Shown piece by piece: positions 1 through 64,000 of a stretch of 64,000 nt of DNA; the stretch's first letter is position 1, and each line of letters begins with the position of its first letter. The stretch is taken from positions 310,001 through 374,000 of the forward strand of contig NZ_CANLNB010000003.1 in NCBI RefSeq assembly GCF_947492455.1, read 5' to 3'. The DNA is from an uncultured Aliiroseovarius sp. (lineage in GTDB: Bacteria; Pseudomonadota; Alphaproteobacteria; Rhodobacterales; Rhodobacteraceae). The position numbers and the translations under genes are program-made. Under the pieces are notes generated by a model that ran no database searches, was not told where the DNA came from, and worked only from the letters and a program-made list of their open reading frames with translations.

Positions 1-188
1 ACCAGCTTATCCGGGGCCAGCAAATCCGTCTCGCGCGTGCCGGGTGCGCCGCCCATGACATGGACGCCTGCGGTGAAGGGGGCGTCGCCCACCAAGACGG
101 TGGCGCCAGTCTTGATCACTGCATCATCGGCATTGCCTACACGCAGTCCGTCCACATCGGTGATCAGGTTCTTTGGTCCCGGTTTCAT
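1..188 (-). CDS. P1 (DmpA-like) family peptidase, N-terminal part only
   Basis: The minus-strand reading frame starts at ATG 188 and runs off the window after about 62 residues. The visible start contains LITDVDGLRVGNADDA, then TGATVLVGD and GGAPGTRETDLL. This pattern is characteristic of the P1/DmpA (peptidase family S58) N-terminal nucleophile aminopeptidases, which self-cleave into two subunits; the cleavage site lies outside the window. An AGAGGA Shine-Dalgarno sits 5-8 bases before the ATG. The gene follows the SDR gene on the same strand with a 72-base gap that holds a G/C hairpin. Family assignment is good. The substrate (D-amino acid peptides or others) cannot be told. Confidence 0.75.
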   Translation of the reverse strand, partial: MKPGPKNLITDVDGLRVGNADDAVIKTGATVLVGDAPFTAGVHVMGGAPGTRETDLLAPDKL

Positions 189-228
189 CACGTCCTCTGC
201 TTTTTCTTGTTACAAATATCCCACGGGG

Positions 229-250
229 GTCTGGGGGTGTGAAACCCCCA
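229..250 (-). repeat. C/G-rich intergenic hairpin after the SDR gene
   Basis: CTGGGGG and CCCCCAG form a 7-bp stem around a 7-base loop in the gap between the SDR gene and the P1-peptidase gene. The following minus-strand bases include ACCCCC and GGATATTT. This resembles the CCCC-GATATTT intergenic elements common in Rhodobacteraceae genomes. It has no U-tract, so a role as a terminator is uncertain. Confidence 0.4.
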
Positions 251-260
251 GCTGCCAAGC

Positions 261-1007
261 TCAGATACAGCGCCCGCCATCTACTTCCATCGCCACGCCC
301 GTCACCATGCTGGCCTCGTCCGAGCACAGGAAACAGGCGGCGTTGCCCATATCCTCGGGCGTCGAGAACCGGCCGATCGGAATGGTCGAGATGAACTTCG
401 CGCGCATCTCTGGTGTGTCTTCGCCCATGAAGCTGGACAAAAGTGGGGTTTCGCCCGCCACGGGGCAGATCGCGTTCACCCGCACCCCATGCGGTGCCAG
501 CTCGACCGCCATGGCCTTGGTCGCGGTGATCATCCAACCTTTCGAGGCATTGTACCAGTTCAGGTTCGGGCGCGGGCTAAGCCCCGCGGTCGAGGCGACG
601 TTCAACACCGCCCCGGTGCCCGCGGCCTTCATCCCCGGCACGAAATAACGGGCGGTCAGATAAACGGATTTGGCATTCACGGCCAAGACGCGGTCAAATT
701 CGCCCTCGTCGACCTCTTCCATCGGTTTGGGCAGATGGGTGATGCCTGCGTTGTTTACCACGATGTCCACATGACCCCACAGCTCGTGCGCCGCCCGCGC
801 CATTTGCGCGACACTGTCGCCGGACGAGACATCCACATGGTGCGCCACACCGCCGACTTCGGCAGCGACCTCGCGGGCCAGTTCGTCATTCAGATCGGCC
901 ACCATCACCCGCGCGCCTTCAGCTGCGAATTTGCGAACGATCCCGGCCCCAAAGCCCGATGCGCCGCCGGTAACGATGGCTGTTTTATTGTGAAGCCGCA
1001 TATTCAT
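261..1007 (-). CDS. SDR family NAD(P)-dependent oxidoreductase (FabG-like)
   Basis: The 248-residue product is a classical short-chain dehydrogenase. It has the cofactor motif TGGASGFG (residues 13-20), NNAG (85-88), the catalytic Ser near residue 139 and the YxxxK pair Tyr152/Lys156, and ends with VDGG as FabG-like enzymes do. It would interconvert a keto and a hydroxyl group on an unidentified substrate, in the cytoplasm. MNMRL could start at 1007 or at the third codon. It precedes the P1 peptidase on the same strand. The closest analogues are often annotated 3-oxoacyl-ACP reductase or glucose dehydrogenase, but nothing here fixes the substrate. Confidence 0.85.
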   Translation of the reverse strand: MNMRLHNKTAIVTGGASGFGAGIVRKFAAEGARVMVADLNDELAREVAAEVGGVAHHVDVSSGDSVAQMARAAHELWGHVDIVVNNAGITHLPKPMEEVDEGEFDRVLAVNAKSVYLTARYFVPGMKAAGTGAVLNVASTAGLSPRPNLNWYNASKGWMITATKAMAVELAPHGVRVNAICPVAGETPLLSSFMGEDTPEMRAKFISTIPIGRFSTPEDMGNAACFLCSDEASMVTGVAMEVDGGRCI

Positions 1008-1054
1008 CTCCTGATTGCAGGATCAGATTGCGCCCAATTCAGCCCGCGCGCAAG

Positions 1055-2212
1055 TCAGGCGCGCATGACCTGCCACTTGGTCGCAGACAGCCCCGCGAAG
1101 CGTGCGAATCGCGCGAGTTCGGCATCCAGTTTCGCGTGACGCGCGCTGCCCCAGCGGGTGCCGGGTTCCGGCCAGAACCCGATGACGGTCAATTCACCGG
1201 ACTTGCGATCCGCCTTTAGCTCGATCCGCCCAACAAAGCGGTCACCTTCCAGCAACGGATAGACGTAATAACCCCACCGGCGCTTGGCTTTCGGGACGAA
1301 CATCTCGTTGCGATAGTCAAAGCCAAAGAGCTTCTCCAACCGCGCGCGGTCGCGGATGGCGGGATCGAACGGGTTGAGGATCCGCAGGCGCGAGGTGGGG
1401 GCAGAGAGTGTGTCCAACCGCGCCTCTATATCGGCGGGCGCGAGGGCAGCGTAGCTGCCGCCGTCTGCAGTTTCGACCTCGACCGGGACCAGCGCGGCCG
1501 TGTCGCACCACACCTTTGCCTCGCGCGCGGACATGGCGTCCCAGAAGCGGCCGATTTCGCCAGTCGTGCCAAAGGACAGCCGATCCAATGCGCCGCGGCA
1601 CAGCCAATCGACAGCCTTGTGATCCGGGGCGGGATCATGGGACGGAAAGACCCGCTCGCCCAGATCATAGAACTTCACGAAGTTCTTTCGGTGGCATGTG
1701 GCAAGCTCGCCCGCATACCACATCTGGTCCAGCGCCTTCTTGTGCGGAGGCCGCGCCCACATCTCGCGCTTTTCAACCTTTGTGTCGAAGGCGTGGGTGG
1801 ATAGAGCCCCCTCGCGCGCGATGCGGTTGCGGATCTCGGCGATCTGCGCTTTTCCAAGCCCAGATTGGTACCATTCCGACCGACCCATATATTCGCCCAG
1901 CCGGTCAAACTGACGCCGCCAATAGGGCAGCACGCGCATGTCGATCAGGCTGGCATCATGGGTGAAATGCTCGAACAATGCGCGGCCCGAGAGCTGCTTC
2001 CAGATCGCGCCTTCGCGGATGTTCTGGTTGCGGCTCCACAGGATGTGATTATGCGCGCGGGTAACGTTGCGGATCGTGTCGATCTGCACGAAGCCCAGCC
2101 GCCAGATCATGTCCTGCAGGTCGAACACACCGGTCGGCGTGGCCGAAAGCAGGTTCGTCGACAGCCAAAGATGCCGCGCTTGCCGGTTCGAGATCTTCAG
2201 CGCGGCCCCCAT
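1055..2212 (-). CDS. YcaQ-type winged-helix DNA glycosylase (interstrand crosslink repair)
   Basis: The 385-residue product belongs to the winged-helix HTH_42/YcaQ family (AlkX in some literature), DNA glycosylases that unhook interstrand crosslinks and bulky alkylations. Recognisable parts are the N-terminal ARHLWLSTNLL stretch, the block RLGFVQIDTI...RAHNHILWSRN, the segment PYWRRQFDRLGEYMG, and the C-terminal RRWGYYVYPLLEGDRFVGRIELK. It is full length for the family. Its start codon is immediately adjacent to the thioesterase stop (TAA then ATG), so the two are probably co-transcribed. No physiological link between crosslink repair and the thioesterase is evident. Confidence 0.85.
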   Translation of the reverse strand: MGAALKISNRQARHLWLSTNLLSATPTGVFDLQDMIWRLGFVQIDTIRNVTRAHNHILWSRNQNIREGAIWKQLSGRALFEHFTHDASLIDMRVLPYWRRQFDRLGEYMGRSEWYQSGLGKAQIAEIRNRIAREGALSTHAFDTKVEKREMWARPPHKKALDQMWYAGELATCHRKNFVKFYDLGERVFPSHDPAPDHKAVDWLCRGALDRLSFGTTGEIGRFWDAMSAREAKVWCDTAALVPVEVETADGGSYAALAPADIEARLDTLSAPTSRLRILNPFDPAIRDRARLEKLFGFDYRNEMFVPKAKRRWGYYVYPLLEGDRFVGRIELKADRKSGELTVIGFWPEPGTRWGSARHAKLDAELARFARFAGLSATKWQVMRA

Positions 2213-2635
2213 TTAACTCTCGACCAAGAAGGCTTGCATCTGGGCTTTCAGATCCTCATCGATCACTGTGGCCTTGCGGGCCTCAAGGTCCATCAAGACG
2301 CATTTCGCCGTCACGTCGAACAACAGTTCATCATCCGTGCCGCGATACATCCAGTGTTGGAAGGTGGCCGAGCGGCGACCAACCTCGGCAATGCCCGAGC
2401 GCATATAGACCCATTCGCCCGCAAGAACCTCGCGGTGATAGGTGGCGTCGGAGTGGACCATGGCAAAGGCCTGACGGCGCCCGCCGGTCAGCTGGTCATG
2501 TCCCAGCCCGAAGGCAGTCATCAGGCCCAAACCGGCATCCGAGACGCAGCCGAAATAGCGGCTGATGTTCATGTGCCCCAGCATGTCGCAGTCAATTGGG
2601 TCGATCACCCGGCGGAAGGTTTCGATGATGGCCAT
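2213..2635 (-). CDS. Acyl-CoA thioesterase, 4HBT hotdog fold
   Basis: The 140-residue product is a single hotdog-fold domain. It carries the family signature DCDMLGHMNISRYF near residues 15-28, where the Asp and the HMN stretch form the acyl-CoA thioesterase site. It likely hydrolyses an acyl-CoA to the free acid in the cytoplasm; chain length is unknown. It lies 11 bases after the aldehyde dehydrogenase and abuts the YcaQ-like gene, suggesting one transcript from the ABC transporter through YcaQ. Confidence 0.8.
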   Translation of the reverse strand: MAIIETFRRVIDPIDCDMLGHMNISRYFGCVSDAGLGLMTAFGLGHDQLTGGRRQAFAMVHSDATYHREVLAGEWVYMRSGIAEVGRRSATFQHWMYRGTDDELLFDVTAKCVLMDLEARKATVIDEDLKAQMQAFLVES

Positions 2636-2646
2636 TGGGCCTCCTG

Positions 2647-4086
2647 TCAGTCGTGTTTTGCGGCGACGGTTTTCAGCTGCGAAAACCCGTAAAGCGCCTC
2701 AAACCCTTTTTCGCGCCCGTGGCCCGATTTGCCAACCCCGCCGAAGGGCAATTCGACGCCGCCTCCCGCACCGTAATTGTTGATAAAAACCTGACCGGCG
2801 CGCAGACGTTTGGCCAGCCGCATCTGGCGGGCACCATTGGCGGTCCAGATGCTGGCGACCAAACCAAAGTCGGTGGAATTGGCGATCTGGGTGGCTTCGT
2901 TTTCGGTGTCGAAGGGAATTATGACCTGCACCGGGCCGAAGACCTCGTCACGGGCCAGTGGGTGGTTGGGCGGAACGTCGGCAAAGAGGGTCGGGGCCAC
3001 GTAGTGACCGCCCTTGGGAGTGTCGGTGATCTGGCCGCGCCCAGCGACTTTCAAATCAGAGCCTTGAGCTAGAAAACCGGTCACGATCTCTTTTTGACGG
3101 GCTGAGATCAGCGGGCCGACGTTCAGGTCCGCCTCGGCCGGCCCCACGCACAGCGCGTCATAGGCCGCCCCCATCCGCGCCACGACCTCATCATAGACCC
3201 CGCGCTGCACCAAGATGCGCGAACTGGCCGAACACGTCTGACCCGCGTTCTGAATGCAGGCGCCCACAAGGAAGGGCAGGGCGGCGTCCAGATCGGCGTC
3301 GTCAAAGACCAGTTGGGGCGACTTGCCCCCAAGCTCCAGCGTCACCGGTACGACGTTTTGGGCCGCTGCGGCTTGCACCAGACCGCCCACGGGGACCGAG
3401 CCGGTGAAGCTGATGTGGTCCACGTCGGGATGCGCGGAAAGGGCTGCACCTGCTTCATCGCCCAGCCCGGTCACCACGTTCAGCGCGCCCTTGGGCAGGC
3501 CTGCTTCTTCGGCCAGTCGCGCGAAGGCAAGCGCGGTCAGACAGGCCTCTTCTGCGGGTTTCAAGACGCAGGCATTGCCCATTGCCAAAGCCGCCCCGAC
3601 CGAGCGCCCGATGATCTGCATGGGATAGTTCCACGGCACGATATGGCCCGTGACGCCATGCGGTTCGCGCAGGGTATAGACGGTGTAACCATCCAGATAG
3701 GGGATGGTTTCGCCCATCACCTTATCCGCCGCGCCTCCGTAGAATTCCATGTAACGCGCCAGTGCGATGGCATCGTTGCGGGCTTGCGTCAGGGGCTTGC
3801 CAACATCGCGGGCTTCCAGAGCGGTCAGGTCGTCGATGCGGGTCTGAACCAACTGCCCGATCCGGGTCAGGATGCGTCCGCGCTCGGCCGCGGTCATGCG
3901 CCCCCAGTCGCTGTCGAGCGCGTCGCGGGCGGCCGAGACCGCCGCGTCCACGTCCTGCGCCGTACCACGCCCGATGCGCGCAATTTCTAATCCGGTCGAG
4001 GGATCCTCCACCGGTAAGGTGTCTTTTGTCTTCTGCCAGCTTCCGCCAATCAGGATTTCTGTGGGATTAAACCAAAGCGCGTCCAT
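2647..4086 (-). CDS. NAD(P)-dependent aldehyde dehydrogenase
   Basis: The 479-residue product is a full-length ALDH. The Rossmann part has PWNYP (151-155) and FTGS. The general base is Glu251 in ELGGKSPQ and the nucleophile is Cys285 in NAGQTCSASSR. The C-terminal part has the PFGGVGKSGHGREKG signature. It oxidises an aldehyde to an acid; it resembles betaine-, aminobutyraldehyde- or gamma-glutamyl-type ALDHs, and the exact aldehyde cannot be told. Its start codon directly abuts the stop of the double-ATPase ABC gene, so it is probably made with the transporter and may act on what the transporter imports. Confidence 0.88.
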   Translation of the reverse strand: MDALWFNPTEILIGGSWQKTKDTLPVEDPSTGLEIARIGRGTAQDVDAAVSAARDALDSDWGRMTAAERGRILTRIGQLVQTRIDDLTALEARDVGKPLTQARNDAIALARYMEFYGGAADKVMGETIPYLDGYTVYTLREPHGVTGHIVPWNYPMQIIGRSVGAALAMGNACVLKPAEEACLTALAFARLAEEAGLPKGALNVVTGLGDEAGAALSAHPDVDHISFTGSVPVGGLVQAAAAQNVVPVTLELGGKSPQLVFDDADLDAALPFLVGACIQNAGQTCSASSRILVQRGVYDEVVARMGAAYDALCVGPAEADLNVGPLISARQKEIVTGFLAQGSDLKVAGRGQITDTPKGGHYVAPTLFADVPPNHPLARDEVFGPVQVIIPFDTENEATQIANSTDFGLVASIWTANGARQMRLAKRLRAGQVFINNYGAGGGVELPFGGVGKSGHGREKGFEALYGFSQLKTVAAKHD

Positions 4087-5664
4087 TCAAGCCGTCCTCC
4101 ACGCGGGCGGAATGACCGGCGCCGCGTTTATCAGGTTTCGTGTGTAGTCATGTTGTGGGTGGGTGAAGACCGCCTCGGTTTCGCCCTCTTCCACGATCTG
4201 CCCCGCGCGCATGACCAACACGCGGTCGGTGACATTGCGCACGACGCCAAGGTCGTGGCTGATGAACAGATAGGCCAGCCCGTGCTTGGCTTGCAGGTCG
4301 GCCAGAAGGTCCAGAATATCCGCGCGGATCGAGACATCCAGCGCCGACACAGCTTCGTCCAGCAGGATCAGTTCCGGGCGCAGGATCAGGGCGCGGGCAA
4401 TGGCGATGCGCTGGCGTTGGCCGCCAGAGAACTCGTGCGGATAACGGGTCATGGCCTCGCCCGGCAAGCCGACCTCGGCCAGCGCGTGCCGCGCACGATC
4501 GCGCCAATTCTCGGGCCGCTTTCCCAGCAGATGGAACGGCTCGGCGACCAGTTTTTCAACCGTCCAGCGTGGATTGAAACTGCCATAGGGATCTTGGAAC
4601 ACGACTTGAAGCCCGGCACGGCGAGCGGGGTCCATATCGGGTGTGATGGGCGTCCCGTTCAACAGAATTTCCCCACCTTGCAACGCCTCAAGCCCCAGAA
4701 TGGCGCGGCTGAGCGTGGACTTCCCGCAGCCGCTTTCGCCCACCAACCCAAGGCTTTCCCCCGTGTTCAGCGTGAAACTGACGCCATCCACCGCGCGGAA
4801 TTGCGGGGCAGGGCCAAACAGGCGAGTGCGGGGCAGGGGGTAGTCACGTACGGCGTTTTTAACCTGAAGAAGCGGCGCGGCGCTGGGCCGCGCGGCGCCG
4901 TCGGGGGCGTGGCTGGAGGCTTCTAATAGCTGCCGCGTGTATGGGTGCGACATGGTACGAAAGAGTGTTTCGGTCGCGCCCTGCTCGACGATTTCGCCCT
5001 TGCGCATAACCGCGACGTGATCGGCCATCCCGGCGACCACGGCCAGATCATGGGTGATCAGCAGCAGGCCCATACCTTCCTCGGCGACGAGTTCCTTCAG
5101 AAGATCGAGGATCTGCGCCTGCGTCGTGACGTCCAGCGCGGTGGTGGGTTCGTCCGCGATCAGAAGGTCCGGGTGCAGGGCGATGGCCATGGCGATGCAG
5201 ACGCGCTGACGCTGGCCGCCGGACAGCTCGTGCGGATAGCGGTCCAGCGGGAAGCGATCTTGCGGCAGGCCCACGCGGGACAGTTTCTCGGCAGCGATGC
5301 GCAAGGCATCTGCCTTCGAGGTGTCCGTGTGGATCAGCAGCGTCTCGGCCACCTGATCGCCGATGGTTTTTACGGGGTTCAGTGCGGTCATCGGCTCCTG
5401 AAAGATCATCGAAATCCGCCGACCGCGAATGTCGCAGAGCGCGGGTTCGTCTAGCGTCGACAGGTCCGTTTCGTCCAACATGACCCGCCCCGAGACCTCG
5501 GCCCCGCGGGGCAGAAGGCCCATTAATGCTAGTGCAGTCATCGACTTGCCCGACCCGCTTTCGCCCACCAGCCCGACCACCTGACCGGGCGCAATGGACA
5601 GGTCGACATCGCGCAGGATGGGCGTTTCGTGGATCGACAGCGAGAGGTTCTGGATCTTAATCAT
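4087..5664 (-). CDS. Peptide/nickel-type ABC transporter, fused double ATPase subunit
   Basis: The 525-residue protein fuses two nucleotide-binding domains like YejF or GsiA. The first has GESGSGKS, the signature [10 protein letters not shown] and Walker B LLIADEP. The second has [18 protein letters not shown] and [12 protein letters not shown]. Such fused ATPases energise Dpp/Opp/Gsi importers of peptides, opines or similar solutes. It overlaps the following permease gene by 4 bases (ATGA), which makes co-translation likely. All catalytic motifs are intact. Confidence 0.9.
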
Positions 5665-6485
5665 TCGCGCGCCCTTCTGATCCGGGGATCCAGCAGATCA
5701 CGCAGCCCGTCACCCATCAGGTTCAGCCCCAGCACCATGACGACAATCGCTAGCCCGGGAGCGATGGCAAGGCGCGGGGTCGAATAGATCATGGTCTGCG
5801 CGTCGGCCAACATCCGACCCCAACTGGGGGTGGGGGGCTGCGCGCCAAGGCCCACATAGCTGAGCCCCGCCTCGGCCAGAATGCCCAACGAAAACTGGAT
5901 GGTTCCCTGCACGATCAACAGGTTGGCGATGTTGGGCAGGATGTGCTCGACACTGATGCGGGCCTTGCCTTTTCCGGCCACACGGGCGGCCATGATGAAC
6001 TCGCGCGTCCAGATGGTCAGCGCGCCACCGCGGGCGACACGGGCGAAGACCGGGATGTTGAAGATACCGATGGCGATGATCGCGTTGGTGGCGGACGGGC
6101 CGAAGGTGGCGGTGATCAAGATCGCGATGACCAGAGAGGGGAAGGCGAAAATCAGGTCATTGCCGCGCATGATGATTTCATCCAGCCAGCCGCCTCGATT
6201 GGCGGCGGCCATCAGGCCCAGTGGCACGCCTAGCCCCAAGCCGATGCCGACGGCCAAGACGGCGACGGCGATGGAGATCCGTCCGCCCTCCATCAGCATG
6301 GACAGAAGGTCTCGGCCGAAGTGATCGGTGCCAAGCAGATACTCAGCCGACGGCGCCTTCAGCTTGTCCGCGATGTTCAACGCGGTGACGTCATAAGGCG
6401 TCCACAGAAACGAGATCAACGCAGCGGCCAAGAGCACAACGCTAAGCACAGCGCCGATCCAAAGCTGGGCGGGTAGGCGGGTCAT
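5661..6485 (-). CDS. ABC transporter permease, DppC/OppC type
   Basis: The 274-residue membrane protein has about six hydrophobic segments and an N-terminal DppC-like segment including SAEYLLGTDHFGRDLLSMLM. It also has the EAA-loop region ending in HILPNIANLLIVQG and the C-terminal GDGLRDLLDPR typical of this family. It pairs with the DppB-type permease that precedes it with a 4-base overlap. It forms the inner-membrane channel of a peptide-type importer. The substrate is unknown. Confidence 0.9.
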   Translation of the reverse strand: MTRLPAQLWIGAVLSVVLLAAALISFLWTPYDVTALNIADKLKAPSAEYLLGTDHFGRDLLSMLMEGGRISIAVAVLAVGIGLGLGVPLGLMAAANRGGWLDEIIMRGNDLIFAFPSLVIAILITATFGPSATNAIIAIGIFNIPVFARVARGGALTIWTREFIMAARVAGKGKARISVEHILPNIANLLIVQGTIQFSLGILAEAGLSYVGLGAQPPTPSWGRMLADAQTMIYSTPRLAIAPGLAIVVMVLGLNLMGDGLRDLLDPRIRRARE

Positions 6486-7429
6486 GCGCGCCTCCTGAGC
6501 CGGGGGTCCACGACCGCATAGGCCACGTCCACAAGGAAAGTCACAAGGATGACCGCGAAGACCAACAGCATGACCACGCTTTCAACGACAACGAGGTCGC
6601 GCTGGGTGATCGCTTGGAAAATCAGTCGCCCGAGGCCGGGCAGGAAGAACACGTTTTCAATGATGATCGCGCCTGCCAGAAGGAAGCTGAACTGCAGCCC
6701 GATGATGGTCAGAACCGGGATCATGGCATTGCGCAGCGCGTGGCGTCGGGTGGCCTGCGCGACGCTTAGCCCCTTGGCGCGGGCGGTGCGCATGTAGTCT
6801 TGGTGCAGCACGTCCAAGAGCGACGAGCGCATGACGCGCGCAAGGATCGATGCCTGCGGCAGGGCAAGCGCGATGGCGGGCAGGGTGAGCGCTTTCACCG
6901 CAGGGCTGATGCCAGTGTCCCACCCCGGAAAGCCGCCCGCCGAGAACCAGCGTAGCTGCACTGCGAAGACCAGAACCAGCAGCATGGCGAACCAGAAATT
7001 CGGCACCGCGATGCCCATCTGGGTCGCGCCCATGATGGTGTAATCCGTCATCTGTCCGCGACGTGCGGCGGCGATCAGGCCGACGGGAATGGCGATCAGC
7101 GTGGACAGGATCAGGGCAAACAGGGCCAGCGGCAGGGATACCTGAAGGCGTTCCAGAACCAGCTCGGACACGGGTACACGATAGGTATATGACGTGCCGA
7201 AATCCCCGACTAAAAGCCCGCCGATCCAGTTGACATAGCGCGTGGTCACGGATCCATTCAGGCCCAGATCATCACGCAGGGCCGCGACTGTGTCAGGCGA
7301 CGCATTCAGCCCCAGCATGAACGAGGCCGGGTCGCCGGGAATGACCTCGATCATCGCGAAGATCACCAGCGAGGCCACGATCAGGCTGGCCCCAAGCGAC
7401 AGGGCGCGGGTGATCAGATAACGCAACAT
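6482..7429 (-). CDS. ABC transporter permease, DppB/OppB type
   Basis: The 315-residue membrane protein shows the DppB start MLRYLITRALSLGASLIVAS, then IPGDPA, and the conserved block DYMRTARAKGLS followed by RHALRNAMIPVLTIIGLQF. It is the first transporter gene of the minus-strand set. In most Dpp/Opp operons a periplasmic binding protein gene is next to this gene; here mipZ lies upstream instead. The binding protein must be encoded elsewhere or is borrowed. Confidence 0.9.
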   Translation of the reverse strand: MLRYLITRALSLGASLIVASLVIFAMIEVIPGDPASFMLGLNASPDTVAALRDDLGLNGSVTTRYVNWIGGLLVGDFGTSYTYRVPVSELVLERLQVSLPLALFALILSTLIAIPVGLIAAARRGQMTDYTIMGATQMGIAVPNFWFAMLLVLVFAVQLRWFSAGGFPGWDTGISPAVKALTLPAIALALPQASILARVMRSSLLDVLHQDYMRTARAKGLSVAQATRRHALRNAMIPVLTIIGLQFSFLLAGAIIIENVFFLPGLGRLIFQAITQRDLVVVESVVMLLVFAVILVTFLVDVAYAVVDPRLRRRA

Positions 7430-7491
7430 GAGGCGAGCCTAGCCCCTGAAAATGCCTGCGAAAAGAGAATTCGGCCTGCGGGGGCGCTGCG

Positions 7492-8304
7492 TCAGATTTT
7501 GACCTCGACACCCGGCAGGTTCAGGGCCTTCATCAGCTCGCGCAGTTCCTGACGGGCGGCCACGTTCGAGATGTTCATCTGCCCCATAACGCCAATGTCG
7601 CGCAGGTCCAGCAGGGTCAGGCCACGGGTAAACAGCTCGCGGAAGATAACGCGTTCATTAAAGCCGGGGGCCACGCGGAAGCCGATGCGGCGTGACAGTT
7701 CGTCAATCGCGTCGCCCATCTTCTTCTTGTTGTGCATCATCTGTGCGCCCAGACGGTTGCGCACGACGACCCAATCCATTGGCTTCAGCCCCGCTTTCGC
7801 GCGAAGCTGGCGAGCGTTCCAGACCATCTCGGAATACACTGACGGGCCGGTGACCTTGCCCGAGGTCGGATCGATATGCGCCAGCAGGTCGAAATCCACG
7901 AAACTGTCATTCAGCGGCGTCACCAGCGTATCAGCCAGCGAATGCGCCACTTGGCTTAGGCGGGTGTGCGAGCCGGGGCAGTCGATCAGGATAAAGTCTT
8001 GGCTGTGTTCGAGCGAGGCAATGGCCATCGCCAAGCGGCGGTCATACGGGTTCTCGCCGTCTTTCAGCTCGGACGGGTCAATGTCGGGCAAATCGTGGTA
8101 TTCGGGCGTCGGCAGATTGGTGCCTTCACGCTCCATCGTGACCTTGCGGTTTTCGATGAACCGGCCAAAGGTTTGCTGGCGCAAGTCCAGATCCAGCACG
8201 CCCACCCGGTGCCCCAAGCGTGACAGCGAGGTCGCCACATGCATCGACACGGTCGACTTGCCCGCACCGCCCTTTTCGTTCCCGACAACAATAATATGTG
8301 CCAC
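7492..8304 (-). CDS. mipZ: Division-plane positioning ATPase MipZ
   Basis: The 270-residue product is a ParA/MinD-superfamily ATPase with the deviant P-loop EKGGAGKST at the N-terminus and LDLDLRQQTFGRFIENR just after. The switch region DFILIDCPG and the C-terminal GVMGQMNISNVAARQELREL fit MipZ closely. In Caulobacter MipZ binds ParB and forms a bipolar gradient that blocks FtsZ assembly away from midcell. It is a lone gene, transcribed away from the Lin0512 pair, with a 165-base divergent promoter region. Length and motifs are normal for the alphaproteobacterial protein. Confidence 0.93.
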   Translation of the reverse strand: MAHIIVVGNEKGGAGKSTVSMHVATSLSRLGHRVGVLDLDLRQQTFGRFIENRKVTMEREGTNLPTPEYHDLPDIDPSELKDGENPYDRRLAMAIASLEHSQDFILIDCPGSHTRLSQVAHSLADTLVTPLNDSFVDFDLLAHIDPTSGKVTGPSVYSEMVWNARQLRAKAGLKPMDWVVVRNRLGAQMMHNKKKMGDAIDELSRRIGFRVAPGFNERVIFRELFTRGLTLLDLRDIGVMGQMNISNVAARQELRELMKALNLPGVEVKI

Positions 8305-8469
8305 GCCACTATCCCCGGTATCTTGAGTGTTTTTTTCTTTCGGCCACTATATGTCGCATCATTCGCAGGGGGAAGAGGCGCAAATCCAAATTGTACAACT
8401 CTTTCGCGAAGCTGGCCCTATGATCACAGCACGGCTGCGGTAAGCATGGACAAAACCTCAGGAGGCACG

Positions 8470-8814
8470 ATGGAAAAGAAACGCGTACTTGTTGAATTCG
8501 GTATGGGCACGTCGCTGCGCCGCGAAGACTATACCGAGGCCGCCGCCCGCGCGATCCGGGACGCGCTTTGGCATAACTCGGTCAACATGGCCGAGCTGTT
8601 CGGGTTCGAGAAAGCCGACATGATCGTGGATGTCGAAATCGCCGTGCAACAGCCCGATCAGGTCGATACCAGCCAGCTGGCCAAGGAGTTTCCCTATGGC
8701 AACATCTCGTTCGTCGTGAAGCACGGCGGCTTGGACATTGACAAGCCGCATGTGGGGAAGACGCTGATCGCCAATGTCGTCATTGCCGTATCCTTCATGA
8801 TGGAGGCCGCGTGA
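8470..8814 (+). CDS. Lin0512 family protein, first of tandem pair
   Basis: The 114-residue product starts with KRVLVEFGMGTSLRREDYTEAAARAIRDAL, the hallmark of the Lin0512 family (a Pfam/TIGRFAM family of unknown function). The ATG at 8470 is preferred because AGGAGG lies just before it; the upstream in-frame ATG has no such site. It is soluble, with no signal peptide or membrane segment. It overlaps its paralogue by one base (TGATG), so the two are probably translated together and may form a heteromer. Function is not known. Confidence 0.85.
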   Translation: MEKKRVLVEFGMGTSLRREDYTEAAARAIRDALWHNSVNMAELFGFEKADMIVDVEIAVQQPDQVDTSQLAKEFPYGNISFVVKHGGLDIDKPHVGKTLIANVVIAVSFMMEAA

Positions 8815-9170
8815 TGGGCGAGAAACGCATGATCCTTGAAATGGGGATGGGCAATGACCTTTACGGTCAGGACTATACCAAGGCGGCGTGTCGCGCGGTG
8901 CAGGACGCACTGCATCATTCGTCGATTACTCTGTTCTCGACACTGGGTCTGGACCATCAGGATATGCGCGTATCCGTGACCATCGGCGTGGCCGACCCGG
9001 AGCAGGTGGATTTGGAGGTTGTCCGCGCCGAACTCCCCCGAGGCCGCGCCGAGGTGCGCGCGGTGAAAGGCGGCATGAACACAGACAGCGCCGGTCAGGT
9101 GCATGTGGTGGCCACCGCCGCGATCGAGGCGTGGCTCCCGGATCAGGCGGGGAAGTGGCGGCTGGGCTAG
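8814..9170 (+). CDS. Lin0512 family protein, second of tandem pair
   Basis: The 118-residue paralogue of the preceding gene has the same N-terminal block (KRMILEMGMGNDLYGQDYTKAACRAVQDAL), followed by HSSITLF and a C-terminal AIEAWLPDQ that the first copy lacks. The ATG at 8814 shares its A with the TGA stop of the first gene; a GTG one codon earlier is possible. This copy keeps the DLYGQDYTKAA form that I take to be nearer the family consensus, whereas the first has SLRREDYTEAA. The function is unknown. Confidence 0.85.
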   Translation: MGEKRMILEMGMGNDLYGQDYTKAACRAVQDALHHSSITLFSTLGLDHQDMRVSVTIGVADPEQVDLEVVRAELPRGRAEVRAVKGGMNTDSAGQVHVVATAAIEAWLPDQAGKWRLG

Positions 9171-9173
9171 GCC

Positions 9174-9216
9174 GGAATTTTGCAAAATTCCGATCCGAAC
9201 TCTTACCAAGAGTTCG
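9174..9216. repeat. Two consecutive perfect hairpins after the Lin0512 genes
   Basis: GGAATTTTGCAAAATTCC (9174-9191) is a perfect 18-base palindrome. Five bases later a second hairpin has a 9-bp stem, CGAACTCTT (9196-9204) with AAGAGTTCG (9208-9216), and a three-base loop. They follow the TAG stop at 9168-9170 by three bases and precede the rpmE terminator on the other strand. They probably end or protect the plus-strand transcript. No long T-run follows either. Confidence 0.6.
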
Positions 9217-9224
9217 CGCCCCAA

Positions 9225-9257
9225 ACAAAAAACGCCGCTTCGAATGAAGCGGCGTTT
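9225..9257 (-). terminator. Rho-independent terminator of rplS-rpmE
   Basis: ACGCCGCTTC and GAAGCGGCGT form a 10-bp stem with a four-base loop. On the minus strand it is followed by TTTTTTGTTT. It lies 22 bases past the rpmE stop and is a textbook intrinsic terminator. Confidence 0.9.
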
Positions 9258-9278
9258 CTGTCTCGAAAGAAGCTTTGT

Positions 9279-9500
9279 TTAGAAACCAAAGCCTTCGTAT
9301 TTCGATTTGAACTTCGACACGCGACCGCCGGTGTCCAGCAGGCGTGCGCCGCCGCCGGTCCATGCCGGGTGTACGGTGGGGTCGATGTCCAGCGCCAGAG
9401 TGTCGCCTTCGTTGCCCCAGGTCGATTTCATCTGAACGATGGTGCCGTCGGTCATTTTGACGTCGATCAGGTGGTAGTCGGGATGCAGATCCTTTTTCAT
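9279..9500 (-). CDS. rpmE: 50S ribosomal protein L31
   Basis: The 73-residue product begins [19 protein letters not shown] and ends with [15 protein letters not shown], typical of the L31 of alphaproteobacteria. It lacks the CxxC zinc ribbon, so it is a C-minus form. It sits on the large subunit at the inter-subunit bridge. It starts 11 bases after the rplS stop, and a strong terminator follows, so rplS-rpmE end a transcript together. Confidence 0.95.
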
Positions 9501-9511
9501 ATCGACGCTCC

Positions 9512-9886
9512 TTAAGCTTTCTTGGCTTTGTATGTGGTGTCTTCAGCGATACGTGCCGACTTACCGCGACGCGAACGCAGGTAGTACAGTTTGGCGCGAC
9601 GTACGCGGCCACGGCGAACTACGGTGATCGAGTCGATGTTGGTCGAGTGCAGCGGGAATACACGCTCCACGCCTTCACCGAAGGAAATCTTGCGAACGGT
9701 GAACGAACCGGCAATGCCAGCGCCGTTTTTACGGCTGATGCAAACGCCTTCGTAGTTCTGCACACGGGTGCGCGAACCCTCGGTCACCTTGAAGCCTACG
9801 CGAATGGTGTCGCCGGCTTTGAAGTCGGGGATGTCTTTCCCCAGGGCGGCAACTTGTTCCGCCTCGAGCTGTGCGATCAGGTCCAT
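9512..9886 (-). CDS. rplS: 50S ribosomal protein L19
   Basis: The 124-residue product starts at ATG 9886 ([16 protein letters not shown]) after AGGAGATGATC; longer upstream starts are not supported. It has the L19 core [26 protein letters not shown] and [15 protein letters not shown]19 lies at the 30S-50S interface. In many bacteria it is the last gene of rpsP-rimM-trmD-rplS; here trmD is about 2.4 kb away, separated by MscS, a flavoprotein gene and a tetR gene, so rplS must have its own promoter in the 200-base stretch upstream. Confidence 0.95.
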
Positions 9887-10049
9887 CTGATCATCTCCTA
9901 TCTGCTTGCGGTTGGTCCGCAAAGTTGGTGCCGTCCAAGAGCTCCGCGTCTTCACCGGGTCCGTCATGCGCCCGCGGGAGGGTAGTCCGTCGTTTCTTTG
10001 TCTTTTCCGCCGCGCTGTATGGTTGCCGAAGAAAGGCAACAGCCCAAAA

Positions 10050-10090
10050 GGAAAAGGCCCGTGCGACTCGGAAGAGTGCCGGACGGGCGG
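10050..10090 (-). terminator. Probable intrinsic terminator after the tetR gene
   Basis: On the minus strand GCCCGT and ACGGGC bracket a smaller imperfect internal stem, and TTTTCCTTTT follows. It is 13 bases beyond the tetR stop at 10103. The rest of the 9887-10102 gap is then the rplS leader; it also has a small hairpin GTTGCC-GGCAAC at 10020-10038. Confidence 0.65.
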
Positions 10091-10102
10091 TGTATAGGGG
10101 CT

Positions 10103-10696
10103 TTAGCCCTGTGGATCAAGCGTTTTGGCGGGGTTTAACCACAGTTCCAGATATGGGCGCAGACGGTCGCGAACGGGGCGGTGATTGTTCAGGGCGCAGA
10201 AGTTCAACGCGAGCGCCTGAAACACGAAGGCTTGAACCCCTTCCGCCAGCGTGGCGGGGTCTGCATCCTGACGGAAGGGACCGTCGACGAACCAGTCTGC
10301 CAGCACGTGAATGAAGCGCTCGAATGTCGCTGCGATGGGGCCGATCTCCTCCACGGATGCAGCACCAGAATAGCGCAGGATGACGTCAAACACCGTGCGC
10401 TCGCTGCCCATGAACCGCATCAACGGGGTCAGGGTGTCCAGAATCTCGTCAATCGTTTTGGGCGTGTCTTGCCCGCTGATCTGATCAAGGTGCTGGTCGA
10501 TGATTTGCCCGATCATCCGGTCCAGAAGCGCGTCCTTGTCCTTGAAATGGGCAAAGAACGTGCCCTTGGCGACGCCAGCGCGGCGCACGACCTCTTCCAC
10601 CCGCAATTCGGTGAAGCTGCTTTCGGCAACGATGTCCGTTGCGGCTTCGATCAGGCGGGCGCGGGTTTTCAATGTGCGGGGTTGGATCGTCGTCAT
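10103..10696 (-). CDS. TetR/AcrR family transcriptional regulator
   Basis: The 197-residue product has an N-terminal TetR helix-turn-helix, with LRVEEVVRRAGVAKGTFFAHFKDKDALLDRMI at about residues 31-62, and an all-helical ligand-binding remainder. It is divergent from a flavodoxin-fold oxidoreductase gene. The 100-base gap between them holds three copies of TGACCGTGGTCA, so it is very likely an autorepressor that also controls its neighbour and is released by a compound the flavoprotein reduces. A possible promoter, TTGACC (10725-10730) and GATAAA (10702-10707) with a 17-base spacer, would give a nearly leaderless message. The ligand is unknown. Confidence 0.88.
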   Translation of the reverse strand: MTTIQPRTLKTRARLIEAATDIVAESSFTELRVEEVVRRAGVAKGTFFAHFKDKDALLDRMIGQIIDQHLDQISGQDTPKTIDEILDTLTPLMRFMGSERTVFDVILRYSGAASVEEIGPIAATFERFIHVLADWFVDGPFRQDADPATLAEGVQAFVFQALALNFCALNNHRPVRDRLRPYLELWLNPAKTLDPQG

Positions 10697-10714
10697 GGCG
10701 CTTTATCCCACATA

Positions 10715-10786
10715 TTTTGACCGTGGTCAAAATTAATAATTGACCGTGGTCAGTTTTGTGTGCGAGAAAAATGACCGTGGTCAATT
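10715..10786. promoter_or_regulatory. Triple TetR-type operator TGACC-GT-GGTCA
   Basis: The 12-base inverted repeat TGACCGTGGTCA occurs exactly three times, at 10718-10729, 10741-10752 and 10772-10783. The starts are 23 and 31 bases apart, close to two and three helical turns. The central bases are identical in every copy, which argues for one specific regulator (the adjacent TetR) rather than an FNR-type site, where the centre varies. The first copy overlaps the proposed tetR -35 box. The last copy sits 15 bases before the oxidoreductase start. Confidence 0.85.
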
Positions 10787-10798
10787 ATGGAGATTGAT

Positions 10799-11383
10799 AT
10801 GACACAGAAACGGATATTGGTGTTGAACGGCCATCCGGCCGAGACATCGTTGAACAAGCGTTTGGCAACGCAATATGCTGAGGCAGCAACAGCAGCGGGG
10901 CACGACGTAAGAGTGCTGCATATTCACGACATGACGTTCGACGCGGATTATGGATTTGGCGGATACAAGCATCACAAACCGCTCGAACCGGCGTTGGAGC
11001 AATTTCTGGACGATCTGAACTGGTCCAGTCACGTCGTGATCGTTAGTCCGATGTGGTGGGGCGGATTGCCGGCCAAGCTGAAGGGGCTGATAGACCGCGC
11101 ATTTTTGCCGGGCGTTGCCTTTGATCCGCGTGGTGCTGGCCTGCCGAAGCCACTTTTGAACGGTCGCTCTGCCCGCGTCATCCTGACCTCGGACAGCCCG
11201 TGGTGGTACTTCCGCTTCTTCCTGCATCGCCCGCTGTTCTGGCAGCTCAAAAAGCAGATCCTGGAGTTTGTCGGCCTGCGCCCCGCCCGCGTAACCCATT
11301 TCGCGCAGGCGAGCCACCCAAGTGACAAGCAAGTCGATCGCTGGTCTCAGAAGGTCGCCGCATTGGGGCAGCGTGGGGTGTGA
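10799..11383 (+). CDS. NAD(P)H-dependent flavodoxin-fold oxidoreductase (quinone/azo reductase type)
   Basis: The 194-residue product has the flavodoxin_2 fold. The FMN-binding start is RILVLNGHPAETSLNKRL, followed by SHVVIVSPMWWGGLPAKLKGLIDRAFLPG, as in MdaB/KefF/NQO-like enzymes. It would reduce quinones or other electrophiles by two electrons. ATG 10799 is chosen because GGAG lies six bases upstream; ATG 10787 is also in frame but has no such site. It is divergent from tetR and probably repressed by it. Confidence 0.85.
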   Translation: MTQKRILVLNGHPAETSLNKRLATQYAEAATAAGHDVRVLHIHDMTFDADYGFGGYKHHKPLEPALEQFLDDLNWSSHVVIVSPMWWGGLPAKLKGLIDRAFLPGVAFDPRGAGLPKPLLNGRSARVILTSDSPWWYFRFFLHRPLFWQLKKQILEFVGLRPARVTHFAQASHPSDKQVDRWSQKVAALGQRGV

Positions 11384-11405
11384 CCGCACGCGACGTAGAT
11401 AAGAA

Positions 11406-11440
11406 AAGAGGCCGCCCTTGCGCAGAGCGGCCTCTTCCAA
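11406..11440. terminator. Bidirectional terminator between the flavoprotein gene and mscS
   Basis: AAGAGGCCGC (11406-11415) and GCGGCCTCTT (11427-11436) form a perfect 10-bp stem with an 11-base loop. It is between convergent genes, has TTCC on one side and TTTTC on the other, and can serve both. Confidence 0.8.
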
Positions 11441-11474
11441 TTCAGCGCCGGGCGGTCTGGCCGCGATGGCGGGC

Positions 11475-12281
11475 TTACGCCTCTTTCTTGATTTCCACCG
11501 AATGCGGGTAGGGGATCGAAATGCCACCAGCGTCGAACGCCTCTTTCACAGCTTTGGTCAGCTCGAACTTCACGTTCCAGTATTCGGCGTTGTCGCACCA
11601 GACGCGCGTGGTCAGATCAACGCTGCTGTCGCCAAGGTTGGTGACGCGGACCCACGGGGCGGGGTCGGCATGAACGCGTGTATCGGCAACTGCAAGATCC
11701 GTGATGATCTGCATCGCCTTGTCGATGTCGTCGGCATAGTCGATGCCAAAAACCATATCGACGCGGCGAGTGTCGTGATGCGAAAAGTTGCGGATGATCG
11801 AGCCCCAAGCCTGCCCGTTGGGCACAATTACCTGCACATTGTCAGGCGTCACCAGCTCGGTCACGAAGAGGTTCAGGTCTTTCACCGTGCCTGCTGTGCC
11901 GCCAATATCGACGAACTGCCCAAGTTTGTAAGGACGAAACAGCGTCAGCATAAAGCCGGCGGCGATGTCGCTGAGCGTGCCCTGAAGCGCCAGACCAATG
12001 GCCAAGGTGGCCGCGCTGAGCATTGCGACAAGGCTGGTCGCCTGAATGCCAAAGATGCTGAGCACCGCGGCCAGCACCATCAGCAAAATGACCCATTTCA
12101 CCATCGAGGCAATGAAGTTGCCAAGGGTCGGGTCGATTTCGGGCGTGTTGTTAACCTTGCGCCGGGCCAACGATCCAAGGGCATTGGCAACGATCCAGCC
12201 GATGACCAGCGTGGCAAATGCTTTGGCAACGTTTAGCACCAACGGTCCATAGCTTTGGACCTGTTCAAGAAGGGTTTCCAT
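11475..12281 (-). CDS. Small-conductance mechanosensitive channel, MscS family
   Basis: The 268-residue product has three hydrophobic N-terminal segments (about 15-38, 62-82, 86-107). The pore helix and following beta domain fit MscS: TLAIGLALQGTLSDIAAGFMLTLFRPYKLGQFVDIGG, then VTPDNVQVIVPNGQAWGSIIRNFSHH. It opens under membrane tension to release solutes on hypo-osmotic shock. It lies 36 bases after trmD on the same strand and may be read from the trmD transcript. It is close in length to E. coli MscS. Confidence 0.9.
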   Translation of the reverse strand: METLLEQVQSYGPLVLNVAKAFATLVIGWIVANALGSLARRKVNNTPEIDPTLGNFIASMVKWVILLMVLAAVLSIFGIQATSLVAMLSAATLAIGLALQGTLSDIAAGFMLTLFRPYKLGQFVDIGGTAGTVKDLNLFVTELVTPDNVQVIVPNGQAWGSIIRNFSHHDTRRVDMVFGIDYADDIDKAMQIITDLAVADTRVHADPAPWVRVTNLGDSSVDLTTRVWCDNAEYWNVKFELTKAVKEAFDAGGISIPYPHSVEIKKEA

Positions 12282-12317
12282 TGTGGTGTAACCTTTAGAA
12301 AGTCAGAAGGGGGGCGA

Positions 12318-13166
12318 TCAGCTGTCGTCCTGATCGCGGGTCAACGCTTCCCACAGATCGGGGCGGCGTTCACGGGTAATTTTCTCGCTCATTTCCCTCC
12401 GCCATTCGGCGACCTTGCCGTGATGGCCGGACGTCAGAACCTCGGGGATCGTGCGGCCGCGCCATTCGGCAGGGCGGGTGTATTGGGGGTGCTCAAGCAT
12501 CCCGGCGGAAAAGCTCTCTTCCTCGGTCGAGGCTTCGTTGCCCAACACGCCGGGCAGCAGGCGGACGGTGGCGTCCAGCATGGCTTGGGCGGCAATCTCG
12601 CCACCTGTCAGGACGAAATCACCAAGGCTGATTTCTTCGATATCGTATTCTTCCAGCACGCGTTCATCGACGCCTTCAAAGCGACCGCACAGGATGGTCA
12701 TTCCCTTGCAATCTGCAAAGCGGCGGGCGGTTGCCTGATCCATCGGTTTGCCACGCGGTGACATATAGACAATCGGCCATTCGGCGCGATCTGCGGGCAC
12801 ACCGCGCTGCGCCATGTCGATGGCGCGGCCCAGAATGTCAGCGCGCAGGACCATCCCTGCGCCGCCGCCAGCAGGCGTGTCATCCACGTTGCGATGCTTG
12901 CCTTCACCAAAGACGCGCAGGTCAATGGGCTCCAACGCCCAGCCCCCGTCTTTCAGGGCTTTTCCGGTCAGGCTTTCGCCCAGCACGCCGGGAAAGGCGC
13001 CGGGGAACAGCGTGATCACCTTGGCGGTCCACGTGCCCGCAACGCGCGGTGTGTCCGTCATCAGCTCGCGCGGTTTGAAGCTGGCGGAAATCGCCAGACG
13101 ACCATGGGAACGACCCTTAGGGTTCGGAGGCGTGGAGGATGCGCTATTTTCATTGACCTTAGACAT
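12318..13166 (-). CDS. trmD: tRNA (guanine37-N1)-methyltransferase TrmD
   Basis: The product is up to 282 residues. The catalytic SPOUT core begins at WTAKVITLFPGAFPGVLGESLTGKAL and has GGGAGMVLRADI, the knot region YMSPRGKPMDQATARRFA, LCGRFEGVDERVL and LGDFVLTGGE. It methylates G37 of tRNAs to prevent frameshifting. The N-terminal 45 residues upstream of the core are longer than in E. coli; a shorter start at MTDTP (about 36 codons in) is possible. It is separated from rimM by a phosphotransferase gene on the opposite strand, so it has its own promoter in the 51-base divergent gap. Confidence 0.95.
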   Translation of the reverse strand: MSKVNENSASSTPPNPKGRSHGRLAISASFKPRELMTDTPRVAGTWTAKVITLFPGAFPGVLGESLTGKALKDGGWALEPIDLRVFGEGKHRNVDDTPAGGGAGMVLRADILGRAIDMAQRGVPADRAEWPIVYMSPRGKPMDQATARRFADCKGMTILCGRFEGVDERVLEEYDIEEISLGDFVLTGGEIAAQAMLDATVRLLPGVLGNEASTEEESFSAGMLEHPQYTRPAEWRGRTIPEVLTSGHHGKVAEWRREMSEKITRERRPDLWEALTRDQDDS

Positions 13167-13217
13167 AGCGGCTGTCTACGACAGTCAAAGGGAAATGCAA
13201 ACCGCCGAGGTGCTCTT

Positions 13218-14204
13218 TTGAGCGAACGTGAAGATCGTCAAGCTGTTGAGCATCTTGCGCTTGAAATTGCGGCCCAGCACGACTGGCTGCGCCCGCATCT
13301 GTCCAGCTTGATGCCGGTGGTGTTGGCGGACCGGTCGTCGGCCAAAGGGCGGCGGTTCGTGGTGCGTTTGACCAATCGCGGGCGGGTGGATGATGCGGAT
13401 GCCATAGATGTGGTGCTGAAGGCGTTTGCTGCTGGGGACGCGCTGGAGGACTTCAAAGACGGCCTTGCTGGACATCAGAATGCCCTAGACAATCTGGGCC
13501 CGGACGCGGTGCCCGAGATCCTGTCGATCGATCCAGATACCCGCAGTTTGATTATGCGCCATATCGGCGTCAGAACGGCGCAGGACATGTTGGGGCTGGC
13601 CGAGCTGGGTTTGGCCAAGTCTGACGAGATACTTGAAACCTGCGGGCAGTGGATTGGCCGGTTCCACCGGTCGACCCTGCAAGAGCCCCGTCCAATCAAT
13701 CCCAAGTTCATGCTGCGCTGGGTTGCGACTATGCGGGCCGGGGTTGAGGATCGCAGTCACGATGTCCCCCGCCGCGACCTCTTCTTGACCTATGCCGATC
13801 AGATCCCCGCGCTGGCCGAGGCCGTCACAGGAGAAATGACACCACTTGCGGTGGCGCATGGCGACATGCATCTGCGCAACCTGCTGATTACCGACAATGG
13901 TGCCGTTGGTTTGGATTTCGAGGGCGTGCGTACCGTGACCCCTGCGCATGATCTGGCGAAGTTTCTGGTGCGCTATCACGGCGGGTTTGACCCTGATCCG
14001 AACGCGTCTGCGCTGAAGGCATTTTGGCGCGGATATGGGGCCGATCTGTACGCGCAGGCGCTGCCCGCGCTTAGCTACATCCTGCCCATTCGCGTGCTGG
14101 GGGATTGGCGTGACATTCCGAAACGGCGTACGGATCGCCGTCCCGGGCAGCAGCAACGCTTTCAGAACCTTCTGAAATACGCCGAAAAGCTTTTTGCGCC
14201 TTAA
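13218..14204 (+). CDS. Aminoglycoside-phosphotransferase-like (APH/choline kinase fold) protein
   Basis: The product is about 328 residues if translation starts at TTG 13218, which has GAGG seven bases upstream; no in-frame ATG is well placed. The kinase-like catalytic loop is [11 protein letters not shown], and [10 protein letters not shown] provides the metal-binding Asp. The family phosphorylates small molecules such as choline, homoserine, sugars or antibiotics; the substrate here is unknown. It is the only plus-strand gene in the translation cluster. Its TAA overlaps the rimM stop (TTAA), so the two end tail to tail. Confidence 0.75.
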
Positions 14205-14725
14205 GCGTCTTTGTCGTCCGGAAAGACGCCCTCAGGCGGATCAGCGATGATCCGGCCCGACGCCAGATCCACAGTCGGCACCGCATCCAGCGTGAAGGGC
14301 AACAGCGCGGTGGTCGAGCTTCCGGGCAGCTTGATTTCCAGCACATCGGACGCGCCGTGATTGTGTACCGCATGGACCTTGCCCAGCTCGGTCCCGCCAG
14401 TGTCCAGCACCGTCAGGCCCACCAAATCGGTGTGATAGAACTCGTCATCAGGCAAAGCGGGCAGGGCGTCGCGGCTGACATAAAGCTTCACGCCCTTCAG
14501 CGCGTCGGCCTGTTCCTTGGTCGAGACACTGTCGATCCGCACGGAAAACCCGTTCTTGATCGGGCGCAGCAGGGTCAGGGAAAAGGCATGCTTGCCGTCC
14601 TCGGACGACAGCGGGCCGTAATCGGCAATCGCCGTGGGTTCCGCGCAGAAGCTTTTGATGCGCACCTCGCCCTGAACGCCATAAGCGCCGCCAATGCTTC
14701 CTACACAAATCCGGTCTTCACTCAT
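14201..14725 (-). CDS. rimM: Ribosome maturation factor RimM
   Basis: The 174-residue product starts at ATG 14725 ([26 protein letters not shown]), followed by a PRC-barrel second half with [21 protein letters not shown]. RimM binds S19 and helps mature the 30S head. The start overlaps the preceding small gene by ATGA, which decides the start. It follows rpsP, bluB and the small gene in one direction, consistent with a single transcript. Confidence 0.95.
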
Positions 14726-14871
14726 TTTGCACCTATGCAGACAGCTTGTTCCATTTTGCCCCCGCGGGCCTCGCATTTATCGCCCAGCACACCGCGTTCA
14801 TAGACCACGCCTGCGGTAAAGCCTGCGCTGACCAGTATGATCAGCTTCACCGGATGAAAAAGCAAACCCAT
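14722..14871 (-). CDS. Tiny single-pass membrane protein coupled to rimM
   Basis: The 49-residue product begins [33 protein letters not shown]. It has one hydrophobic segment near residues 8-23 and then a short tail with two cysteines (KCEARGG...AVCIG). ATG 14871 is chosen because AGGTG of the bluB end precedes it closely and the gap to the bluB stop is five bases; a start 16 codons earlier would overlap bluB. Its stop overlaps the rimM start (ATGA), a sign of real, coupled translation. I do not recognise the family; the cysteines could form a periplasmic disulphide. Confidence 0.65.
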
Positions 14872-14876
14872 TGGTG

Positions 14877-15506
14877 TCACCTTACCTCGACAGGAAGCGA
14901 GCCGCGACGGCTTTCCCATCCTGCTTTTTCCAGTTCGGGGCTATCGGCGTTCTGCTCGGGCCAGCCGAGGCAGAAATAGCCCACAAGGCTCCAGCTTTCA
15001 GGCACGTCCAGATCGCGACACAGCTGTTCCGGGTCCAGAATGGACACCCAGCCCAGCCCCAACCCGCGAGACCGAACGGCAAGCCAGAACAGCATGATGG
15101 CCGAGACCACAGAATAGCGCCGCATCTCGGGCATGGTTCTCGCGCCGAGACCTGCGCCCTTGTCGGTCGCCTCGTCACAGAAAATCGCCAACTGAACGGG
15201 TGCGTTTTCCATGCCAGACAGTTTCAGCCCGGAATAAAGCTGTGCCTTGTCGCCGGAATATCCAGACAACGCATCGGCATTGGCGGCTTTGAAATTTTCA
15301 AGTGCGGCGGCGCGCGCGTGGTCACTTTGGACACGCACCACCCGCCACGGTTCGGACAACCCCACAGAAGGGGCCATCAGAAACGCGTCGAGGCACTGCG
15401 TCAGCAATGCCTCGTCCACAGGATCCGTGCGGAAGCGGCGCACGTCGCGCCGCCAACGCATCAGATCTTCTAGATCCGACTGAAACTCGTCTGAAAAGGC
15501 GTGCAT
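14877..15506 (-). CDS. bluB: 5,6-dimethylbenzimidazole synthase BluB
   Basis: The 209-residue product is a nitroreductase-fold flavoenzyme. It has LMRWRRDVRRFRTDPVD at the N-terminus, MAPSVGLSEPWRVVRV, MRRYSVVSAIMLFWLAVRSRGLGLGWVSIL and the C-terminal SLVGYFCLGWP typical of BluB. BluB destroys FMNH2 with oxygen to make the lower ligand of vitamin B12. The gene is 24 bases after rpsP and five bases before the small membrane gene, so it seems to be expressed with ribosomal genes. A generic nitroreductase is the less likely alternative. Confidence 0.85.
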   Translation of the reverse strand: MHAFSDEFQSDLEDLMRWRRDVRRFRTDPVDEALLTQCLDAFLMAPSVGLSEPWRVVRVQSDHARAAALENFKAANADALSGYSGDKAQLYSGLKLSGMENAPVQLAIFCDEATDKGAGLGARTMPEMRRYSVVSAIMLFWLAVRSRGLGLGWVSILDPEQLCRDLDVPESWSLVGYFCLGWPEQNADSPELEKAGWESRRGSLPVEVR

Positions 15507-15530
15507 GTCGTCAGATCCGTTCCGAAGGAT

Positions 15531-15920
15531 TTATTCCTCGGCAGCAGCTTCTTCAGCCGGAGCAGCAGCAGCTTCAGCAGCGGCAGCAGCTTTTTCGGCT
15601 TTCTCTTCTGCGCGGTCCTTGGCTTTCTGGCCCGGCTCACCTTTTTTCAGGTTTGCACGCTCTTTCTTCTCCAGAACGCCAGCGGCTTCCAGGAAGCGCG
15701 ATACGCGGTCCGACGGCTGAGCGCCTTGGTCCAGCCAGTACTGAACGCGTTCCATGTCCAGCTTTACGCGCTCTTCCGAATCTTTCGGCAGCAGCGGGTT
15801 GTAGGTGCCCAGCTTCTCGATGAAGCGGCCATCGCGCGGCATGCGCGAGTCTGCAGCTACAACGCGATAGAAGGGACGTTTTTTCGAGCCGCCACGGGCG
15901 AGACGAATTTTCATAGCCAT
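15531..15920 (-). CDS. rpsP: 30S ribosomal protein S16
   Basis: The 129-residue product starts [31 protein letters not shown] and continues with [15 protein letters not shown]. The last 45 or so residues are an Ala/Glu/Lys-rich tail not found in short S16 proteins but common in Rhodobacteraceae. The Shine-Dalgarno AAAAGGA precedes the start. It is 45 bases after the chorismate mutase stop; a small GGGCT-AGCCC hairpin lies in the gap. It starts the rpsP-bluB-rimM stretch. Confidence 0.95.
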
Positions 15921-15965
15921 GAGAGTTTTCCTTTTTACTAGCTATTTGAGGGGCTTACAGCCCAT

Positions 15966-16262
15966 TCATTCTTGGTGTTTCTTGTGGTGCCTGATGACCT
16001 CATCAATGATGAAGTTCAGGAATTTCTTGGCGAATTCGGGGTCCAGATTGGCGCGGGTGGCCAGATCTTCCAGACGTTCAATTTGTTTTGCTTCCCGGTT
16101 CGGGTCCGACGGGGGCAGGTCGTGTTCAGCCTTCAGCTTGCCCACGGCCTGCGTGTGCTTGAAGCGCTCGCCCAGCGTGTAGACAAGGATCGCGTCCAGC
16201 CGGTCGATCGACTCGCGATGTTCTTTCAGCAGGTCTGCTGCGCGGGTGGATGCGTCGGTCAT
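15966..16262 (-). CDS. Chorismate mutase (AroQ type)
   Basis: The 98-residue all-helical product has REAKQIERLEDLA and ILVYTLGERFKHTQAVGKLKAEHDLPPSDPNRE; these residues fit the helical AroQ/PheA-type mutase, with the Arg/Lys pair that binds chorismate. It makes prephenate for Phe and Tyr. It overlaps the upstream acetyltransferase by four bases (ATGA) and lies between ffh and rpsP. Confidence 0.85.
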   Translation of the reverse strand: MTDASTRAADLLKEHRESIDRLDAILVYTLGERFKHTQAVGKLKAEHDLPPSDPNREAKQIERLEDLATRANLDPEFAKKFLNFIIDEVIRHHKKHQE

Positions 16263-16822
16263 GCGTAGGCCTCCGGATTGCCATCAGCGTCGGGGGCCGG
16301 GTGGCGCCAGACGTCATAGGTGTCGTCTTCGTCTTCAAAACGCGGAGCGTCCGCGTCGATCACGCAGCCCAAGCGTTTGGCCAAGGCGGCCGAGGGGGCA
16401 TTGTCGTGATCCACGTAGCTGACGAAGCTGTCGATGGTGGTGTTCGTATAGGCCCAGTCGATCGCGGCCACGGCGGCCTCGTGCGCAAAGCCTTTGCCTT
16501 CGTGCTTATCGGACCAGATCGACCATGCGATCTCCGGTTCCGGCCAGCCTTCGGGGTTCCACGGGCCGATCCAGCCGATGGGCTGGCTATCGGTCTTGTC
16601 GGTGGCGATGAAGGGGCCGTAGTCGCGCAGGACCCAGTGTCCAACAGCATGGCCAAAGGCGCGCCAAGCCAGACGACGGTTGGTGTCGCTCTTCGGTCCA
16701 CCACCCACGAAACGTGCGCGCGGATTGTCCACGAGGAAATCGCGGAATGCATCCCAGTCACCCGCTTCTGGCGGGCGCAGCACAAGGCGCGGGGTGGTGA
16801 TATGATCGAAGGGCAGTTTCAC
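16259..16822 (-). CDS. GNAT family N-acetyltransferase (RimJ/RimL type)
   Basis: The 187-residue product starts with LPFDHITTPRLVLRPPEAGDWDAF, typical of RimJ/L-like GNAT enzymes. It continues with PIGWIGPW, EIAWSIWSDKHEGKGFAHEAAVAAIDWAY (acetyl-CoA loop region) and HDNAPSAALAKRLG. It probably acetylates an amine or a protein N-terminus. It begins six bases after ffh and overlaps the chorismate mutase gene, so it is part of the same transcript. The substrate is unknown. Confidence 0.85.
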   Translation of the reverse strand: MKLPFDHITTPRLVLRPPEAGDWDAFRDFLVDNPRARFVGGGPKSDTNRRLAWRAFGHAVGHWVLRDYGPFIATDKTDSQPIGWIGPWNPEGWPEPEIAWSIWSDKHEGKGFAHEAAVAAIDWAYTNTTIDSFVSYVDHDNAPSAALAKRLGCVIDADAPRFEDEDDTYDVWRHPAPDADGNPEAYA

Positions 16823-16828
16823 GGGTGC

Positions 16829-18346
16829 TTACTTCTTCTTCCCGAAGCCGGACAGGCCGGGGGGCAGGCCACCGCCACCCAGACCGGGCAGACCGCCGGG
16901 CAGTTTGCCGCCCATGGCTTTTGCCGCTTGTTCCAGCGCTTTCGGGTCCATCTGCGAGGGATCCATACCGGCAGGCATATCGGGCATTCCGCCGCCTTTG
17001 CCGAACATGCCACCCATGGCTTGCTTCAGCATCTTGCCTTTGCCCATCTTGCCCATCTTCTTCATCATGTCCGCCATTTGGCGCTGCATTTTCAGAAGTT
17101 TGTTCAGGTCGCTGACTTCCATGCCCGCACCGGCAGCAATGCGTTTTTTACGGCTGGCTTGCAGGATCTGAGGGTTCGCACGTTCGCGCTTGGTCATCGA
17201 CTGGATCAGGGCGATCTGCTGTTTCAGAACCTTGTCGTCCATGCCGGCGTCTTCGGCCTGTTTGGCCATTTTCTTCATGCCCGGCATCATCCCCATGATG
17301 CCCTGCATGCCGCCCATCTTGATCATCTGCTCCAGCTGCATTTTCAGGTCGTTCATGTTGAACTGACCCTTCTGGAAGCGCTTCATCATGCGCTCGGCTT
17401 GCTGGGCTTCGATGGTTTCTTGGGCTTTTTCAACAAGAGCAACGATGTCACCCATGCCAAGGATGCGGCCTGCGATCCGGTCGGGCTCGAAGGTTTCCAG
17501 CGCGTCCATCTTTTCGCCAAGGCCAACGAATTTGATCGGCTTGCCGGTGACCGCGCGCATCGACAGCGCCGCACCACCACGTCCGTCACCATCCATACGG
17601 GTCAGGACAACGCCCGAGATGCCGACCTTGTCGTCGAACTCTTGCGCCACTTCGACGGCGACCTGACCGGTCAGACCGTCAACCACCAGAAGGGTTTCAC
17701 GCGGGTTCACCACGGCCGAGACTTCCTCGACCTCACCCATCAGAACTTCGTCGATGTGCAGACGACCCGCGGTGTCGAGCATATAGACGTCATAGCCGCC
17801 CATCGTCGCCTGCTGCTTGGCGCGCTTGGCGATGTCGACGGGTTTTTGGCCCGGAACGATGGGCAGGGTGTCCACGCCGATTTGCGTGCCCAGAACGGCC
17901 AGCTGATCCATCGCGGCGGGGCGGTACACGTCGAGCGACGCCATCAGTACCCGCTTGCCTTCTTTTTCCGTCAGGCGTTTGGCCAGCTTCGCGGTTGTGG
18001 TCGTCTTACCACCACCTTGCAGACCGACCATCAGGATCGGGGCAGGGGGGCTGTCGACCTTCAGCGCGCCGGGCTCGCCTTCGCCGGTCAGAACATCAAC
18101 CAGCGCATCGTGCACGATCTTGACGACCTGCTGGCCGGGGGTGACCGATTTGGTCACGGCCTGACCGGTGGCCTGTTCCTGCACCTTTTTCACAAAGTCG
18201 CGGGCAACGGGCAGCGAGACGTCCGCCTCAAGCAGCGCCACACGCACTTCGCGCAGGGCAGTTTTTACATCATCTTCAGACAGCGCACCCTGCTTCGTCA
18301 GACGGTCAAAGACACCAGACAGGCGATCTGACAGGCTCTCAAACAT
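16829..18346 (-). CDS. ffh: Signal recognition particle protein Ffh
   Basis: The 505-residue product starts at ATG 18346 (MFESLSDRLSGVFDRLTKQG), preceded by AAAGGAG; an upstream extension of 40 codons has no support. The NG domain has GLQGGGKTTTTAKLA, DTAGR and TRMDGDGRGGAAL. The C-terminal M domain is rich in methionine (for example MQGIMGMMPGMKKMAKQ) and ends in a Gly/Pro-rich tail. Ffh binds signal sequences and 4.5S RNA and targets nascent membrane proteins to FtsY. The gene heads the ffh-GNAT-mutase-rpsP run. Confidence 0.97.
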   Translation of the reverse strand: MFESLSDRLSGVFDRLTKQGALSEDDVKTALREVRVALLEADVSLPVARDFVKKVQEQATGQAVTKSVTPGQQVVKIVHDALVDVLTGEGEPGALKVDSPPAPILMVGLQGGGKTTTTAKLAKRLTEKEGKRVLMASLDVYRPAAMDQLAVLGTQIGVDTLPIVPGQKPVDIAKRAKQQATMGGYDVYMLDTAGRLHIDEVLMGEVEEVSAVVNPRETLLVVDGLTGQVAVEVAQEFDDKVGISGVVLTRMDGDGRGGAALSMRAVTGKPIKFVGLGEKMDALETFEPDRIAGRILGMGDIVALVEKAQETIEAQQAERMMKRFQKGQFNMNDLKMQLEQMIKMGGMQGIMGMMPGMKKMAKQAEDAGMDDKVLKQQIALIQSMTKRERANPQILQASRKKRIAAGAGMEVSDLNKLLKMQRQMADMMKKMGKMGKGKMLKQAMGGMFGKGGGMPDMPAGMDPSQMDPKALEQAAKAMGGKLPGGLPGLGGGGLPPGLSGFGKKK

Positions 18347-18480
18347 ATCTCGGCTCCTTTGCCGTTTCGTTTCCCCCAAGATAGGGGTGGGTTCGCGCTT
18401 TTCCAAACGCCCAAACCACGATGGCCCCTGTGGGCGTAACACGCTGACAGGGGGCGATCCCGGCATTGGGCCATGGGACC

Positions 18481-18497
18481 GGAAGTTTCACACTTCC
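18481..18497 (-). repeat. Small hairpin before ffh and after the membrane-protein gene
   Basis: GGAAGT and ACTTCC form a 6-bp stem with a 5-base loop in the 167-base gap. The flanks CCGGAA and TTCCGA echo the palindrome at 9174-9191. It may terminate the minus-strand gene that ends at 18514. No T-run is present. Apart from the ffh Shine-Dalgarno I see nothing else in the gap. Confidence 0.4.
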
Positions 18498-18513
18498 GAG
18501 ATTTGGGGGTGAG

Positions 18514-19017
18514 TTACGGCGTTCGGGGGTCAGAGTCAAGCTGCATTGGGCTTTGATGCGCCTTGTACCACTCATTAATGGCATCCGCGGTGCGTCGGGG
18601 GCCGGAGCCATTGGTGTAGTAGGATACGACCGGCAAGTTTTCCTGCCCCTCCATCAGCAATACAGGGCGATACATGGTCGAGCCATCGCTGCGGGATTCC
18701 TCGAGCGTAGCGCCACGCAGTGCGCCCAGCGGATAGACATCTTGGGCATAGCCAAGGATCGAGCGTTTTCGCTTCACAATCTGCCCGACACGCGTGTCAA
18801 AGATCAATTGTACGCGCTTGGCAAAGACCGCAAAGCACAAGCCCCAAGTCAGCGTGCCGATCCCGCCAAACATCAGCCCGAAGACCCATTCTCCATCCAT
18901 CAGAGCGTTTCCTCCGATGGCCAGAAATATCAGCAGTCCCGCAATCATACTTAAAGATAGAAGCCACGGCTTGTGGTCTAGAACCAGCAATTCAGGCGTG
19001 TTGGTCAGCGTTTTCAT
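18514..19017 (-). CDS. Hypothetical two-pass membrane protein
   Basis: The 167-residue product has two hydrophobic segments, near residues 20-38 and 44-65. The second half is soluble and contains VQLIFDTRVGQIVKRKRSILG and YRPVLLMEGQENLPVVSYYTNGSG. This layout (two membrane helices followed by a small beta-rich domain) is shared by many uncharacterised proteins. It is divergent from uspA. I do not recognise the family and give no function. Confidence 0.65.
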   Translation of the reverse strand: MKTLTNTPELLVLDHKPWLLSLSMIAGLLIFLAIGGNALMDGEWVFGLMFGGIGTLTWGLCFAVFAKRVQLIFDTRVGQIVKRKRSILGYAQDVYPLGALRGATLEESRSDGSTMYRPVLLMEGQENLPVVSYYTNGSGPRRTADAINEWYKAHQSPMQLDSDPRTP

Positions 19018-19061
19018 GATCTCAGCGTAGTAAGGAAAGCCCGACAGGAAAAGAGGGGTAT

Positions 19062-19075
19062 TTGACCTGTGTCAT
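19062..19075. promoter_or_regulatory. FNR/FnrL-type box before uspA
   Basis: TTGACCTGTGTCAT fits the TTGAY-N4-RTCAA consensus of FNR-family regulators except for the last base. It lies 68 bases upstream of the uspA start. Universal stress genes are common FNR-family targets in alphaproteobacteria, so the site is plausible, though not proven. Confidence 0.45.
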
Positions 19076-19142
19076 GTTCGCCAAATCGTTCGCGCGTTAC
19101 GTTTTGAGCAAGAAGACTTGAAGCCCATGAAGGAGCTGACCC

Positions 19143-19550
19143 ATGTACAAGAATGTTTTGGTGCCCATCGCACTTGATCACGATCGCAACACCACTGAGG
19201 CGCTTGAGATCGCCAACGCGATCTCGGAAGAAGGTGCAAAAATCACCGCACTCCACGTGATGGAGGAAGTGCCCGCCTATGTCGCCCAATACCTGCCGGA
19301 AGGACAGCTGGACGACAATGTGCACGAACTGGAAGCCCGTTTGAAGGACGAGCTGAAGGACGCGCCGAATGTCGAGATCGCTGTGATTTCGGGCCATGCG
19401 GGCCATGCGATTGTAGACTATGCCAAGGACAACAAGGTCGACTGCATCGTTGTTGCCTCGCACCGTCCGGGCCTAACTGATTTCTTCCTGGGATCGACAG
19501 CCGCGCGTGTTGTACGCCATGCGCCCTGTGCGGTTCACGTGTCGCGCTAA
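19143..19550 (+). CDS. Universal stress protein, UspA family
   Basis: The 135-residue product has the UspA alpha/beta fold: YKNVLVPIALDHDRNTTEALEIA at the start, ITALHVMEEVP, and the C-terminal IVVASHRPGLTDFFLGSTAARVVRHAPCAVHV. The GS...ARVVRHAPC block contains the ATP-contact region of ATP-binding Usp proteins. An AAGGAG site precedes ATG 19143. It stands alone with a strong terminator after it and an FNR-like box before it, suggesting induction under oxygen limitation or stress. Confidence 0.92.
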   Translation: MYKNVLVPIALDHDRNTTEALEIANAISEEGAKITALHVMEEVPAYVAQYLPEGQLDDNVHELEARLKDELKDAPNVEIAVISGHAGHAIVDYAKDNKVDCIVVASHRPGLTDFFLGSTAARVVRHAPCAVHVSR

Positions 19551-19578
19551 CTTCTCTCCCTCCCTGCGTGACAAACTG

Positions 19579-19610
19579 GCGGGCCCCTTGCGGCCCGCTT
19601 TTTCTCTCCT
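19579..19610 (+). terminator. Intrinsic terminator after uspA
   Basis: GCGGGCC (19579-19585) and GGCCCGC (19592-19598) form a 7-bp stem with a 6-base loop, followed by TTTTTCTC. It lies 28 bases past the uspA stop. Confidence 0.88.
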
Positions 19611-19636
19611 AAATGTTCCTCAGAACAGGAGGATCC

Positions 19637-20035
19637 ATGATGAAATGTCCGGTAGACGGAACCGAGCTTTTGATGACCGAGCGCCAAGGGGTTGAGATCG
19701 ACTATTGCCCCAAATGCCGTGGGGTCTGGCTGGATCGGGGCGAACTGGACAAGATCATCGAAAAGGCGACACCCGCTGTGGAGTTGGACGATCCGGATCC
19801 CTATGTCGCATCGCTTCCCCCGCAGCCCGAGCCGGTCTATCGCGACGAACCCGTCCGCATGCGGTCCCGTGAAGAGATGGAGCGTGGCGCAGGGCTGAAG
19901 CCCGGAGGCTCGCGCAAGCGTAAGCATGATGACGATTACTACGACCGCGACGACGACGATTATCGCCACGCCAAGCGCTATAAGAAAAAGCGCAAAAAGT
20001 CGGTCCTGTCCGAGCTTTTCGACATCTTTGACTAA
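19637..20035 (+). CDS. TFIIB-type zinc-ribbon protein (zf-TFIIB family)
   Basis: The product is 132 residues from ATG 19637, which has CAGGAGG ahead of it. The N-terminus is a single zinc ribbon: CPVDGTELL and then YCPKCRGVWLDRGELDKI, the zf-TFIIB signature. The C-terminal half is very charged, with Lys/Arg and Asp/Tyr runs (KHDDDYYDRDDDDYRHAKRYKKKRKK), and may bind nucleic acid or protein. Function in bacteria is not established. It sits between uspA and an ABM gene. Confidence 0.8.
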   Translation: MMKCPVDGTELLMTERQGVEIDYCPKCRGVWLDRGELDKIIEKATPAVELDDPDPYVASLPPQPEPVYRDEPVRMRSREEMERGAGLKPGGSRKRKHDDDYYDRDDDDYRHAKRYKKKRKKSVLSELFDIFD

Positions 20036-20105
20036 CGCTGTGGCAAGATCACATATTCATATGTAATCCAAATCGGGCTAGGCTTCTTTTATCAAGGAGG
20101 AAGCC

Positions 20106-20426
20106 ATGCCCAAAATCAGCAAAGCCCCCGACTATCAAACCGTTATCACCACGTTCGAGATGACACCCGGCACCTGTCAGGATCTTCTGGATGCGTTGAC
20201 GGATGCCTATGAAAGCTTCATCTCGAAGCAGCCGGGGTTCGTCGGCGCGGGTCTTCATGTGAATGACGCCCAGACGCGGATTGCCAACTATAGCCAATGG
20301 AATCGGCGCGAAGATTTTCAGGCGATGCTGCGCACCGAGGAAATGCGCGAGCGGAACCGAAAGATCGCGACCCTCTGCAAAAGCTTCGAGCCCGTCATGT
20401 ATGACGTGTTCGAGACCTATAACTGA
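20106..20426 (+). CDS. Antibiotic-biosynthesis-monooxygenase (ABM) domain protein
   Basis: The 106-residue product has the ferredoxin-like ABM fold: YQTVITTFEMTPGTCQDLLDALTDAYESF, then QPGFVGAGLHVN and RIANYSQWNRREDFQAML. Proteins of this type act as cofactor-free monooxygenases, haem-degrading enzymes or as structural domains; which applies here is unknown. AAGGAGGAAGCC precedes the ATG. A short 20-base gap separates it from the rhodanese gene. Confidence 0.8.
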   Translation: MPKISKAPDYQTVITTFEMTPGTCQDLLDALTDAYESFISKQPGFVGAGLHVNDAQTRIANYSQWNRREDFQAMLRTEEMRERNRKIATLCKSFEPVMYDVFETYN

Positions 20427-20446
20427 TCCCGACCGCAGGAGCCGAC

Positions 20447-21031
20447 ATGAAAACTTTCCTGATTGCGGCGGCCTTTGGCCTTTTCGCCGCCCCTGTTTTT
20501 GCTGACGTGAACATCACCCCGGATATGCCGTGGGTGACGGTTCAGACCGAAAATGGCGAGGTCGAAATCTCGCGCATTGATGATCCCGCGCACGAGCTGT
20601 CGGGCGAATGGGCGCGCACCTCGCGCAATTGCCCGAATTTCTGCGTGCAGCCCATGGTGCCCGCCCCGGGCGTAACGCCGATTGGCGAGCTGGAGCTTCT
20701 GGAGATGCTACAAGACCCCGAGGCCATCGTGGTCGACAGCCGTGTGGCGGCGGATCACGAAACCGGAACCATTCCGGGTGCGATCTCGATCCCTTATAAC
20801 GAAGCGACGGATCGTCTGGACGAGCTGGGCTGCGAGCTGGATTTCGACGGATTTGTTTGTGAGGAAGCCAAGCCTGTGGCGTTGTTTTGCAATGGCAACT
20901 GGTGTGGCCAGTCCCCGACCGCTGCGCGACGCATGATCGAAGCGGGCTTTCCTGCCGACAAGATCCACTATTACCGCGGGGGCATGCACGCGTGGCGGAT
21001 GCTGGGCCTGACGGTGACGGACGGAAGCTGA
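20447..21031 (+). CDS. Exported rhodanese-domain protein
   Basis: The 194-residue product has a signal peptide (residues 1-19, MKTFLIAAAFGLFAAPVFA). The rhodanese domain runs from about residue 80, with VVDSRVAADHETGTIPGAISIPYNE and the active-site loop CNGNWCGQSPTAARRM, then KIHYYRGGMHAWRMLGL. The catalytic cysteine is present. It likely acts in the periplasm as a sulfurtransferase or redox protein. It is in line with the ABM gene and could share its transcript. Confidence 0.85.
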   Translation: MKTFLIAAAFGLFAAPVFADVNITPDMPWVTVQTENGEVEISRIDDPAHELSGEWARTSRNCPNFCVQPMVPAPGVTPIGELELLEMLQDPEAIVVDSRVAADHETGTIPGAISIPYNEATDRLDELGCELDFDGFVCEEAKPVALFCNGNWCGQSPTAARRMIEAGFPADKIHYYRGGMHAWRMLGLTVTDGS

Positions 21032-21123
21032 TCAACAGTCAGGCTTGCCTCCATTGACCTTCGGACGCTTGGTCCCCATTCTTAAGACACGCCACTGATT
21101 GGCGCGTGGGTAAGGAATGGGAC

Positions 21124-21519
21124 ATGCGGTATCGCATCCAACTGGTGAAAACTGCCGCTGTGGCGCTGGGCCTAGCCTTGGCGTCGCACGCCGCTGTGGC
21201 GCAAGAGCAGATCGGCGCGTTCACGGCCTTCATCGGCAAACCCGATATGACGAATGACAAAGGCGCGACCTTGTCGGAGCCTTGGCGGGTTCTGAGTCAG
21301 GACCGTACGAATTTCCACCGCTTTGGCGTTAGCCAGCCCGGCGATCAGTGGGACCCGTTTTTTGGCAGCAGCCAAAGCCGGAAGAGCCTGCAAAACTTGG
21401 TTGCACGTGGGGATGTAAGCTCTAAGGCAGCCAACCGGCTGAAAAGCGGCGGGATAATCTTGGTGCGCGTTTTGGGGCAGGGCGGCAAACCCACCGCGAT
21501 CAATATCTCTGTCCCCTAA
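21124..21519 (+). CDS. Hypothetical exported protein
   Basis: The 131-residue product from ATG 21124 has a signal peptide, with LVKTAAVALGLALASHAAVAQ ending near residue 27. The mature part has no recognised domain; it has a hydrophilic first half and ends ILVRVLGQGGKPTAINISVP. A GTG 18 bases earlier is also in frame, but AAGGAATGGG precedes the ATG. Function is not known. Confidence 0.55.
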   Translation: MRYRIQLVKTAAVALGLALASHAAVAQEQIGAFTAFIGKPDMTNDKGATLSEPWRVLSQDRTNFHRFGVSQPGDQWDPFFGSSQSRKSLQNLVARGDVSSKAANRLKSGGIILVRVLGQGGKPTAINISVP

Positions 21520-21536
21520 CAGGCGCTGGTCTGCAT

Positions 21537-21929
21537 TTACTCGGGATAGGCGCGAATGCATGCAGCGCGTGCGGCTGCCGCAGCGGGGGCAAGTTTGGAT
21601 TGCTGGGCTTTAAGCCGTGCCAATTTCTTGCGTGTGTCGTCTATATCCACAGACACGGGCGTTTCGATCGTGTGAAATCGCGTTCTGGGGCAGAGAAAGG
21701 GCTCTTTTCCTTCGACGCGACAGATGCGTGCATCCGTATAGGGAACAGTTTGGCGGTGCAGAGCGTATCCCCGCTCTAACGTCTCTTCCAACTCTTTGAC
21801 TTGAGCAGATAGTGCACGGTACTCGGCCGTTTCCTGTGCAATGCACTGTTTTTGCGGCGTGGCGCAGGCCGTTAGCAGTGTCAAGACCATCCCGAAGGCC
21901 GTTAGGCGCAGTTTGGATGCTGTGAACAT
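21537..21929 (-). CDS. Hypothetical lipoprotein with a coiled-coil stretch
   Basis: The 130-residue product starts at MFTASKLRLTAFGMVLTLLTAC and has a clear lipobox (LTAC) with the lipidated Cys near residue 22. Beyond it EYRALSAQVKELEETLERGY looks like a short coiled coil, and there are four further cysteines. It is convergent with the exported-protein gene (17-base gap) and divergent from the ABC exporter. It is probably anchored in the outer membrane; function is unknown. Confidence 0.55.
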   Translation of the reverse strand: MFTASKLRLTAFGMVLTLLTACATPQKQCIAQETAEYRALSAQVKELEETLERGYALHRQTVPYTDARICRVEGKEPFLCPRTRFHTIETPVSVDIDDTRKKLARLKAQQSKLAPAAAAARAACIRAYPE

Positions 21930-22083
21930 GATACGCGCTCCGATACTCGATATTCTTGACCAGTATAGCGGGAACGCGCTGCCGGTGAAAGCACGTCTGC
22001 GCGACGTCGCGTGCTGCAAATATTCAATGCCGCTTGTGTGTGTTGGGTGGTTTCGGTATCCGTGCACGAAAGGAGCAGATCAC

Positions 22084-23880
22084 ATGGCAAGACAGGCAGG
22101 TGCGTCCAGCGTCGAGATGGACGAACGCGAGAAATCCAAACGTATCGGCGCGCTGTCGGGTCTGTGGCCTTTCATGCGTCCTCATCGCATGTGGATGCTG
22201 GCCGCCTTCGTAGCCCTTGTGTTTACGGCAGGCATTTCGCTGATCCTGCCGATTGCGGTGCGCCGTGTTGTGGACGGGTTTGGAGAAGCCACGCCCCAGC
22301 TTCTGGACAAGTATTTCCTTGCGGCCCTCGGGGTTGCGTCGCTTCTCGCGCTGGGCACGGGGCTTCGGTATTACCTTGTCACGCGTTTGGGCGAGCGGGT
22401 CGTATCAGACATCCGCAAGGCAGTGTTTGCCCGCGTCGTGGGGATGAGCCCGGCATTCTATGAGAAAATCATGACCGGCGAGGTGCTGTCGCGGATCACT
22501 ACCGACACCACACTGATCCTGTCGGTGATCGGCTCGTCGGTGTCCGTCGCCCTGCGCAACGTATTTATTTTCATCGGTGGCATTATTCTGATGCTGTTCA
22601 CCTCGGCCAAGCTGACCGGTTTGGTCTTGCTGATCGTGCCGGTCGTCATCGTGCCGATCATCGTGCTGGGCCGCCGCCTGCGCGTTTTGGGACGTGAGAA
22701 CCAAGAATGGATCGCCAAAAGCTCGGGCAATGCGTCCGAGGCTCTGTTGTCCGTGCAAACCGTGCAGGCCTTCACCCATGAAGACCTTAGCCGGACCGAG
22801 TTTTCGCGCCTGACCGAGGAAAGCTTTATTTCCGCCAAACGCCGCATTCTCACCCGCGCGCTTATGACGGTGATCGTGATCTCGCTTATCTTCTCGGGCG
22901 TTGTCGGCGTGTTGTGGATCGGAATGCGCGACGTGACGGCGGGCGAGGTGTCCATCGGGGCGCTGGTGCAGTTCGTGATCTATGCCGTGATGGTTGCCGG
23001 CGCTGTCGGTGCGCTATCGGAAATCTGGAGCGAACTTCAGCGTGCCGCAGGCGCCACCGAGCGTCTGGTCGAGCTGTTGAACGCCGAAGATCAGGTGAAA
23101 GACCCTGCACAGCCCATCGCGATCACTGAGCGCCCAACTGGGGCTCTGAGTTTCGACGATGTGACCTTCCACTATCCCGCCCGCCCCAATCAGGCGGCGC
23201 TTGAGGGGATCACGCTGGACGTCACTGCGGGCGAAACGGTTGCACTTGTCGGCCCCTCGGGCGCGGGCAAAACCACCATCATTCAGCTGATCCAACGGTT
23301 CTATGACCCCGAAAGTGGAGCGGTGAAGCTGGATGGCGTCGACCTGCGCGACATGCGCCGCGATGACTTCCGCAAATATGTGGCGCTTGTCCCGCAGGAT
23401 GCGGTGATCTTTGCCGCCTCTGCCCGTGACAACATCCGCTTTGGCCGTCCCGACGCCACGGATGCCGAGGTCGAAGCCGCCGCCAAGGCCGCCGCCGCCC
23501 ACGACTTCCTGTCGCGTCTGCCCGAAGGCTATGACACCTATGTGGGTGAACGCGGCGTGATGCTGTCGGGTGGCCAGAAGCAACGCATCGCCATCGCCCG
23601 CGCCATCCTGCGCGACGCACCGATCCTGCTGTTGGACGAGGCGACCTCGGCCCTTGACGCGGAAAGCGAGCGTCTGGTGCAGGGCGCGGTGGACGAGCTG
23701 GCCCAAGGCCGCACCACCTTGATCGTGGCGCACCGTCTGGCAACTGTGAAAAAAGCCGACCGGATCGTGGTCTTCGACGAAGGCCGGATCGTCGCCCAAG
23801 GCACCCATGATGAGCTTGTTGCGCAGGACGGCCTGTATGCCCGTTTGGCGCGCCTTCAGTTCACCGAAGGGCAGATTTAA
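22084..23880 (+). CDS. MsbA-like ABC exporter, fused permease and ATPase
   Basis: The 598-residue half-transporter has six membrane helices (about residues 35-320). Its ATPase domain has GPSGAGKTT, LVPQDAVIFAASARDNI (Q-loop region), [15 protein letters not shown] and LLLDEATSALDAESE. It is of the MsbA/LmrA type that exports lipids or drugs as a homodimer. ATG 22084 has AAGGAG eight bases upstream. An upstream reading frame without such a site is not used. The substrate cannot be told. Confidence 0.88.
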   Translation: MARQAGASSVEMDEREKSKRIGALSGLWPFMRPHRMWMLAAFVALVFTAGISLILPIAVRRVVDGFGEATPQLLDKYFLAALGVASLLALGTGLRYYLVTRLGERVVSDIRKAVFARVVGMSPAFYEKIMTGEVLSRITTDTTLILSVIGSSVSVALRNVFIFIGGIILMLFTSAKLTGLVLLIVPVVIVPIIVLGRRLRVLGRENQEWIAKSSGNASEALLSVQTVQAFTHEDLSRTEFSRLTEESFISAKRRILTRALMTVIVISLIFSGVVGVLWIGMRDVTAGEVSIGALVQFVIYAVMVAGAVGALSEIWSELQRAAGATERLVELLNAEDQVKDPAQPIAITERPTGALSFDDVTFHYPARPNQAALEGITLDVTAGETVALVGPSGAGKTTIIQLIQRFYDPESGAVKLDGVDLRDMRRDDFRKYVALVPQDAVIFAASARDNIRFGRPDATDAEVEAAAKAAAAHDFLSRLPEGYDTYVGERGVMLSGGQKQRIAIARAILRDAPILLLDEATSALDAESERLVQGAVDELAQGRTTLIVAHRLATVKKADRIVVFDEGRIVAQGTHDELVAQDGLYARLARLQFTEGQI

Positions 23881-23918
23881 GCGCCCCTTACGGCAATCTC
23901 GGCTATACGCTACGTCGC

Positions 23919-23938
23919 TTACCTTCCGTAAACGTCAA
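23919..23938. promoter_or_regulatory. Candidate regulator site upstream of the acyl-CoA synthetase gene
   Basis: TTACCTTCCGTAAACGTCAA contains TTAC-N5-GTAA and, on the other strand, TTGACGTTTACGG. It is similar in style to sites of fatty-acid or branched-chain catabolism regulators in proteobacteria. It is 93 bases ahead of the synthetase start. The match is loose, and the regulator is unknown. Confidence 0.25.
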
Positions 23939-24030
23939 TTCCACGTCACGTCAGACTTGCGGGTACAGGCGTTTCAGACCATTCTCAGCTCCCAAACAGG
24001 CCCGAAAAATGGGCTAAGGGAGGATGTAGG

Positions 24031-25923
24031 ATGTATGAATTTGGATCGATGTTCGATCGGGACGCTGTTGAAGCGGAAATGACGTGGGAGGCGCGGGACA
24101 AACCCCAGACGCTTTACCAGATGCTCGAGCGCACAGCGCGTGCTTTCCCGGACCGTCCTGCGGCCTCGTTCCAGATCACGTCCGGCCCAACGGACCCCAA
24201 GGAAACCGTGACGTGGCAGCAGATGCTGGACCGTTCGGTTCAGGCGGCAAACCTGTTCCGCTCGCTGGGCATCGGCGAGAACGATGTGGTGGCCTATCTG
24301 CTGCCCAACTCGAACGAGACGATCTATACCTTGATGGGCGGCGGCATCGCTGGGATCGTGAACCCGATCAACCCGCTGTTGGACGCCGAGCAAGTGGCCG
24401 GGATCCTGAAGGAAACCGGCGCCAAGGTACTGGTGACCCTGAAGGCCTTCCCGAAATCCGAAGTCGCCCAGCTGGCGAATGAGGCCGTGGCAATGGCCCC
24501 GAACGTCAAGACGGTGCTTGAAATCGACCTGAACAAATACCTCAAGCCACCGAAAAGCTGGATCGTCCCGCTGGTGCGCCCGAAGAACCCGGTGAAGCAC
24601 AACGCCAAGGTTTTGGACTTCGTGGCCGAGATGAAGCGCCAGAACACCACGCTGGATTTCGAAGACAAGACCGATGACCGCGTCGCGGCTTACTTCCACA
24701 CCGGCGGCACCACCGGTACGCCGAAAGTGGCGCAGCACAAGTATTCCGGCATGGTCTATAATGGCTGGCTGGGCGCGAACCTGCTGTTCGACGAAAAAGA
24801 CGTCATCATCTGCCCGCTGCCGCTGTTCCACGTCTTCGCGGTTCACGTGATTTGGATGGCCTGCCTGATGTCGGGCGCGCATTTCGTGCATCCGACGCCC
24901 GCTGGGTATCGCGGTGATGGCGTGTTTGACAATTTCTGGAAGTTGATCGAGCGCTACAAGGTCACCTTCATGATTTCGGTTCCAACGGCCTTTGCAGCGT
25001 TGATGCAGCGCCCGGTGGATGCGGATGTCTCGACCTTGAAAACGGCGTTCTCGGGCTCGGCCCCGCTGCCGATCGAGCTGTATAACCGCTTTGTCGAGGC
25101 TACCGGCGTGAACATCGTCGAAGGCTATGGCCTGACCGAGGCGACCTGCCTTGTATCCTGCAACCCGCCCACCGGTGCGAAAAAGGTCGGGTCGGTCGGC
25201 GTGCCGTTCCCCTATACGGACGTCAAAATCCTGTCCTGCGACGACGCGGGAACCGTGCTGAAAGAACATGGCGTGGACGAGGTGGGCGAGATCTGCCTGA
25301 CCAATCCGGGTGTTGTCACGGGTGCGACCTATACCGAAGAGGCCAAGAACAACGGCCTGTTCGCCATGGACACGCATCTGCGAACTGGCGATCTGGGACG
25401 TCTTGATGAAGACGGCTATCTGTGGATCACCGGCCGCGCCAAAGACCTGATCATCCGTGGCGGTCACAACATCGACCCGGCCGAGATCGAAGAGGTTCTG
25501 GCGGGTCACGAGGCCGTCGCCATGGTCGGCGCCATCGGTCAGCCCGACAGCTACGCGGGCGAACTGCCCTGCGCCTATGTCGAGCTGGTTGGCGGTGCTC
25601 AGGTCACCTCGGAAGAACTGATGGCCTTTGCCAAAGAACACATCCACGAGAAAGCCGCCCTGCCGAAACATATCGAGATCTTGGACGAGCTACCAAAGAC
25701 TGCCGTCGGCAAGGTCTTCAAGCCCGACCTGCGTAAATCCGCCATCGCGCGTATCTATGACAAAGCGCTGGCCGACGCAGGCCACGCGGCTTTTGTTGCC
25801 GAGGTGCTGGACGACAAGAAACGCGGTCTGGTGGCGCGCTTGAAGGCGACCGGAGATGTCGACCATGAAGCCGTCAAGCATTGCTTGGGAGAGTTCACAC
25901 GTCCTTTCGAATGGATGGATTGA
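24031..25923 (+). CDS. Acyl-CoA synthetase, AMP-forming
   Basis: The 630-residue product is a full adenylate-forming enzyme. It has the P-loop-like YFHTGGTTGTPK (residues about 225-236), GYGLTEATC, TGDLGRLDEDGYLWITGRAKDLII and the C-terminal lysine region LPKTAVGKVFKPDLRK. It would activate a fatty or aryl acid to its CoA thioester. AGGATG and GGGAGG near the start act as the ribosome site. A terminator follows directly. Chain-length preference cannot be told. Confidence 0.9.
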   Translation: MYEFGSMFDRDAVEAEMTWEARDKPQTLYQMLERTARAFPDRPAASFQITSGPTDPKETVTWQQMLDRSVQAANLFRSLGIGENDVVAYLLPNSNETIYTLMGGGIAGIVNPINPLLDAEQVAGILKETGAKVLVTLKAFPKSEVAQLANEAVAMAPNVKTVLEIDLNKYLKPPKSWIVPLVRPKNPVKHNAKVLDFVAEMKRQNTTLDFEDKTDDRVAAYFHTGGTTGTPKVAQHKYSGMVYNGWLGANLLFDEKDVIICPLPLFHVFAVHVIWMACLMSGAHFVHPTPAGYRGDGVFDNFWKLIERYKVTFMISVPTAFAALMQRPVDADVSTLKTAFSGSAPLPIELYNRFVEATGVNIVEGYGLTEATCLVSCNPPTGAKKVGSVGVPFPYTDVKILSCDDAGTVLKEHGVDEVGEICLTNPGVVTGATYTEEAKNNGLFAMDTHLRTGDLGRLDEDGYLWITGRAKDLIIRGGHNIDPAEIEEVLAGHEAVAMVGAIGQPDSYAGELPCAYVELVGGAQVTSEELMAFAKEHIHEKAALPKHIEILDELPKTAVGKVFKPDLRKSAIARIYDKALADAGHAAFVAEVLDDKKRGLVARLKATGDVDHEAVKHCLGEFTRPFEWMD

Positions 25924-25946
25924 TCGGATTGGATCAGAATGGAAAG

Positions 25947-25971
25947 GGGCGGCCAGTCGGTCGCCCTTTTT
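25947..25971 (+). terminator. Intrinsic terminator after the acyl-CoA synthetase gene
   Basis: GGGCGGCC and GGTCGCCC form an 8-bp stem (one G-T pair) with loop AGTC, followed by five Ts. It is 23 bases after the TGA. Confidence 0.85.
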
Positions 25972-26121
25972 CATTGGCCTAACCTGTATCCCTCCGATCA
26001 CTTGGCTTGGATTTCATGCCTTTCGAAGGCAGGCCAACCCCATGCATTGATCTGGCGCATTGTGTCCGCCCGCACCGTGGGCAAACCTGTTAGGGTGAAA
26101 CGAGCTGGCACGGGAGAATGC

Positions 26122-28704
26122 ATGGAAGCACGCACGGTGAAGGCCCAAACAACCGGCCTGACGGGCGCCGAGGCGCAAGAGCTTCTGCGCCAGTATGGTC
26201 CCAACGTGGTCGGGGAAGCCAAGGCGACACCCGTCTGGGCGATCCTCGTGCGCCAGTTCACCGGGCTTTTGGTACTTCTATTGATCGTCGCAGGTTTGGT
26301 CGCATTGGTTCTTGGCGAGCGTGTCGACGCCATCGCCATCGGGCTGGTGGTCGTTTTGAACGGCGCCTTGGGGTTCGTGCAGGAATGGCGCGCCGAAACC
26401 TCGCTTGCGGCCTTGCGTCAGATGCTGTCGCCAAAGGCCCGTGTGGTGCGCGACGGTATTCCCGTTGAAATCCCTAGCCGAGACCTCGTACCCGGCGACC
26501 TCATTTTGCTTGAGGCTGGCGATCAGGTACCTGCGGATGCGCAGGTGATCTCGGCCGTCGCGTTGCGTGTGGATGAAAGTGTGCTGACAGGGGAATCCGT
26601 GTCGGTGGCCAAGTCCTCGGACGCAGTAGGGGACCAGAGCACCGTGATGATGGGCACTTATGTGGTCGCGGGACGCGCGGAAGGGATCATCAGCGCCACG
26701 GGGCCTCAGACGGCGTTCGGTAAGATCGCTACCCTGACCGTGTCGGTCGAGGATAAAGGCACCAACCTTTCTCGCCAGCTTGGGCGGTTGGGGCGTCAGT
26801 TGGGCGTTGTTGCGCTTGGGCTAGGCGGGGCCATTGCGGCGACGGGGATCTTGCTTGGCCGCGATATGTTAGAAATGGCGATGACGGGGATGTCGATGGC
26901 GGTGGCTATTATTCCCGAAGGTCTGCCTGCCGTTGTAACCATCAGTTTGGCCTTGGGCGCAGGCGCGATGGCGCGGCGCAACGCTTTGGTGCGCCGCCTG
27001 CAAGCGATTGAAACGGTCGGCGCAGCCTCGGTCATCTGTACGGACAAGACCGGCACCCTGACCGAAAACATGATGACCGGGGCGCTGTTATGGGTCGCCG
27101 AGCAGGACTATACCGCCGTCGGCACCGGATATGATCCCGCCGGACGGATTCTGCACGACGAGACCCCCGTGCGATACGGCGCGAATGCCGATTTGGATGC
27201 GGCGCTGGACGTGATGATTGGATGCAGCCATGCCAGCCTGCACCGGGAAGGGGACAGCTGGCGCATGGTCGGGGATCCGACCGAAGGGGCACTGGTGACA
27301 TTTGCCTATAAGGCGTGGACCCCGATGCCGGCCACTGCGCCCTTGGCGGAGATCCCGTTCTCATCTGAACGCAAACGCATGAGCATGGTGCGCGAAAGCG
27401 AAGGCGGGTTGATGCTGTTGGCCAAAGGTGCGCCTGAGCAGATGTTGGACGTCTGCGAGACGTGGCGCGGACCCAATGGCAGCGCGCCGTTGGATCAAAC
27501 CGCCCGTGCGCAGATCGAACAGAAATACGAAGACATGGCGGCCAAGGGGCTGCGGGTCATTGCGCTGGCGCATCGTCAGGTGGCTGACAAGCGGGTCGGG
27601 GACACGGGGCTGGAGTTCATCGGGCTTGTCGGCATGATCGACCCGCCACGCCCGGTAGTTCGGGACGCTATTCAAACCTGTCTGCGGGCGGGCATGCGGA
27701 TCATTATGATCACCGGAGACGGCCCGCTGACCGCGCGTGCGATTGCAGATGCCCTCGGCCTACCGGTCCAAAAGGTGATGACTGGGCACGAGTTGGAGGA
27801 CATCGACGACGCGACATTGCGCGAGATCCTTTCCGAACCCACGCTGTTTGCCCGCACCTCGCCCGAACACAAGATGCGGCTTGTCGAGGCATTACAGGCG
27901 CAGGGCCATATCGTGGCGATGACGGGCGACGGGGTGAACGATGCACCCGCTCTGAAACAAGCCGATATTGGGGTCGCGATGGGGATCCGGGGCACGGATG
28001 TCGCGAAAAGCGCAGCGGACCTTGTGCTTCTGGACGACAACTTCGCCACACTGAAAGGCGCAGTCAGCGAGGGGCGGCGGCAATTTGCGAACATCCAGCG
28101 GTTCGTGCGCTATCTGCTGGCCTCTAACGCGGGCGAGGTTGTGGCCATCCTGACAAACTTGGCGCTGGGCGGGCCGTTGATCTATCTGCCAACGCAAATC
28201 CTGTGGATGAACCTTGTAACCGATGGTGTGACCGCCTTGGCCTTGGGGTTGGAGCCGGGCACCTCGGACCAGATGCGCGACCCGCCGCGCCGCCCCGAGG
28301 CAGGCATACTGGACCGCAAAGCGCTGGGCATGATCTTGGCCTTTGGCACCTATACCGGGGCGGCCAGCCTGTATCTGTTCTATACCTTCATGCCCGACGG
28401 CACTGTCGTGGCACGGACGGCGGCCTTCAGCGGAATGGTCATTTTCGAGAAGATGAGCGTCTTTGCCTTCCGGTCTTTCTCGCAACCCTGCTGGCGGCTC
28501 GGCTGGTTCTCGAACCCCAAGCTGATCATCGCGCTGGTGGCGATGGTGTCTTTGCAAGTGGTCGCGATCTATTGGGCGCCGCTACAGCAGTTGCTGCGGG
28601 TTGCGCCCTTGGAGTGGGCGCATTGGCAGGCGATCATTTTGCTGGCGCTGCCGCTGATCGTGGTGCCTGAGCTGATCAAAACCGTTCGGATGAAGCGGGA
28701 CTAG
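26122..28704 (+). CDS. P-type cation-transporting ATPase (P2A-like)
   Basis: The 860-residue product has the N-terminal cation ATPase domain (TGLTGAEAQELLRQYGPNVV), the actuator motif LTGES, the membrane motif PEGLPA, and the phosphorylation site DKTGTLTENMM. It also has the hinge TGDGVNDAPALKQADIGVAMG and the C-terminal membrane domain ending with VPELIKTV. This pattern fits Ca2+/Mn2+-type pumps of the PacL/SERCA group. ATG 26122 is chosen since the family-specific start matches there. The stop overlaps the convergent ppsA stop by CTAG. The ion carried is not certain. Confidence 0.88.
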   Translation: MEARTVKAQTTGLTGAEAQELLRQYGPNVVGEAKATPVWAILVRQFTGLLVLLLIVAGLVALVLGERVDAIAIGLVVVLNGALGFVQEWRAETSLAALRQMLSPKARVVRDGIPVEIPSRDLVPGDLILLEAGDQVPADAQVISAVALRVDESVLTGESVSVAKSSDAVGDQSTVMMGTYVVAGRAEGIISATGPQTAFGKIATLTVSVEDKGTNLSRQLGRLGRQLGVVALGLGGAIAATGILLGRDMLEMAMTGMSMAVAIIPEGLPAVVTISLALGAGAMARRNALVRRLQAIETVGAASVICTDKTGTLTENMMTGALLWVAEQDYTAVGTGYDPAGRILHDETPVRYGANADLDAALDVMIGCSHASLHREGDSWRMVGDPTEGALVTFAYKAWTPMPATAPLAEIPFSSERKRMSMVRESEGGLMLLAKGAPEQMLDVCETWRGPNGSAPLDQTARAQIEQKYEDMAAKGLRVIALAHRQVADKRVGDTGLEFIGLVGMIDPPRPVVRDAIQTCLRAGMRIIMITGDGPLTARAIADALGLPVQKVMTGHELEDIDDATLREILSEPTLFARTSPEHKMRLVEALQAQGHIVAMTGDGVNDAPALKQADIGVAMGIRGTDVAKSAADLVLLDDNFATLKGAVSEGRRQFANIQRFVRYLLASNAGEVVAILTNLALGGPLIYLPTQILWMNLVTDGVTALALGLEPGTSDQMRDPPRRPEAGILDRKALGMILAFGTYTGAASLYLFYTFMPDGTVVARTAAFSGMVIFEKMSVFAFRSFSQPCWRLGWFSNPKLIIALVAMVSLQVVAIYWAPLQQLLRVAPLEWAHWQAIILLALPLIVVPELIKTVRMKRD

Positions 28705-31097
28705 TCCGCCTCGGCGCTCGCCACGTTGCTTTTCACGGCAAAGAAACTGTCTGGTGTGACCGAGATCGTGTCGATCCCCGCCTGCACAAGCAGCTTCGCG
28801 AACTCGGGATCGTTGCTGGGCGCCTGACCGCACAGCCCGACCTTTCGTCCGGCCGCGTGCGCTTTGGCGATGACGGTGTTGATCATCCACAAAACCGCCG
28901 GATCACGTTCGTTGAACAGATGCGCCAAGGCTTCGGAATCCCGGTCCACCCCAAGCGTCAACTGGGTCAGATCGTTCGACCCGATCGAGAAGCCGTCGAA
29001 GCGCTCGGCGAACGCCTCGGCCTCGATCACGTTCGACGGAACTTCGCACATCACATAGACCTGCAGCCCGTTCTTGCCACGTTCCAGTCCGTGTTCGGCC
29101 ATCGTTGCCAGCACCCGGTCGGCTTCCTCCACGTTGCGGCAGAAGGGGATCATGACGATGACATTGTCGAACCCCATCCGCTCGCGCAGGTGCCGGATCG
29201 CTTTGCATTCCAGTGCGAACCCGTCCTGATAGGCGGCGTCATAATAGCGCGACGCGCCCCGGAACCCGATCATCGGGTTTTCCTCGTTGGGCTCGAACTG
29301 GCGGCCGCCCAAGAGGTCGGCATATTCGTTGGTCTTGAAGTCGCTCATGCGGATGATGGTGGGGTTGGGATACCACGTCGCCGCAATCCGCGAGAGGCCC
29401 ATAGCCAGCTTCTCGACGAAATAATCCGCCCGGTCGTCATAGCCGCGGGTCAGGCGGTCGATTTCAGCGCGCACATCCGCGTCGGTCAGCGCGTCATAAC
29501 GGGTAAGCGCCAAGGGGTGCACCCGAACTTCGTTGTTGATCACAAATTCCATGCGGGCAAGGCCGACGCCATCCACGGGCAGGCGCCACCAGCGGAGGGC
29601 GGCGGCAGGGTTGGCGAGGTTCAGCATGACCTTGGTCTGGGTCGAGGGGATCTGGTCTAGCTCTCGTTCTTCGACGGTGACGTTGGCTTCCCCAGCATAG
29701 ATCACACCGGTTTCCCCTTCGGCGCAGGATACGGTGATGTGCTGGCCTGTATGCAAGATCTCGGTGGCATTCGACGTGCCGACAATCGCGGGCACGCCCA
29801 GTTCGCGACTGACGATGGCGGCGTGGGACGTGCGGCCCCCGTGATCGGTCACGATGGCGGCGGCGCGTTTCATGATCGGCACCCAGTCCGGGTCGGTGTT
29901 CGAGGTGACTAGGATCGCGCCGTCGACAAACTGGTCCAGATCCGTCACGTCATGGATCAAGCAGATCTCGCCCGTCGCGACTGAACTTCCCACGCTCAGG
30001 CCGGTCAAAAGCTCCTCGCCGGTATCGTGCAGCGTATAGGTCTGAAAGGCGCTGGCAGCGAGATTGGATTGGACCGTTTCAGGGCGCGCCTGCACCACGT
30101 AAAGCAGCCCGGTTTCCCCATCCTTGGCCCATTCGATGTCCATCGCGGTGCCGTAATGCGCTTCAATTTTCACGGCAGCGCGGGCCAGTTCAAGGATTTC
30201 AGCATCCGACAGCACAAAGCCCGTGCGTTCCGCCTTCGAGGTCGGAACATTCCGCACCGGCGCGCCTTGCTCGCGGCCATAGATCATCTTGATCTCTTTG
30301 GCGCCAAGCGCCTTGTGGACGATCGGGGTCAGGTCGTCATTGTCCAGAAACGACTTGTAGACTTGGTATTCGTCCGGGTCGACATGGCCCTGAACGACGT
30401 TCTCGCCCAGACCCCACGCCGCGTTGATCAGCACGACCTTGTCAAACCCGCTTTCCGTGTCGATCGAGAACATGACGCCCGAGCCAGACAGGTCCGAGCG
30501 GACCATGTGCTGCACGCCGACGGACAAGGCGACTTCGAGGTGATCGAAACCCTTCAGCTGGCGATAGGTGATGGCCCGGTCGGTGAAGAGCGACGCCAGA
30601 CAGGCCTTGCAGGCATCCAGCAGCGCGGCCTCTCCCCGGACGTTCAGGAAGGTTTCTTGTTGCCCGGCAAAGCTTGCGTCGGGCAGGTCTTCAGCGGTGG
30701 CCGAGGAGCGTACGGCGACGGCGGGATCAGATTGCCCGACACGCACGCCCAGCTCGCGATAGGCTGCGCGGATGTCCCGTTCGGCGTCTTCGGGCCAGAC
30801 CCCTTCGGTGATCGCGTCGCGGATCGTTTTGCCCGCTGTGGCCAGCGAGATCCGGTTGGCTTCAAGCTTGGGCAGGACCTCGCGCAATACGCGGTCCAGA
30901 CCGTTGGCCGCAATGAAGCTGCGATAGGCGTCTGACGTGGTGGCAAATCCGGGCGGCACGCGGATGCCGCGCTCGGTAAGTGACTGCAACATCTCGCCCA
31001 GCGAGGCGTTCTTTCCGCCGACTTTGGCAATGTCCGTGCGCGCAAGTTCGTCCAGCCAAATCAGCGTCGGCGACGTCGTCTTCAAGGCATCTGTCAT
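28701..31097 (-). CDS. ppsA: Phosphoenolpyruvate synthase
   Basis: The 798-residue product has the N-terminal ATP-binding domain (VGGKNASLGEML, VRSSATAEDLPDASFAGQQETFLNV), the phospho-His domain with GGRTSHAAIVSRELGVPAIVG, and the PEP-binding barrel with GSNDLTQLTLGVDRDS and VGLCGQAPSNDPEF. It makes PEP from pyruvate and ATP for gluconeogenesis. It has its own promoter region of 85 bases with an FNR-type box. It is convergent with the P-type ATPase gene (stops overlap). Confidence 0.95.
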   Translation of the reverse strand: MTDALKTTSPTLIWLDELARTDIAKVGGKNASLGEMLQSLTERGIRVPPGFATTSDAYRSFIAANGLDRVLREVLPKLEANRISLATAGKTIRDAITEGVWPEDAERDIRAAYRELGVRVGQSDPAVAVRSSATAEDLPDASFAGQQETFLNVRGEAALLDACKACLASLFTDRAITYRQLKGFDHLEVALSVGVQHMVRSDLSGSGVMFSIDTESGFDKVVLINAAWGLGENVVQGHVDPDEYQVYKSFLDNDDLTPIVHKALGAKEIKMIYGREQGAPVRNVPTSKAERTGFVLSDAEILELARAAVKIEAHYGTAMDIEWAKDGETGLLYVVQARPETVQSNLAASAFQTYTLHDTGEELLTGLSVGSSVATGEICLIHDVTDLDQFVDGAILVTSNTDPDWVPIMKRAAAIVTDHGGRTSHAAIVSRELGVPAIVGTSNATEILHTGQHITVSCAEGETGVIYAGEANVTVEERELDQIPSTQTKVMLNLANPAAALRWWRLPVDGVGLARMEFVINNEVRVHPLALTRYDALTDADVRAEIDRLTRGYDDRADYFVEKLAMGLSRIAATWYPNPTIIRMSDFKTNEYADLLGGRQFEPNEENPMIGFRGASRYYDAAYQDGFALECKAIRHLRERMGFDNVIVMIPFCRNVEEADRVLATMAEHGLERGKNGLQVYVMCEVPSNVIEAEAFAERFDGFSIGSNDLTQLTLGVDRDSEALAHLFNERDPAVLWMINTVIAKAHAAGRKVGLCGQAPSNDPEFAKLLVQAGIDTISVTPDSFFAVKSNVASAEAD

Positions 31098-31151
31098 GTA
31101 ACCCTCCCAAAGTTCATCGCCTATATGTTAGCCTATCGGCGCATATATGCG

Positions 31152-31165
31152 TTGATCCCGGTCAA
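31152..31165 (-). promoter_or_regulatory. FNR/FnrL-type box before ppsA
   Basis: TTGATCCCGGTCAA fits TTGAT-N4-RTCAA fully. It lies 55 bases upstream of the ppsA start, in the gap to speB. Directly beside it CGCATATATGCG (31140-31151) is a perfect 12-base palindrome. The pair suggests oxygen-dependent control of PEP synthase. Confidence 0.5.
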
Positions 31166-31182
31166 TGCGGGTTGCGACCGAC

Positions 31183-32031
31183 CTATGCGAGGCAGTTCGA
31201 CATCAGGCGATAGGTGATTTGGGCTGCAGTAAAGTCCCATGCCTCGTCACCGTTTGGCGCAAGCTCGACCACATCAAGCCCGACACAACGCCGTCCTATC
31301 AGGGCGCTTTCCACGATATGCAGCGCCTGATAATAGGACAGCCCACCCGGAACGGGGGTGCCGGTCGCGGGCATCTGGCTGGGGTCCAACCCGTCCACGT
31401 CGAAGCTGACATAGACCAGTTCGGGAAAGTCCTCGGGCAGATCGACCGAGAAGATGTTCTGCGTCACCAGCTCTTCCGCGTCGATGAAGACCACGTTGTT
31501 CTGCTGGCGGCTTTCAGCCTCTTGTGGGCATAGGGCGCGTACGCCGTATTGGGCCAGTCGAACGCCGTCTTCGGCCAGCATATGCATGACCGACGCGTGC
31601 GAGTGCTTTTCCCCCTGATAGGCGATGCGCAGGTCGGCATGGGCGTCGATCTGGACGATCCCGACCGGCTGGCCAAGGGCACGCATGACACCGGTGACGG
31701 CGCCATAGCTAAGCGAGTGTTCCCCGCCCAGCGTGACCGGAACATGGCCGGCTTTGACAACGGCCTCGGTGCGGGCGGCGATGCGTTCCATCACCTCGGG
31801 CAGGGGGCCGTCGCAATCCACAGCCGACTGGGTGAAAATGCCGTCGGCGCAGGGCTCAATGCCTTTGCACAGACGCTCAAGCTCGTTCGAGGCGTCGATG
31901 ATCGCGGCGGGTCCGTCCTTGGTGCCCGATCCATAGGACACGGTGCGCTCCAGCGGCACCGGAATGACGTGGAAACGCGCGGTGTCAGTACGCTCGGCCT
32001 CGGTCAGTTCGCTGTCCAGAAAAATGCTCAT
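31183..32031 (-). CDS. speB: Agmatinase
   Basis: The 282-residue product belongs to the ureohydrolase family, with the manganese-binding motifs GGEHSLSYG, DAHADLR and SFDVDGLDPS. It hydrolyses agmatine to putrescine and urea. Its start overlaps the end of nspC by 4 bases. As part of the speA-CASDH-nspC-speB operon, agmatine from SpeA is its obvious substrate. A guanidinobutyrase-like activity is the alternative, but the context argues for agmatinase. Confidence 0.9.
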   Translation of the reverse strand: MSIFLDSELTEAERTDTARFHVIPVPLERTVSYGSGTKDGPAAIIDASNELERLCKGIEPCADGIFTQSAVDCDGPLPEVMERIAARTEAVVKAGHVPVTLGGEHSLSYGAVTGVMRALGQPVGIVQIDAHADLRIAYQGEKHSHASVMHMLAEDGVRLAQYGVRALCPQEAESRQQNNVVFIDAEELVTQNIFSVDLPEDFPELVYVSFDVDGLDPSQMPATGTPVPGGLSYYQALHIVESALIGRRCVGLDVVELAPNGDEAWDFTAAQITYRLMSNCLA

Positions 32032-33206
32032 GAGAGGCGCTCCTTGAAGTCGTCATAGCCGAACTGTTTGATGATCTGCAGCGCGTCGGTTTCGCTGTTC
32101 CACAGGGCGATTGTGGGCAGGGGGACGCCGTTGAAGGTGTTGGTTTTCACCATCGAGTAATGCGCCTGATCGAGGAAGGCAAAGCGCTGGCCAATCTGCA
32201 GGGGCTGCGCCCATGTGTAGTCGCCAATCACGTCGCCCGCGAGGCAGGATGGCCCGCCAAGGCGATAGGTGTGGCCCGCATCGGCCTCGTCCAGAAGGGC
32301 GGGGCGATAGGGGGCTTCGATCACGTCGGGCATGTGGCAGGTGGCCGAAATATCGGTGATCGCAAGGTTCATGCCATTCACCGGCAGGTCCAGAACCTCG
32401 CCCACCAAGATGCCCGCGTCCAGCGCCACGGCCTCGCCGGGTTCAAGGTAGACGTCGATGCCGTATGTGGCGCGGATGTTCTGAATGAAGGCGATCAATG
32501 CCTCGCGGTCATAATCTGCGCGGGTGATGTGGTGGCCGCCGCCGAAATTGATCCATTTGAGGCGGGGCAGGTAGGGCGCAATCTTGGGTTCAACGGCGGC
32601 CCATGTACGGGCCAGCGGCTCGAAGCCCTGTTCACACAGTGTGTGCATGTGCAGCCCGTCAACGTCCTGCATGATGTCATCCGTCAGCAAAGATACCGGG
32701 GTGCCCAGACGCGAGCAAGGCGCGCAGGGGTCGTATTTGGGGATCTCGCCCTCAGAATGCTCGGGGTTGATGCGCAGACCGACCTGCACGCCCGCCGCCT
32801 GAGCCTGCGCCAGAAAGCGGTCTTTCTGGGCGGGGCTGTTGAAGATGATGTGGTCCGAGAGGCTGAGGATCTCGTCCATATCCTGCGCCTTGTAGCCCGC
32901 GCAGAAGGTGGCAACCTCGCCGCCATATTCCTCGCGACCTAGTCGTGCCTCAAAGATGCCGCTGGCGCAGGTGCCGCCCAGATGTGACCGGACCAGCGGG
33001 GCCAGCGCGAACATCGAGAACGCTTTTAGCGCCGACAACACATGCGCGCCCGAGCGGTCGGCAACGTCGGACAGGATCTTCAGATTGGCCTCGACCGCTT
33101 TTTCATCCACCACGAAGCAAGGCGTGGGGACGCGGGACAGGTCGAAATCGCGGAATGCGCCTGCATCTCCGGCTTGGGTTTGCATCAGTTCGGTCATTGT
33201 CGCCAT
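32028..33206 (-). CDS. nspC: Carboxynorspermidine / carboxyspermidine decarboxylase
   Basis: The 392-residue product is a fold-III PLP decarboxylase. It has the start FDLSRVPTPCFVVDEKAVEANL, the PLP-binding lysine in VLSALKAFSMF and FGGGHHITRADY. It removes CO2 from carboxyspermidine to give spermidine (or carboxynorspermidine to norspermidine). It overlaps speB by 4 bases. A hairpin separates it from the upstream dehydrogenase gene. Confidence 0.9.
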   Translation of the reverse strand: MATMTELMQTQAGDAGAFRDFDLSRVPTPCFVVDEKAVEANLKILSDVADRSGAHVLSALKAFSMFALAPLVRSHLGGTCASGIFEARLGREEYGGEVATFCAGYKAQDMDEILSLSDHIIFNSPAQKDRFLAQAQAAGVQVGLRINPEHSEGEIPKYDPCAPCSRLGTPVSLLTDDIMQDVDGLHMHTLCEQGFEPLARTWAAVEPKIAPYLPRLKWINFGGGHHITRADYDREALIAFIQNIRATYGIDVYLEPGEAVALDAGILVGEVLDLPVNGMNLAITDISATCHMPDVIEAPYRPALLDEADAGHTYRLGGPSCLAGDVIGDYTWAQPLQIGQRFAFLDQAHYSMVKTNTFNGVPLPTIALWNSETDALQIIKQFGYDDFKERLS

Positions 33207-33221
33207 TCCAGATGAAGGGTT

Positions 33222-33255
33222 AGGGGAGCGCCTGCTTGAGGACGGGCGCTCCCCT
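33222..33255 (-). repeat. Strong hairpin between carboxyspermidine dehydrogenase and nspC
   Basis: AGGGGAGCGCC (33222-33232) and GGCGCTCCCCT (33245-33255) form a perfect 11-bp stem with a 12-base loop, inside the 55-base gap. The minus strand runs to CCCCTAACCC without a U-tract. It may damp or stabilise transcript between the two genes rather than terminate it. Confidence 0.75.
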
Positions 33256-33261
33256 TAGTTC

Positions 33262-34473
33262 TTAGAACTCGACCGGGCCGTCCAGTTCGTGGACCTGCCA
33301 CGGCAACCCGTGTTCGTTCAGCATGTCCATGAAGTTGTCAGGGTCCAGCTGCTCCATGTTCCAGACGCCGGGCTGGGTCCAGTTGCCTTTCAGAACCTGC
33401 GCCGCGCCGATCATGGCGGGGACGCCGGTGGTGTAGGACACAGCCTGCGAGCCGACCTCGGCATAACACTCTTCGTGGTCGCAGATATTGTAGATGTAGA
33501 AGGTCTTCTCGCCCGAGCCGTCCTTGGCCTGACCGGTCGCAATGTCGCCAATGCAGGCCTTGCCCTTGGTCTCGGCGCCCAGATCGCCGGGATCGGGCAG
33601 CAGAGTTTTCAGGAATTGGATCGGGATGATTTCCTGACCGTCATGCATCACCGGATCGATGCGGGTCATGCCGACATTTTCCAGCACTTTGGCGTGCATG
33701 ATATAGGCGTCGCCGAAGGTCATCCAGAAACGGGCGCGCTCGATCTCGGGGAAGTGGGTCGACAGGCTCTCCAGCTCCTCGTGATACATCAGGTACATGT
33801 TTTTGTTTCCAATGGCGGGGAAATCGAACTCGACCTTGGTGGTCATGGCCGGGCTGGTCTGCCAATCACCGTTTTCCCAGTGACGCACCTCGGCCAGCAC
33901 TTCGCGCAGGTTAATCTCCGGGTTGAAGTTGGTGGCAAATTCCTGATCGTTCGAGCCGCCATTAGCGTCCAGAATGTCGATCTGGCGGATGGTGTCCAGC
34001 TTGTGCTTCTTCAGCCAGGTCGCAAAGACCGAGGTCACACCCGGATCGAAGCCCGAGCCCAGAATGGCGGTCAGGCCAGCTTCTTTGAAGCGGTCCTGAT
34101 AGGCCCATTGCCAGTGATATTCGAACTTGGCAACGTCCTCGGGTTCATAGTTCGCGGTGTCCAGATAGTGGCAACCCGCCTCAAGACAGGCGTCCATCAG
34201 AACCAGATCCTGATAGGGCAGGGCCAGGTTTACAAGGATCTCGGCACCGGTTTCCTTGATCAGCTTAACGGTGTCTTCGACTTTGTAAGCGTCCAGTTCA
34301 GCGGTCTTAATGTCCACGCCCACGCGCTCTTTCACGCTTGCGGCAATCGCATCACATTTCGATTTGGTCCGGCTTGCCAGCGTGATCTCTGTGAAGATAT
34401 CCGCGTTCATTGCCATTTTGTGCACAGCGGCATGGCTGACGCCACCGGCACCTACGACGAGTGTCTTTCCCAT
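33262..34473 (-). CDS. Carboxy(nor)spermidine dehydrogenase (saccharopine dehydrogenase family)
   Basis: The 403-residue product has the NAD(P)-binding start KTLVVGAGGVSHAAVHKMA and GSGFDPGVTSVFA. It continues with a saccharopine-reductase-like C-terminal domain. In the CASDH/CASDC route it condenses putrescine with aspartate semialdehyde and reduces the product to carboxyspermidine. Its place between speA and nspC, plus length and motifs, support that function over lysine metabolism. It starts 15 bases after speA. Confidence 0.88.
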   Translation of the reverse strand: MGKTLVVGAGGVSHAAVHKMAMNADIFTEITLASRTKSKCDAIAASVKERVGVDIKTAELDAYKVEDTVKLIKETGAEILVNLALPYQDLVLMDACLEAGCHYLDTANYEPEDVAKFEYHWQWAYQDRFKEAGLTAILGSGFDPGVTSVFATWLKKHKLDTIRQIDILDANGGSNDQEFATNFNPEINLREVLAEVRHWENGDWQTSPAMTTKVEFDFPAIGNKNMYLMYHEELESLSTHFPEIERARFWMTFGDAYIMHAKVLENVGMTRIDPVMHDGQEIIPIQFLKTLLPDPGDLGAETKGKACIGDIATGQAKDGSGEKTFYIYNICDHEECYAEVGSQAVSYTTGVPAMIGAAQVLKGNWTQPGVWNMEQLDPDNFMDMLNEHGLPWQVHELDGPVEF

Positions 34474-34488
34474 GATGATCTCCTGTGG

Positions 34489-36378
34489 TTATTCAAAGTA
34501 AGTGTAACCGTTCATCGAGCCGCGATAGGCATCGATGAGGGTCTTGCGTTCATTGGCTTGGATCGATCCGGCGGAAATCGCCTCGTCCACCATTTTGCGG
34601 AAGGCGGCGATACAGTCTGCCGGGTCGTATTCAACGTAGGACAGAACCTCGGCAATGGTGTCGCCTTCCTGCTCGTGAAGCAAGTCAAAGCCGCCATCTT
34701 CGCGCAGGTCGATGGTCACGACGTTGGTGTCCCCAAAAAGGTTATGTAGGTCGCCCAACGTTTCCTGATAGGCACCGACGAAGAACACGCCCAGATAATA
34801 GGGCTGGTCTTCGGGCAGCGAGTGGACAGGTAAGGACGGCGCGATGTCGCCCGCCAGGATGAACTTGTCCATTTTGCCGTCGCTATCACAGGTAATGTCC
34901 GACAGAACCGCGCGGCGGTCCGGTTCTTGATCCAGCATTTGCAGCGGAATGATCGGGTGCAGCTGGTCAATGGCCCAGACATCCGGCAGCGACTGGAAGA
35001 CCGAGAAGTTGCAGTGATAGACGTCCGCGATCTTCTGCAGCTCTTTGTCCAGATCACCCGATTGTTCGGTCCCGCGTGCGATGTCTTTGATCCGCGCCAT
35101 CAGGTTCAGATAGATCCGTTCGGCCCGCGCCATCTGGCGCAGGTCCACATGGCTACGGCGGAAGAGGGCGCGCAGTTCATCGCGATAGAACCGGGCGTCG
35201 TTCCAGCATTCCTGCACGCGATCGGGCACCAGGTACCCCGAGATCGCGGCAAGGTCGGCCACAAGGTGATGGTCGTCCGGCTTGACCGCAGGCGCGTCGG
35301 GCGCGTCGTAGAGCGTGCTTTCCAGTACGTCGAAGATCAGCATGGACGAGGTCGCCGACACCGCGCGGCCGCTTTCGGTGACCAGAATGGGGTGCTCGAG
35401 GCTCTCTTCGTCCATCGCATATCCCACGGTCTCGACCACATTGGCGCAGTATTCGGCCATCGTGTAGTTGATCGAGTTTTCCGCAGCGCGTTTCTCACCC
35501 GTGTAGTCAACACCCAGACCGCCGCCCAGATCCAGATGGGTCAGCGGTGCGCCCTCGCGGGTCAGCTCGGCGAAATAGCGGCAGGCCTCGGTCGCGGCGC
35601 GGCGCACGTCGTTTACGTCCGGCACCTGAGACCCCAGATGCGAGTGTTGCAGCTTCAGGCAATGCAGCAGGTTTTCGCCGCGCAGGCGGTCAACCACGCG
35701 CAGAAGCTGGTCGGTGTTCATACCGAAGGCCGACCGATCGCCCGAGCTGCTTTGCCATTTGCCACCGATCTGGTTGGTCAGCTTGACCCGCACACCCAGA
35801 AGCGGATCGATCCCTAGGTCCTTGGCGACCTCGATCACGATCTCGGCCTCTTTGGGGCTTTCCAGCACGATCACGGTGTTAAAGCCCATGCGGCGTGACA
35901 GGATGGCCAGCCGGATGAACTCGGCATCTTTGACGCCATTACAGACAATCAGCGCCTCTTTCGACAGGCGATGGGCCAGCGCGATGACCAATTCAGGCTT
36001 GGAGCCAGCTTCGAGCCCATAGTCGAACTGACGGCCGAACTCGACAATGCGGTCCACCACCTGCGCTTGCTGGTTCACTTTGATCGGAAACACCCCGCGA
36101 TAAGGTGCGCGATAGCCCGTCTTGGCAATCGCCGCTGCAAAGCTGTCATTCAGGTGCTGGATTTCCGATTCAAGAAAGCTTTTCACACGCAGAACCAGCG
36201 GGCTGGCGATGCCACGCTGGCGCAAATCTCTTAGGATATGCGGTAGGCTGAGCGGCGCTGTGTCCGGATGGGCCGGATCACACAGCGCAACGTCGCCATT
36301 CGGCAGAACCGAGAGAAGGCCTTTGCTCCAACGGTCGATGCCGTAAATGGAGTCAGAAAGGGGCTGTCCTTTGGGCAT
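34489..36378 (-). CDS. speA: Biosynthetic arginine decarboxylase
   Basis: The 629-residue product is a long fold-III PLP decarboxylase. The PLP lysine is in YRGVFPIKVNQQAQVVD; LDLGGGLGVDYTG and RMGFNTVIVLESPKEAEIVIEVAKDLG also match SpeA. It converts arginine to agmatine. It is the first gene of the polyamine operon; a 270-base untranslated region upstream holds a possible leader peptide. Confidence 0.95.
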   Translation of the reverse strand: MPKGQPLSDSIYGIDRWSKGLLSVLPNGDVALCDPAHPDTAPLSLPHILRDLRQRGIASPLVLRVKSFLESEIQHLNDSFAAAIAKTGYRAPYRGVFPIKVNQQAQVVDRIVEFGRQFDYGLEAGSKPELVIALAHRLSKEALIVCNGVKDAEFIRLAILSRRMGFNTVIVLESPKEAEIVIEVAKDLGIDPLLGVRVKLTNQIGGKWQSSSGDRSAFGMNTDQLLRVVDRLRGENLLHCLKLQHSHLGSQVPDVNDVRRAATEACRYFAELTREGAPLTHLDLGGGLGVDYTGEKRAAENSINYTMAEYCANVVETVGYAMDEESLEHPILVTESGRAVSATSSMLIFDVLESTLYDAPDAPAVKPDDHHLVADLAAISGYLVPDRVQECWNDARFYRDELRALFRRSHVDLRQMARAERIYLNLMARIKDIARGTEQSGDLDKELQKIADVYHCNFSVFQSLPDVWAIDQLHPIIPLQMLDQEPDRRAVLSDITCDSDGKMDKFILAGDIAPSLPVHSLPEDQPYYLGVFFVGAYQETLGDLHNLFGDTNVVTIDLREDGGFDLLHEQEGDTIAEVLSYVEYDPADCIAAFRKMVDEAISAGSIQANERKTLIDAYRGSMNGYTYFE

Positions 36379-36453
36379 TCGAACAAACCTATTCTAGAGG
36401 TGAATTGTAGAAGGGGGGGGAGTGTTTGCGTGCGGCGTCATTGCCGCGCAGGA

Positions 36454-36501
36454 CTACGCGGGTTCGATCTGTCCAGCATTATTGAAATGAAGCCATTTCA
36501 T
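36454..36501 (-). CDS. Possible leader peptide upstream of speA
   Basis: A 15-codon frame (MKWLHFNNAGQIEPA) starts at ATG 36501 and has GGAG nine bases before it, stopping at TAG 75 bases before speA. The start lies in a hairpin TGAAATG-AAGC-CATTTCA (36483-36500). Polyamine genes of some bacteria are controlled by such small frames. The frame is too short to exclude chance. Confidence 0.3.
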   Translation of the reverse strand: MKWLHFNNAGQIEPA

Positions 36502-36577
36502 CAGCACATTCTCCAATCCGGAACAACCCGGATGCAAAACCGCCGATATATTTCGTTGAAATCTGAGTCAATAAAAA

Positions 36578-36604
36578 AAGACCCGCACCTGATGGGCGGG
36601 TCTT
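36578..36604 (-). terminator. Intrinsic terminator of gap
   Basis: AAGACCCGC and GCGGGTCTT form a 9-bp stem with a 9-base loop. On the minus strand seven Ts follow. It lies 61 bases past the gap stop. The adjacent 36379-36577 stretch is the speA leader/promoter region. Confidence 0.9.
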
Positions 36605-36665
36605 CAGTTGCTAGGAAGAGGGTGTGACCTACGAAGCGTCGGATGTGCCCCGTAAGGCCGTTGTC

Positions 36666-37697
36666 TTAGCTTGCCAGCTTCAGGTTTTCTTGGGCCTTCA
36701 GCAGCTCTCCGATCCGGCGACCCGTATCGATCATCCGGTTCGAGAAACCCCATTCGTTGTCATACCAGCTAACCACGCGCACCAGCCCGTCTTCGGTGAC
36801 GGCGGTCTGGGCCGAGGCGAAGCAAGACGAATGCGGGTCGTGGTTGAAGTCGATCGACACCATCGGGTCTTTTTCATAGGACAGAACGCCCTTCAGCGGA
36901 CCTGCGGCGGCTTCTGCGATGGCGGCGTTAATCTCGTCCCGGGTGGCCGGGCGCTCGGGCATGAAGCTCAGGTCGACCAGCGATACATTCGGGGTGGGCA
37001 CGCGTACGGCAGAGCCTTCCAGCTTGCCTTTCAGCTCGGGCAGGACCAGCGAAATCGCGCGCGCTGCCCCGGTCGAGGTCGGCACCATCGACATAGACGC
37101 CGCACGACCGCGATAGAGGTCTTTGTGGTTGGTGTCGTGGCTGGGCTGATCGCCGGTGAATGCGTGAATCGTGGTCATATAGCCGGTCTTGATGCCAAAC
37201 GCGTTGTGCAAAACCATTGCCACGGGGGCCAGACAGTTGGTGGTGCAAGATGCGTTCGACACGATCACGTCGTCGGCCGTCAGGTCGGCGTCGTTCACGC
37301 CATAAACCACGGTCCGGTCGGCATCCTTGCCGGGGGCCGAGATCAACACGCGCTTCGAGCCGTTTTCAAGCAACCGCGCGGCCTGATCGCGGGCGGTGAA
37401 CAGCCCGGTGCATTCATAAGCAACGTCGACATCGCCCCAGGGAAGCTCCTCGGGGTTGCGCAGTGCGGTCAGGCGGATGCGGCGCGTGCCGACCACAAGC
37501 GTATCATCTTCGATGGCAACGGTCTCGCGCAGGCGACCATGCACACTGTCGTATTTCAGCAGATGCGCGATGTTCTTGGGCGGGGCGAGGTCGTTGATGG
37601 CGACAACCTCGATATCCTGGGCATCCTGTTCGATCAGGGCGCGCAGAACGCCGCGGCCAATACGTCCGAAACCGTTGATCGCGATCTTAAGTGTCAT
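36666..37697 (-). CDS. gap: Type I glyceraldehyde-3-phosphate dehydrogenase
   Basis: The 343-residue product has the NAD-binding start IAINGFGRIGRGVLRAL, INDLAPP and the catalytic SNASCTTNC with Cys151, then VPTSTGAARA and SWYDNEWGFSNRM at the end. It oxidises glyceraldehyde 3-phosphate in glycolysis or works in reverse. Two LacI-type operators lie within 75 bases of the start, so this copy seems tied to a sugar regulon. It is a single-gene transcript with its own terminator. Confidence 0.95.
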   Translation of the reverse strand: MTLKIAINGFGRIGRGVLRALIEQDAQDIEVVAINDLAPPKNIAHLLKYDSVHGRLRETVAIEDDTLVVGTRRIRLTALRNPEELPWGDVDVAYECTGLFTARDQAARLLENGSKRVLISAPGKDADRTVVYGVNDADLTADDVIVSNASCTTNCLAPVAMVLHNAFGIKTGYMTTIHAFTGDQPSHDTNHKDLYRGRAASMSMVPTSTGAARAISLVLPELKGKLEGSAVRVPTPNVSLVDLSFMPERPATRDEINAAIAEAAAGPLKGVLSYEKDPMVSIDFNHDPHSSCFASAQTAVTEDGLVRVVSWYDNEWGFSNRMIDTGRRIGELLKAQENLKLAS

Positions 37698-37731
37698 GGT
37701 CTTATCCTCTTCGCGGTGTGCTCAGTGATTT

Positions 37732-37769
37732 GATAGCGCTAACATGTTTGGCGCGTATTTAGCGCTAAC
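37732..37769 (-). promoter_or_regulatory. Two LacI-type operators before gap
   Basis: GATAGCGCTAAC (37732-37743) and TTTAGCGCTAAC (37758-37769) are 26 bases apart, 35 and 61 bases upstream of the gap start. The centre AGCGCT is self-complementary and TTAGCGCTAA is a perfect palindrome. The same 12-mer recurs at 38764 before the fructokinase gene. This AGCGCT core is typical of LacI-family sites. Confidence 0.7.
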
Positions 37770-37780
37770 AGATCCATTTG

Positions 37781-38707
37781 TCAAAGCTCTTCTGCCCATG
37801 GCGGGTTCGCACCGGCGCGTGACACGGTGACGGCGGCGGCTTTCGCCCCGTGTTCCATCGCTTGCTGCAAAGTATCTGACGACAGGTTATGCAGTTGGTC
37901 CTTGGTCAGGCACCCCAGCTCTGACAGCTTCGCCAGGAAGCCCGCGTTGAACGTATCCCCGGCACCCACGGTGTCTTTGATGTCCACCCGTTGGGCAGGC
38001 ACTTGAACCTCGGTCCCGTCGGCTAGGAAACCGCTTGCCCCCGCGCCGCCGCGCGTCAGGATCACAACCGACAGCCCCTTCTCCAGAAGCATCGCCACCT
38101 TCTCGTTCAGGGACAGGGGGGCGGGCAGCAGCCAGTTCAGGTCCTCGTCCGAGACTTTGACGATGTCAGCCTGCGCGACCATGCGGTCCAGCCGGGTGCG
38201 ATAGCGGTCGATATCCTGAATGAAGCGCGGGCGGATGTTGGGATCGATCATCACCACGCGCTGTGCGGCTTCCTCCGCCAGCAGTGCCGCATAGGCGTCG
38301 GCAGCGGGCTCGCAGGCAAGGCTGATCCCGCCGAAAAACAGCGCCGAGACTTCCGGGGACAGCGCCGGGATGTCCGCCGGGGTCAGCATGCGCCCAGCCG
38401 AGTTTTCGTCAAAGAAGCAATAGGTTGCGTGCCCATCGACAAGCCGCACGAAGGCCAGTGTCGTGGGGCGGTCCGAGGGGATCACATGCGTGGTGTCCAC
38501 ATGGCTGGCCTTCAGAGACTCGCTCAGCTGACGCCCAAACATGTCGGTCGACAGCCCGGTCAGCATCCCGGTCTGCACCCCCAGACGCCCCAGCGCGATG
38601 GCGGTATTGAACACCGCCCCGCCGGAATGCGGCACAAACCCGTCCGGTCCCGCCGTCGTGGGGGTCGGGATCATGTCAATCAGAGCTTCTCCGCAGCAAA
38701 GGATCAC
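37781..38707 (-). CDS. PfkB family carbohydrate kinase, probably fructokinase
   Basis: The 308-residue product starts ILCCGEALIDMIPTP and has HSGGAVFNTAIALGRLG near residue 27, typical of fructokinases. The PfkB anion-hole motif is DTVGAGDTFNAGFLAKL with the catalytic Asp. It would phosphorylate fructose or a close sugar. A LacI-type operator 57 bases upstream matches those before gap. It is downstream of an isomerase gene on the same strand with an 111-base gap. Confidence 0.85.
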   Translation of the reverse strand: MILCCGEALIDMIPTPTTAGPDGFVPHSGGAVFNTAIALGRLGVQTGMLTGLSTDMFGRQLSESLKASHVDTTHVIPSDRPTTLAFVRLVDGHATYCFFDENSAGRMLTPADIPALSPEVSALFFGGISLACEPAADAYAALLAEEAAQRVVMIDPNIRPRFIQDIDRYRTRLDRMVAQADIVKVSDEDLNWLLPAPLSLNEKVAMLLEKGLSVVILTRGGAGASGFLADGTEVQVPAQRVDIKDTVGAGDTFNAGFLAKLSELGCLTKDQLHNLSSDTLQQAMEHGAKAAAVTVSRAGANPPWAEEL

Positions 38708-38763
38708 GTCTCTCTCCTGTTTGGGTGTGCCGCATAGGCGCGTTGGCCGAGTTCACGTGAGCT

Positions 38764-38775
38764 GATAGCGCTAAC
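38764..38775 (-). promoter_or_regulatory. LacI-type operator before the fructokinase gene
   Basis: GATAGCGCTAAC is identical to the gap-proximal site at 37732-37743. It lies 57 bases upstream of the kinase start. The regulator gene itself is not in the window. Confidence 0.65.
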
Positions 38776-38818
38776 GGAGCTGAATGTCAAAGGGCTGCGA
38801 CAGCCCGCCCTGTGCATA

Positions 38819-39505
38819 TTAACCAAGCCAGGATTTATAGTCGCTGACCAGCAAATGTGTGGGGGCTTCGTCCTCCTCGATCTCGGCGAAGCGGCCAATG
38901 GGTGCGCGGAAGATGTTGTCGGTTTCGTCGTCATTGACGGTCGAGACCTCGCCGATCAGCACATCGCCACCTTCGCCCCAGAAGGCGTGCCAGTCGCCGG
39001 GCATCAGGGTGACGCTTTCACCGGGGGCGAGCTTCAGTTTTTCACCGGGGGCAAAGTCGCGCTGGATCCCGTCGCAATAGACCGTACCGCCGCGATCCTC
39101 GGCGAAATTTCCATCGTCGTCGGAGCCATAAAGCTCGATCACCAGCGTTGCACCACCTCGGTTGATGATGTCCTCGGCCTTGATCACATGGGTGTGCATC
39201 GGGCTGAGCTGGTCTTGGCGCGAGATCAGCAGTTTCTCGGCATAACACATGCCACCACCACGCTGCAGATCCGCAAGCCGCCCGTTGCGCAGGGTGAACA
39301 GGAACAAGCCCATTTCGTCAAAGCGCCCATCGCCGTAATCGGTAATGTCCCAGCCACAGCGCGCGGTGATCACGTTCCGGGCCACATCGCGCTTGGCCTT
39401 GAATTCTTCAGGTGTCCAATAGGCAAAGGGCGGCAAGACGAAGCCATGCTGGCGGATCATCTCATCCGCTTCCGCCATGATCTGGTTAATTCGAGAGCGT
39501 TTCAT
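38819..39505 (-). CDS. D-lyxose/D-mannose isomerase family protein
   Basis: The 228-residue product has the cupin fold of the D-lyxose ketol-isomerase family. It shows LPPFAYWTPEEFKAK, RCGWDITDYGDGRFDEMGLFLFTLRNG and the metal site in QLSPMHTHVIKAEDIINRGG with further HxH/Glu residues, plus PGDWHAFWGEGGDVLIGEVS. It would interconvert lyxose and xylulose or mannose and fructose. It sits before fructokinase, so mannose to fructose to fructose phosphate is a sensible path. Start M at 39505 is preferred on sequence; an in-frame GTG at 39529 is the alternative. Confidence 0.8.
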   Translation of the reverse strand: MKRSRINQIMAEADEMIRQHGFVLPPFAYWTPEEFKAKRDVARNVITARCGWDITDYGDGRFDEMGLFLFTLRNGRLADLQRGGGMCYAEKLLISRQDQLSPMHTHVIKAEDIINRGGATLVIELYGSDDDGNFAEDRGGTVYCDGIQRDFAPGEKLKLAPGESVTLMPGDWHAFWGEGGDVLIGEVSTVNDDETDNIFRAPIGRFAEIEEDEAPTHLLVSDYKSWLG

Positions 39506-39616
39506 TCGTGGGACCGTGTGAGGGGCCACCGCGCGACGGCGCTGGGGCGGTTACTGACGAACCCTGAATAGGGATCACTTCGCCAAACGAGTCAAATGCC
39601 TATTTCACGGCATCCC

Positions 39617-40762
39617 TTACCCGATCCGATGCCCCTCGGACCACACGCCGTGCAGGACGGGCGCGTGTTCAAAGCGGGCAAACCGGATCAGGTCCGCGCG
39701 CTTGCCGATCGCAATCACGCCCCGATCTTCCAGTCCGACAGCGCGGGCGGGTGCATGGGTGACGGTTCCCAGACCGCGCGCGAGATCTCCCCACATGTCG
39801 CCCAGTTGAAGGGCCGCCAACATCAGCGACGAGGGCACGTAATCCGACGACAGGATGTCCAAGAGGTCCAGTTTGGCCAGATCAGACGCCGCCACGTTTC
39901 CGGAATGCGATCCGCCACGCACCACGTTGGGGGCGCCCATGATGTTGGCGATGCCTGCGCCGTGATTGGCGCGCGCGGCTTCGATCGTTGTGGGGAACTC
40001 GGCCAGATGAATGCCATAGCCCGCCGATGTCGCAACCTGTTCTGGAGTTGTGTCATCGTGGCTGGCAAGGGTCGCCCCTAGACGTGCAGCGTGGTCCACC
40101 GTCGCCCGTTCATGCGTCACGCCCAGCTTATCCTGCAGCCCGGTCAGGAAGGCGATGTAATCCTCAAACTCGGCATCCTGCATGGCGTATTTACCCTGAA
40201 TGTAGGCCTTGAATTTGGCCACATCGGTGAACTGCCGCTGCCCGGGCGTATGGTCCATCATGCTGACAATGCCCACCCGGTCCTTGGGTGAAAACTCGGC
40301 CAGCTCTTCGGGCAGGGTTTCCGAACAAATCTCGGCGCGCAGATGCAGATGGTGCGAGATCTTCAGTCCGCCCTTGGCACGCAGGGTCAGGATTTCATCG
40401 GCAAGCGCACGGGCATATTTGCCGTAGTTCTTGCGCCCGTCGGAATGGATCGAGCCCACCCGCAACGCATCGAACACAGTGGTGATCCCGACCGAGGCAA
40501 GCTCGGCGTCGTGGGCGACGATCGCGGCGTCATGCGGCCAATCCACCCGGGGACGTGGGCGGATGTGGCGCTCCAGATTGTCGGTGTGCAACTCGACCAA
40601 CCCCGGCGCGATATAGTCGCCAAAGCAGTCCTCGGCGCCCTGCGGCACGTGGGTGCCTTGGTCTATGGCGGTGATTTTGCCGTTGGTCACGGTCAAGGCC
40701 CCGGTAATAACCTCGTTTTCCAGAACAAGTTTGGCGTTGGCGAGGGTGAAGGTCTGTGTCAT
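39617..40762 (-). CDS. phnM: Alpha-D-ribose 1-methylphosphonate 5-triphosphate diphosphatase PhnM, first copy
   Basis: The 381-residue amidohydrolase-fold product has YIAPGLVELHTDNLERHIRPRP, DHTPGQRQF, THERATVDHAARLGATLASHDD and APNVVRGGSHSGNVAA, all typical of PhnM. It cleaves pyrophosphate from ribose 1-methylphosphonate 5-triphosphate in the C-P lyase pathway. Start is MTQTFTLANAKLVLEN at 40762. It is divergent from the DUF1045 gene. A second, more distant phnM lies at 47522. Confidence 0.9.
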   Translation of the reverse strand: MTQTFTLANAKLVLENEVITGALTVTNGKITAIDQGTHVPQGAEDCFGDYIAPGLVELHTDNLERHIRPRPRVDWPHDAAIVAHDAELASVGITTVFDALRVGSIHSDGRKNYGKYARALADEILTLRAKGGLKISHHLHLRAEICSETLPEELAEFSPKDRVGIVSMMDHTPGQRQFTDVAKFKAYIQGKYAMQDAEFEDYIAFLTGLQDKLGVTHERATVDHAARLGATLASHDDTTPEQVATSAGYGIHLAEFPTTIEAARANHGAGIANIMGAPNVVRGGSHSGNVAASDLAKLDLLDILSSDYVPSSLMLAALQLGDMWGDLARGLGTVTHAPARAVGLEDRGVIAIGKRADLIRFARFEHAPVLHGVWSEGHRIG

Positions 40763-40832
40763 CTGAGTGTCACGCTTTACTGTCAGAGAAGGGCCGATTT
40801 TGAATAGCACAATCGGACCGGAAGAGGGTGAA

Positions 40833-41534
40833 ATGCAGTTCAATCGCTATGCGATCTATTACACGGCGCCACAGGGCGCGCTGGCGGATTTCGGGGCCAG
40901 CTGGTTGGGATGGGACTTGGTTACAGGTCGCGAAGTGCCCCACCAAACCCTGCCGGATCTGTCGCAGCACGAGATTGCCGATATTACCCAGACCCCGCGC
41001 AAATACGGGTTTCACGGCACCATCAAGCCGCCCTTTCGTCTGGCCGATGGTTGCGACGCAGAAGGGCTTTTGCAGGCGTTTCAAGACGCCGCGCGTCAGG
41101 TCGCCCCGGTCACGTTGGACGGGTTGAAGTTGGCCCAGATCGGCCGGTTTCTGGCGCTGGTGATCGACGGGGATCAGGCACCGCTGGCCGCTTTGGCGGG
41201 TCATATGGTGGCCAAGCTCGACCCATTCCGCGCGCCGGCCAATGACGCCGAGTTGGCCCGCCGCCGCGCTGCGGGCCTGACGCCCGCGCAGGACGAAACG
41301 CTCGTGAAATGGGGCTATCCTTACGTCTTTGACGAATTCAAGTTCCACCTGACCCTGTCGGGCAAACTGGACCCCAGCCGCGCCGCGCAGGTCTGCGACG
41401 TGTTGGCGCCTTTGGTGGCGCCAATCCTGCCGCGTCCGTTCGTGGTGGGCGATCTGACCCTTGTGGGGGAAGATGCAGAGGGCCGGTTTCACGAGATCTC
41501 TCGCATCGCGCTGGGTGCATCTGCGACGTCCTGA
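40833..41534 (+). CDS. DUF1045 phosphonate-operon accessory protein
   Basis: The 233-residue product starts QFNRYAIYYTAPQGALADFGASWLGWD and contains KYGFHGTIKPPFRLADG and FDEFKFHLTLSGKL. The two H-x-T/S motifs (HGTIKP and HLTLSG) resemble 2H phosphoesterases. The family is found in C-P lyase operons and its exact role is unclear; a cyclic-phosphate esterase role is an inference. It is divergent from phnM and its end overlaps the phnN end by 46 bases on the other strand. Confidence 0.8.
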   Translation: MQFNRYAIYYTAPQGALADFGASWLGWDLVTGREVPHQTLPDLSQHEIADITQTPRKYGFHGTIKPPFRLADGCDAEGLLQAFQDAARQVAPVTLDGLKLAQIGRFLALVIDGDQAPLAALAGHMVAKLDPFRAPANDAELARRRAAGLTPAQDETLVKWGYPYVFDEFKFHLTLSGKLDPSRAAQVCDVLAPLVAPILPRPFVVGDLTLVGEDAEGRFHEISRIALGASATS

Positions 41535-42070
41535 TCGGCGAGGCGCGCAAGGATCGTTCCGACGGTGTCGTCCAGCGGGCCGTCATTCACCACATTGATT
41601 ACGGTCAGCCCGCCGGGCAGGTCCACCTGCCTCGCAAGCCGTTTGGCGATGCTGTCTGCGCTTTCGCGCCCGCGTGCGGCCAGACGGTGCGCTAGAACCT
41701 CGGGGCTTGCGCTCAGGTTCACCACGATGAACCCGGGGAAGGCCGTATGGGCGTCCGTCAACACCTTGCGGGACAAGTTAACCAGCGCATTTCGGCCCTG
41801 ATCCAGAAAGGCCAGTTCCGTTTTCGGAATGCCATAGCGCAGGTCATGGGCGGGCCAGTGCAGGGCGAACCGGCCACGGGTCAGATCCGCGTCAAACGTG
41901 GCCTCGTCGCAGCCGTCAAACTGCTCGCCACCCGCTGCACTGGGCCGGGTGATCACGCGCCGCACAAGGTGGAAATCTGCCGCCTTGGCCAGCGCCTCCA
42001 TCACGCTGTCTTTGCCAACGCCCGAGGGACCGACGACGGCGATCAGACGTCCGGGTGCGACGGCCATCAC
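41489..42070 (-). CDS. phnN: Ribose 1,5-bisphosphate phosphokinase PhnN
   Basis: The 193-residue P-loop kinase starts MMAVAPGRLIAVVGPSGVGKDSVMEAL, with RRVITRPSAAGGEQFDG and a lid-like C-terminal part. It phosphorylates ribose 1,5-bisphosphate to PRPP. It overlaps phnL by 4 bases. Its last 46 bases run antisense to the DUF1045 gene, so the two transcripts converge. Confidence 0.9.
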   Translation of the reverse strand: MMAVAPGRLIAVVGPSGVGKDSVMEALAKAADFHLVRRVITRPSAAGGEQFDGCDEATFDADLTRGRFALHWPAHDLRYGIPKTELAFLDQGRNALVNLSRKVLTDAHTAFPGFIVVNLSASPEVLAHRLAARGRESADSIAKRLARQVDLPGGLTVINVVNDGPLDDTVGTILARLADQDVADAPSAMREIS

Positions 42071-42750
42071 GCATCCCCTTTCGGCAGGAAACTTGTCACG
42101 TCCGGAACCCGGTCACAGACCCGATCACGGGCGGATTCGTCGTGGAAAATCCCCACAATTGCCGCGCCGCGTGCCTTGGCCTCTTCAATCAGGCACATCA
42201 CCGTCTCGCGGTTCTGGGCATCAAGGCTGGCGGTGGGTTCATCCAAGAGCAGCGCCCGGTAGGGATGCACAAAGCCACGCGCAATGTTCACCCGCTGCTG
42301 TTCACCACCTGAAAAGGTGGTCGGGCTGAGCGACCAAAGCCGTTCGGGGATGTTCAGGCGCGCCAGAAGGGTGGCGGCCTTGTTACGCGCGGCACCTTCG
42401 TCTTCACCCAGCGCCAGCAAAGGCTCGGCCACCACGTCCAGCGTGGGCACACGGGGCACCACGCGCAAGAACTGGCTGACATAGCCCAGCGTGGTACGGC
42501 GCAGGTCCAGCACGTCGCGGGGATTGGCACCGACGACCTCGACCCCGTCCACCCGGATCGAGCCGGACTGCGTCAGATAGTTGCCATAGATCATCCGCAT
42601 CAAGGTGGATTTCCCCGCGCCAGACGCGCCGGAAAGGGCCACGCATTCGCCCGGAGTGACCTCGACATTGGCGTCGCTCATCACCGTGATCACCGCCGTG
42701 CCTTGGTTGTGCAGGGTGAAGTTTTTCTCGACATTTTGAATGGAAATCAT
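42067..42750 (-). CDS. phnL: C-P lyase accessory ABC-type ATPase PhnL
   Basis: The 227-residue product has [17 protein letters not shown], the signature FSGGEQQRVNIARGF and Walker B LLLDEPTASLD. Start is MISIQNVEKNF at 42750. PhnL associates with the C-P lyase core complex and is not a transport ATPase. It starts 4 bases after phnK ends. Confidence 0.92.
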   Translation of the reverse strand: MISIQNVEKNFTLHNQGTAVITVMSDANVEVTPGECVALSGASGAGKSTLMRMIYGNYLTQSGSIRVDGVEVVGANPRDVLDLRRTTLGYVSQFLRVVPRVPTLDVVAEPLLALGEDEGAARNKAATLLARLNIPERLWSLSPTTFSGGEQQRVNIARGFVHPYRALLLDEPTASLDAQNRETVMCLIEEAKARGAAIVGIFHDESARDRVCDRVPDVTSFLPKGDA

Positions 42751-42754
42751 GGTG

Positions 42755-43582
42755 CTACACCTGCAAAACAGAAGAGACAAGAAGTTGCGTATAGGCGTGT
42801 TGCGGGTCGTCCAGCACCTGATCGGTCAGGCCGGTTTCCACCACGTGACCATCTTTCATCACCATTAGCCGGTCGGCAAGCAGACGCACCACAGCGAGGT
42901 CGTGGGTGACGATGATCGCCGACAGGCCCATCTGCCGCACAAGTCCGCGCAGTAGGTCCAGAAGACGCGCCTGCACCGAGACGTCTAGGCCCCCGGTCGG
43001 TTCATCCATGAACACCAGACGCGGCCCGGTGACCAGATTGCGGGCGATCTGCAGACGCTGCTGCATCCCGCCTGAAAACGCCGACGGGCGGTCGTCAATG
43101 CGGGTCTCATTGATCTCAACCCGGCCAAGCCAGTCAATCGCCTCGTCCCGGATCTGGCCGTAATGGCGTGCGCCGACGGCCATCAGGCGTTCGCCAACAT
43201 TGCCACCGGCCGAAACCGACATGCGCAGCCCGTCGCGGGCGTGTTGGTGGACAAAAGCCCAGTCGGTGCGCGACAGCATCCGCCGCTCGGGTTCGGCCAT
43301 CGTCACGGTGTCGACCAGACCGGCATCGCGCGTGTCAAACAACACCTCGCCCTGATCCGGTTCCAGATGCCCGGCAAGGCAGTTCAGCAGTGTCGACTTG
43401 CCCGAGCCGCTTTCGCCCACGATCCCCATCACTTCTCCGGGGTAGAGGTCGAAATTCACGCCGGTACAGCCAATGCGCTGGCCATAGCGTTTCTCGATAT
43501 TCGCCACACGAAATAGCGGGCGCGGGGCGGAGTTTTCAGAAAACTCCGTGAAAAATTCTTCGGAAGACTTTTGCAGCGTCAT
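42755..43582 (-). CDS. phnK: C-P lyase ABC-type ATPase PhnK
   Basis: The 275-residue product starts MTLQKSSEEFFTEF and has [53 protein letters not shown] and LVFMDEPTGGLDVSVQARLLD. It binds the PhnGHIJ core and powers it. It overlaps phnJ by 4 bases. The ~24-residue N-terminal extension before the ATPase domain is longer than in E. coli. Confidence 0.92.
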   Translation of the reverse strand: MTLQKSSEEFFTEFSENSAPRPLFRVANIEKRYGQRIGCTGVNFDLYPGEVMGIVGESGSGKSTLLNCLAGHLEPDQGEVLFDTRDAGLVDTVTMAEPERRMLSRTDWAFVHQHARDGLRMSVSAGGNVGERLMAVGARHYGQIRDEAIDWLGRVEINETRIDDRPSAFSGGMQQRLQIARNLVTGPRLVFMDEPTGGLDVSVQARLLDLLRGLVRQMGLSAIIVTHDLAVVRLLADRLMVMKDGHVVETGLTDQVLDDPQHAYTQLLVSSVLQV

Positions 43583-44445
43583 GCTGAGATCTCCTCGTGT
43601 TGGGCTGCGGCTGCGTCTTGCAGTGCGGTCTGACGGGATGCGCAATAGGCCGTGTCCGAGCAGACAAAGATGCGCCCGCCCTGATCGTCGACGATCACCT
43701 CGTCCAGATAGCTGTCATCGGCGCCGCACAGCTCGCAGCTGTGGTCGGCTTTTGATGCTTCAAACGGGTAGTCTTCGAAATCCAGACTGACGACCTCGGT
43801 ATAGGGGGGCAGGGCATAGATACGCTGTTCCCGTCCCGCGCCGAACAGCTGGATCGCGGGCATGGTCATTTTCGGGTTGTCGAATTTCGGGATCGGCGAC
43901 GGGTCCATCACATAGCGCCCTTCGACCTTGACTGGATAGGCATAGGCGGTGGCAATCGCCCCGTGGCGCGCGATGTCCTCGTATAGCTTCACATGCATGA
44001 GGCCGTATTCCTCAAGGCTGTGCATCTTGCGGGTTTCCGTCTCGCGCGGTTCCAGAAAGCGCAGGGGTTCGGGGATTGGCACCTGATAGACGAGGATCTG
44101 GTCTTCGTTCAGCGCGGCCTCGGGGATCCGGTGGCGGGTCTGAATGACGGTGGCCTTATCCGTTTCTTCCGTGGTGTCGACGCCTGCCGTGGCCTGAAAG
44201 AACTTGCGGATCGACACGGCGTTGGTGGTGTCATCGGCGCCTTGGTCGATCACCTTGAACACGTCCTCGGGCGTCAGGGTCGCGGCGGATACCTGCACGC
44301 CGCCCGTGCCCCAGCCAAACGGCATCGGCATTTCGCGGCTGGCAAACGGCACCTGATAGCCGGGGATCGCGAGGCCTTTCAGGATTGCCCGCCGGATCAT
44401 CCGCTTGGTCTGTTCGTCAAGATAGGCGAAGTTATAGTCGTTCAT
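43579..44445 (-). CDS. phnJ: C-P lyase catalytic subunit PhnJ (radical SAM)
   Basis: The 288-residue product starts at MNDYNFAYLDEQTKRMIRRAILKG (ATG 44445, overlapping phnI by 4 bases). The iron-sulfur cysteines are conserved, at Cys237, Cys240, Cys262 and Cys268 by my count, with the same spacing as E. coli PhnJ. It cleaves the C-P bond of ribose 1-phosphonate 5-phosphate. Confidence 0.95.
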   Translation of the reverse strand: MNDYNFAYLDEQTKRMIRRAILKGLAIPGYQVPFASREMPMPFGWGTGGVQVSAATLTPEDVFKVIDQGADDTTNAVSIRKFFQATAGVDTTEETDKATVIQTRHRIPEAALNEDQILVYQVPIPEPLRFLEPRETETRKMHSLEEYGLMHVKLYEDIARHGAIATAYAYPVKVEGRYVMDPSPIPKFDNPKMTMPAIQLFGAGREQRIYALPPYTEVVSLDFEDYPFEASKADHSCELCGADDSYLDEVIVDDQGGRIFVCSDTAYCASRQTALQDAAAAQHEEISA

Positions 44446-45542
44446 TCCGCCGCCTCCTGTGCGTGGGTGTTGCCTGCCCCGGCCATCGTGTCGCGGCGCA
44501 GTTTGCGCACCAGTTCCAGTTCCGACTGAAAGTCGACGTAGTGGGGCAGTTTGATATGTTCCAAGAACCCGGTCGCTTGGATGTTGTCGCAATGCGACAG
44601 CACGAATTCCTCGTCCTGCGCGGCGGCGCCCAGATTGTCTTCGCCCAGCTCTTCCCAGCGCAATGCGCGGTCCACCAGCGCCATCGAGATTGCCTTGCGT
44701 TCCGACATACCGAAGACAAGGCCATAGCCGCGCGTGAAATGGGCGGGCTCGGTTTTCGAGCCGGTGAACTGGTTCACGGTTTCGCATTCGGTGACGGTGA
44801 TGTCGCCGATCTCGATCGCGAAGCCCAGTTCGGGGATGTCGACCTCAACTGGTACGTCACCAATGCGAAGCTCGCCCACAAAGGCGTGATTGCGGGCATA
44901 GCCGCGCTGGGTCGAGTAGGCGAGGCTGAGCAAGAAGCCCTCGTCCCCGCGCGCCAAGGATTGCAGGCGCAAGGGGCGATTTGCAGGCAGTTCCATCGGT
45001 TCACGGGTCAGGTCGGGCGGGGTTTCGGCCCCCTGTTTTTCCTGCTGGATCAGCCCCTCGCCATCCAAGAAGCTCAGCACATGCGGGACGTCGCCCGGCT
45101 GCGCGTCGCCTTCTGGGGCGTCGGTCAAGCCGCCTTCGGCTGCCAGTTTGAAATCCAGAAGGCGGTGGGTGTAGTCGAAGGTCGGCCCAAGGATTTGCCC
45201 ACCTGGTACGTCCTTGAACGTGGCCGAGATACGGCGGTCGCAGGCCATCTTCTCGGTCGCGATGGGTTCAGACCCGGCAAAGCGCGGCAGGGTGGTGCGA
45301 TAGGCGCGGATCAGGAAGATCGCTTCGATCATGTCCCCGCGTGCCTGCTTGATCGCCAGCGCGGCCAGATCAGGATCATAAAGCGAGCCTTCGGCCATTA
45401 CGCGGTTCACGGCCAGCGACAGTTGCTTGCGGATTTGGGCGACGGAGAGTTCCGAGACATCGTGGTCTCCGCGACGTTCCTCGCCCAGCCAGGCATGCGC
45501 ATTGTCAATGGCGCGCTCGCCCCCTTTTACGGCGACATACAT
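44442..45542 (-). CDS. phnI: C-P lyase subunit PhnI
   Basis: The 366-residue product starts MYVAVKGGERAIDNAHAWLGEERR, and GFLEHIKLPHYVDFQSELELVRKLR near the end is typical of PhnI. It is the nucleosidase-type subunit that, with PhnG, H and L, attaches phosphonate to ribose triphosphate. The start shares a base with the phnH stop (TAATG). Confidence 0.95.
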   Translation of the reverse strand: MYVAVKGGERAIDNAHAWLGEERRGDHDVSELSVAQIRKQLSLAVNRVMAEGSLYDPDLAALAIKQARGDMIEAIFLIRAYRTTLPRFAGSEPIATEKMACDRRISATFKDVPGGQILGPTFDYTHRLLDFKLAAEGGLTDAPEGDAQPGDVPHVLSFLDGEGLIQQEKQGAETPPDLTREPMELPANRPLRLQSLARGDEGFLLSLAYSTQRGYARNHAFVGELRIGDVPVEVDIPELGFAIEIGDITVTECETVNQFTGSKTEPAHFTRGYGLVFGMSERKAISMALVDRALRWEELGEDNLGAAAQDEEFVLSHCDNIQATGFLEHIKLPHYVDFQSELELVRKLRRDTMAGAGNTHAQEAAE

Positions 45543-46135
45543 TAGCTTGCCCCCCCTTTAGTCACTTTGGTTGTGCGCGGCAGGCTGGCCAGCCGGGTGT
45601 CCGCGCAGAAGAAGAAATCCAATCCCAGCGGGAAGAGCAGCGCGTTGCGCAAGAATGCGTCCGTTTCGGGCAGAGACAGGCGTGCGGTGTCCTTAATCCC
45701 GGGACCGGTTAGGATTGCCCCGGTCGACGACAATGCGTCCATCTCGACAATCAGCGTGGCCGAGCGGTCGGGGTATTCCGGCGTGCCAATCGCATAGGTG
45801 GTCAGCGGTGCAAGAGCGTCCCAGCGGCCAATCGCGAAATCGGCGTCTTCGGCGGGTACGATGGGCGCGCCGGTGTGAAACTGCACCCACGCGCGGATGT
45901 TCGGCGTGTCGTGGTCCCCGGCAAGGTGCAGGCCCGTGTCCGGGTCACACAGCGTCAGCACCATGACACCTGCGGCCACCGACATGGGGGCAGGGGGCGT
46001 GGCGCCGTCTAGGGTTTCAATCCGACCCGGACGGGCAATCGCGTTCATGATGGCGCGGAACTGGCGCGCGGCTTCGGTGGGCACATCTTTAAACCCGCCC
46101 TGCATGGCGGAGGTGCTGGTGGCGGTCGCAAGCAT
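45542..46135 (-). CDS. phnH: C-P lyase subunit PhnH
   Basis: The 197-residue product has FKDVPTEAARQFRAIMNAIARPGRI, VLTLCDPDTGLHL and LPLGLDFFFCADTRLASLPRTT. PhnH is a homodimeric structural subunit of the core. Its start overlaps the phnG stop by one base (TGATG). Confidence 0.95.
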   Translation of the reverse strand: MLATATSTSAMQGGFKDVPTEAARQFRAIMNAIARPGRIETLDGATPPAPMSVAAGVMVLTLCDPDTGLHLAGDHDTPNIRAWVQFHTGAPIVPAEDADFAIGRWDALAPLTTYAIGTPEYPDRSATLIVEMDALSSTGAILTGPGIKDTARLSLPETDAFLRNALLFPLGLDFFFCADTRLASLPRTTKVTKGGAS

Positions 46136-46605
46136 CAGTCTTCCCCCCTGACCATGGTAAAGAAATCGACCTTGGTGGCGGCCGCCTTTCGGGCGCGTTT
46201 GGCCTTAGTGGCGGCAAGCTGTTCGGACAGCGGGGTCAGGAAGGACGTTTGCAGCGCTTCAGCCGCATCGCCTTGCATCATCGCGTCCGCCAGTGCCGCG
46301 GCGCGGGCCTTGTCGTGGCTGCGGCCTTGCACATAGCCGTGACCCACGGTGCCGTTGTCCAGTTGAACTGTGCAGCGGGTCACCGTCATCTCGCCCAGAT
46401 TAAAGGGCGCACCTGTGCCGCCCGCGCGCCCGCGCACCATCACGGTTCCAGTTTCGGGGCGGCGCAGCCACGTGAAGCTCGGGGTGCAGTTTTGTGCGTC
46501 CCACAGCGCAAGCATCGCGCTGTCTGGCGCCTTTGCCATCAGGCTGAGCCACGCTTTGCGCGCGGCCTGAGCGGGTGGCAGTTCGTTTCTCATGTCCATT
46601 GTCAT
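46135..46605 (-). CDS. phnG: C-P lyase subunit PhnG
   Basis: The 156-residue product has ARKAWLSLMAKAP, TWLRRPETGTVMVRGRAGGTGAPFNLGEMTVTRC and GYVQGRSHDKARAAALADAMMQ, typical of PhnG. It is the first gene of phnGHIJKLN. AAGGTG lies before ATG 46605; ATG codons two and four codons later are possible. The upstream 123 bases hold a PHO-box-like element and a PhnF-type repeat. Confidence 0.93.
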   Translation of the reverse strand: MTMDMRNELPPAQAARKAWLSLMAKAPDSAMLALWDAQNCTPSFTWLRRPETGTVMVRGRAGGTGAPFNLGEMTVTRCTVQLDNGTVGHGYVQGRSHDKARAAALADAMMQGDAAEALQTSFLTPLSEQLAATKAKRARKAAATKVDFFTMVRGED

Positions 46606-46622
46606 GCAGACACCTTGTCAAG

Positions 46623-46650
46623 TTGTCTATATATCTATACTTCTAGACAA
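46623..46650. promoter_or_regulatory. Candidate PhnF operator
   Basis: TTGTCTA (46623-46629) and TAGACAA (46644-46650) are inverted repeats around 14 A/T-rich bases. The element is between phnG and phnF, where a GntR/HutC-type PhnF would act. The spacing is wide for one dimer, so it may be two sites. Confidence 0.45.
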
Positions 46651-46689
46651 ATAATCACGGATTCGCGCATTTCTGGCAAGGAAAGTGTT

Positions 46690-46707
46690 GTGAAACTTTC
46701 GTGACAG
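46690..46707 (-). promoter_or_regulatory. PHO-box-like element for phnGHIJKLN
   Basis: On the minus strand CTGTCAC-GAAA-GTTTCAC matches the two 7-base, 11-base-period halves of a PhoB site (CTGTCAT), with a further weak half CTTTCCT in phase. It lies 85 bases upstream of phnG. It points toward phnG and would make the operon respond to phosphate starvation. Confidence 0.55.
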
Positions 46708-46728
46708 CTGGCAGAGGGTCCCACGGGC

Positions 46729-47439
46729 ATGAGCATCTGGAAAACCATCGAGACGACCCTGAAGGACGAGATCCGGCAGGGGCATTATGGGCCGGGCGAC
46801 AAGCTGGCGACCGAGGCCGCACTGGCCGCGCGGTTTGGTGTGAACCGCCACACGGTGCGCCGGGCACTGGCCGAGCTGGCCGCGCAGGATTTGGTGATCT
46901 CGCGCCGGGGGGCGGGGGTGTTTGTGCGGCATGCGCCGACGGATTATCCCATTGGTGCGCGGGTGCGGTTTCACCAGAACCTTAAGGCGGCGGGCAAGAT
47001 CCCCGGCAAGAAAATGCTGGCATTCGAGACCCGCCGCGCCAACGCGCAAGAGGCTCAGTCTTTGAAACTGGACGAGGGCGCGGCGGTGCATGTGTATGAC
47101 GGGCTGTCCCTGTCGGACGGCCACCCGATTGCGGTCTTTCGCAGCGTCTTCCCGGCAGATCGCTTTCCCGAGATGCAGAAGGCGCTGAGCGATACGAATT
47201 CTGTCACCGCGGCACTCGCCCATCACGGGGTTGCGGATTATACCCGCGCGGAAACCCGGCTGTCGGCCCGATCCTGCCTCGCCACAGAAGCGCGTCATCT
47301 TGGCCTGCGCGAAGGGGCTCCGGCGCTGTTTTCAGAGGGCATCAATGTGGATGGCGACGGCATCCCGGTCGAGCTTGGCCTGACTTGGTTTGCAGGGGAT
47401 CGCGTCACGCTGACGCTTGACGGTGGGCACACAGCCTAA
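46729..47439 (+). CDS. phnF: Phosphonate operon regulator PhnF (GntR/HutC family)
   Basis: The 236-residue product has a GntR winged helix: YGPGDKLATEAALAARFGVNRHTVRRALAELAAQDLVISRRGAGVFV. The following domain is of the UTRA/HutC type. It probably represses phn genes until an inducer binds. It is divergent from phnG and followed by a second phnM. Confidence 0.9.
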   Translation: MSIWKTIETTLKDEIRQGHYGPGDKLATEAALAARFGVNRHTVRRALAELAAQDLVISRRGAGVFVRHAPTDYPIGARVRFHQNLKAAGKIPGKKMLAFETRRANAQEAQSLKLDEGAAVHVYDGLSLSDGHPIAVFRSVFPADRFPEMQKALSDTNSVTAALAHHGVADYTRAETRLSARSCLATEARHLGLREGAPALFSEGINVDGDGIPVELGLTWFAGDRVTLTLDGGHTA

Positions 47440-47521
47440 CGTTACGGAAGTGATACGTTCGCGTCACATCCACGATACAGCGCGCGATTAGCAACGGCCC
47501 AATCAATGAATGAGGCCTGGA

Positions 47522-48607
47522 ATGTCGAGCGTATCATCCCAAACCCAGCCCCTGCCGTCCTTTCGGATGACCCATGCAACCATCTTGCGGGACCGAGAGA
47601 TGCAGCAAAGGTCGGTCGTCATACAGGACGGGCGGATCTCGAAAGGCGCGCTGCCCGAGGTGAACCTGTCCGGCTATTGGATTTTGCCCGGCGTCATCGA
47701 CCTGCATGGCGATGCGTTTGAACGCCACATGGCGCCGCGTATCGGCGTGCATTTCCCAGTGGAAACGGCTCTTCGTGCGACCGACGCGGATGCGGCAGCG
47801 GCGGGCGTGACCACCGCGTGGCTCGCCCATGGTTGGAGTTGGGAAGGCGGGCATCGTGGCCCTGAGGCGGCAGAACGCTTTTTAGAGGCGATGAGCTGTT
47901 ATCAGTCGCGCACTCATACCGATCTGCGCGTACAGTTGCGGTGCGAGACGCATACGGTCGACACGGCCGACCGGCTGCACGAGGCCGTGAAGCGGCACAA
48001 GATCGACTATGTGGTGTTTAACGACCATCTGGATGAAGCGCTGAAACTATCGGGAACACGCTCCGGCGCGCTGGATGTTTGGGCGCACAAACTTGGCTTG
48101 CAGCCGCATGAGCTGATGAACGCGGTCGAGGCCGCGCGCGCACGGTCCAGCGAAGTCCCGCGCCATCTGTGCCGATTGGCCGAGCGGTTCGATCAGCTTG
48201 GCGTGAGCTACGGGAGCCATGATGATCCCGACGGGGACACACGCGAGCGGTATTCGATGATAGGCGCGCGGATCTGCGAATTTCCGACCTCGACCTCGGC
48301 CGCCCATGCGGCGCATGCGGTGGGGGATCCGGTGATCATGGGCGCGCCCAACGTGGTGCGTGGTGGCTCTCAGTCGGGCAATATCGCCGCCGAGCAGCTG
48401 ATCCGACGCGGGCTGTGTGATGCGCTGGTGAGTGATTACTACTATCCCGCCCTGACCCAAGCGGCCTTCCGGCTGGTGGATGACAGCATCCGAACGCTGC
48501 CCGAGGCTTGGGCGATGATCTCGGGCGGGCGGATTACCTATCTGGCGGGTGAGGCGGCGCATCGGTTTACCCGGATGGGCAGCGCGGTGCCGATGGCGGC
48601 GGAGTAG
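47522..48607 (+). CDS. PhnM-like amidohydrolase, second copy
   Basis: The 361-residue product has GYWILPGVIDLHGDAFERHMAPR, HKIDYVVFNDHLDEALKL, GVSYGSHDDPDGDTRERYSMIGARICEFP and APNVVRGGSQSGNIAAEQL. It is clearly PhnM-like but distinct from the first copy at 39617, with HGDAFERH where the first has HTDNLERH. It could take a different nucleotide or be redundant. It sits 82 bases downstream of phnF on the same strand. Confidence 0.8.
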   Translation: MSSVSSQTQPLPSFRMTHATILRDREMQQRSVVIQDGRISKGALPEVNLSGYWILPGVIDLHGDAFERHMAPRIGVHFPVETALRATDADAAAAGVTTAWLAHGWSWEGGHRGPEAAERFLEAMSCYQSRTHTDLRVQLRCETHTVDTADRLHEAVKRHKIDYVVFNDHLDEALKLSGTRSGALDVWAHKLGLQPHELMNAVEAARARSSEVPRHLCRLAERFDQLGVSYGSHDDPDGDTRERYSMIGARICEFPTSTSAAHAAHAVGDPVIMGAPNVVRGGSQSGNIAAEQLIRRGLCDALVSDYYYPALTQAAFRLVDDSIRTLPEAWAMISGGRITYLAGEAAHRFTRMGSAVPMAAE

Positions 48608-48679
48608 ACTGCCGTTGATTTTGCCCTCGGCGTTGCCTTGGGACGCGCGGCGGCGGTGGCTCATCTGCGACGAGCCTGA

Positions 48680-48740
48680 GAGGGGCGCTGCCCCTCGCGC
48701 GGCAAGCGCGCTCACCCCGAGGTATTTTGGGCAAAAGGAA
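48680..48740. repeat. Rhodobacteraceae-style intergenic hairpin element
   Basis: GAGGGGC-GCT-GCCCCTC forms a 7-bp stem (48680-48696), followed by a GCGC repeat and CCCCGAGGTATTTTGGGCAAA. It is between the convergent phnM copy and the hexapeptide gene and probably ends both. It fills most of the 143-base gap. Confidence 0.55.
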
Positions 48741-48750
48741 GGGCGAAAAC

Positions 48751-49365
48751 TTATGCGTATTTTTCGAGGAAAGCTTCGGCGCTGAGGCTGCGGAAGTCTT
48801 CGAGTGAGGCGCGCAGGCGGGCGTGGTCCCAATCCCACCAGGCGAGTTCTATAAGGCGTTCGGCAACCTGTTTTGGTTGGCGTGCGCGGATGGGTGCGGC
48901 CGGGACGCCCGCGACAATCGTGTAGGGCGCGACATCCTTGGTCACGATGGCGCCCGAGGCCACGACGGCCCCGTGGCCCAGCGTCACCTCGGGTTTCACC
49001 ATCGCGCCGTGGCCGATCCATGTGTCGTGGCCGATATGGGCGACGCGGGCGGCGCGGCGGGCGAAGAAGTCCTCGTCTGCTGTCACATCGTCCCAATAGT
49101 ATTCGGACCGATAGAGGAAGTGGTGGCAGGATGCCGTCTCCAGCGGGTGGTCCGTTGCTCCGATCCGGGTCATTGCGGCGATATTGGCGAACTTGCCGAT
49201 CTGCGCATTGGCGATATCCGCGTGGCGGTCGCAATAGGAATAGTCGCCGAGCTGCGCATTCACCAGCCGCGTGCCCCGACCGATTTCCACGTAGCGCCCG
49301 AAGGTGCTGTTATGGATTTCGCAATCGGGATGCAGGACGGGGTCATCGGGGGAGAGTTTGGGCAT
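48751..49365 (-). CDS. Hexapeptide-repeat transferase of phosphonate loci
   Basis: The 204-residue product has hexapeptide repeats (IGRGTRLVNAQLGDYSYCDRHADIANAQIGKFANI, HIGHDTWIGHGAMVKPEVTLGHGAVVASGAIVTKDV). It is of the left-handed beta-helix acetyltransferase type. A family with this layout is associated with phosphonate clusters. It may acetylate an aminophosphonate. Its start shares one base with the phnE stop. Confidence 0.82.
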   Translation of the reverse strand: MPKLSPDDPVLHPDCEIHNSTFGRYVEIGRGTRLVNAQLGDYSYCDRHADIANAQIGKFANIAAMTRIGATDHPLETASCHHFLYRSEYYWDDVTADEDFFARRAARVAHIGHDTWIGHGAMVKPEVTLGHGAVVASGAIVTKDVAPYTIVAGVPAAPIRARQPKQVAERLIELAWWDWDHARLRASLEDFRSLSAEAFLEKYA

Positions 49366-50693
49366 CAGTGTGCGTCCTGTCCGCCGATCAAGCGTTTGCG
49401 CAGCCAGCCCGAGAACCAGTCCATCAACATCACCATCAAGATGATCAGGGTGATGTAATAGGCGACCTCTTCCCAGTCTTTCTGGGTGATCATGGCCTGC
49501 GTCAGAAGAAGGCCAATGCCGCCCCCAGTGATCGCGCCGATGATGGTGGCGGAGCGGGTGTTGGATTCCAGATAGTAGAGCACTTGCGACAGGAAGATCG
49601 GGGTGATCTGCGGCAGGACGCCGAAGCGGTAGGTTTGCAGCGGTTTGGCACCGGTCGAGCGGATGCCCTCGATTTGCTTTCCGTCCACGTTTTCGAGCGT
49701 TTCAGAGAACATTTTGCCGAAGCTTCCAGTATCCGTGATCAGGATCGCCAGTGCGCCGGTCAAGGGGCCGGGGCCGAAGGCGCGGGCCAGAACGATGGTC
49801 CAGATCAGCGCGTCCACGCCGCGGAAGAAGTCGAAGACACGGCGTGTCACCATGCGGACCCAGACGAAGGGGGCGAAGTTGCGGGCGGCAAGAAGGGCCA
49901 GTGGCAGGGCCACGATGGCGGCACCGAAAGTACCAAGGAAGGCCATCAGGATGGTTTCGAAAATCGCCCAGGCCACCTGATGGTGTTGCCACATGCGGTT
50001 GTTCCAGAAGTCGGACCAAATGGCACCCGCTTCGCCGTTGGCTGCGCGCTGGGCCAGCGCTACTGGACCAAGTCCGTGATAGGGGCTGTCGAGGGTGAAG
50101 AAGAAAAGCTCCCACCCCATGGTATAGCGGAACACTTCGGTGCGGTTGCGGGTGATGGTCAGGCGTCCGGCTTCGGTCTTGATCGCAAGGCGGTTCTTGG
50201 ATGCGTTGATCCAGTTCGGCACGTCACCGTCGGGAAGAACTGCGTTCACGCCAGAGCGGCCCGGAGTGGCGGTGACAAGGCCGTAGCCCGGAATGTCATA
50301 GCGCACTGACCCATCCGCCAGAAACAGAACTTCGTGCCCCTTCGGCAGGGTGATGACCGTGTCGTCGCCAAGGGTGACCCAGTCAGGCGACATCCCGTCG
50401 GGGTAGGCCCCCTTGCGTTCGCCTTCGATCGAGATGGAGACCTCGCCCGAGCGATTGTCGCGGGCCACGTGGGTTTTGTAGGAGTAGCTGTCGTTGACCA
50501 GCGTCATCGCATTGTCCAGACTGGCGCGGTCACGCAGCCCTGCGATGTCGAAAGCGATGAAGATATACGCGAAATAGGCAAGGATCAGCGCGGGGACCGC
50601 AAGGGCAACCACCCGTTTGCGGGCAAAGAGCGCGTCGGTATCACGGATCAGGCGCGCGGTTGTCGCGGCGGGGGTGAGGGTTGCGGTGCTCAT
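49365..50693 (-). CDS. phnE: Phosphonate ABC transporter permease PhnE, long form
   Basis: The 442-residue product has a membrane helix at about 29-50, then a roughly 190-residue extracytoplasmic region, and then the usual permease core from about 240 with PLALLAARNFAP and QVLYYLESNTRSATIIGAITGGGIG. It is much longer than the second copy (289). The extra region may be a periplasmic domain. It overlaps the second permease by 4 bases. Confidence 0.9.
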   Translation of the reverse strand: MSTATLTPAATTARLIRDTDALFARKRVVALAVPALILAYFAYIFIAFDIAGLRDRASLDNAMTLVNDSYSYKTHVARDNRSGEVSISIEGERKGAYPDGMSPDWVTLGDDTVITLPKGHEVLFLADGSVRYDIPGYGLVTATPGRSGVNAVLPDGDVPNWINASKNRLAIKTEAGRLTITRNRTEVFRYTMGWELFFFTLDSPYHGLGPVALAQRAANGEAGAIWSDFWNNRMWQHHQVAWAIFETILMAFLGTFGAAIVALPLALLAARNFAPFVWVRMVTRRVFDFFRGVDALIWTIVLARAFGPGPLTGALAILITDTGSFGKMFSETLENVDGKQIEGIRSTGAKPLQTYRFGVLPQITPIFLSQVLYYLESNTRSATIIGAITGGGIGLLLTQAMITQKDWEEVAYYITLIILMVMLMDWFSGWLRKRLIGGQDAH

Positions 50694-51559
50694 GCCTGTG
50701 CTCCGATCATGTTGGATTTCTTGCCGTGGGTCAGGCGGTCGCGCAGGGCAGAGGACAATTGGTCCACCACCACGATGGTGACAAACAGCATCAGGAAGAT
50801 CGCTGCGGCCTCGTCATATTGGCCTTTGCCCCAAGTCATGGCGTTTTTCAGTTCGTAGCCAATGCCGCCTGCGCCGACGAAACCAAGGATGGCCGAGGCG
50901 CGGATGTTGATCTCAAAGCGCAGCAGCGCATAGCTGAGGTAATTCGGCGCGACCTGCGGGATCACGCCCAGCACCATGCGTTGCGCCCAGCTTGCCCCGA
51001 CTGAAGATAGCCCCTCGACCGGTTTCAGCGACGCGTTTTCGTTCACTTCCGAGAAGAGCTTGCCCAAGGCACCCACAGTGTGGAACGCAATCGCGATCAT
51101 TGCGGGCACCGGTCCACCGCCAAGGATGAAGATCAGCACCAAGGCGATCACGATCTCGGGCATGGCGCGCATGATGTCCAGAGCGCGGCGGAAAACGGGG
51201 ATCAGGCGGGGCCAGCGGGCCATGCCGCGGGTGGCGAGCAGCGACAGGATCACCGCCCCCAACGCGCCCAGCAGGGTCGAGGCCGCCGCGATATTGATGG
51301 TTTCCAGAAGCGAGGGGGCGTATTGCGCGAAATGGGCGGGGAACTCGGCCAGTTTGCCCGCCGCTTCGCCCAGAACCTCGGCGGGGAAGTCGAAGAAGCG
51401 ATGCCAACCGTCAATAAAGCTGCCAGCGTTGCGTGCATCCGCCGTGCGGAAGCCCGCCAGCATCAAAGCCACGAACACCGCCAGCATGATGCCACCATAG
51501 AGGCGTTTGCGTCGGACCATGTCCATGTAGGTCTGGTTGTTCTGCTCGATATTGCTCAT
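50690..51559 (-). CDS. phnE: Phosphonate ABC transporter permease PhnE, short form
   Basis: The 289-residue product has five or six membrane helices, with ILSLLATRGMARW, MRAMPEIVIALVLIFILG and NIRASAILGFVGAGGIGYELKN typical of PhnE. It makes up the pore with the long copy. It lies between phnD (gap 68 bases) and the long permease. Confidence 0.92.
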   Translation of the reverse strand: MSNIEQNNQTYMDMVRRKRLYGGIMLAVFVALMLAGFRTADARNAGSFIDGWHRFFDFPAEVLGEAAGKLAEFPAHFAQYAPSLLETINIAAASTLLGALGAVILSLLATRGMARWPRLIPVFRRALDIMRAMPEIVIALVLIFILGGGPVPAMIAIAFHTVGALGKLFSEVNENASLKPVEGLSSVGASWAQRMVLGVIPQVAPNYLSYALLRFEINIRASAILGFVGAGGIGYELKNAMTWGKGQYDEAAAIFLMLFVTIVVVDQLSSALRDRLTHGKKSNMIGAQA

Positions 51560-51627
51560 GTCCCCACCTCGTTTGAAAAGACGGGCCCCGACATCGCGGG
51601 ACCCGCCAGCAGCTTGTTGAAAATCGC

Positions 51628-52530
51628 TTATTTCGATTTCAGCTTGCGGGCTTCGATGATCACTTCGTAAGCGTCATGGGTGATCGGCTCGAAAGCACGG
51701 GCTTCGCCAGCGGCCACGCCGTAGAAGCACTCGCGGTCTTTCTCGGCCAGACCAGCCATCAGCGCGGTCATCTTTTCTTTCACGTCGGCAGGCAGGGCTT
51801 TACGCAGCACAACCGGGCCTTCCGGGATCGGGGCCGAACGCCAGATCTCGACCAGATCGTTCATGTCGACCAGACCGGCATCCACAGCGCGGCGCAGAGC
51901 ACCCGACTGATAGCCGTCTTCCCATTCACCCAGACCGTCAGCCCAGGTCACGCCGCCCTGAACGTCACCATTGTTTACAGCAACGATGGTTTGCTCGTGA
52001 CCGCCGGTGAATTTCACTTCACCGAAATAGTCACCCGATTCCATCGAGGCGTTGATCTGCTGCGGGATTTCGATCGACGGGATCAGGTAGCCCGAGGTCG
52101 AGTTGGGGTCGCCGAAGCCGAAGGTCTTGTCCTTCAGGTCTTCCAGCTTGGTGATGCCGCTGTCCTTGCGGGCAAAGCCGATCGAGAAGTAGCCATAGCC
52201 GCCATCGGTGTTCACTTTCACCAGAACCGGCTCGACCGCTTCCGGGTCCGACAGGAAGGTTTTGGCATAGCCCGACGCACCCAGCCACGCCATGTCGATG
52301 GTGCCGCCCAGCAGGCCCTGGATCACACCGTTATAGTCGACCGGGGCGAACAGCTTGGCTTCAACACCCAGGGTTTCTTCGGTGTATTCACGCAGACATT
52401 CGTTGTTGTTCAGACGGTCCTGAGCGTTTTCGCCGCCCAGAATGCCGATGCGGAACTCGGTGATGTCCGCAGCCATGGCCGGAGCGGCCAGAGCGGTCGT
52501 GGTCAGTGCAAGAGCAAGAAGCTTTTTCAT
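51628..52530 (-). CDS. phnD: Phosphonate-binding periplasmic protein PhnD
   Basis: The 300-residue product starts MKKLLALALTTTALAAPAMAADITEFRIGILGGENAQDRL at ATG 52530. It has a signal peptide of 20 residues and then a type-2 binding-protein fold with GGTIDMAWLGASGYA and FGDPNSTSGYLIPSIEI. It captures phosphonates or related anions in the periplasm. It follows phnC by 53 bases. Confidence 0.93.
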   Translation of the reverse strand: MKKLLALALTTTALAAPAMAADITEFRIGILGGENAQDRLNNNECLREYTEETLGVEAKLFAPVDYNGVIQGLLGGTIDMAWLGASGYAKTFLSDPEAVEPVLVKVNTDGGYGYFSIGFARKDSGITKLEDLKDKTFGFGDPNSTSGYLIPSIEIPQQINASMESGDYFGEVKFTGGHEQTIVAVNNGDVQGGVTWADGLGEWEDGYQSGALRRAVDAGLVDMNDLVEIWRSAPIPEGPVVLRKALPADVKEKMTALMAGLAEKDRECFYGVAAGEARAFEPITHDAYEVIIEARKLKSK

Positions 52531-52583
52531 TTGGATTTCTCCTGATGGGCGCCCTGTCCCATCGATTGTTCGGTTCAAGTTGA

Positions 52584-53414
52584 TCAGGGCAGGTAAAACG
52601 GAGTGCGTTCTTCGGATGCCGCCTGTGAGGCTGCGTCCAGAACGCCCAGTTCGGTGGATGTGGCCGCTTCGCTGAACGTGTCGTCCGCGCCATAGATGTC
52701 GCGGGCCACACCGGCCGTCAGTTGTTCGGGGGTGCCGTCAAAGACAACCCGGCCTGCGCGCATGCCGATCACGCGGTCGCAATAGCGGCGCGCAGTATCC
52801 AGCGTGTGCAGGTTGGCGATGACCAGACGGCCATCTTCGTCATGGATGCGGCGCAGGGTCTGCATCACGATCTGTGCGTTCATCGGGTCAAGCGAGGCGA
52901 TGGGCTCGTCGGCCAGAATGATCGACGGATCCTGCATCAGCGCACGGGCAATCGCCACGCGTTGCTGTTGCCCGCCGGACAGGGCCTCGGCCCGTTTGGC
53001 GGCGTGTTCGGCAATGCCCAAACGCTCGAGGATCTCGATGGCGCGGTGAATGTCGGCCTTCGGGAATAGGTTGAACAGGGTCGACAATGTCGAATGGCGG
53101 TTCAGCGTGCCATGCAGCACGTTCGAGGCCACATCCATACGCGGCACCAGATTGAACTGCTGGAAGATCATCGCGCATTGCGACTGCCATTCCCGCTTTG
53201 CTGCACCGCTCAGACGGGTGACGTTCTTGTTCTGAAACAGGATCTGGCCCTCGGTGGGATCAGTCAACCGATTGACCATCCGCAGAAGCGTCGATTTGCC
53301 GGCGCCCGAGGCCCCGATGATGCCGATCATGCAGGGGCGCTCGACCGAAATGGTCACGTTGTCCACCGCGCGCTTGTCGCCAAAAGCTTTGGTCAGGTTT
53401 GTAATCTGCAGCAT
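52584..53414 (-). CDS. phnC: Phosphonate ABC transporter ATPase PhnC
   Basis: The 276-residue product starts [24 protein letters not shown] at ATG 53414. It has [50 protein letters not shown] and [11 protein letters not shown]. It powers the PhnCDE importer. It is divergent from the desaturase gene; the 181-base gap shows no clear PHO-box. Confidence 0.93.
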
Positions 53415-53595
53415 GTCGCCCCCTTCGTTTCGAGGGGGGGATATGGGCGTTTCCCAACAGCTTTGTGTCGGCAATACAAAACTTCTGTAACGCCGCATCG
53501 CCGCGAAGGTCGGTGATCGTCGCCCTTGATTGAAAACCCTTCAGATTGCTAACGTGAAGGAGAAACCCAGAAACAACAAAATACTGGGAGGGGAA

Positions 53596-54603
53596 ATGTC
53601 AGAGGGATCAATCACGCTTCATTCAGTCGCGCGCGGCTATGCGACAGCCGACGACACACGCGCATGGTGGGAGTTGGGGATTAGCCTTGGGCTTTATGTC
53701 GTGGCCTTGGTTCTTGCCCTATCGACGATCGGAACATGGTGGTTGATGGTGCCCCTCATGGTTCTTGCCGCCGCGATGGGGCTTAGGATCTACATGATCC
53801 AGCACGATTGCTTGCATCGGGCCTTTTTCACCAGCCGGCGCTTGAATGACGTTGTTGGAACCTTGCTGTCCCCGATTGCAATGACGCCGTATCAGGCCAC
53901 CCGCTATAAGCATAATCTGCATCACCGCTATGTTGCCGATCTAAACCGCCGCGACGCGTTTGAAATCGAGGTGATGACATTGGCGGAATGGAAAAAGGCC
54001 AGTTTGGGAAGGCGGCTCTATTACCGGATTTACCGCAGCCCGTTCATCCTTGTCGCGATCGGACCGTTCATCCTTTATGCCATCCTGCGCCGGATGCCGC
54101 TCTATGGGTTCAAAACCGGGGTCTGGGATCTGGTTTTGCACAATCTTCTGCTGGCTGGCTTGGGATATTCGGTCTGGGCGTATGCGGGTTGGCCCGGCAT
54201 TTGGGTATGGATTGGGTCGATCTATATTGCCTGCACATTTGGCGGGCTGATCCCCTATGTGCTGCACAATTTCGAACATGTGCATTGGGGCCGGAAACCC
54301 GAACTCAATTTCGAACAAGCCGCGCTCGAGGGCTCTTCGGTGCTGGACTGGGGACGGCTGTTCGATGTGGTGACAATGGACATCGCCTATCACGATCTGC
54401 ACCACCTGAACGCCAAGATCCCAGGCTACAAGATTCGCAAAGCCCACGAGGATCTGGAGGCCCGCGGGTTGATCCAGTCCGAGAAGATCAGCTTTATCGA
54501 AGGGGTGAAATGCCTGCGTTGGAAGCTCTATGACGAAGATCTGGGCCGGATGATCCCCTTTCCCGGCGCCGCGCGGCAGGTCTCGGTGAGCGGTGTCTCG
54601 TGA
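53596..54603 (+). CDS. Membrane fatty acid desaturase
   Basis: The 335-residue product starts at MSEGSITLHSVARGYATADDTRAW (ATG 53596, after GGGAGGGGAA). It has several membrane helices and three histidine boxes, HDCLH, HNLHH and HDLHH. These hold the di-iron centre. It would introduce a double bond in a lipid acyl chain. It is not linked in function to the phn genes on its left. Confidence 0.87.
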   Translation: MSEGSITLHSVARGYATADDTRAWWELGISLGLYVVALVLALSTIGTWWLMVPLMVLAAAMGLRIYMIQHDCLHRAFFTSRRLNDVVGTLLSPIAMTPYQATRYKHNLHHRYVADLNRRDAFEIEVMTLAEWKKASLGRRLYYRIYRSPFILVAIGPFILYAILRRMPLYGFKTGVWDLVLHNLLLAGLGYSVWAYAGWPGIWVWIGSIYIACTFGGLIPYVLHNFEHVHWGRKPELNFEQAALEGSSVLDWGRLFDVVTMDIAYHDLHHLNAKIPGYKIRKAHEDLEARGLIQSEKISFIEGVKCLRWKLYDEDLGRMIPFPGAARQVSVSGVS

Positions 54604-54656
54604 CCCCTCGGTTCGCGCCAGCAGCTGAGTAGCCAACTGACGACAAAGGGCCTGTC

Positions 54657-55532
54657 ATGCGATACGCCGTGTTCCTCGCTTTTCTACTTGCCGCTTGCCA
54701 GACGAGTGCGCCGCACGGGTTTACGGAATCCGGCGTGGCCTCGCCCGTTGCAGCGGATGTGACGAGCGTTTCTGCAAGCCTACCCGATTGGGTCCCCTCG
54801 CATTTCAGCATCACCCCGCGCTCGGTCTCGGCTCCGGAAAGCAGGGGTGGGGAGATCGTCTTTTCGATCCAGCAAGGGCAATGCACCGGGCATTCCGACC
54901 ACACCGGATCCAGTGACTGCGCGACAAGGACAACGCGGTCGACCATCCAGACCGGCAAGGTCTGGGAGCAGCAGGTGGAATGGCAACGGGGCCAGCGGTT
55001 CCTCTATAGCTTCGAATTCCGGATTGACCCATCACTGCGCTATCAGGGTAGGGCGCGCGGAGAAGGTAGCCAATTGGTGCTGGCCCGCTGGGAAGGCGCT
55101 GAGGGCGGACAACCTCTCTTTGACCTGAAGCTCGACGCCCGACATGGCGTGACCTTCATGGGCCGTACTTGCATTACGCCCGAACAGTTCGGCGACTGGC
55201 ATCGGTTCAACCTGCGCCTGCGCTGGGCAGATGACGATACCGGTTTTATCGAAGCACGGTGCGATGGATCGCTGCATGTCGGCGACCCAATCTTCGCCGC
55301 AAGCGGCCTGCCGACAAATCGTCCGCTGGCCTGCGCTCTTAAAGACAACTGCCCTGCCAACACACTGCGTCCAAGCCGGTTCAACATGCAATTGGGGTTA
55401 ATAGCCGACCCAAACCTGCCGCCGCGCAGAGGTGGATTTGTCCCCCTCACCCAAAATGGTGCCAAGGTTGCGATGCGTCGCATTCTGGTACGCCGTCTCT
55501 ACGTTATTTTCGGACGCAAAGACGAATTTTGA
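54657..55532 (+). CDS. Lipoprotein with polysaccharide-lyase-like (heparin-lyase I family) domain
   Basis: The 291-residue product has a lipobox LAAC near residue 14. From about residue 70 EIVFSIQQGQC, QVEWQRGQRFLYSFEFRID, SQLVLARWEG and WHRFNLRLRWADDDTGFIEARCDG fit the beta-jelly-roll Polysacc_lyase (PL-like) family. The lyase activity is not assured. It is 53 bases after the desaturase and before the dnaE2 end. Confidence 0.55.
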   Translation: MRYAVFLAFLLAACQTSAPHGFTESGVASPVAADVTSVSASLPDWVPSHFSITPRSVSAPESRGGEIVFSIQQGQCTGHSDHTGSSDCATRTTRSTIQTGKVWEQQVEWQRGQRFLYSFEFRIDPSLRYQGRARGEGSQLVLARWEGAEGGQPLFDLKLDARHGVTFMGRTCITPEQFGDWHRFNLRLRWADDDTGFIEARCDGSLHVGDPIFAASGLPTNRPLACALKDNCPANTLRPSRFNMQLGLIADPNLPPRRGGFVPLTQNGAKVAMRRILVRRLYVIFGRKDEF

Positions 55533-55590
55533 CCCCAGATAGGCCATGTTTCGAAGACGCCTTTAGCCTACGGTCGCAATCGTGGACGAA

Positions 55591-55649
55591 CGGCGTCTGG
55601 GGGCGAAATAGAACCACCGATATGATGGCCTGTTGAATCTGCCTATCGG
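55591..55649 (-). pseudogene. Decayed tRNA-Phe remnant
   Basis: By eye, 55599-55625 matches 61161-61187 of the intact tRNA-Phe at 23 of 27 positions, and the ten bases GAACCACCGA are identical. Similarity extends with small gaps into the anticodon arm (TTGAATC versus TTCAATC) and the start of the D-arm. Both copies are on the minus strand. The T-loop GTTCGA has become GTTCTA, so it cannot be a working tRNA. It starts right after the dnaE2 stop. Confidence 0.65.
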
Positions 55650-55651
55650 CT

Positions 55652-58600
55652 TTAATGAAAATCTCGGCTTGGGAACAACCGCTTTGCCTGATCGCGTGGA
55701 TGCATGGCCCGGGCGGGATGGCGGGCGGTTTTGGGGGTGTCATCCGCGCGGGGGCCTTCGGTGGTTAGGGCTTCGGGTTGGGGGTGCCCTAATTCGGACA
55801 GTCTGTAGGACAGATCCTCAACCTTCTGCGCGATCAGATGCACCACGATGCCTTCACGTTGCAGATAGCCCGTGACGCGCAAGAGCCGCCCGCCCATGAC
55901 CGAGCGCCGGAACCGCTCGTACACTTTGGGCCAGACCACCACATTGCTGACACCCGTTTCATCTTCCAGCGTCAGGAAAATCACACCCGAGGCCGTGCCG
56001 GGGCGTTGCCTTGTGATGACCAGACCGCAGACACTGTGCTGACCCAAGGGTATGTCTTGCAGGGATGCATGGGTCACAAGACCCGGAAGTGTGGGGCGCA
56101 GCAGCTCCATCGGGTGGGCGCGCAGGCTTAGCCGAGTTGAAACATAGTCCTCAACCACCTCTTCGCCCAGTTGCATGTTCGGTAACTGGATATCTGGTTC
56201 ATCAATGCGTTCCCCATCAATCGGATCATTAAACAGGGGCAAAGGCTTGGGGCTTTGGATCGCCTTGACCTGCCAAAGCGCATCACGCCGGTTCAGACCC
56301 ATATCGGAAAACGCATCTGCCTCGGCCAGACGCATCATCACATCTGGACGCAGACCCGCGCGCAGCCACAAGGCTTGCGGATCCGGGTAGCCATTGCCAC
56401 GCGCCGCGGCGATCCAACCCGCATCCTCTTTCTTGAACCCTTTGATCTGACGAAACCCCAGACGCAGCGCCAGCGCACCATCGGCACGACGTTCCAGCGT
56501 GTTATCCCATTCGGAGTGATTTACACAGATTGGACGGGTTTCCACTCCATGTTCGCGCACATCCCGCACAATCTGGGCAGGCGCATAGAACCCCATTGGC
56601 TGCGAGTTCAAAAGCGCGCAGGCAAAGACCGCCGGGTGGTGGCATTTCATCCAGGCCGAGACGTAAGCCAGCATCGCAAAGGCCGCCGCGTGGCTTTCGG
56701 GGAAACCGTAATCGGCAAAGCCCTCGATCTGGCCAAAGCAGCGGTCGGCGACCTCGGCACTATAGCCGTTCTTCAGCATGCCGGTGACGAACTTGTCGCG
56801 GTATTGCCCAATGGTGCCCATCCGCCGGAACGAGGCCAGCGAACGGCGCAGGTGGTCGGCCTCTTCCGCCGTGAAGCCCGCGCCGACCACGGCGATCTGC
56901 ATCGCCTGTTCTTGAAACAGGGGGACGCCTAGGGTGCGGCGTGTCACCTCTTCCAGTTCGGGGCCGAAAGGTTCGGGTTGCTCAAGCCCTTGGCGGCGCT
57001 TGATAAAAGGCTGCACCATGCCGCCCTGAATGGGGCCGGGGCGGACGATGGCGACCTCGATCACCAGATCATAGAAGGTTTGCGGCTTCATCCGGGGCAG
57101 GAAGTTCATCTGGGCGCGGCTTTCGACCTGAAATACCCCGACCGCATCGGCGGCACACAGCATGTCATAGGTGGTGGGATCTTCTTGCGGGACGGTGGCG
57201 ATGCTCAGGTCCATCCCTTCGAATTCGTCCAGCAGAGCAAAGCTTTTGCGCAGGCAGCTGAGCATTCCCAGTCCCAGAATATCCACTTTCAGGATGCCCA
57301 AGGCGTCGATGTCATCCTTGTCCCAACAGATGACGGTGCGGTCCTCCATCGCGGCGTTTTCGATCGGGGCGAGCTCATCCAGCCGCCCGCCCGTTATGAC
57401 GAACCCGCCCACATGCTGGGATAGGTGGCGGGGGAAGCCGATGATTTCGCGGATCAGATGGATGGTCTGCATCAGGCGGCGGTCGTTGGGGTCCAGTCCC
57501 AGCTCGCGGATGCGGTCCAGATCAACGCCACCATTGCTCATCCCCCAGATCTGCCCCGACAACCCGGCTGTGACGTCCTGCGACAGGCCCATCACCTTGC
57601 CCACCTCGCGGATGGCCGCACGGGTGCGAAAATGGATCACGGTGGCACACAGCCCGGCGCGGTGGCGGCCGTATTTTTCATAGATCCACTGGATCACCTC
57701 TTCGCGCCGTTCATGTTCGAAATCCACGTCGATATCCGGCGGCTCGCCCCGGTATTTCGAGATGAAACGTTCAAACACCATCGCGATCATATCGGGGCTG
57801 ACATCGGTGATGCCCAGAAGATAACAGAGGATCGAGTTTGCTGCCGACCCACGCCCCTGGCACAGAATGCCCTGTGATTTGGCGAATTGCACAATGTCAT
57901 GCACGGTCAGGAAATAGGCGGGGAAATCCAGCTCTTTCACCACAGCCAATTCCTTGGCCATCAACTCCAGAGCCCGGTCCGGAGGGCCGTCGGGATAGCG
58001 GCGGCGCAAGCCGTCCTGCGCCAACCGCTCTAGCCGCTCGAACGGGGTTTCCCCTTCGGTTTCTTCATGCGGGTATTCGTATGAGAGCTCACCCAGATCA
58101 AAGCTGCATTTATCCGCGATCTCTATTGTCCGACGCAGGGCTGCCGGATGGGTGTGAAAGACCCGCGCCATATCGGCCCCTGCTTTTAGGCGGCGCTCAC
58201 CATTCGCAAGCGCGCGGGTGCCGATTTCATCAATGGTGATATGTTCGCGCAGACAGGTCAGCACATCTGCCAGCTGACGGCGGGACGCGCGGTGCATCAG
58301 AACATCCCCCACCGCCACCATCGGGGCAGACGCCCTTTGCGCGGCCTGTGCGCAGGTGTTCAGATAGGCCTGATCACTGCCATCATAACGCGGTGCCGCC
58401 CCCAAAAAGACGTGACCCGGAAAATGTCGCCCTAGGCTGCGAAGCTCGGAAACCGCATCCTTTAATCCGCCCTGCGGCAGGGCAATCAGGATCATGCCTT
58501 TGCAGGCGGGGATCATATCCTTTCTGTAAAGGATGCATTCCCCTTTCTCGGCCCGTCGCTTGCCAAGCGTCAGAAGCCGCGTGAGCCGCTTATACGCCGC

Positions 58601-59005
58601 CCTGTCGCGCGGCAGGGCGATCCAGTCCACTGAACTGTCCTGCAACACCAACCGGCAGCCGACAATCAGCTTGGGTAACGGTGCCGTATCGGGCTTCGCC
58701 AGCGGATCACTCTGCCCTCTGGGCTGCCGGGACGAGCTATCCACCCTCTGTTGTGATCGGATCTGGACCACATCCTGCGTTTCACGCCGAAGTTCCCTGA
58801 GCGCCGACCACGCGCGCACCACCCCCGCCAATGAATTGCGATCCGTGATGGCAATGGCCGACAGCCCCAATTCAGCAGCCCGCACCACCAGTTCCTCGGG
58901 ATGCGAGGCCCCGGTCAGGAAGGTGAAATTCGTGGTGACGCAAAGTTCGGCATAGGAACTTCCCTGCGCTTGCAGGCTGCGCAGATGGGGCGGCGGTGGG
59001 GTCAT
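55652..59005 (-). CDS. dnaE2: Error-prone DNA polymerase DnaE2 (ImuC)
   Basis: The 1117-residue product starts at MTPPPPHLRSL (ATG 59005). It has the PHP domain start YAELCVTTNFTFLTGASHPEELV, the C-family polymerase core (QGRGSAANSILCYLLGITDVSP, EPPDIDVDFEHERREEVIQWIY) and the C-terminal OB fold. It does translesion synthesis with ImuB. It overlaps imuB by 4 bases, and its stop abuts the tRNA remnant. Confidence 0.95.
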   Translation of the reverse strand: MTPPPPHLRSLQAQGSSYAELCVTTNFTFLTGASHPEELVVRAAELGLSAIAITDRNSLAGVVRAWSALRELRRETQDVVQIRSQQRVDSSSRQPRGQSDPLAKPDTAPLPKLIVGCRLVLQDSSVDWIALPRDRAAYKRLTRLLTLGKRRAEKGECILYRKDMIPACKGMILIALPQGGLKDAVSELRSLGRHFPGHVFLGAAPRYDGSDQAYLNTCAQAAQRASAPMVAVGDVLMHRASRRQLADVLTCLREHITIDEIGTRALANGERRLKAGADMARVFHTHPAALRRTIEIADKCSFDLGELSYEYPHEETEGETPFERLERLAQDGLRRRYPDGPPDRALELMAKELAVVKELDFPAYFLTVHDIVQFAKSQGILCQGRGSAANSILCYLLGITDVSPDMIAMVFERFISKYRGEPPDIDVDFEHERREEVIQWIYEKYGRHRAGLCATVIHFRTRAAIREVGKVMGLSQDVTAGLSGQIWGMSNGGVDLDRIRELGLDPNDRRLMQTIHLIREIIGFPRHLSQHVGGFVITGGRLDELAPIENAAMEDRTVICWDKDDIDALGILKVDILGLGMLSCLRKSFALLDEFEGMDLSIATVPQEDPTTYDMLCAADAVGVFQVESRAQMNFLPRMKPQTFYDLVIEVAIVRPGPIQGGMVQPFIKRRQGLEQPEPFGPELEEVTRRTLGVPLFQEQAMQIAVVGAGFTAEEADHLRRSLASFRRMGTIGQYRDKFVTGMLKNGYSAEVADRCFGQIEGFADYGFPESHAAAFAMLAYVSAWMKCHHPAVFACALLNSQPMGFYAPAQIVRDVREHGVETRPICVNHSEWDNTLERRADGALALRLGFRQIKGFKKEDAGWIAAARGNGYPDPQALWLRAGLRPDVMMRLAEADAFSDMGLNRRDALWQVKAIQSPKPLPLFNDPIDGERIDEPDIQLPNMQLGEEVVEDYVSTRLSLRAHPMELLRPTLPGLVTHASLQDIPLGQHSVCGLVITRQRPGTASGVIFLTLEDETGVSNVVVWPKVYERFRRSVMGGRLLRVTGYLQREGIVVHLIAQKVEDLSYRLSELGHPQPEALTTEGPRADDTPKTARHPARAMHPRDQAKRLFPSRDFH

Positions 59006-60489
59006 GCGAATTCTCCCTGCACGAACCAACCCGGATTTTGCGGCGTATAAAATAGCCATAGCCTGCGCCCTTCGCGCGTCTCTACCCGCCAGTAATCGCG
59101 CAGACCTGAACGCCAGTTCTCATCCCCAAGCCACCATTCTGGCGCGATACGCTCTGGTCCAGTGGCGCGCCCCGTGGTCAGGGGCATCCGTCGCCAACGG
59201 AACCGCGCTGGCGGGCGAGACCCGCTGGCGGAAATGGGTTCGGGCGGAAAGAGGATCAGGGGGCGCGGGTTCAGGCTGCTCCATCCCGCTGCCGGTTCAG
59301 AATAGGCGGCGGGTGCGATGATAAAACTGCGCTCTGGAATATGGCTGTCAGCCGGCAGGAAACGATGGATGTTTTCCAATCCGATCCGCGTGCCAAGTCG
59401 ACTGATCAGATCGTCCAGCCTGTCTTCTCTTCCGTCTGACACATGGCTGATTTGTTGTATCGGAACAGCGTCAACTTGCGTGGCTTCCAAGCGCAGTTGG
59501 TCGATGCCAAACCCCGCATCAATCTCGCTCAATCCGCGCTCGAACAGGGACAAAATACGTTTGGGGTCGCGCAATGGTCGCGCCAAACGCAGTTCAACGA
59601 GTTGCTGGTCCTGATCAACGCGGCGCAGGGTGAGGCAAAGTTTGCGCGCACCCATTTCTTGTGCCTTCAGTTTCGCGCAGAGTTTTGACAGCAATCGCTC
59701 TGTCCCAGCCATCACATCGGCGAGCAAGCCAATCGGTTCGGGCAAGGTTATGCGCACCGCATAGTGGGGAGGGTCGGCATCGGGTGAGATCTGTTCGGGC
59801 TGTGCGCCCAAGGCCTGATCTAATCGCAACAGCAGGCCAGGCCCAAAGCGGCGGGTCAGCGGCGCACGCGCGGCATTGGCCAGATCACCAATGCTGCGCA
59901 GCCCCAGACGTTGCAATGCAATCGACATATCCTCGTCGATCCGCAAACCTGCCACCGGCAGATATTTCAAGGCGGCCAGCATATCCCCGCTTGGGGCAAT
60001 CCCCTCGTCATAATGCGCCAAGGCCCAGGCCGCCCCGCGCGTATCGGCACAGCCAATCTGCACAGATAGCCCTGCGCGCATCAAATGCATGCGCATATCA
60101 GCCAGCATAGGGGGTTCGCCGCCAAACAGATGTGTGGACCCGGCGACATCCATCACCAACCCATCCGCACCCTCTGTCCCGACCCATGGGCAATAGCGCG
60201 TGGCCCAACGGCATAGGGCGCGCAGGAAGCGGAAATCTTGTTCCGGTTCGGCTGTCCGGCTTTGTAGGTTTGGGCAAAAGGCACGTGCATCCGCATAGGG
60301 CATCCCCGGATGCAGCCCCTGCTGTGCTGCCGCTTGGTTCAGGCAATAAATCCGATTGGCATTATTCTGTTTGAACGTCAGGGCAAATGGCCCGTCGATC
60401 GGGCGTTGGCGTAAAACCCGCTCACTTGCGAGGCGGGGGAACCACAAAGAAACGACGCGACGCTTTATCCCATCGAACATGCCAGACAT
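59002..60489 (-). CDS. imuB: ImuB, Y-family polymerase-like mutasome protein
   Basis: The product is about 495 residues from ATG 60489, where AGGA lies seven bases upstream. It has RRVVSLWFPRLASERVL at the start, in place of the catalytic DxD of active Y-family polymerases, and ARAFCPNLQS, GGEPPMLADMRMHLMRAG and ALQRLGLRSIGDLANA. ImuB links DnaE2 and ImuA to the clamp. Its first 68 bases overlap the end of imuA. Confidence 0.92.
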   Translation of the reverse strand: MSGMFDGIKRRVVSLWFPRLASERVLRQRPIDGPFALTFKQNNANRIYCLNQAAAQQGLHPGMPYADARAFCPNLQSRTAEPEQDFRFLRALCRWATRYCPWVGTEGADGLVMDVAGSTHLFGGEPPMLADMRMHLMRAGLSVQIGCADTRGAAWALAHYDEGIAPSGDMLAALKYLPVAGLRIDEDMSIALQRLGLRSIGDLANAARAPLTRRFGPGLLLRLDQALGAQPEQISPDADPPHYAVRITLPEPIGLLADVMAGTERLLSKLCAKLKAQEMGARKLCLTLRRVDQDQQLVELRLARPLRDPKRILSLFERGLSEIDAGFGIDQLRLEATQVDAVPIQQISHVSDGREDRLDDLISRLGTRIGLENIHRFLPADSHIPERSFIIAPAAYSEPAAGWSSLNPRPLILFPPEPISASGSRPPARFRWRRMPLTTGRATGPERIAPEWWLGDENWRSGLRDYWRVETREGRRLWLFYTPQNPGWFVQGEFA

Positions 60490-60988
60490 CCAATGTTCCT
60501 GATTTGTTCTTAATAAGCTCCCACCGTTGTAGAGTCGAGTCCTCGGCGCCTGTCTGGGGGTCGAAGACTGGCGTGCAGCGCCAGCGCGTTTCCACGGCAT
60601 TGCTGCCCATTCCTTCGGGAATAATCGCCAATCCGGTGGCGTCCCCATCCCGCGCGGCAAGCTGCAACCGCCGCCCCTCGGTCAAACCAACAGGTTGGCT
60701 AAGCTGCATTATAACCAGCGACACCGCCCCCGAACGCAAGGCCTCCTCGGCCACTGCAAGTGTTTCCGTTTGGTTTTGGGTGATGCAGCGGATCAACCGC
60801 GAAGGGTTTGTGAAATCGGCAAAGCCAGCAGGGTTGATCTGACTGGTTTCCCAGTTTTCGCGAATCCACATCGCTCCCCCGCTTAAACGCGTCGCGAGCA
60901 TAAAAGCAAACATATACGCTCCGGGCCCGCATACCTCATGTGTGCGGGTTCTGGCAGGAGGGAAGAATGGAATCTCTGCATGTTGCAT
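60422..60988 (-). CDS. imuA: ImuA, RecA-like mutasome protein
   Basis: The 188-residue product starts at MQHAEIPFFPPARTRTHEVCGPGAYMFAFMLA (ATG 60988). LRSGAVSLVIMQLSQPVGLTEGRRLQLAARDGDATGLAI fits ImuA. ImuA recruits the mutasome to RecA and damaged DNA. It lies 165 bases downstream of the tRNA-Phe 3' end, in the order imuA-imuB-dnaE2. Confidence 0.88.
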   Translation of the reverse strand: MQHAEIPFFPPARTRTHEVCGPGAYMFAFMLATRLSGGAMWIRENWETSQINPAGFADFTNPSRLIRCITQNQTETLAVAEEALRSGAVSLVIMQLSQPVGLTEGRRLQLAARDGDATGLAIIPEGMGSNAVETRWRCTPVFDPQTGAEDSTLQRWELIKNKSGTLDVWHVRWDKASRRFFVVPPPRK

Positions 60989-61152
60989 GGGTAGAATGTA
61001 TTGGTAAGCACTTGGGCCAGACAATACCGGACATTGGTACAGTTGCGGCGAAAGATAAGACCTCGTCAGTCCAGAAATGAGACCCGTACCAATTCTTAGA
61101 TGCCGCGTCAAAGGCTTGCATTGATGTAGGGCGATGATTTTAATGCATTAAA

Positions 61153-61227
61153 TGGTGCCCGGGGGCGGAATCGAACCACCGACACGAGGATTTTCAATCC
61201 ACTGCTCTACCCCTGAGCTACCCGGGC
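61153..61227 (-). tRNA. tRNA-Phe (GAA)
   Basis: The 75-base sequence folds as a tRNA with acceptor GCCCGGG/CCCGGGC, discriminator A and encoded CCA. The D-arm is GCTC/GAGC and the T-arm holds GGTTCGATTCC. The anticodon loop TTGAAAA gives GAA for Phe. The anticodon stem GTGGA/TCCTC has one U-U mismatch. It lies between yacG and imuA. Confidence 0.95.
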
Positions 61228-61317
61228 ACGGGTGAACGTTTTATCGTTCGGGTGGGCGCGTTTTAGTCGTGGGGGTCGGCGGTGTCCAGAGGGAAAAGTT
61301 GGTTTTTCGAAGGTTTT

Positions 61318-61512
61318 TCAGTGCGGCTTCAAAGTTTCGCGCGAAAGGGCCTGAGACATGGCTTCTGCGGCCTCGTCCAGATCCTCGGGACTGTCGGCGG
61401 GGACGGCGTAAGAGCCGTTCAGCCAGCGACCCAGATCAACATCAGCGCAGCGCTTCGAGCAAAAGGGGCGATACTTGGGATCCGTGTCTTTTTCGCAGAT
61501 GGGACAAGCCAT
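61318..61512 (-). CDS. yacG: DNA gyrase inhibitor YacG, zinc-ribbon
   Basis: The 64-residue product starts [31 protein letters not shown]. The zinc-ribbon cysteines (CPIC and CSKRC) are intact. YacG binds GyrB and inhibits gyrase in E. coli. It overlaps the RNase gene by one base (TAATG). Confidence 0.92.
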
Positions 61513-62549
61513 TAGCGTTTCTCCAGACAGCGCGACAGGGGTAGGCGTTCGCGTTTGCGCTGCAGCTCGAACAGGCCCAGTTGCGTCCATCCGACCATGG
61601 CGGTTTCGATGCCCTCGGCTTTCAAAGCCGCGCGCAGAACCTGTTCCAGCTGGCGGCGGTCTTTTTTGGGGCAGGGGGCGAAATCGACGACGATCTGGCC
61701 GCCCAAGCCCCGGCATCTCAGCGCGGCGGGCAGCGCACGGGCTGCGGCAATGTTGGCCTTCAGACCCGCCGCCGGGCTGGTGTCTCCGCCCGTGTTGACG
61801 TCCACGGTCACGAGCGCGCGGGTGGGCTCAACGAACATCGAGGCGCCACCGGATAACCGCACGAACGCCCCTCGGGCGGCGTCGATCATCTCGTGCACGT
61901 TATGGCGGTCAAATGCGCCCTCAGCGGCGTCCAACTGGTCCGGTTCGGGCCATTCACGCCACGCAAGCTCGTGCGGGTCGGGGCCATCGACCAGAAGCTC
62001 CGCATCGCCTTCGGAATCAGCCAGCACCGCGCGGCTGAGGTCGAGCATGGCTGCAATGTCTGCCGCCACATCATCGTCCGCGCCCTTTTCGGCGACCGAA
62101 CGAATGATCAGGCCTTCTTCGGCGTCGCCCATGACTTCATGCGCGATTTCCAGCAGACGCACACGGGCCTCGTCATCGCGAATCGCGCGGCTGACATTTA
62201 TGCCAGGCGCGCCGGGGGTGACGATGGCATAGCGGCTTTTAAAGAGAACTTTTTGCGTGACCGGAACAGCCTTGCCGTCTTCGCCAAAGCCCGTGACCTG
62301 CACCAGAATGCGTTCGCCTGGTTTCAGACCCTTGCCTTGACGCAGGAAGCCCGTCTGTCCGTCGGGAAGACGCAACATCATACCGCCTTGGCCCTTCAGG
62401 GGGCGATCACAGATGGCGCGGAAAATTGCACCGGGCAGCACCACGCCCTCGGGCGGTTCGATCAGCAGATCGGTTAGCGCCCCGTCAGTGATCTGAGCTG
62501 CGGCCATGCGGCCTTCATAGGTATCAAGCGCAATCACGCTGCCCTTCAT
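61512..62549 (-). CDS. Ribonuclease E/G family protein (short form)
   Basis: The 345-residue product starts [23 protein letters not shown]. It has [46 protein letters not shown] (catalytic Asp) and [22 protein letters not shown]. It lacks a C-terminal scaffold and is shorter than RNase G. It may process rRNA or mRNA. It overlaps maf by 4 bases. Confidence 0.88.
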
Positions 62550-63133
62550 GTCTCTGCTCCGTATAGGGGGAAGCCTGCGGCCTGAAGTAGCCCGGCGGTC
62601 TCCGCAACGGGCAGCCCGACTACGGCGGTATAGCTGCCCTGAATCCATGGGATGAACGCGCCTGCGGGGCCTTGGATGGCGTAACCGCCCGCTTTGCCCT
62701 GCCAGTCGCCGGTGGCCAGATAGCCATTCAGCTCTTCATTCGACAGACGCTTCATTTTGACATCGGTCACCACATCACGCGCCCAGGTGCCGGTGGCATT
62801 GCGCACCACGACCGAGGTGATGACCCGGTGACGGCGCCCAGACAGGGCCAGAAGGAACTCGGCGGCCTGGGCTGCATCTTCGGGCTTGCCCATGATGCGG
62901 CGGCCCAGCGCGACGGTGGTGTCGGCACACAGCACGACCTCGTCCGCAGCGACAGACATCGCGGCAGCTTTCGAGGCCGCAATCCGGCGGCAATAGTTCA
63001 ATGGAAGCTCGCCCTTTTTGGGCGTCTCATCCACATCCGGCGGGCGGATGTCGTCAGCAACAAGGCCGAGCTGCCCCAGCAACTCGGCCCGTCTTGGGCT
63101 GCCAGAGCCCAGAATCAGTTTAAGACGCGTCAT
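62546..63133 (-). CDS. maf: Maf family nucleotide pyrophosphatase
   Basis: The 195-residue product has [39 protein letters not shown] and [30 protein letters not shown], typical of Maf. It hydrolyses non-canonical or modified nucleoside triphosphates (dTTP/UTP or m7GTP types). It starts 12 bases after infA. Confidence 0.93.
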
Positions 63134-63145
63134 GCGCGACGGCGC

Positions 63146-63364
63146 TTACTTGAAGCGATAGTTGATCCGACCTTTGGTCAGATCATAGGGGGTCATTTCG
63201 ACCTGCACCTTGTCGCCAGCCAGAACGCGGATGCGGTTCTTGCGCATCTTACCTGCCGTGTGAGCGATGATCGTATGGCCGTTCTCTAGCTCGACCAGAA
63301 ATGTCGCGTTCGGCAGGAGTTCCTTAACGACACCGGGAAATTCGAGCAGTTCTTCCTTGGCCAT
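63146..63364 (-). CDS. infA: Translation initiation factor IF-1
   Basis: The 72-residue product [18 protein letters not shown]... has the S1-like fold with [34 protein letters not shown] and [10 protein letters not shown]. It is full length for IF-1. Start is ATG 63364, after AGGAGTGAAC-like bases. It binds the ribosomal A site in initiation. Confidence 0.97.
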
Positions 63365-63486
63365 GTTCACTCCTGTATTTTCACCCACCCATCGTGGGCG
63401 CCTACTAAATGGGGGGAAACGTCCCGGTTTTCAAGGGAATTCGGCAGGGAAGCCAGATTTGCTGCCTACGTCATGCGTCGTCGGCG

Positions 63487-63957
63487 TCACGCCGAAGAGT
63501 CATCCTTTGTCGGAGTGCCAAACCGTTCGATTATCCGGTCGCGAATCTGATCCCGCGCTTGCCGGTAATTCATCAGCTTTTCGTCACGTCGTGTGCCCAG
63601 ACCAGTAGGGTCAAGGATGGGCCAGTATTCCACGTCCAGATGGAACACGCGCGTCAATTCCAACGCACGGCGTTGGCTTGCAGGGGACAATGCGATGATC
63701 AGGTCAAAGCTGGACAGGTCGTCGCCCCATTCTTCCATCTGGTCAAAGCTGCGTACCCGGTGGCCGGACAGCTGGATCCCCAACTCTTCGCACACCGCGA
63801 CAGAAAACCCGTCGATATCGAGCTCGCTGTGTACGCCAGCAGATTGCACATAGATGTCATGGCCGTAAAACGCCTTCATCATCCCTTCGGCCATCGGTGA
63901 CCGCACAGAATTGTGGTCACAGCAAAACAGCACGGACTGAGGACGTTCACCGCTCAA
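63487..63957 (-). CDS. Low-molecular-weight protein tyrosine phosphatase family protein
   Basis: The product is about 156 residues with a TTG start at 63957 (LSGERPQSVLFCCDHNSVRSPMAEG). The P-loop CDHNSVR is the CX5R signature and the C-terminal YWPILDP supplies the general-acid Asp. It may be a phosphatase or act like arsenate reductase. It starts 2 bases after the UPF0262 stop. Confidence 0.85.
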   Translation of the reverse strand: MSGERPQSVLFCCDHNSVRSPMAEGMMKAFYGHDIYVQSAGVHSELDIDGFSVAVCEELGIQLSGHRVRSFDQMEEWGDDLSSFDLIIALSPASQRRALELTRVFHLDVEYWPILDPTGLGTRRDEKLMNYRQARDQIRDRIIERFGTPTKDDSSA

Positions 63958-63959
63958 GC

Positions 63960-64000
63960 TTACCCCCAGTGCAACACGCAGATCAGGGTGAACAGGCGGC
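63960..64000 (-). CDS. End of UPF0262 family gene (partial)
   Basis: The last 12 residues (RLFTLICVLHWG) run to a TAA at 63960-63962. The sequence RRLFTLIC(V)LH is typical of the UPF0262 C-terminus, and in Rhodobacteraceae this family lies between hisD and the phosphatase gene. Most of the gene is outside the window. Confidence 0.55.
   Translation of the reverse strand, partial: RLFTLICVLHWG

Follow-up and report, generated by a model that had tools for sequence, protein, structure and literature searches.

The Lin0512 family (PF09585, TIGR02058) is represented by the crystal structure of a Nostoc punctiforme protein, 3C8L, released in 2008. We found no study of the family in the library searched, which agrees with an initial annotation that had called the role of the genes presented here undescribed. 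Bradyrhizobium-type singletons predominate among the named loci of the family. All 62 Lin0512 singletons that we gathered have D15 and G18, and 61 of them have H17.

The described systems that come closest to the function considered below are the split corrinoid methyltransferases of roseobacters, in which MtgB, MtgC, MtgD and MtgE serve glycine betaine demethylation and methionine synthesis, according to one account (PMC12478193). Another implicates RamA-like and DUF1638 proteins in the reactivation of the cofactor (PMC5764234). The passages of these two accounts that we consulted make no mention of a Lin0512 protein, and the pair is not among the components that they describe. Genes for PF06253 proteins, a corrinoid protein and a homocysteine S-methyltransferase do neighbour the pair in a few genomes, but MttB genes are common without it, since 211 of the 230 non-carrier genomes of the host's family have at least one.

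Here we describe two Lin0512 genes, P1 and P2, in a stretch of 64,000 nucleotides from an uncultured Aliiroseovarius sp. (contig NZ_CANLNB010000003.1, positions 310,001 to 374,000), referred to below as the window. Unlike the singletons, the window has two diverged and overlapping copies, the first of which is without the loop Asp, Gly and Lys.

Results

A tandem pair of Lin0512 paralogues

P1 (8470-8814, plus strand) encodes a product of 114 aa, from an ATG start to a TGA stop at 8812-8814, and is preceded on the same strand by AGGAGG (8460-8465), which is its likely ribosome-binding site. P2 (8814-9170, plus strand) encodes 118 aa from an ATG at 8814-8816. The two genes overlap by one base, or by four if P2 begins at the in-frame GTG at 8811. 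Their products share 38% identity where the two match, and at E 0.1 their own genome has no further Lin0512 match. P1 holds a degenerated motif, SLRREDYTEAA, and P2 the intact one, DLYGQDYTKAA. Divergent from the pair and 165 bases away from P1 lies mipZ (7492-8304, minus strand; PF09140, E 3.6e-120), so that the pair is contained in the variable interval between mipZ and rpmE (8305-9278; rpmE named by eye). These results confirm the initial annotation in its description of the locus: tandem Lin0512 paralogues with a one-base overlap, both motifs exact to the letter, and divergence from mipZ.

Family membership is clear for both proteins, which match PF09585 end to end (P1: E 3e-31, 108.3 bits; P2: E 4.6e-35, 120.6 bits; cut-off 23.4), and this is the sole domain that Pfam lists for either at E 0.001. 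In the NCBIfam profile TIGR02058, P2 scores 70.7 bits, above the cut-off of 56.85, whereas P1 scores 56.4 bits, 0.45 bits under it. Judging from these profiles, P1 is a Lin0512 member in the sense of Pfam, yet a diverged paralogue.

The AlphaFold2 single-chain models (mean pLDDT 91.8 for P1 and 88.8 for P2) have the same fold as 3C8L, with Z 16.9 and rmsd 1.9 over 111 aligned residues for P1, and Z 16.3 and rmsd 2.0 over 110 for P2; the sequences match that protein as well (E 1.1e-12 for P1, 1.5e-14 for P2). The arrangement of strands and helices also resembles that of the FtsZ C-terminal (tubulin C-terminal) domain, with a best match of Z 8.0 (rmsd 2.7, 89 aligned), a value that the tool calls common; the best rows are just 10-15% identical across 89 residues. 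FtsZ and tubulin carry an N-terminal GTPase domain; such a domain is absent from P1 and P2 (Pfam, E 0.001), which are single domains of 114-118 aa. Proteins of similar size, RidA/YjgF and the Bacillus-type chorismate mutase, were weak Foldseek matches of the P1 model (E 3.5e-3 and weaker, TM about 0.3-0.4), and neither family has a Pfam match in P1 or P2 at E 0.001. The sites of these two families of enzymes are at trimer interfaces.

Conservation and origin of the pair

Sixteen of 81 genomes carry Lin0512, own genome included. The genus accounts for 11 of these (21 genomes), the remaining family sample for 4 (28 genomes) and the class sample for 1 (32 genomes). A survey of the phylum found 35 carriers among 397 genomes; each listed carrier in the host's family had two matches, and 10 of the 11 in another family (f38) had a single one. 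Within the host's family, 115 of 345 genomes carry Lin0512 and 230 are without it. A first pass gave two copies in 112 of the 115 carriers, one in two and four in one. A second match was recovered on re-search in G583 (E 2e-9), G597 remained single, and the four matches of G616 are two pairs on two contigs (L196, L197). Exactly two matches are thus found in 113 of the 115 carriers, and the co-occurrence of P1 and P2 is more than chance.

In the tandem loci that we read, P1 precedes P2 on one strand, and in no locus read from the host's family were the two found apart. Seventy-nine of 100 two-hit loci overlap by 1-8 nt with the starts as chosen here, in a set that includes two false pairs (L125, L181) and one repeat (L209, the same as L151). 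Gene calls came from our own simple caller, and neighbours and starts may err. Checked across genomes, the adjacency of P1 and P2 is kept with very few exceptions. A pattern scan of viral contigs, made with P2 alone, found no relative. In the two false pairs (L125:9083-10333 and L181:7089-8339, Bradyrhizobium), which look like one identical stretch, the intact Lin0512 copy follows a partial one at a distance of 357 bp. Two labels look doubtful: L108, labelled Frankia sp. RB7, groups inside the Bradyrhizobium rows, and L073, a MAG labelled Klebsiella pneumoniae, groups near them.

A tree of 180 rows was built from 117 kept columns, with many forks unresolved. All 59 P1 rows are on one side of a branch (support 94/91) and 58 of the 59 P2 rows on one side of another (support 93/99), and each side includes alpha- and gammaproteobacterial rows. 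P1 and P2 thus go back to a single old duplication common to these two groups, after which the pair has been passed on, by descent or by movement, as one unit. The odd P2 row, of Jannaschia marina, sits on a long branch beside singletons, and the tandem pair of this species (L131:9654-10357) is perhaps an independent one. A Dehalococcoidia singleton (L085) was placed weakly next to P1.

Residue asymmetry between P1 and P2

Residues were counted, in P2 numbering, over 76 loci: those of the host's family, L076, L123 and L127, which are named loci from Rhodobacterales, and a SAR116 locus (L137), with the Jannaschia locus L131 placed among the other loci and L209 duplicating L151. The conserved loop of P2 reads E-x-G-x-G-x-D-x-(H/Y)-G-x-D-x-T-K-A-A. 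Position 15 is D in 72/76 P2 and in only 2/76 P1, where S is found in 71/76; position 18 is G in 75/76 P2 and R in 67/76 P1; position 23 is K in 72/76 P2, and in the 76 P1 it is E (37), Q (25), K (7) or G (5). P1 has marks of its own, N36 and W34 (74/76 each), the latter outside the four commonest residues of P2, which make up 75/76 rows. Other positions are common to both proteins: E9, G11, G13, A24 and GG86-87 occur in at least 73/76 of P1 and of P2, D20 in 72/76 of each, and T22 in 76/76 P1 and 64/76 P2. The P1 proteins of the host's family retain E9, D20, R27 and most of D31 and H35. In the 24 other two-hit loci (two false pairs among them), P1 has D15, G18 and K23 in 24/24. The pattern matches what would be expected of a pair with one catalytic and one non-catalytic member.

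DxHxxG is a B12-binding motif, and we considered the DLHG of the loop as an instance of it. We gave this up, as the spacing is not that of the motif and Y occupies position 17 in 40/76 P2.

The neighbourhood of mipZ

The initial annotation had set the pair beside mipZ, but a link between the two is not supported. A mipZ homologue occurs within seven genes of Lin0512 in the window and in L143-L150 only, which is 9 of 121 loci, all nine from the host's genus; the 121 are a non-random set (the window, 40 chosen regions and 80 loci retained from 546 confirmed scan hits) and the count leaves out two carriers of the genus, G008 and G011. The adjacency to mipZ is thus not conserved, an outcome that the initial annotation had named as counting against its reading. 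All 10 pair-less congeners retain mipZ with no pair adjoining it. The gap between mipZ and rpmE, with lengths uncertain by a base or two, is 198-253 bp in four of them (L225, L227, L230, L231) and 959-982 bp in five (L223, L224, L226, L228, L229), where it contains a minus-strand ORF of 232-274 aa; the sole one tested of these five, L226:2460-3155 (minus strand), is a DUF4336 protein. In L232 we located no rpmE within reach of mipZ. No remnant of the pair was detected by hmmsearch in the pair-less intervals (best E 1.6). The presence of different genes in this interval among congeners indicates a site where genes come and go, and the place of the pair beside mipZ looks incidental. We rejected a partnership with MipZ on the strength of the adjacency survey and the pair-less sites.

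Genomic contexts and corrinoid genes

The pair has several recurrent contexts in the host's family, namely next to cobalamin genes, between addAB-trxA and hslV, between guaA and mttB, and next to transporter genes, and many further sites were met once only. Among 78 chosen loci read for context (L197 and L209 left out), 18 have the pair in a same-strand run that includes cob genes and two in one that includes mttB. Profiles named CobQ, CobO, BluB, CobN, CobW, CobG-like, threonine-phosphate decarboxylase, CbiB, MttB, homocysteine S-methyltransferase and the corrinoid protein; these tests were made on cluster representatives, and other members were assigned through BLAST clustering. The name hslV comes from a Pfam proteasome-subunit match, and the names of addAB, trxA, hslU, guaA and the transporter genes were given by eye.

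Distances were measured in 80 carriers, each of a different genus, taken in listing order from the top of the 115. In this set cobO is present in 75 and bluB in 50, and the position of cobQ is visible in 46. The start of cobO lies at most 3 kb from the pair in 29/80 carriers, and by chance a given gene would be expected that close, on one side or the other, in roughly 0.15% of genomes of 4 Mb; owing to shared descent, these 29 carriers are not 29 events. Any of cobO, cobQ and bluB lies at most 20 kb away in 33/80, and in 47/80 that distance contains neither cobO nor bluB nor a listed cobQ, where contig ends may hide some.

The order of the genes changes between loci. It is cobO-pair-cobQ in L156 and L218, cobO-x-pair-bluB in L158, L168 and L172, and cobO-bluB-x-pair in L190. 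L168 has a same-strand run cobW-x-cobN-x-cobO-x-P1-P2-bluB with gaps of -16 to 46, L172 is similar, and in some other genera bluB adjoins the pair directly. Cobalamin riboswitches were found in 7 of 18 loci scanned, upstream of the pair and on its strand in L190, and on the opposite strand in the other six. Near the pair of the window, Rfam gave no match, a riboswitch included. The one corrinoid gene at the locus of the window is bluB (5,6-dimethylbenzimidazole synthase; 14877-15506, minus strand), about 6 kb from the pair; a functional link of it to P1 and P2 would be conjectural. This bluB sits amid the translation genes rimM, trmD and ffh (names by eye).

The second corrinoid gene met near the pair is mttB, at 0.2-1.1 kb in G040, G579, G593, G658, G697 and G742, and also nearby in G702 (L205), which makes at least seven carriers in all. 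In G579 and G593 MttB is present and cobO absent, so that a link there would be with the use of B12 and not with its synthesis.

Kinship and distribution temper these associations. All 13 cob-linked loci on the 180-row tree fall in one 23-row branch of P1, and their placement may therefore be one old insertion kept by descent. Pair loci outside the host's family have no homologue of cobO, cobQ, bluB, cobN or cobW within seven genes. In 10 of 22 pair genomes from outside the family cobQ is missing, in a set of mostly MAGs by title with completeness not given for 19; the two complete ones have cobQ. Within the family, cobQ is found in 106/115 carriers and 193/230 non-carriers (p 0.04), which is a weak association. 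A strict tie to B12 synthesis was rejected, for cobO is missing in 5/80, bluB in 30/80 and cobQ in 9/115 carriers.

Some other neighbours recur. A thiamine-diphosphate enzyme, an FMN-reductase-like gene or both lie near the pair in L158, L163, L166, L168, L170, L172, L182, L185 and L189; the first name is a Pfam match in L185, and the second was given by eye, with no NCBIfam match in L166. The same context is found in G588 (L185), a genome without cobO and bluB. A thiamine-diphosphate enzyme as the common partner of Bradyrhizobium singletons and some pairs was considered and rejected, the compared proteins being just 30% identical. The neighbours of singletons (GNAT, beta-lactamase-like, TenA, UbiD, IlvD) indicate no single pathway. 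At L204:14277-14389 there is a TPP riboswitch, with a Lin0512 pair some 6 kb away.

Co-occurrence with MttB

MttB genes were counted as PF06253 matches, with at most four scored candidates per genome. At least one is present in 114/115 carriers and 211/230 non-carriers (p 0.006), and at least three in 100/115 carriers against 111/230 non-carriers (Fisher p 7e-13); the difference persists in four genome-size bins. Generalised least squares on a CobQ tree that covers 60 carriers and as many non-carriers, all with a visible cobQ place, gave carriers +1.12 MttB genes with a fitted lambda of 0 (p 4e-7) and +0.88 with lambda 1 (p 1e-4). In the strictest tree test, of 34 disjoint contrasts, 16 were for the association and 6 against (p 0.052), and the same 34 with candidate counts gave 19 for and 12 against (p 0.28). 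The association of the pair with MttB is correlative: it is clear in the sample, only partly secured against kinship, and may not be specific to MttB.

Discussion

Our results are best read, in our view, as those of a two-subunit enzyme that would serve corrinoid-dependent methyl-group metabolism and whose place beside mipZ is incidental. We hold this reading as a whole tentatively, at a little short of an even chance, and its parts differ in strength. That P1 and P2 form a heteromer is, taken alone, likely. The initial annotation had proposed a heteromer from the tight coupling of the genes; the coupling itself was borne out, with two copies in 113/115 carriers, and the heteromer is what we, too, infer from it, as strict coupling of diverged paralogues makes one likely. 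A homomer is presumably workable too, given that there are singletons with the full motif.

P1 and P2 would be two different subunits of one small enzyme, an obligate heteromer, and translational coupling would match their amounts. We place the putative site at the junction of the strand-1 loop, the beginning of helix 1 and the GG loop, probably on a subunit interface. P2 would give the reactive residues, as the active-site subunit, and P1 would complete or regulate the site. With less assurance, the enzyme may serve corrinoid (B12) methyl metabolism, for example the MttB-type demethylation of methylated amines, or the supply of the cofactor. The chromosomal site of the pair differs between genera.

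A corrinoid role of this kind is the best lead at hand, though still short of probable, and it is countered by recurrent sites, addAB-trxA-hslV and mipZ, made of non-corrinoid genes. The pair could instead form a heteromeric enzyme of general function, acting on small molecules or in metabolite repair, the cob placement being an inherited insertion and the richness in MttB a matter of lifestyle. We regard this as a serious possibility, if a somewhat doubtful one. It would account for several unrelated sites (addAB-trxA-hslV, mipZ, guaA-mttB and others), for the absence of cobQ from 9/115 carriers and for the single P1 branch of 13/13 cob-linked tree loci, and it fits the weak appearance of chorismate mutase and RidA in the fold search. 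However, adjacency to cobO is kept in 29/80 carriers, of different genera, despite changing neighbours (cobQ after the pair, bluB before or after it), and mttB provides a second corrinoid context.

It is improbable that P1 and P2 each form a homomeric enzyme of their own, the two sharing an operon and acting on related substrates. Each has its own conserved set (W34 and N36 in P1, D15 and K23 in P2) and single-copy relatives exist, but P1 and P2 are not apart in the host-family loci read, and 1/115 carriers is single-copy. Finally, an action in cell division with MipZ, for example by a mimic of the FtsZ C-domain that binds FtsZ or MipZ, is very improbable and largely refuted: the window's pair does adjoin a divergent mipZ and the models do bear a likeness to the C-terminal domain of FtsZ (Z 8.0 at best), but adjacency to mipZ was seen in the host's genus only, pair-less congeners keep mipZ, the tool rates a Z near 8 as common, the conserved polar loop resembles a ligand site, and 230/345 host-family genomes are without the pair.

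Returning to a two-subunit enzyme of corrinoid methyl metabolism, a narrower and rather unlikely version is that a catalytic P2 and a pseudo-subunit P1 make up an undescribed component of aerobic corrinoid methyl transfer in Rhodobacterales, serving bacteria that turn many MttB-type demethylases on osmolytes such as glycine betaine. The corrinoid association of the Lin0512 pair is a new lead, for a family that has had a structure since 2008 without an assigned function, as far as the literature searched shows. Should the corrinoid reading be wrong, an old pair of putatively catalytic and non-catalytic paralogues would remain to be solved. If it is true, the pair would add a missing part to a corrinoid methyl-transfer route.
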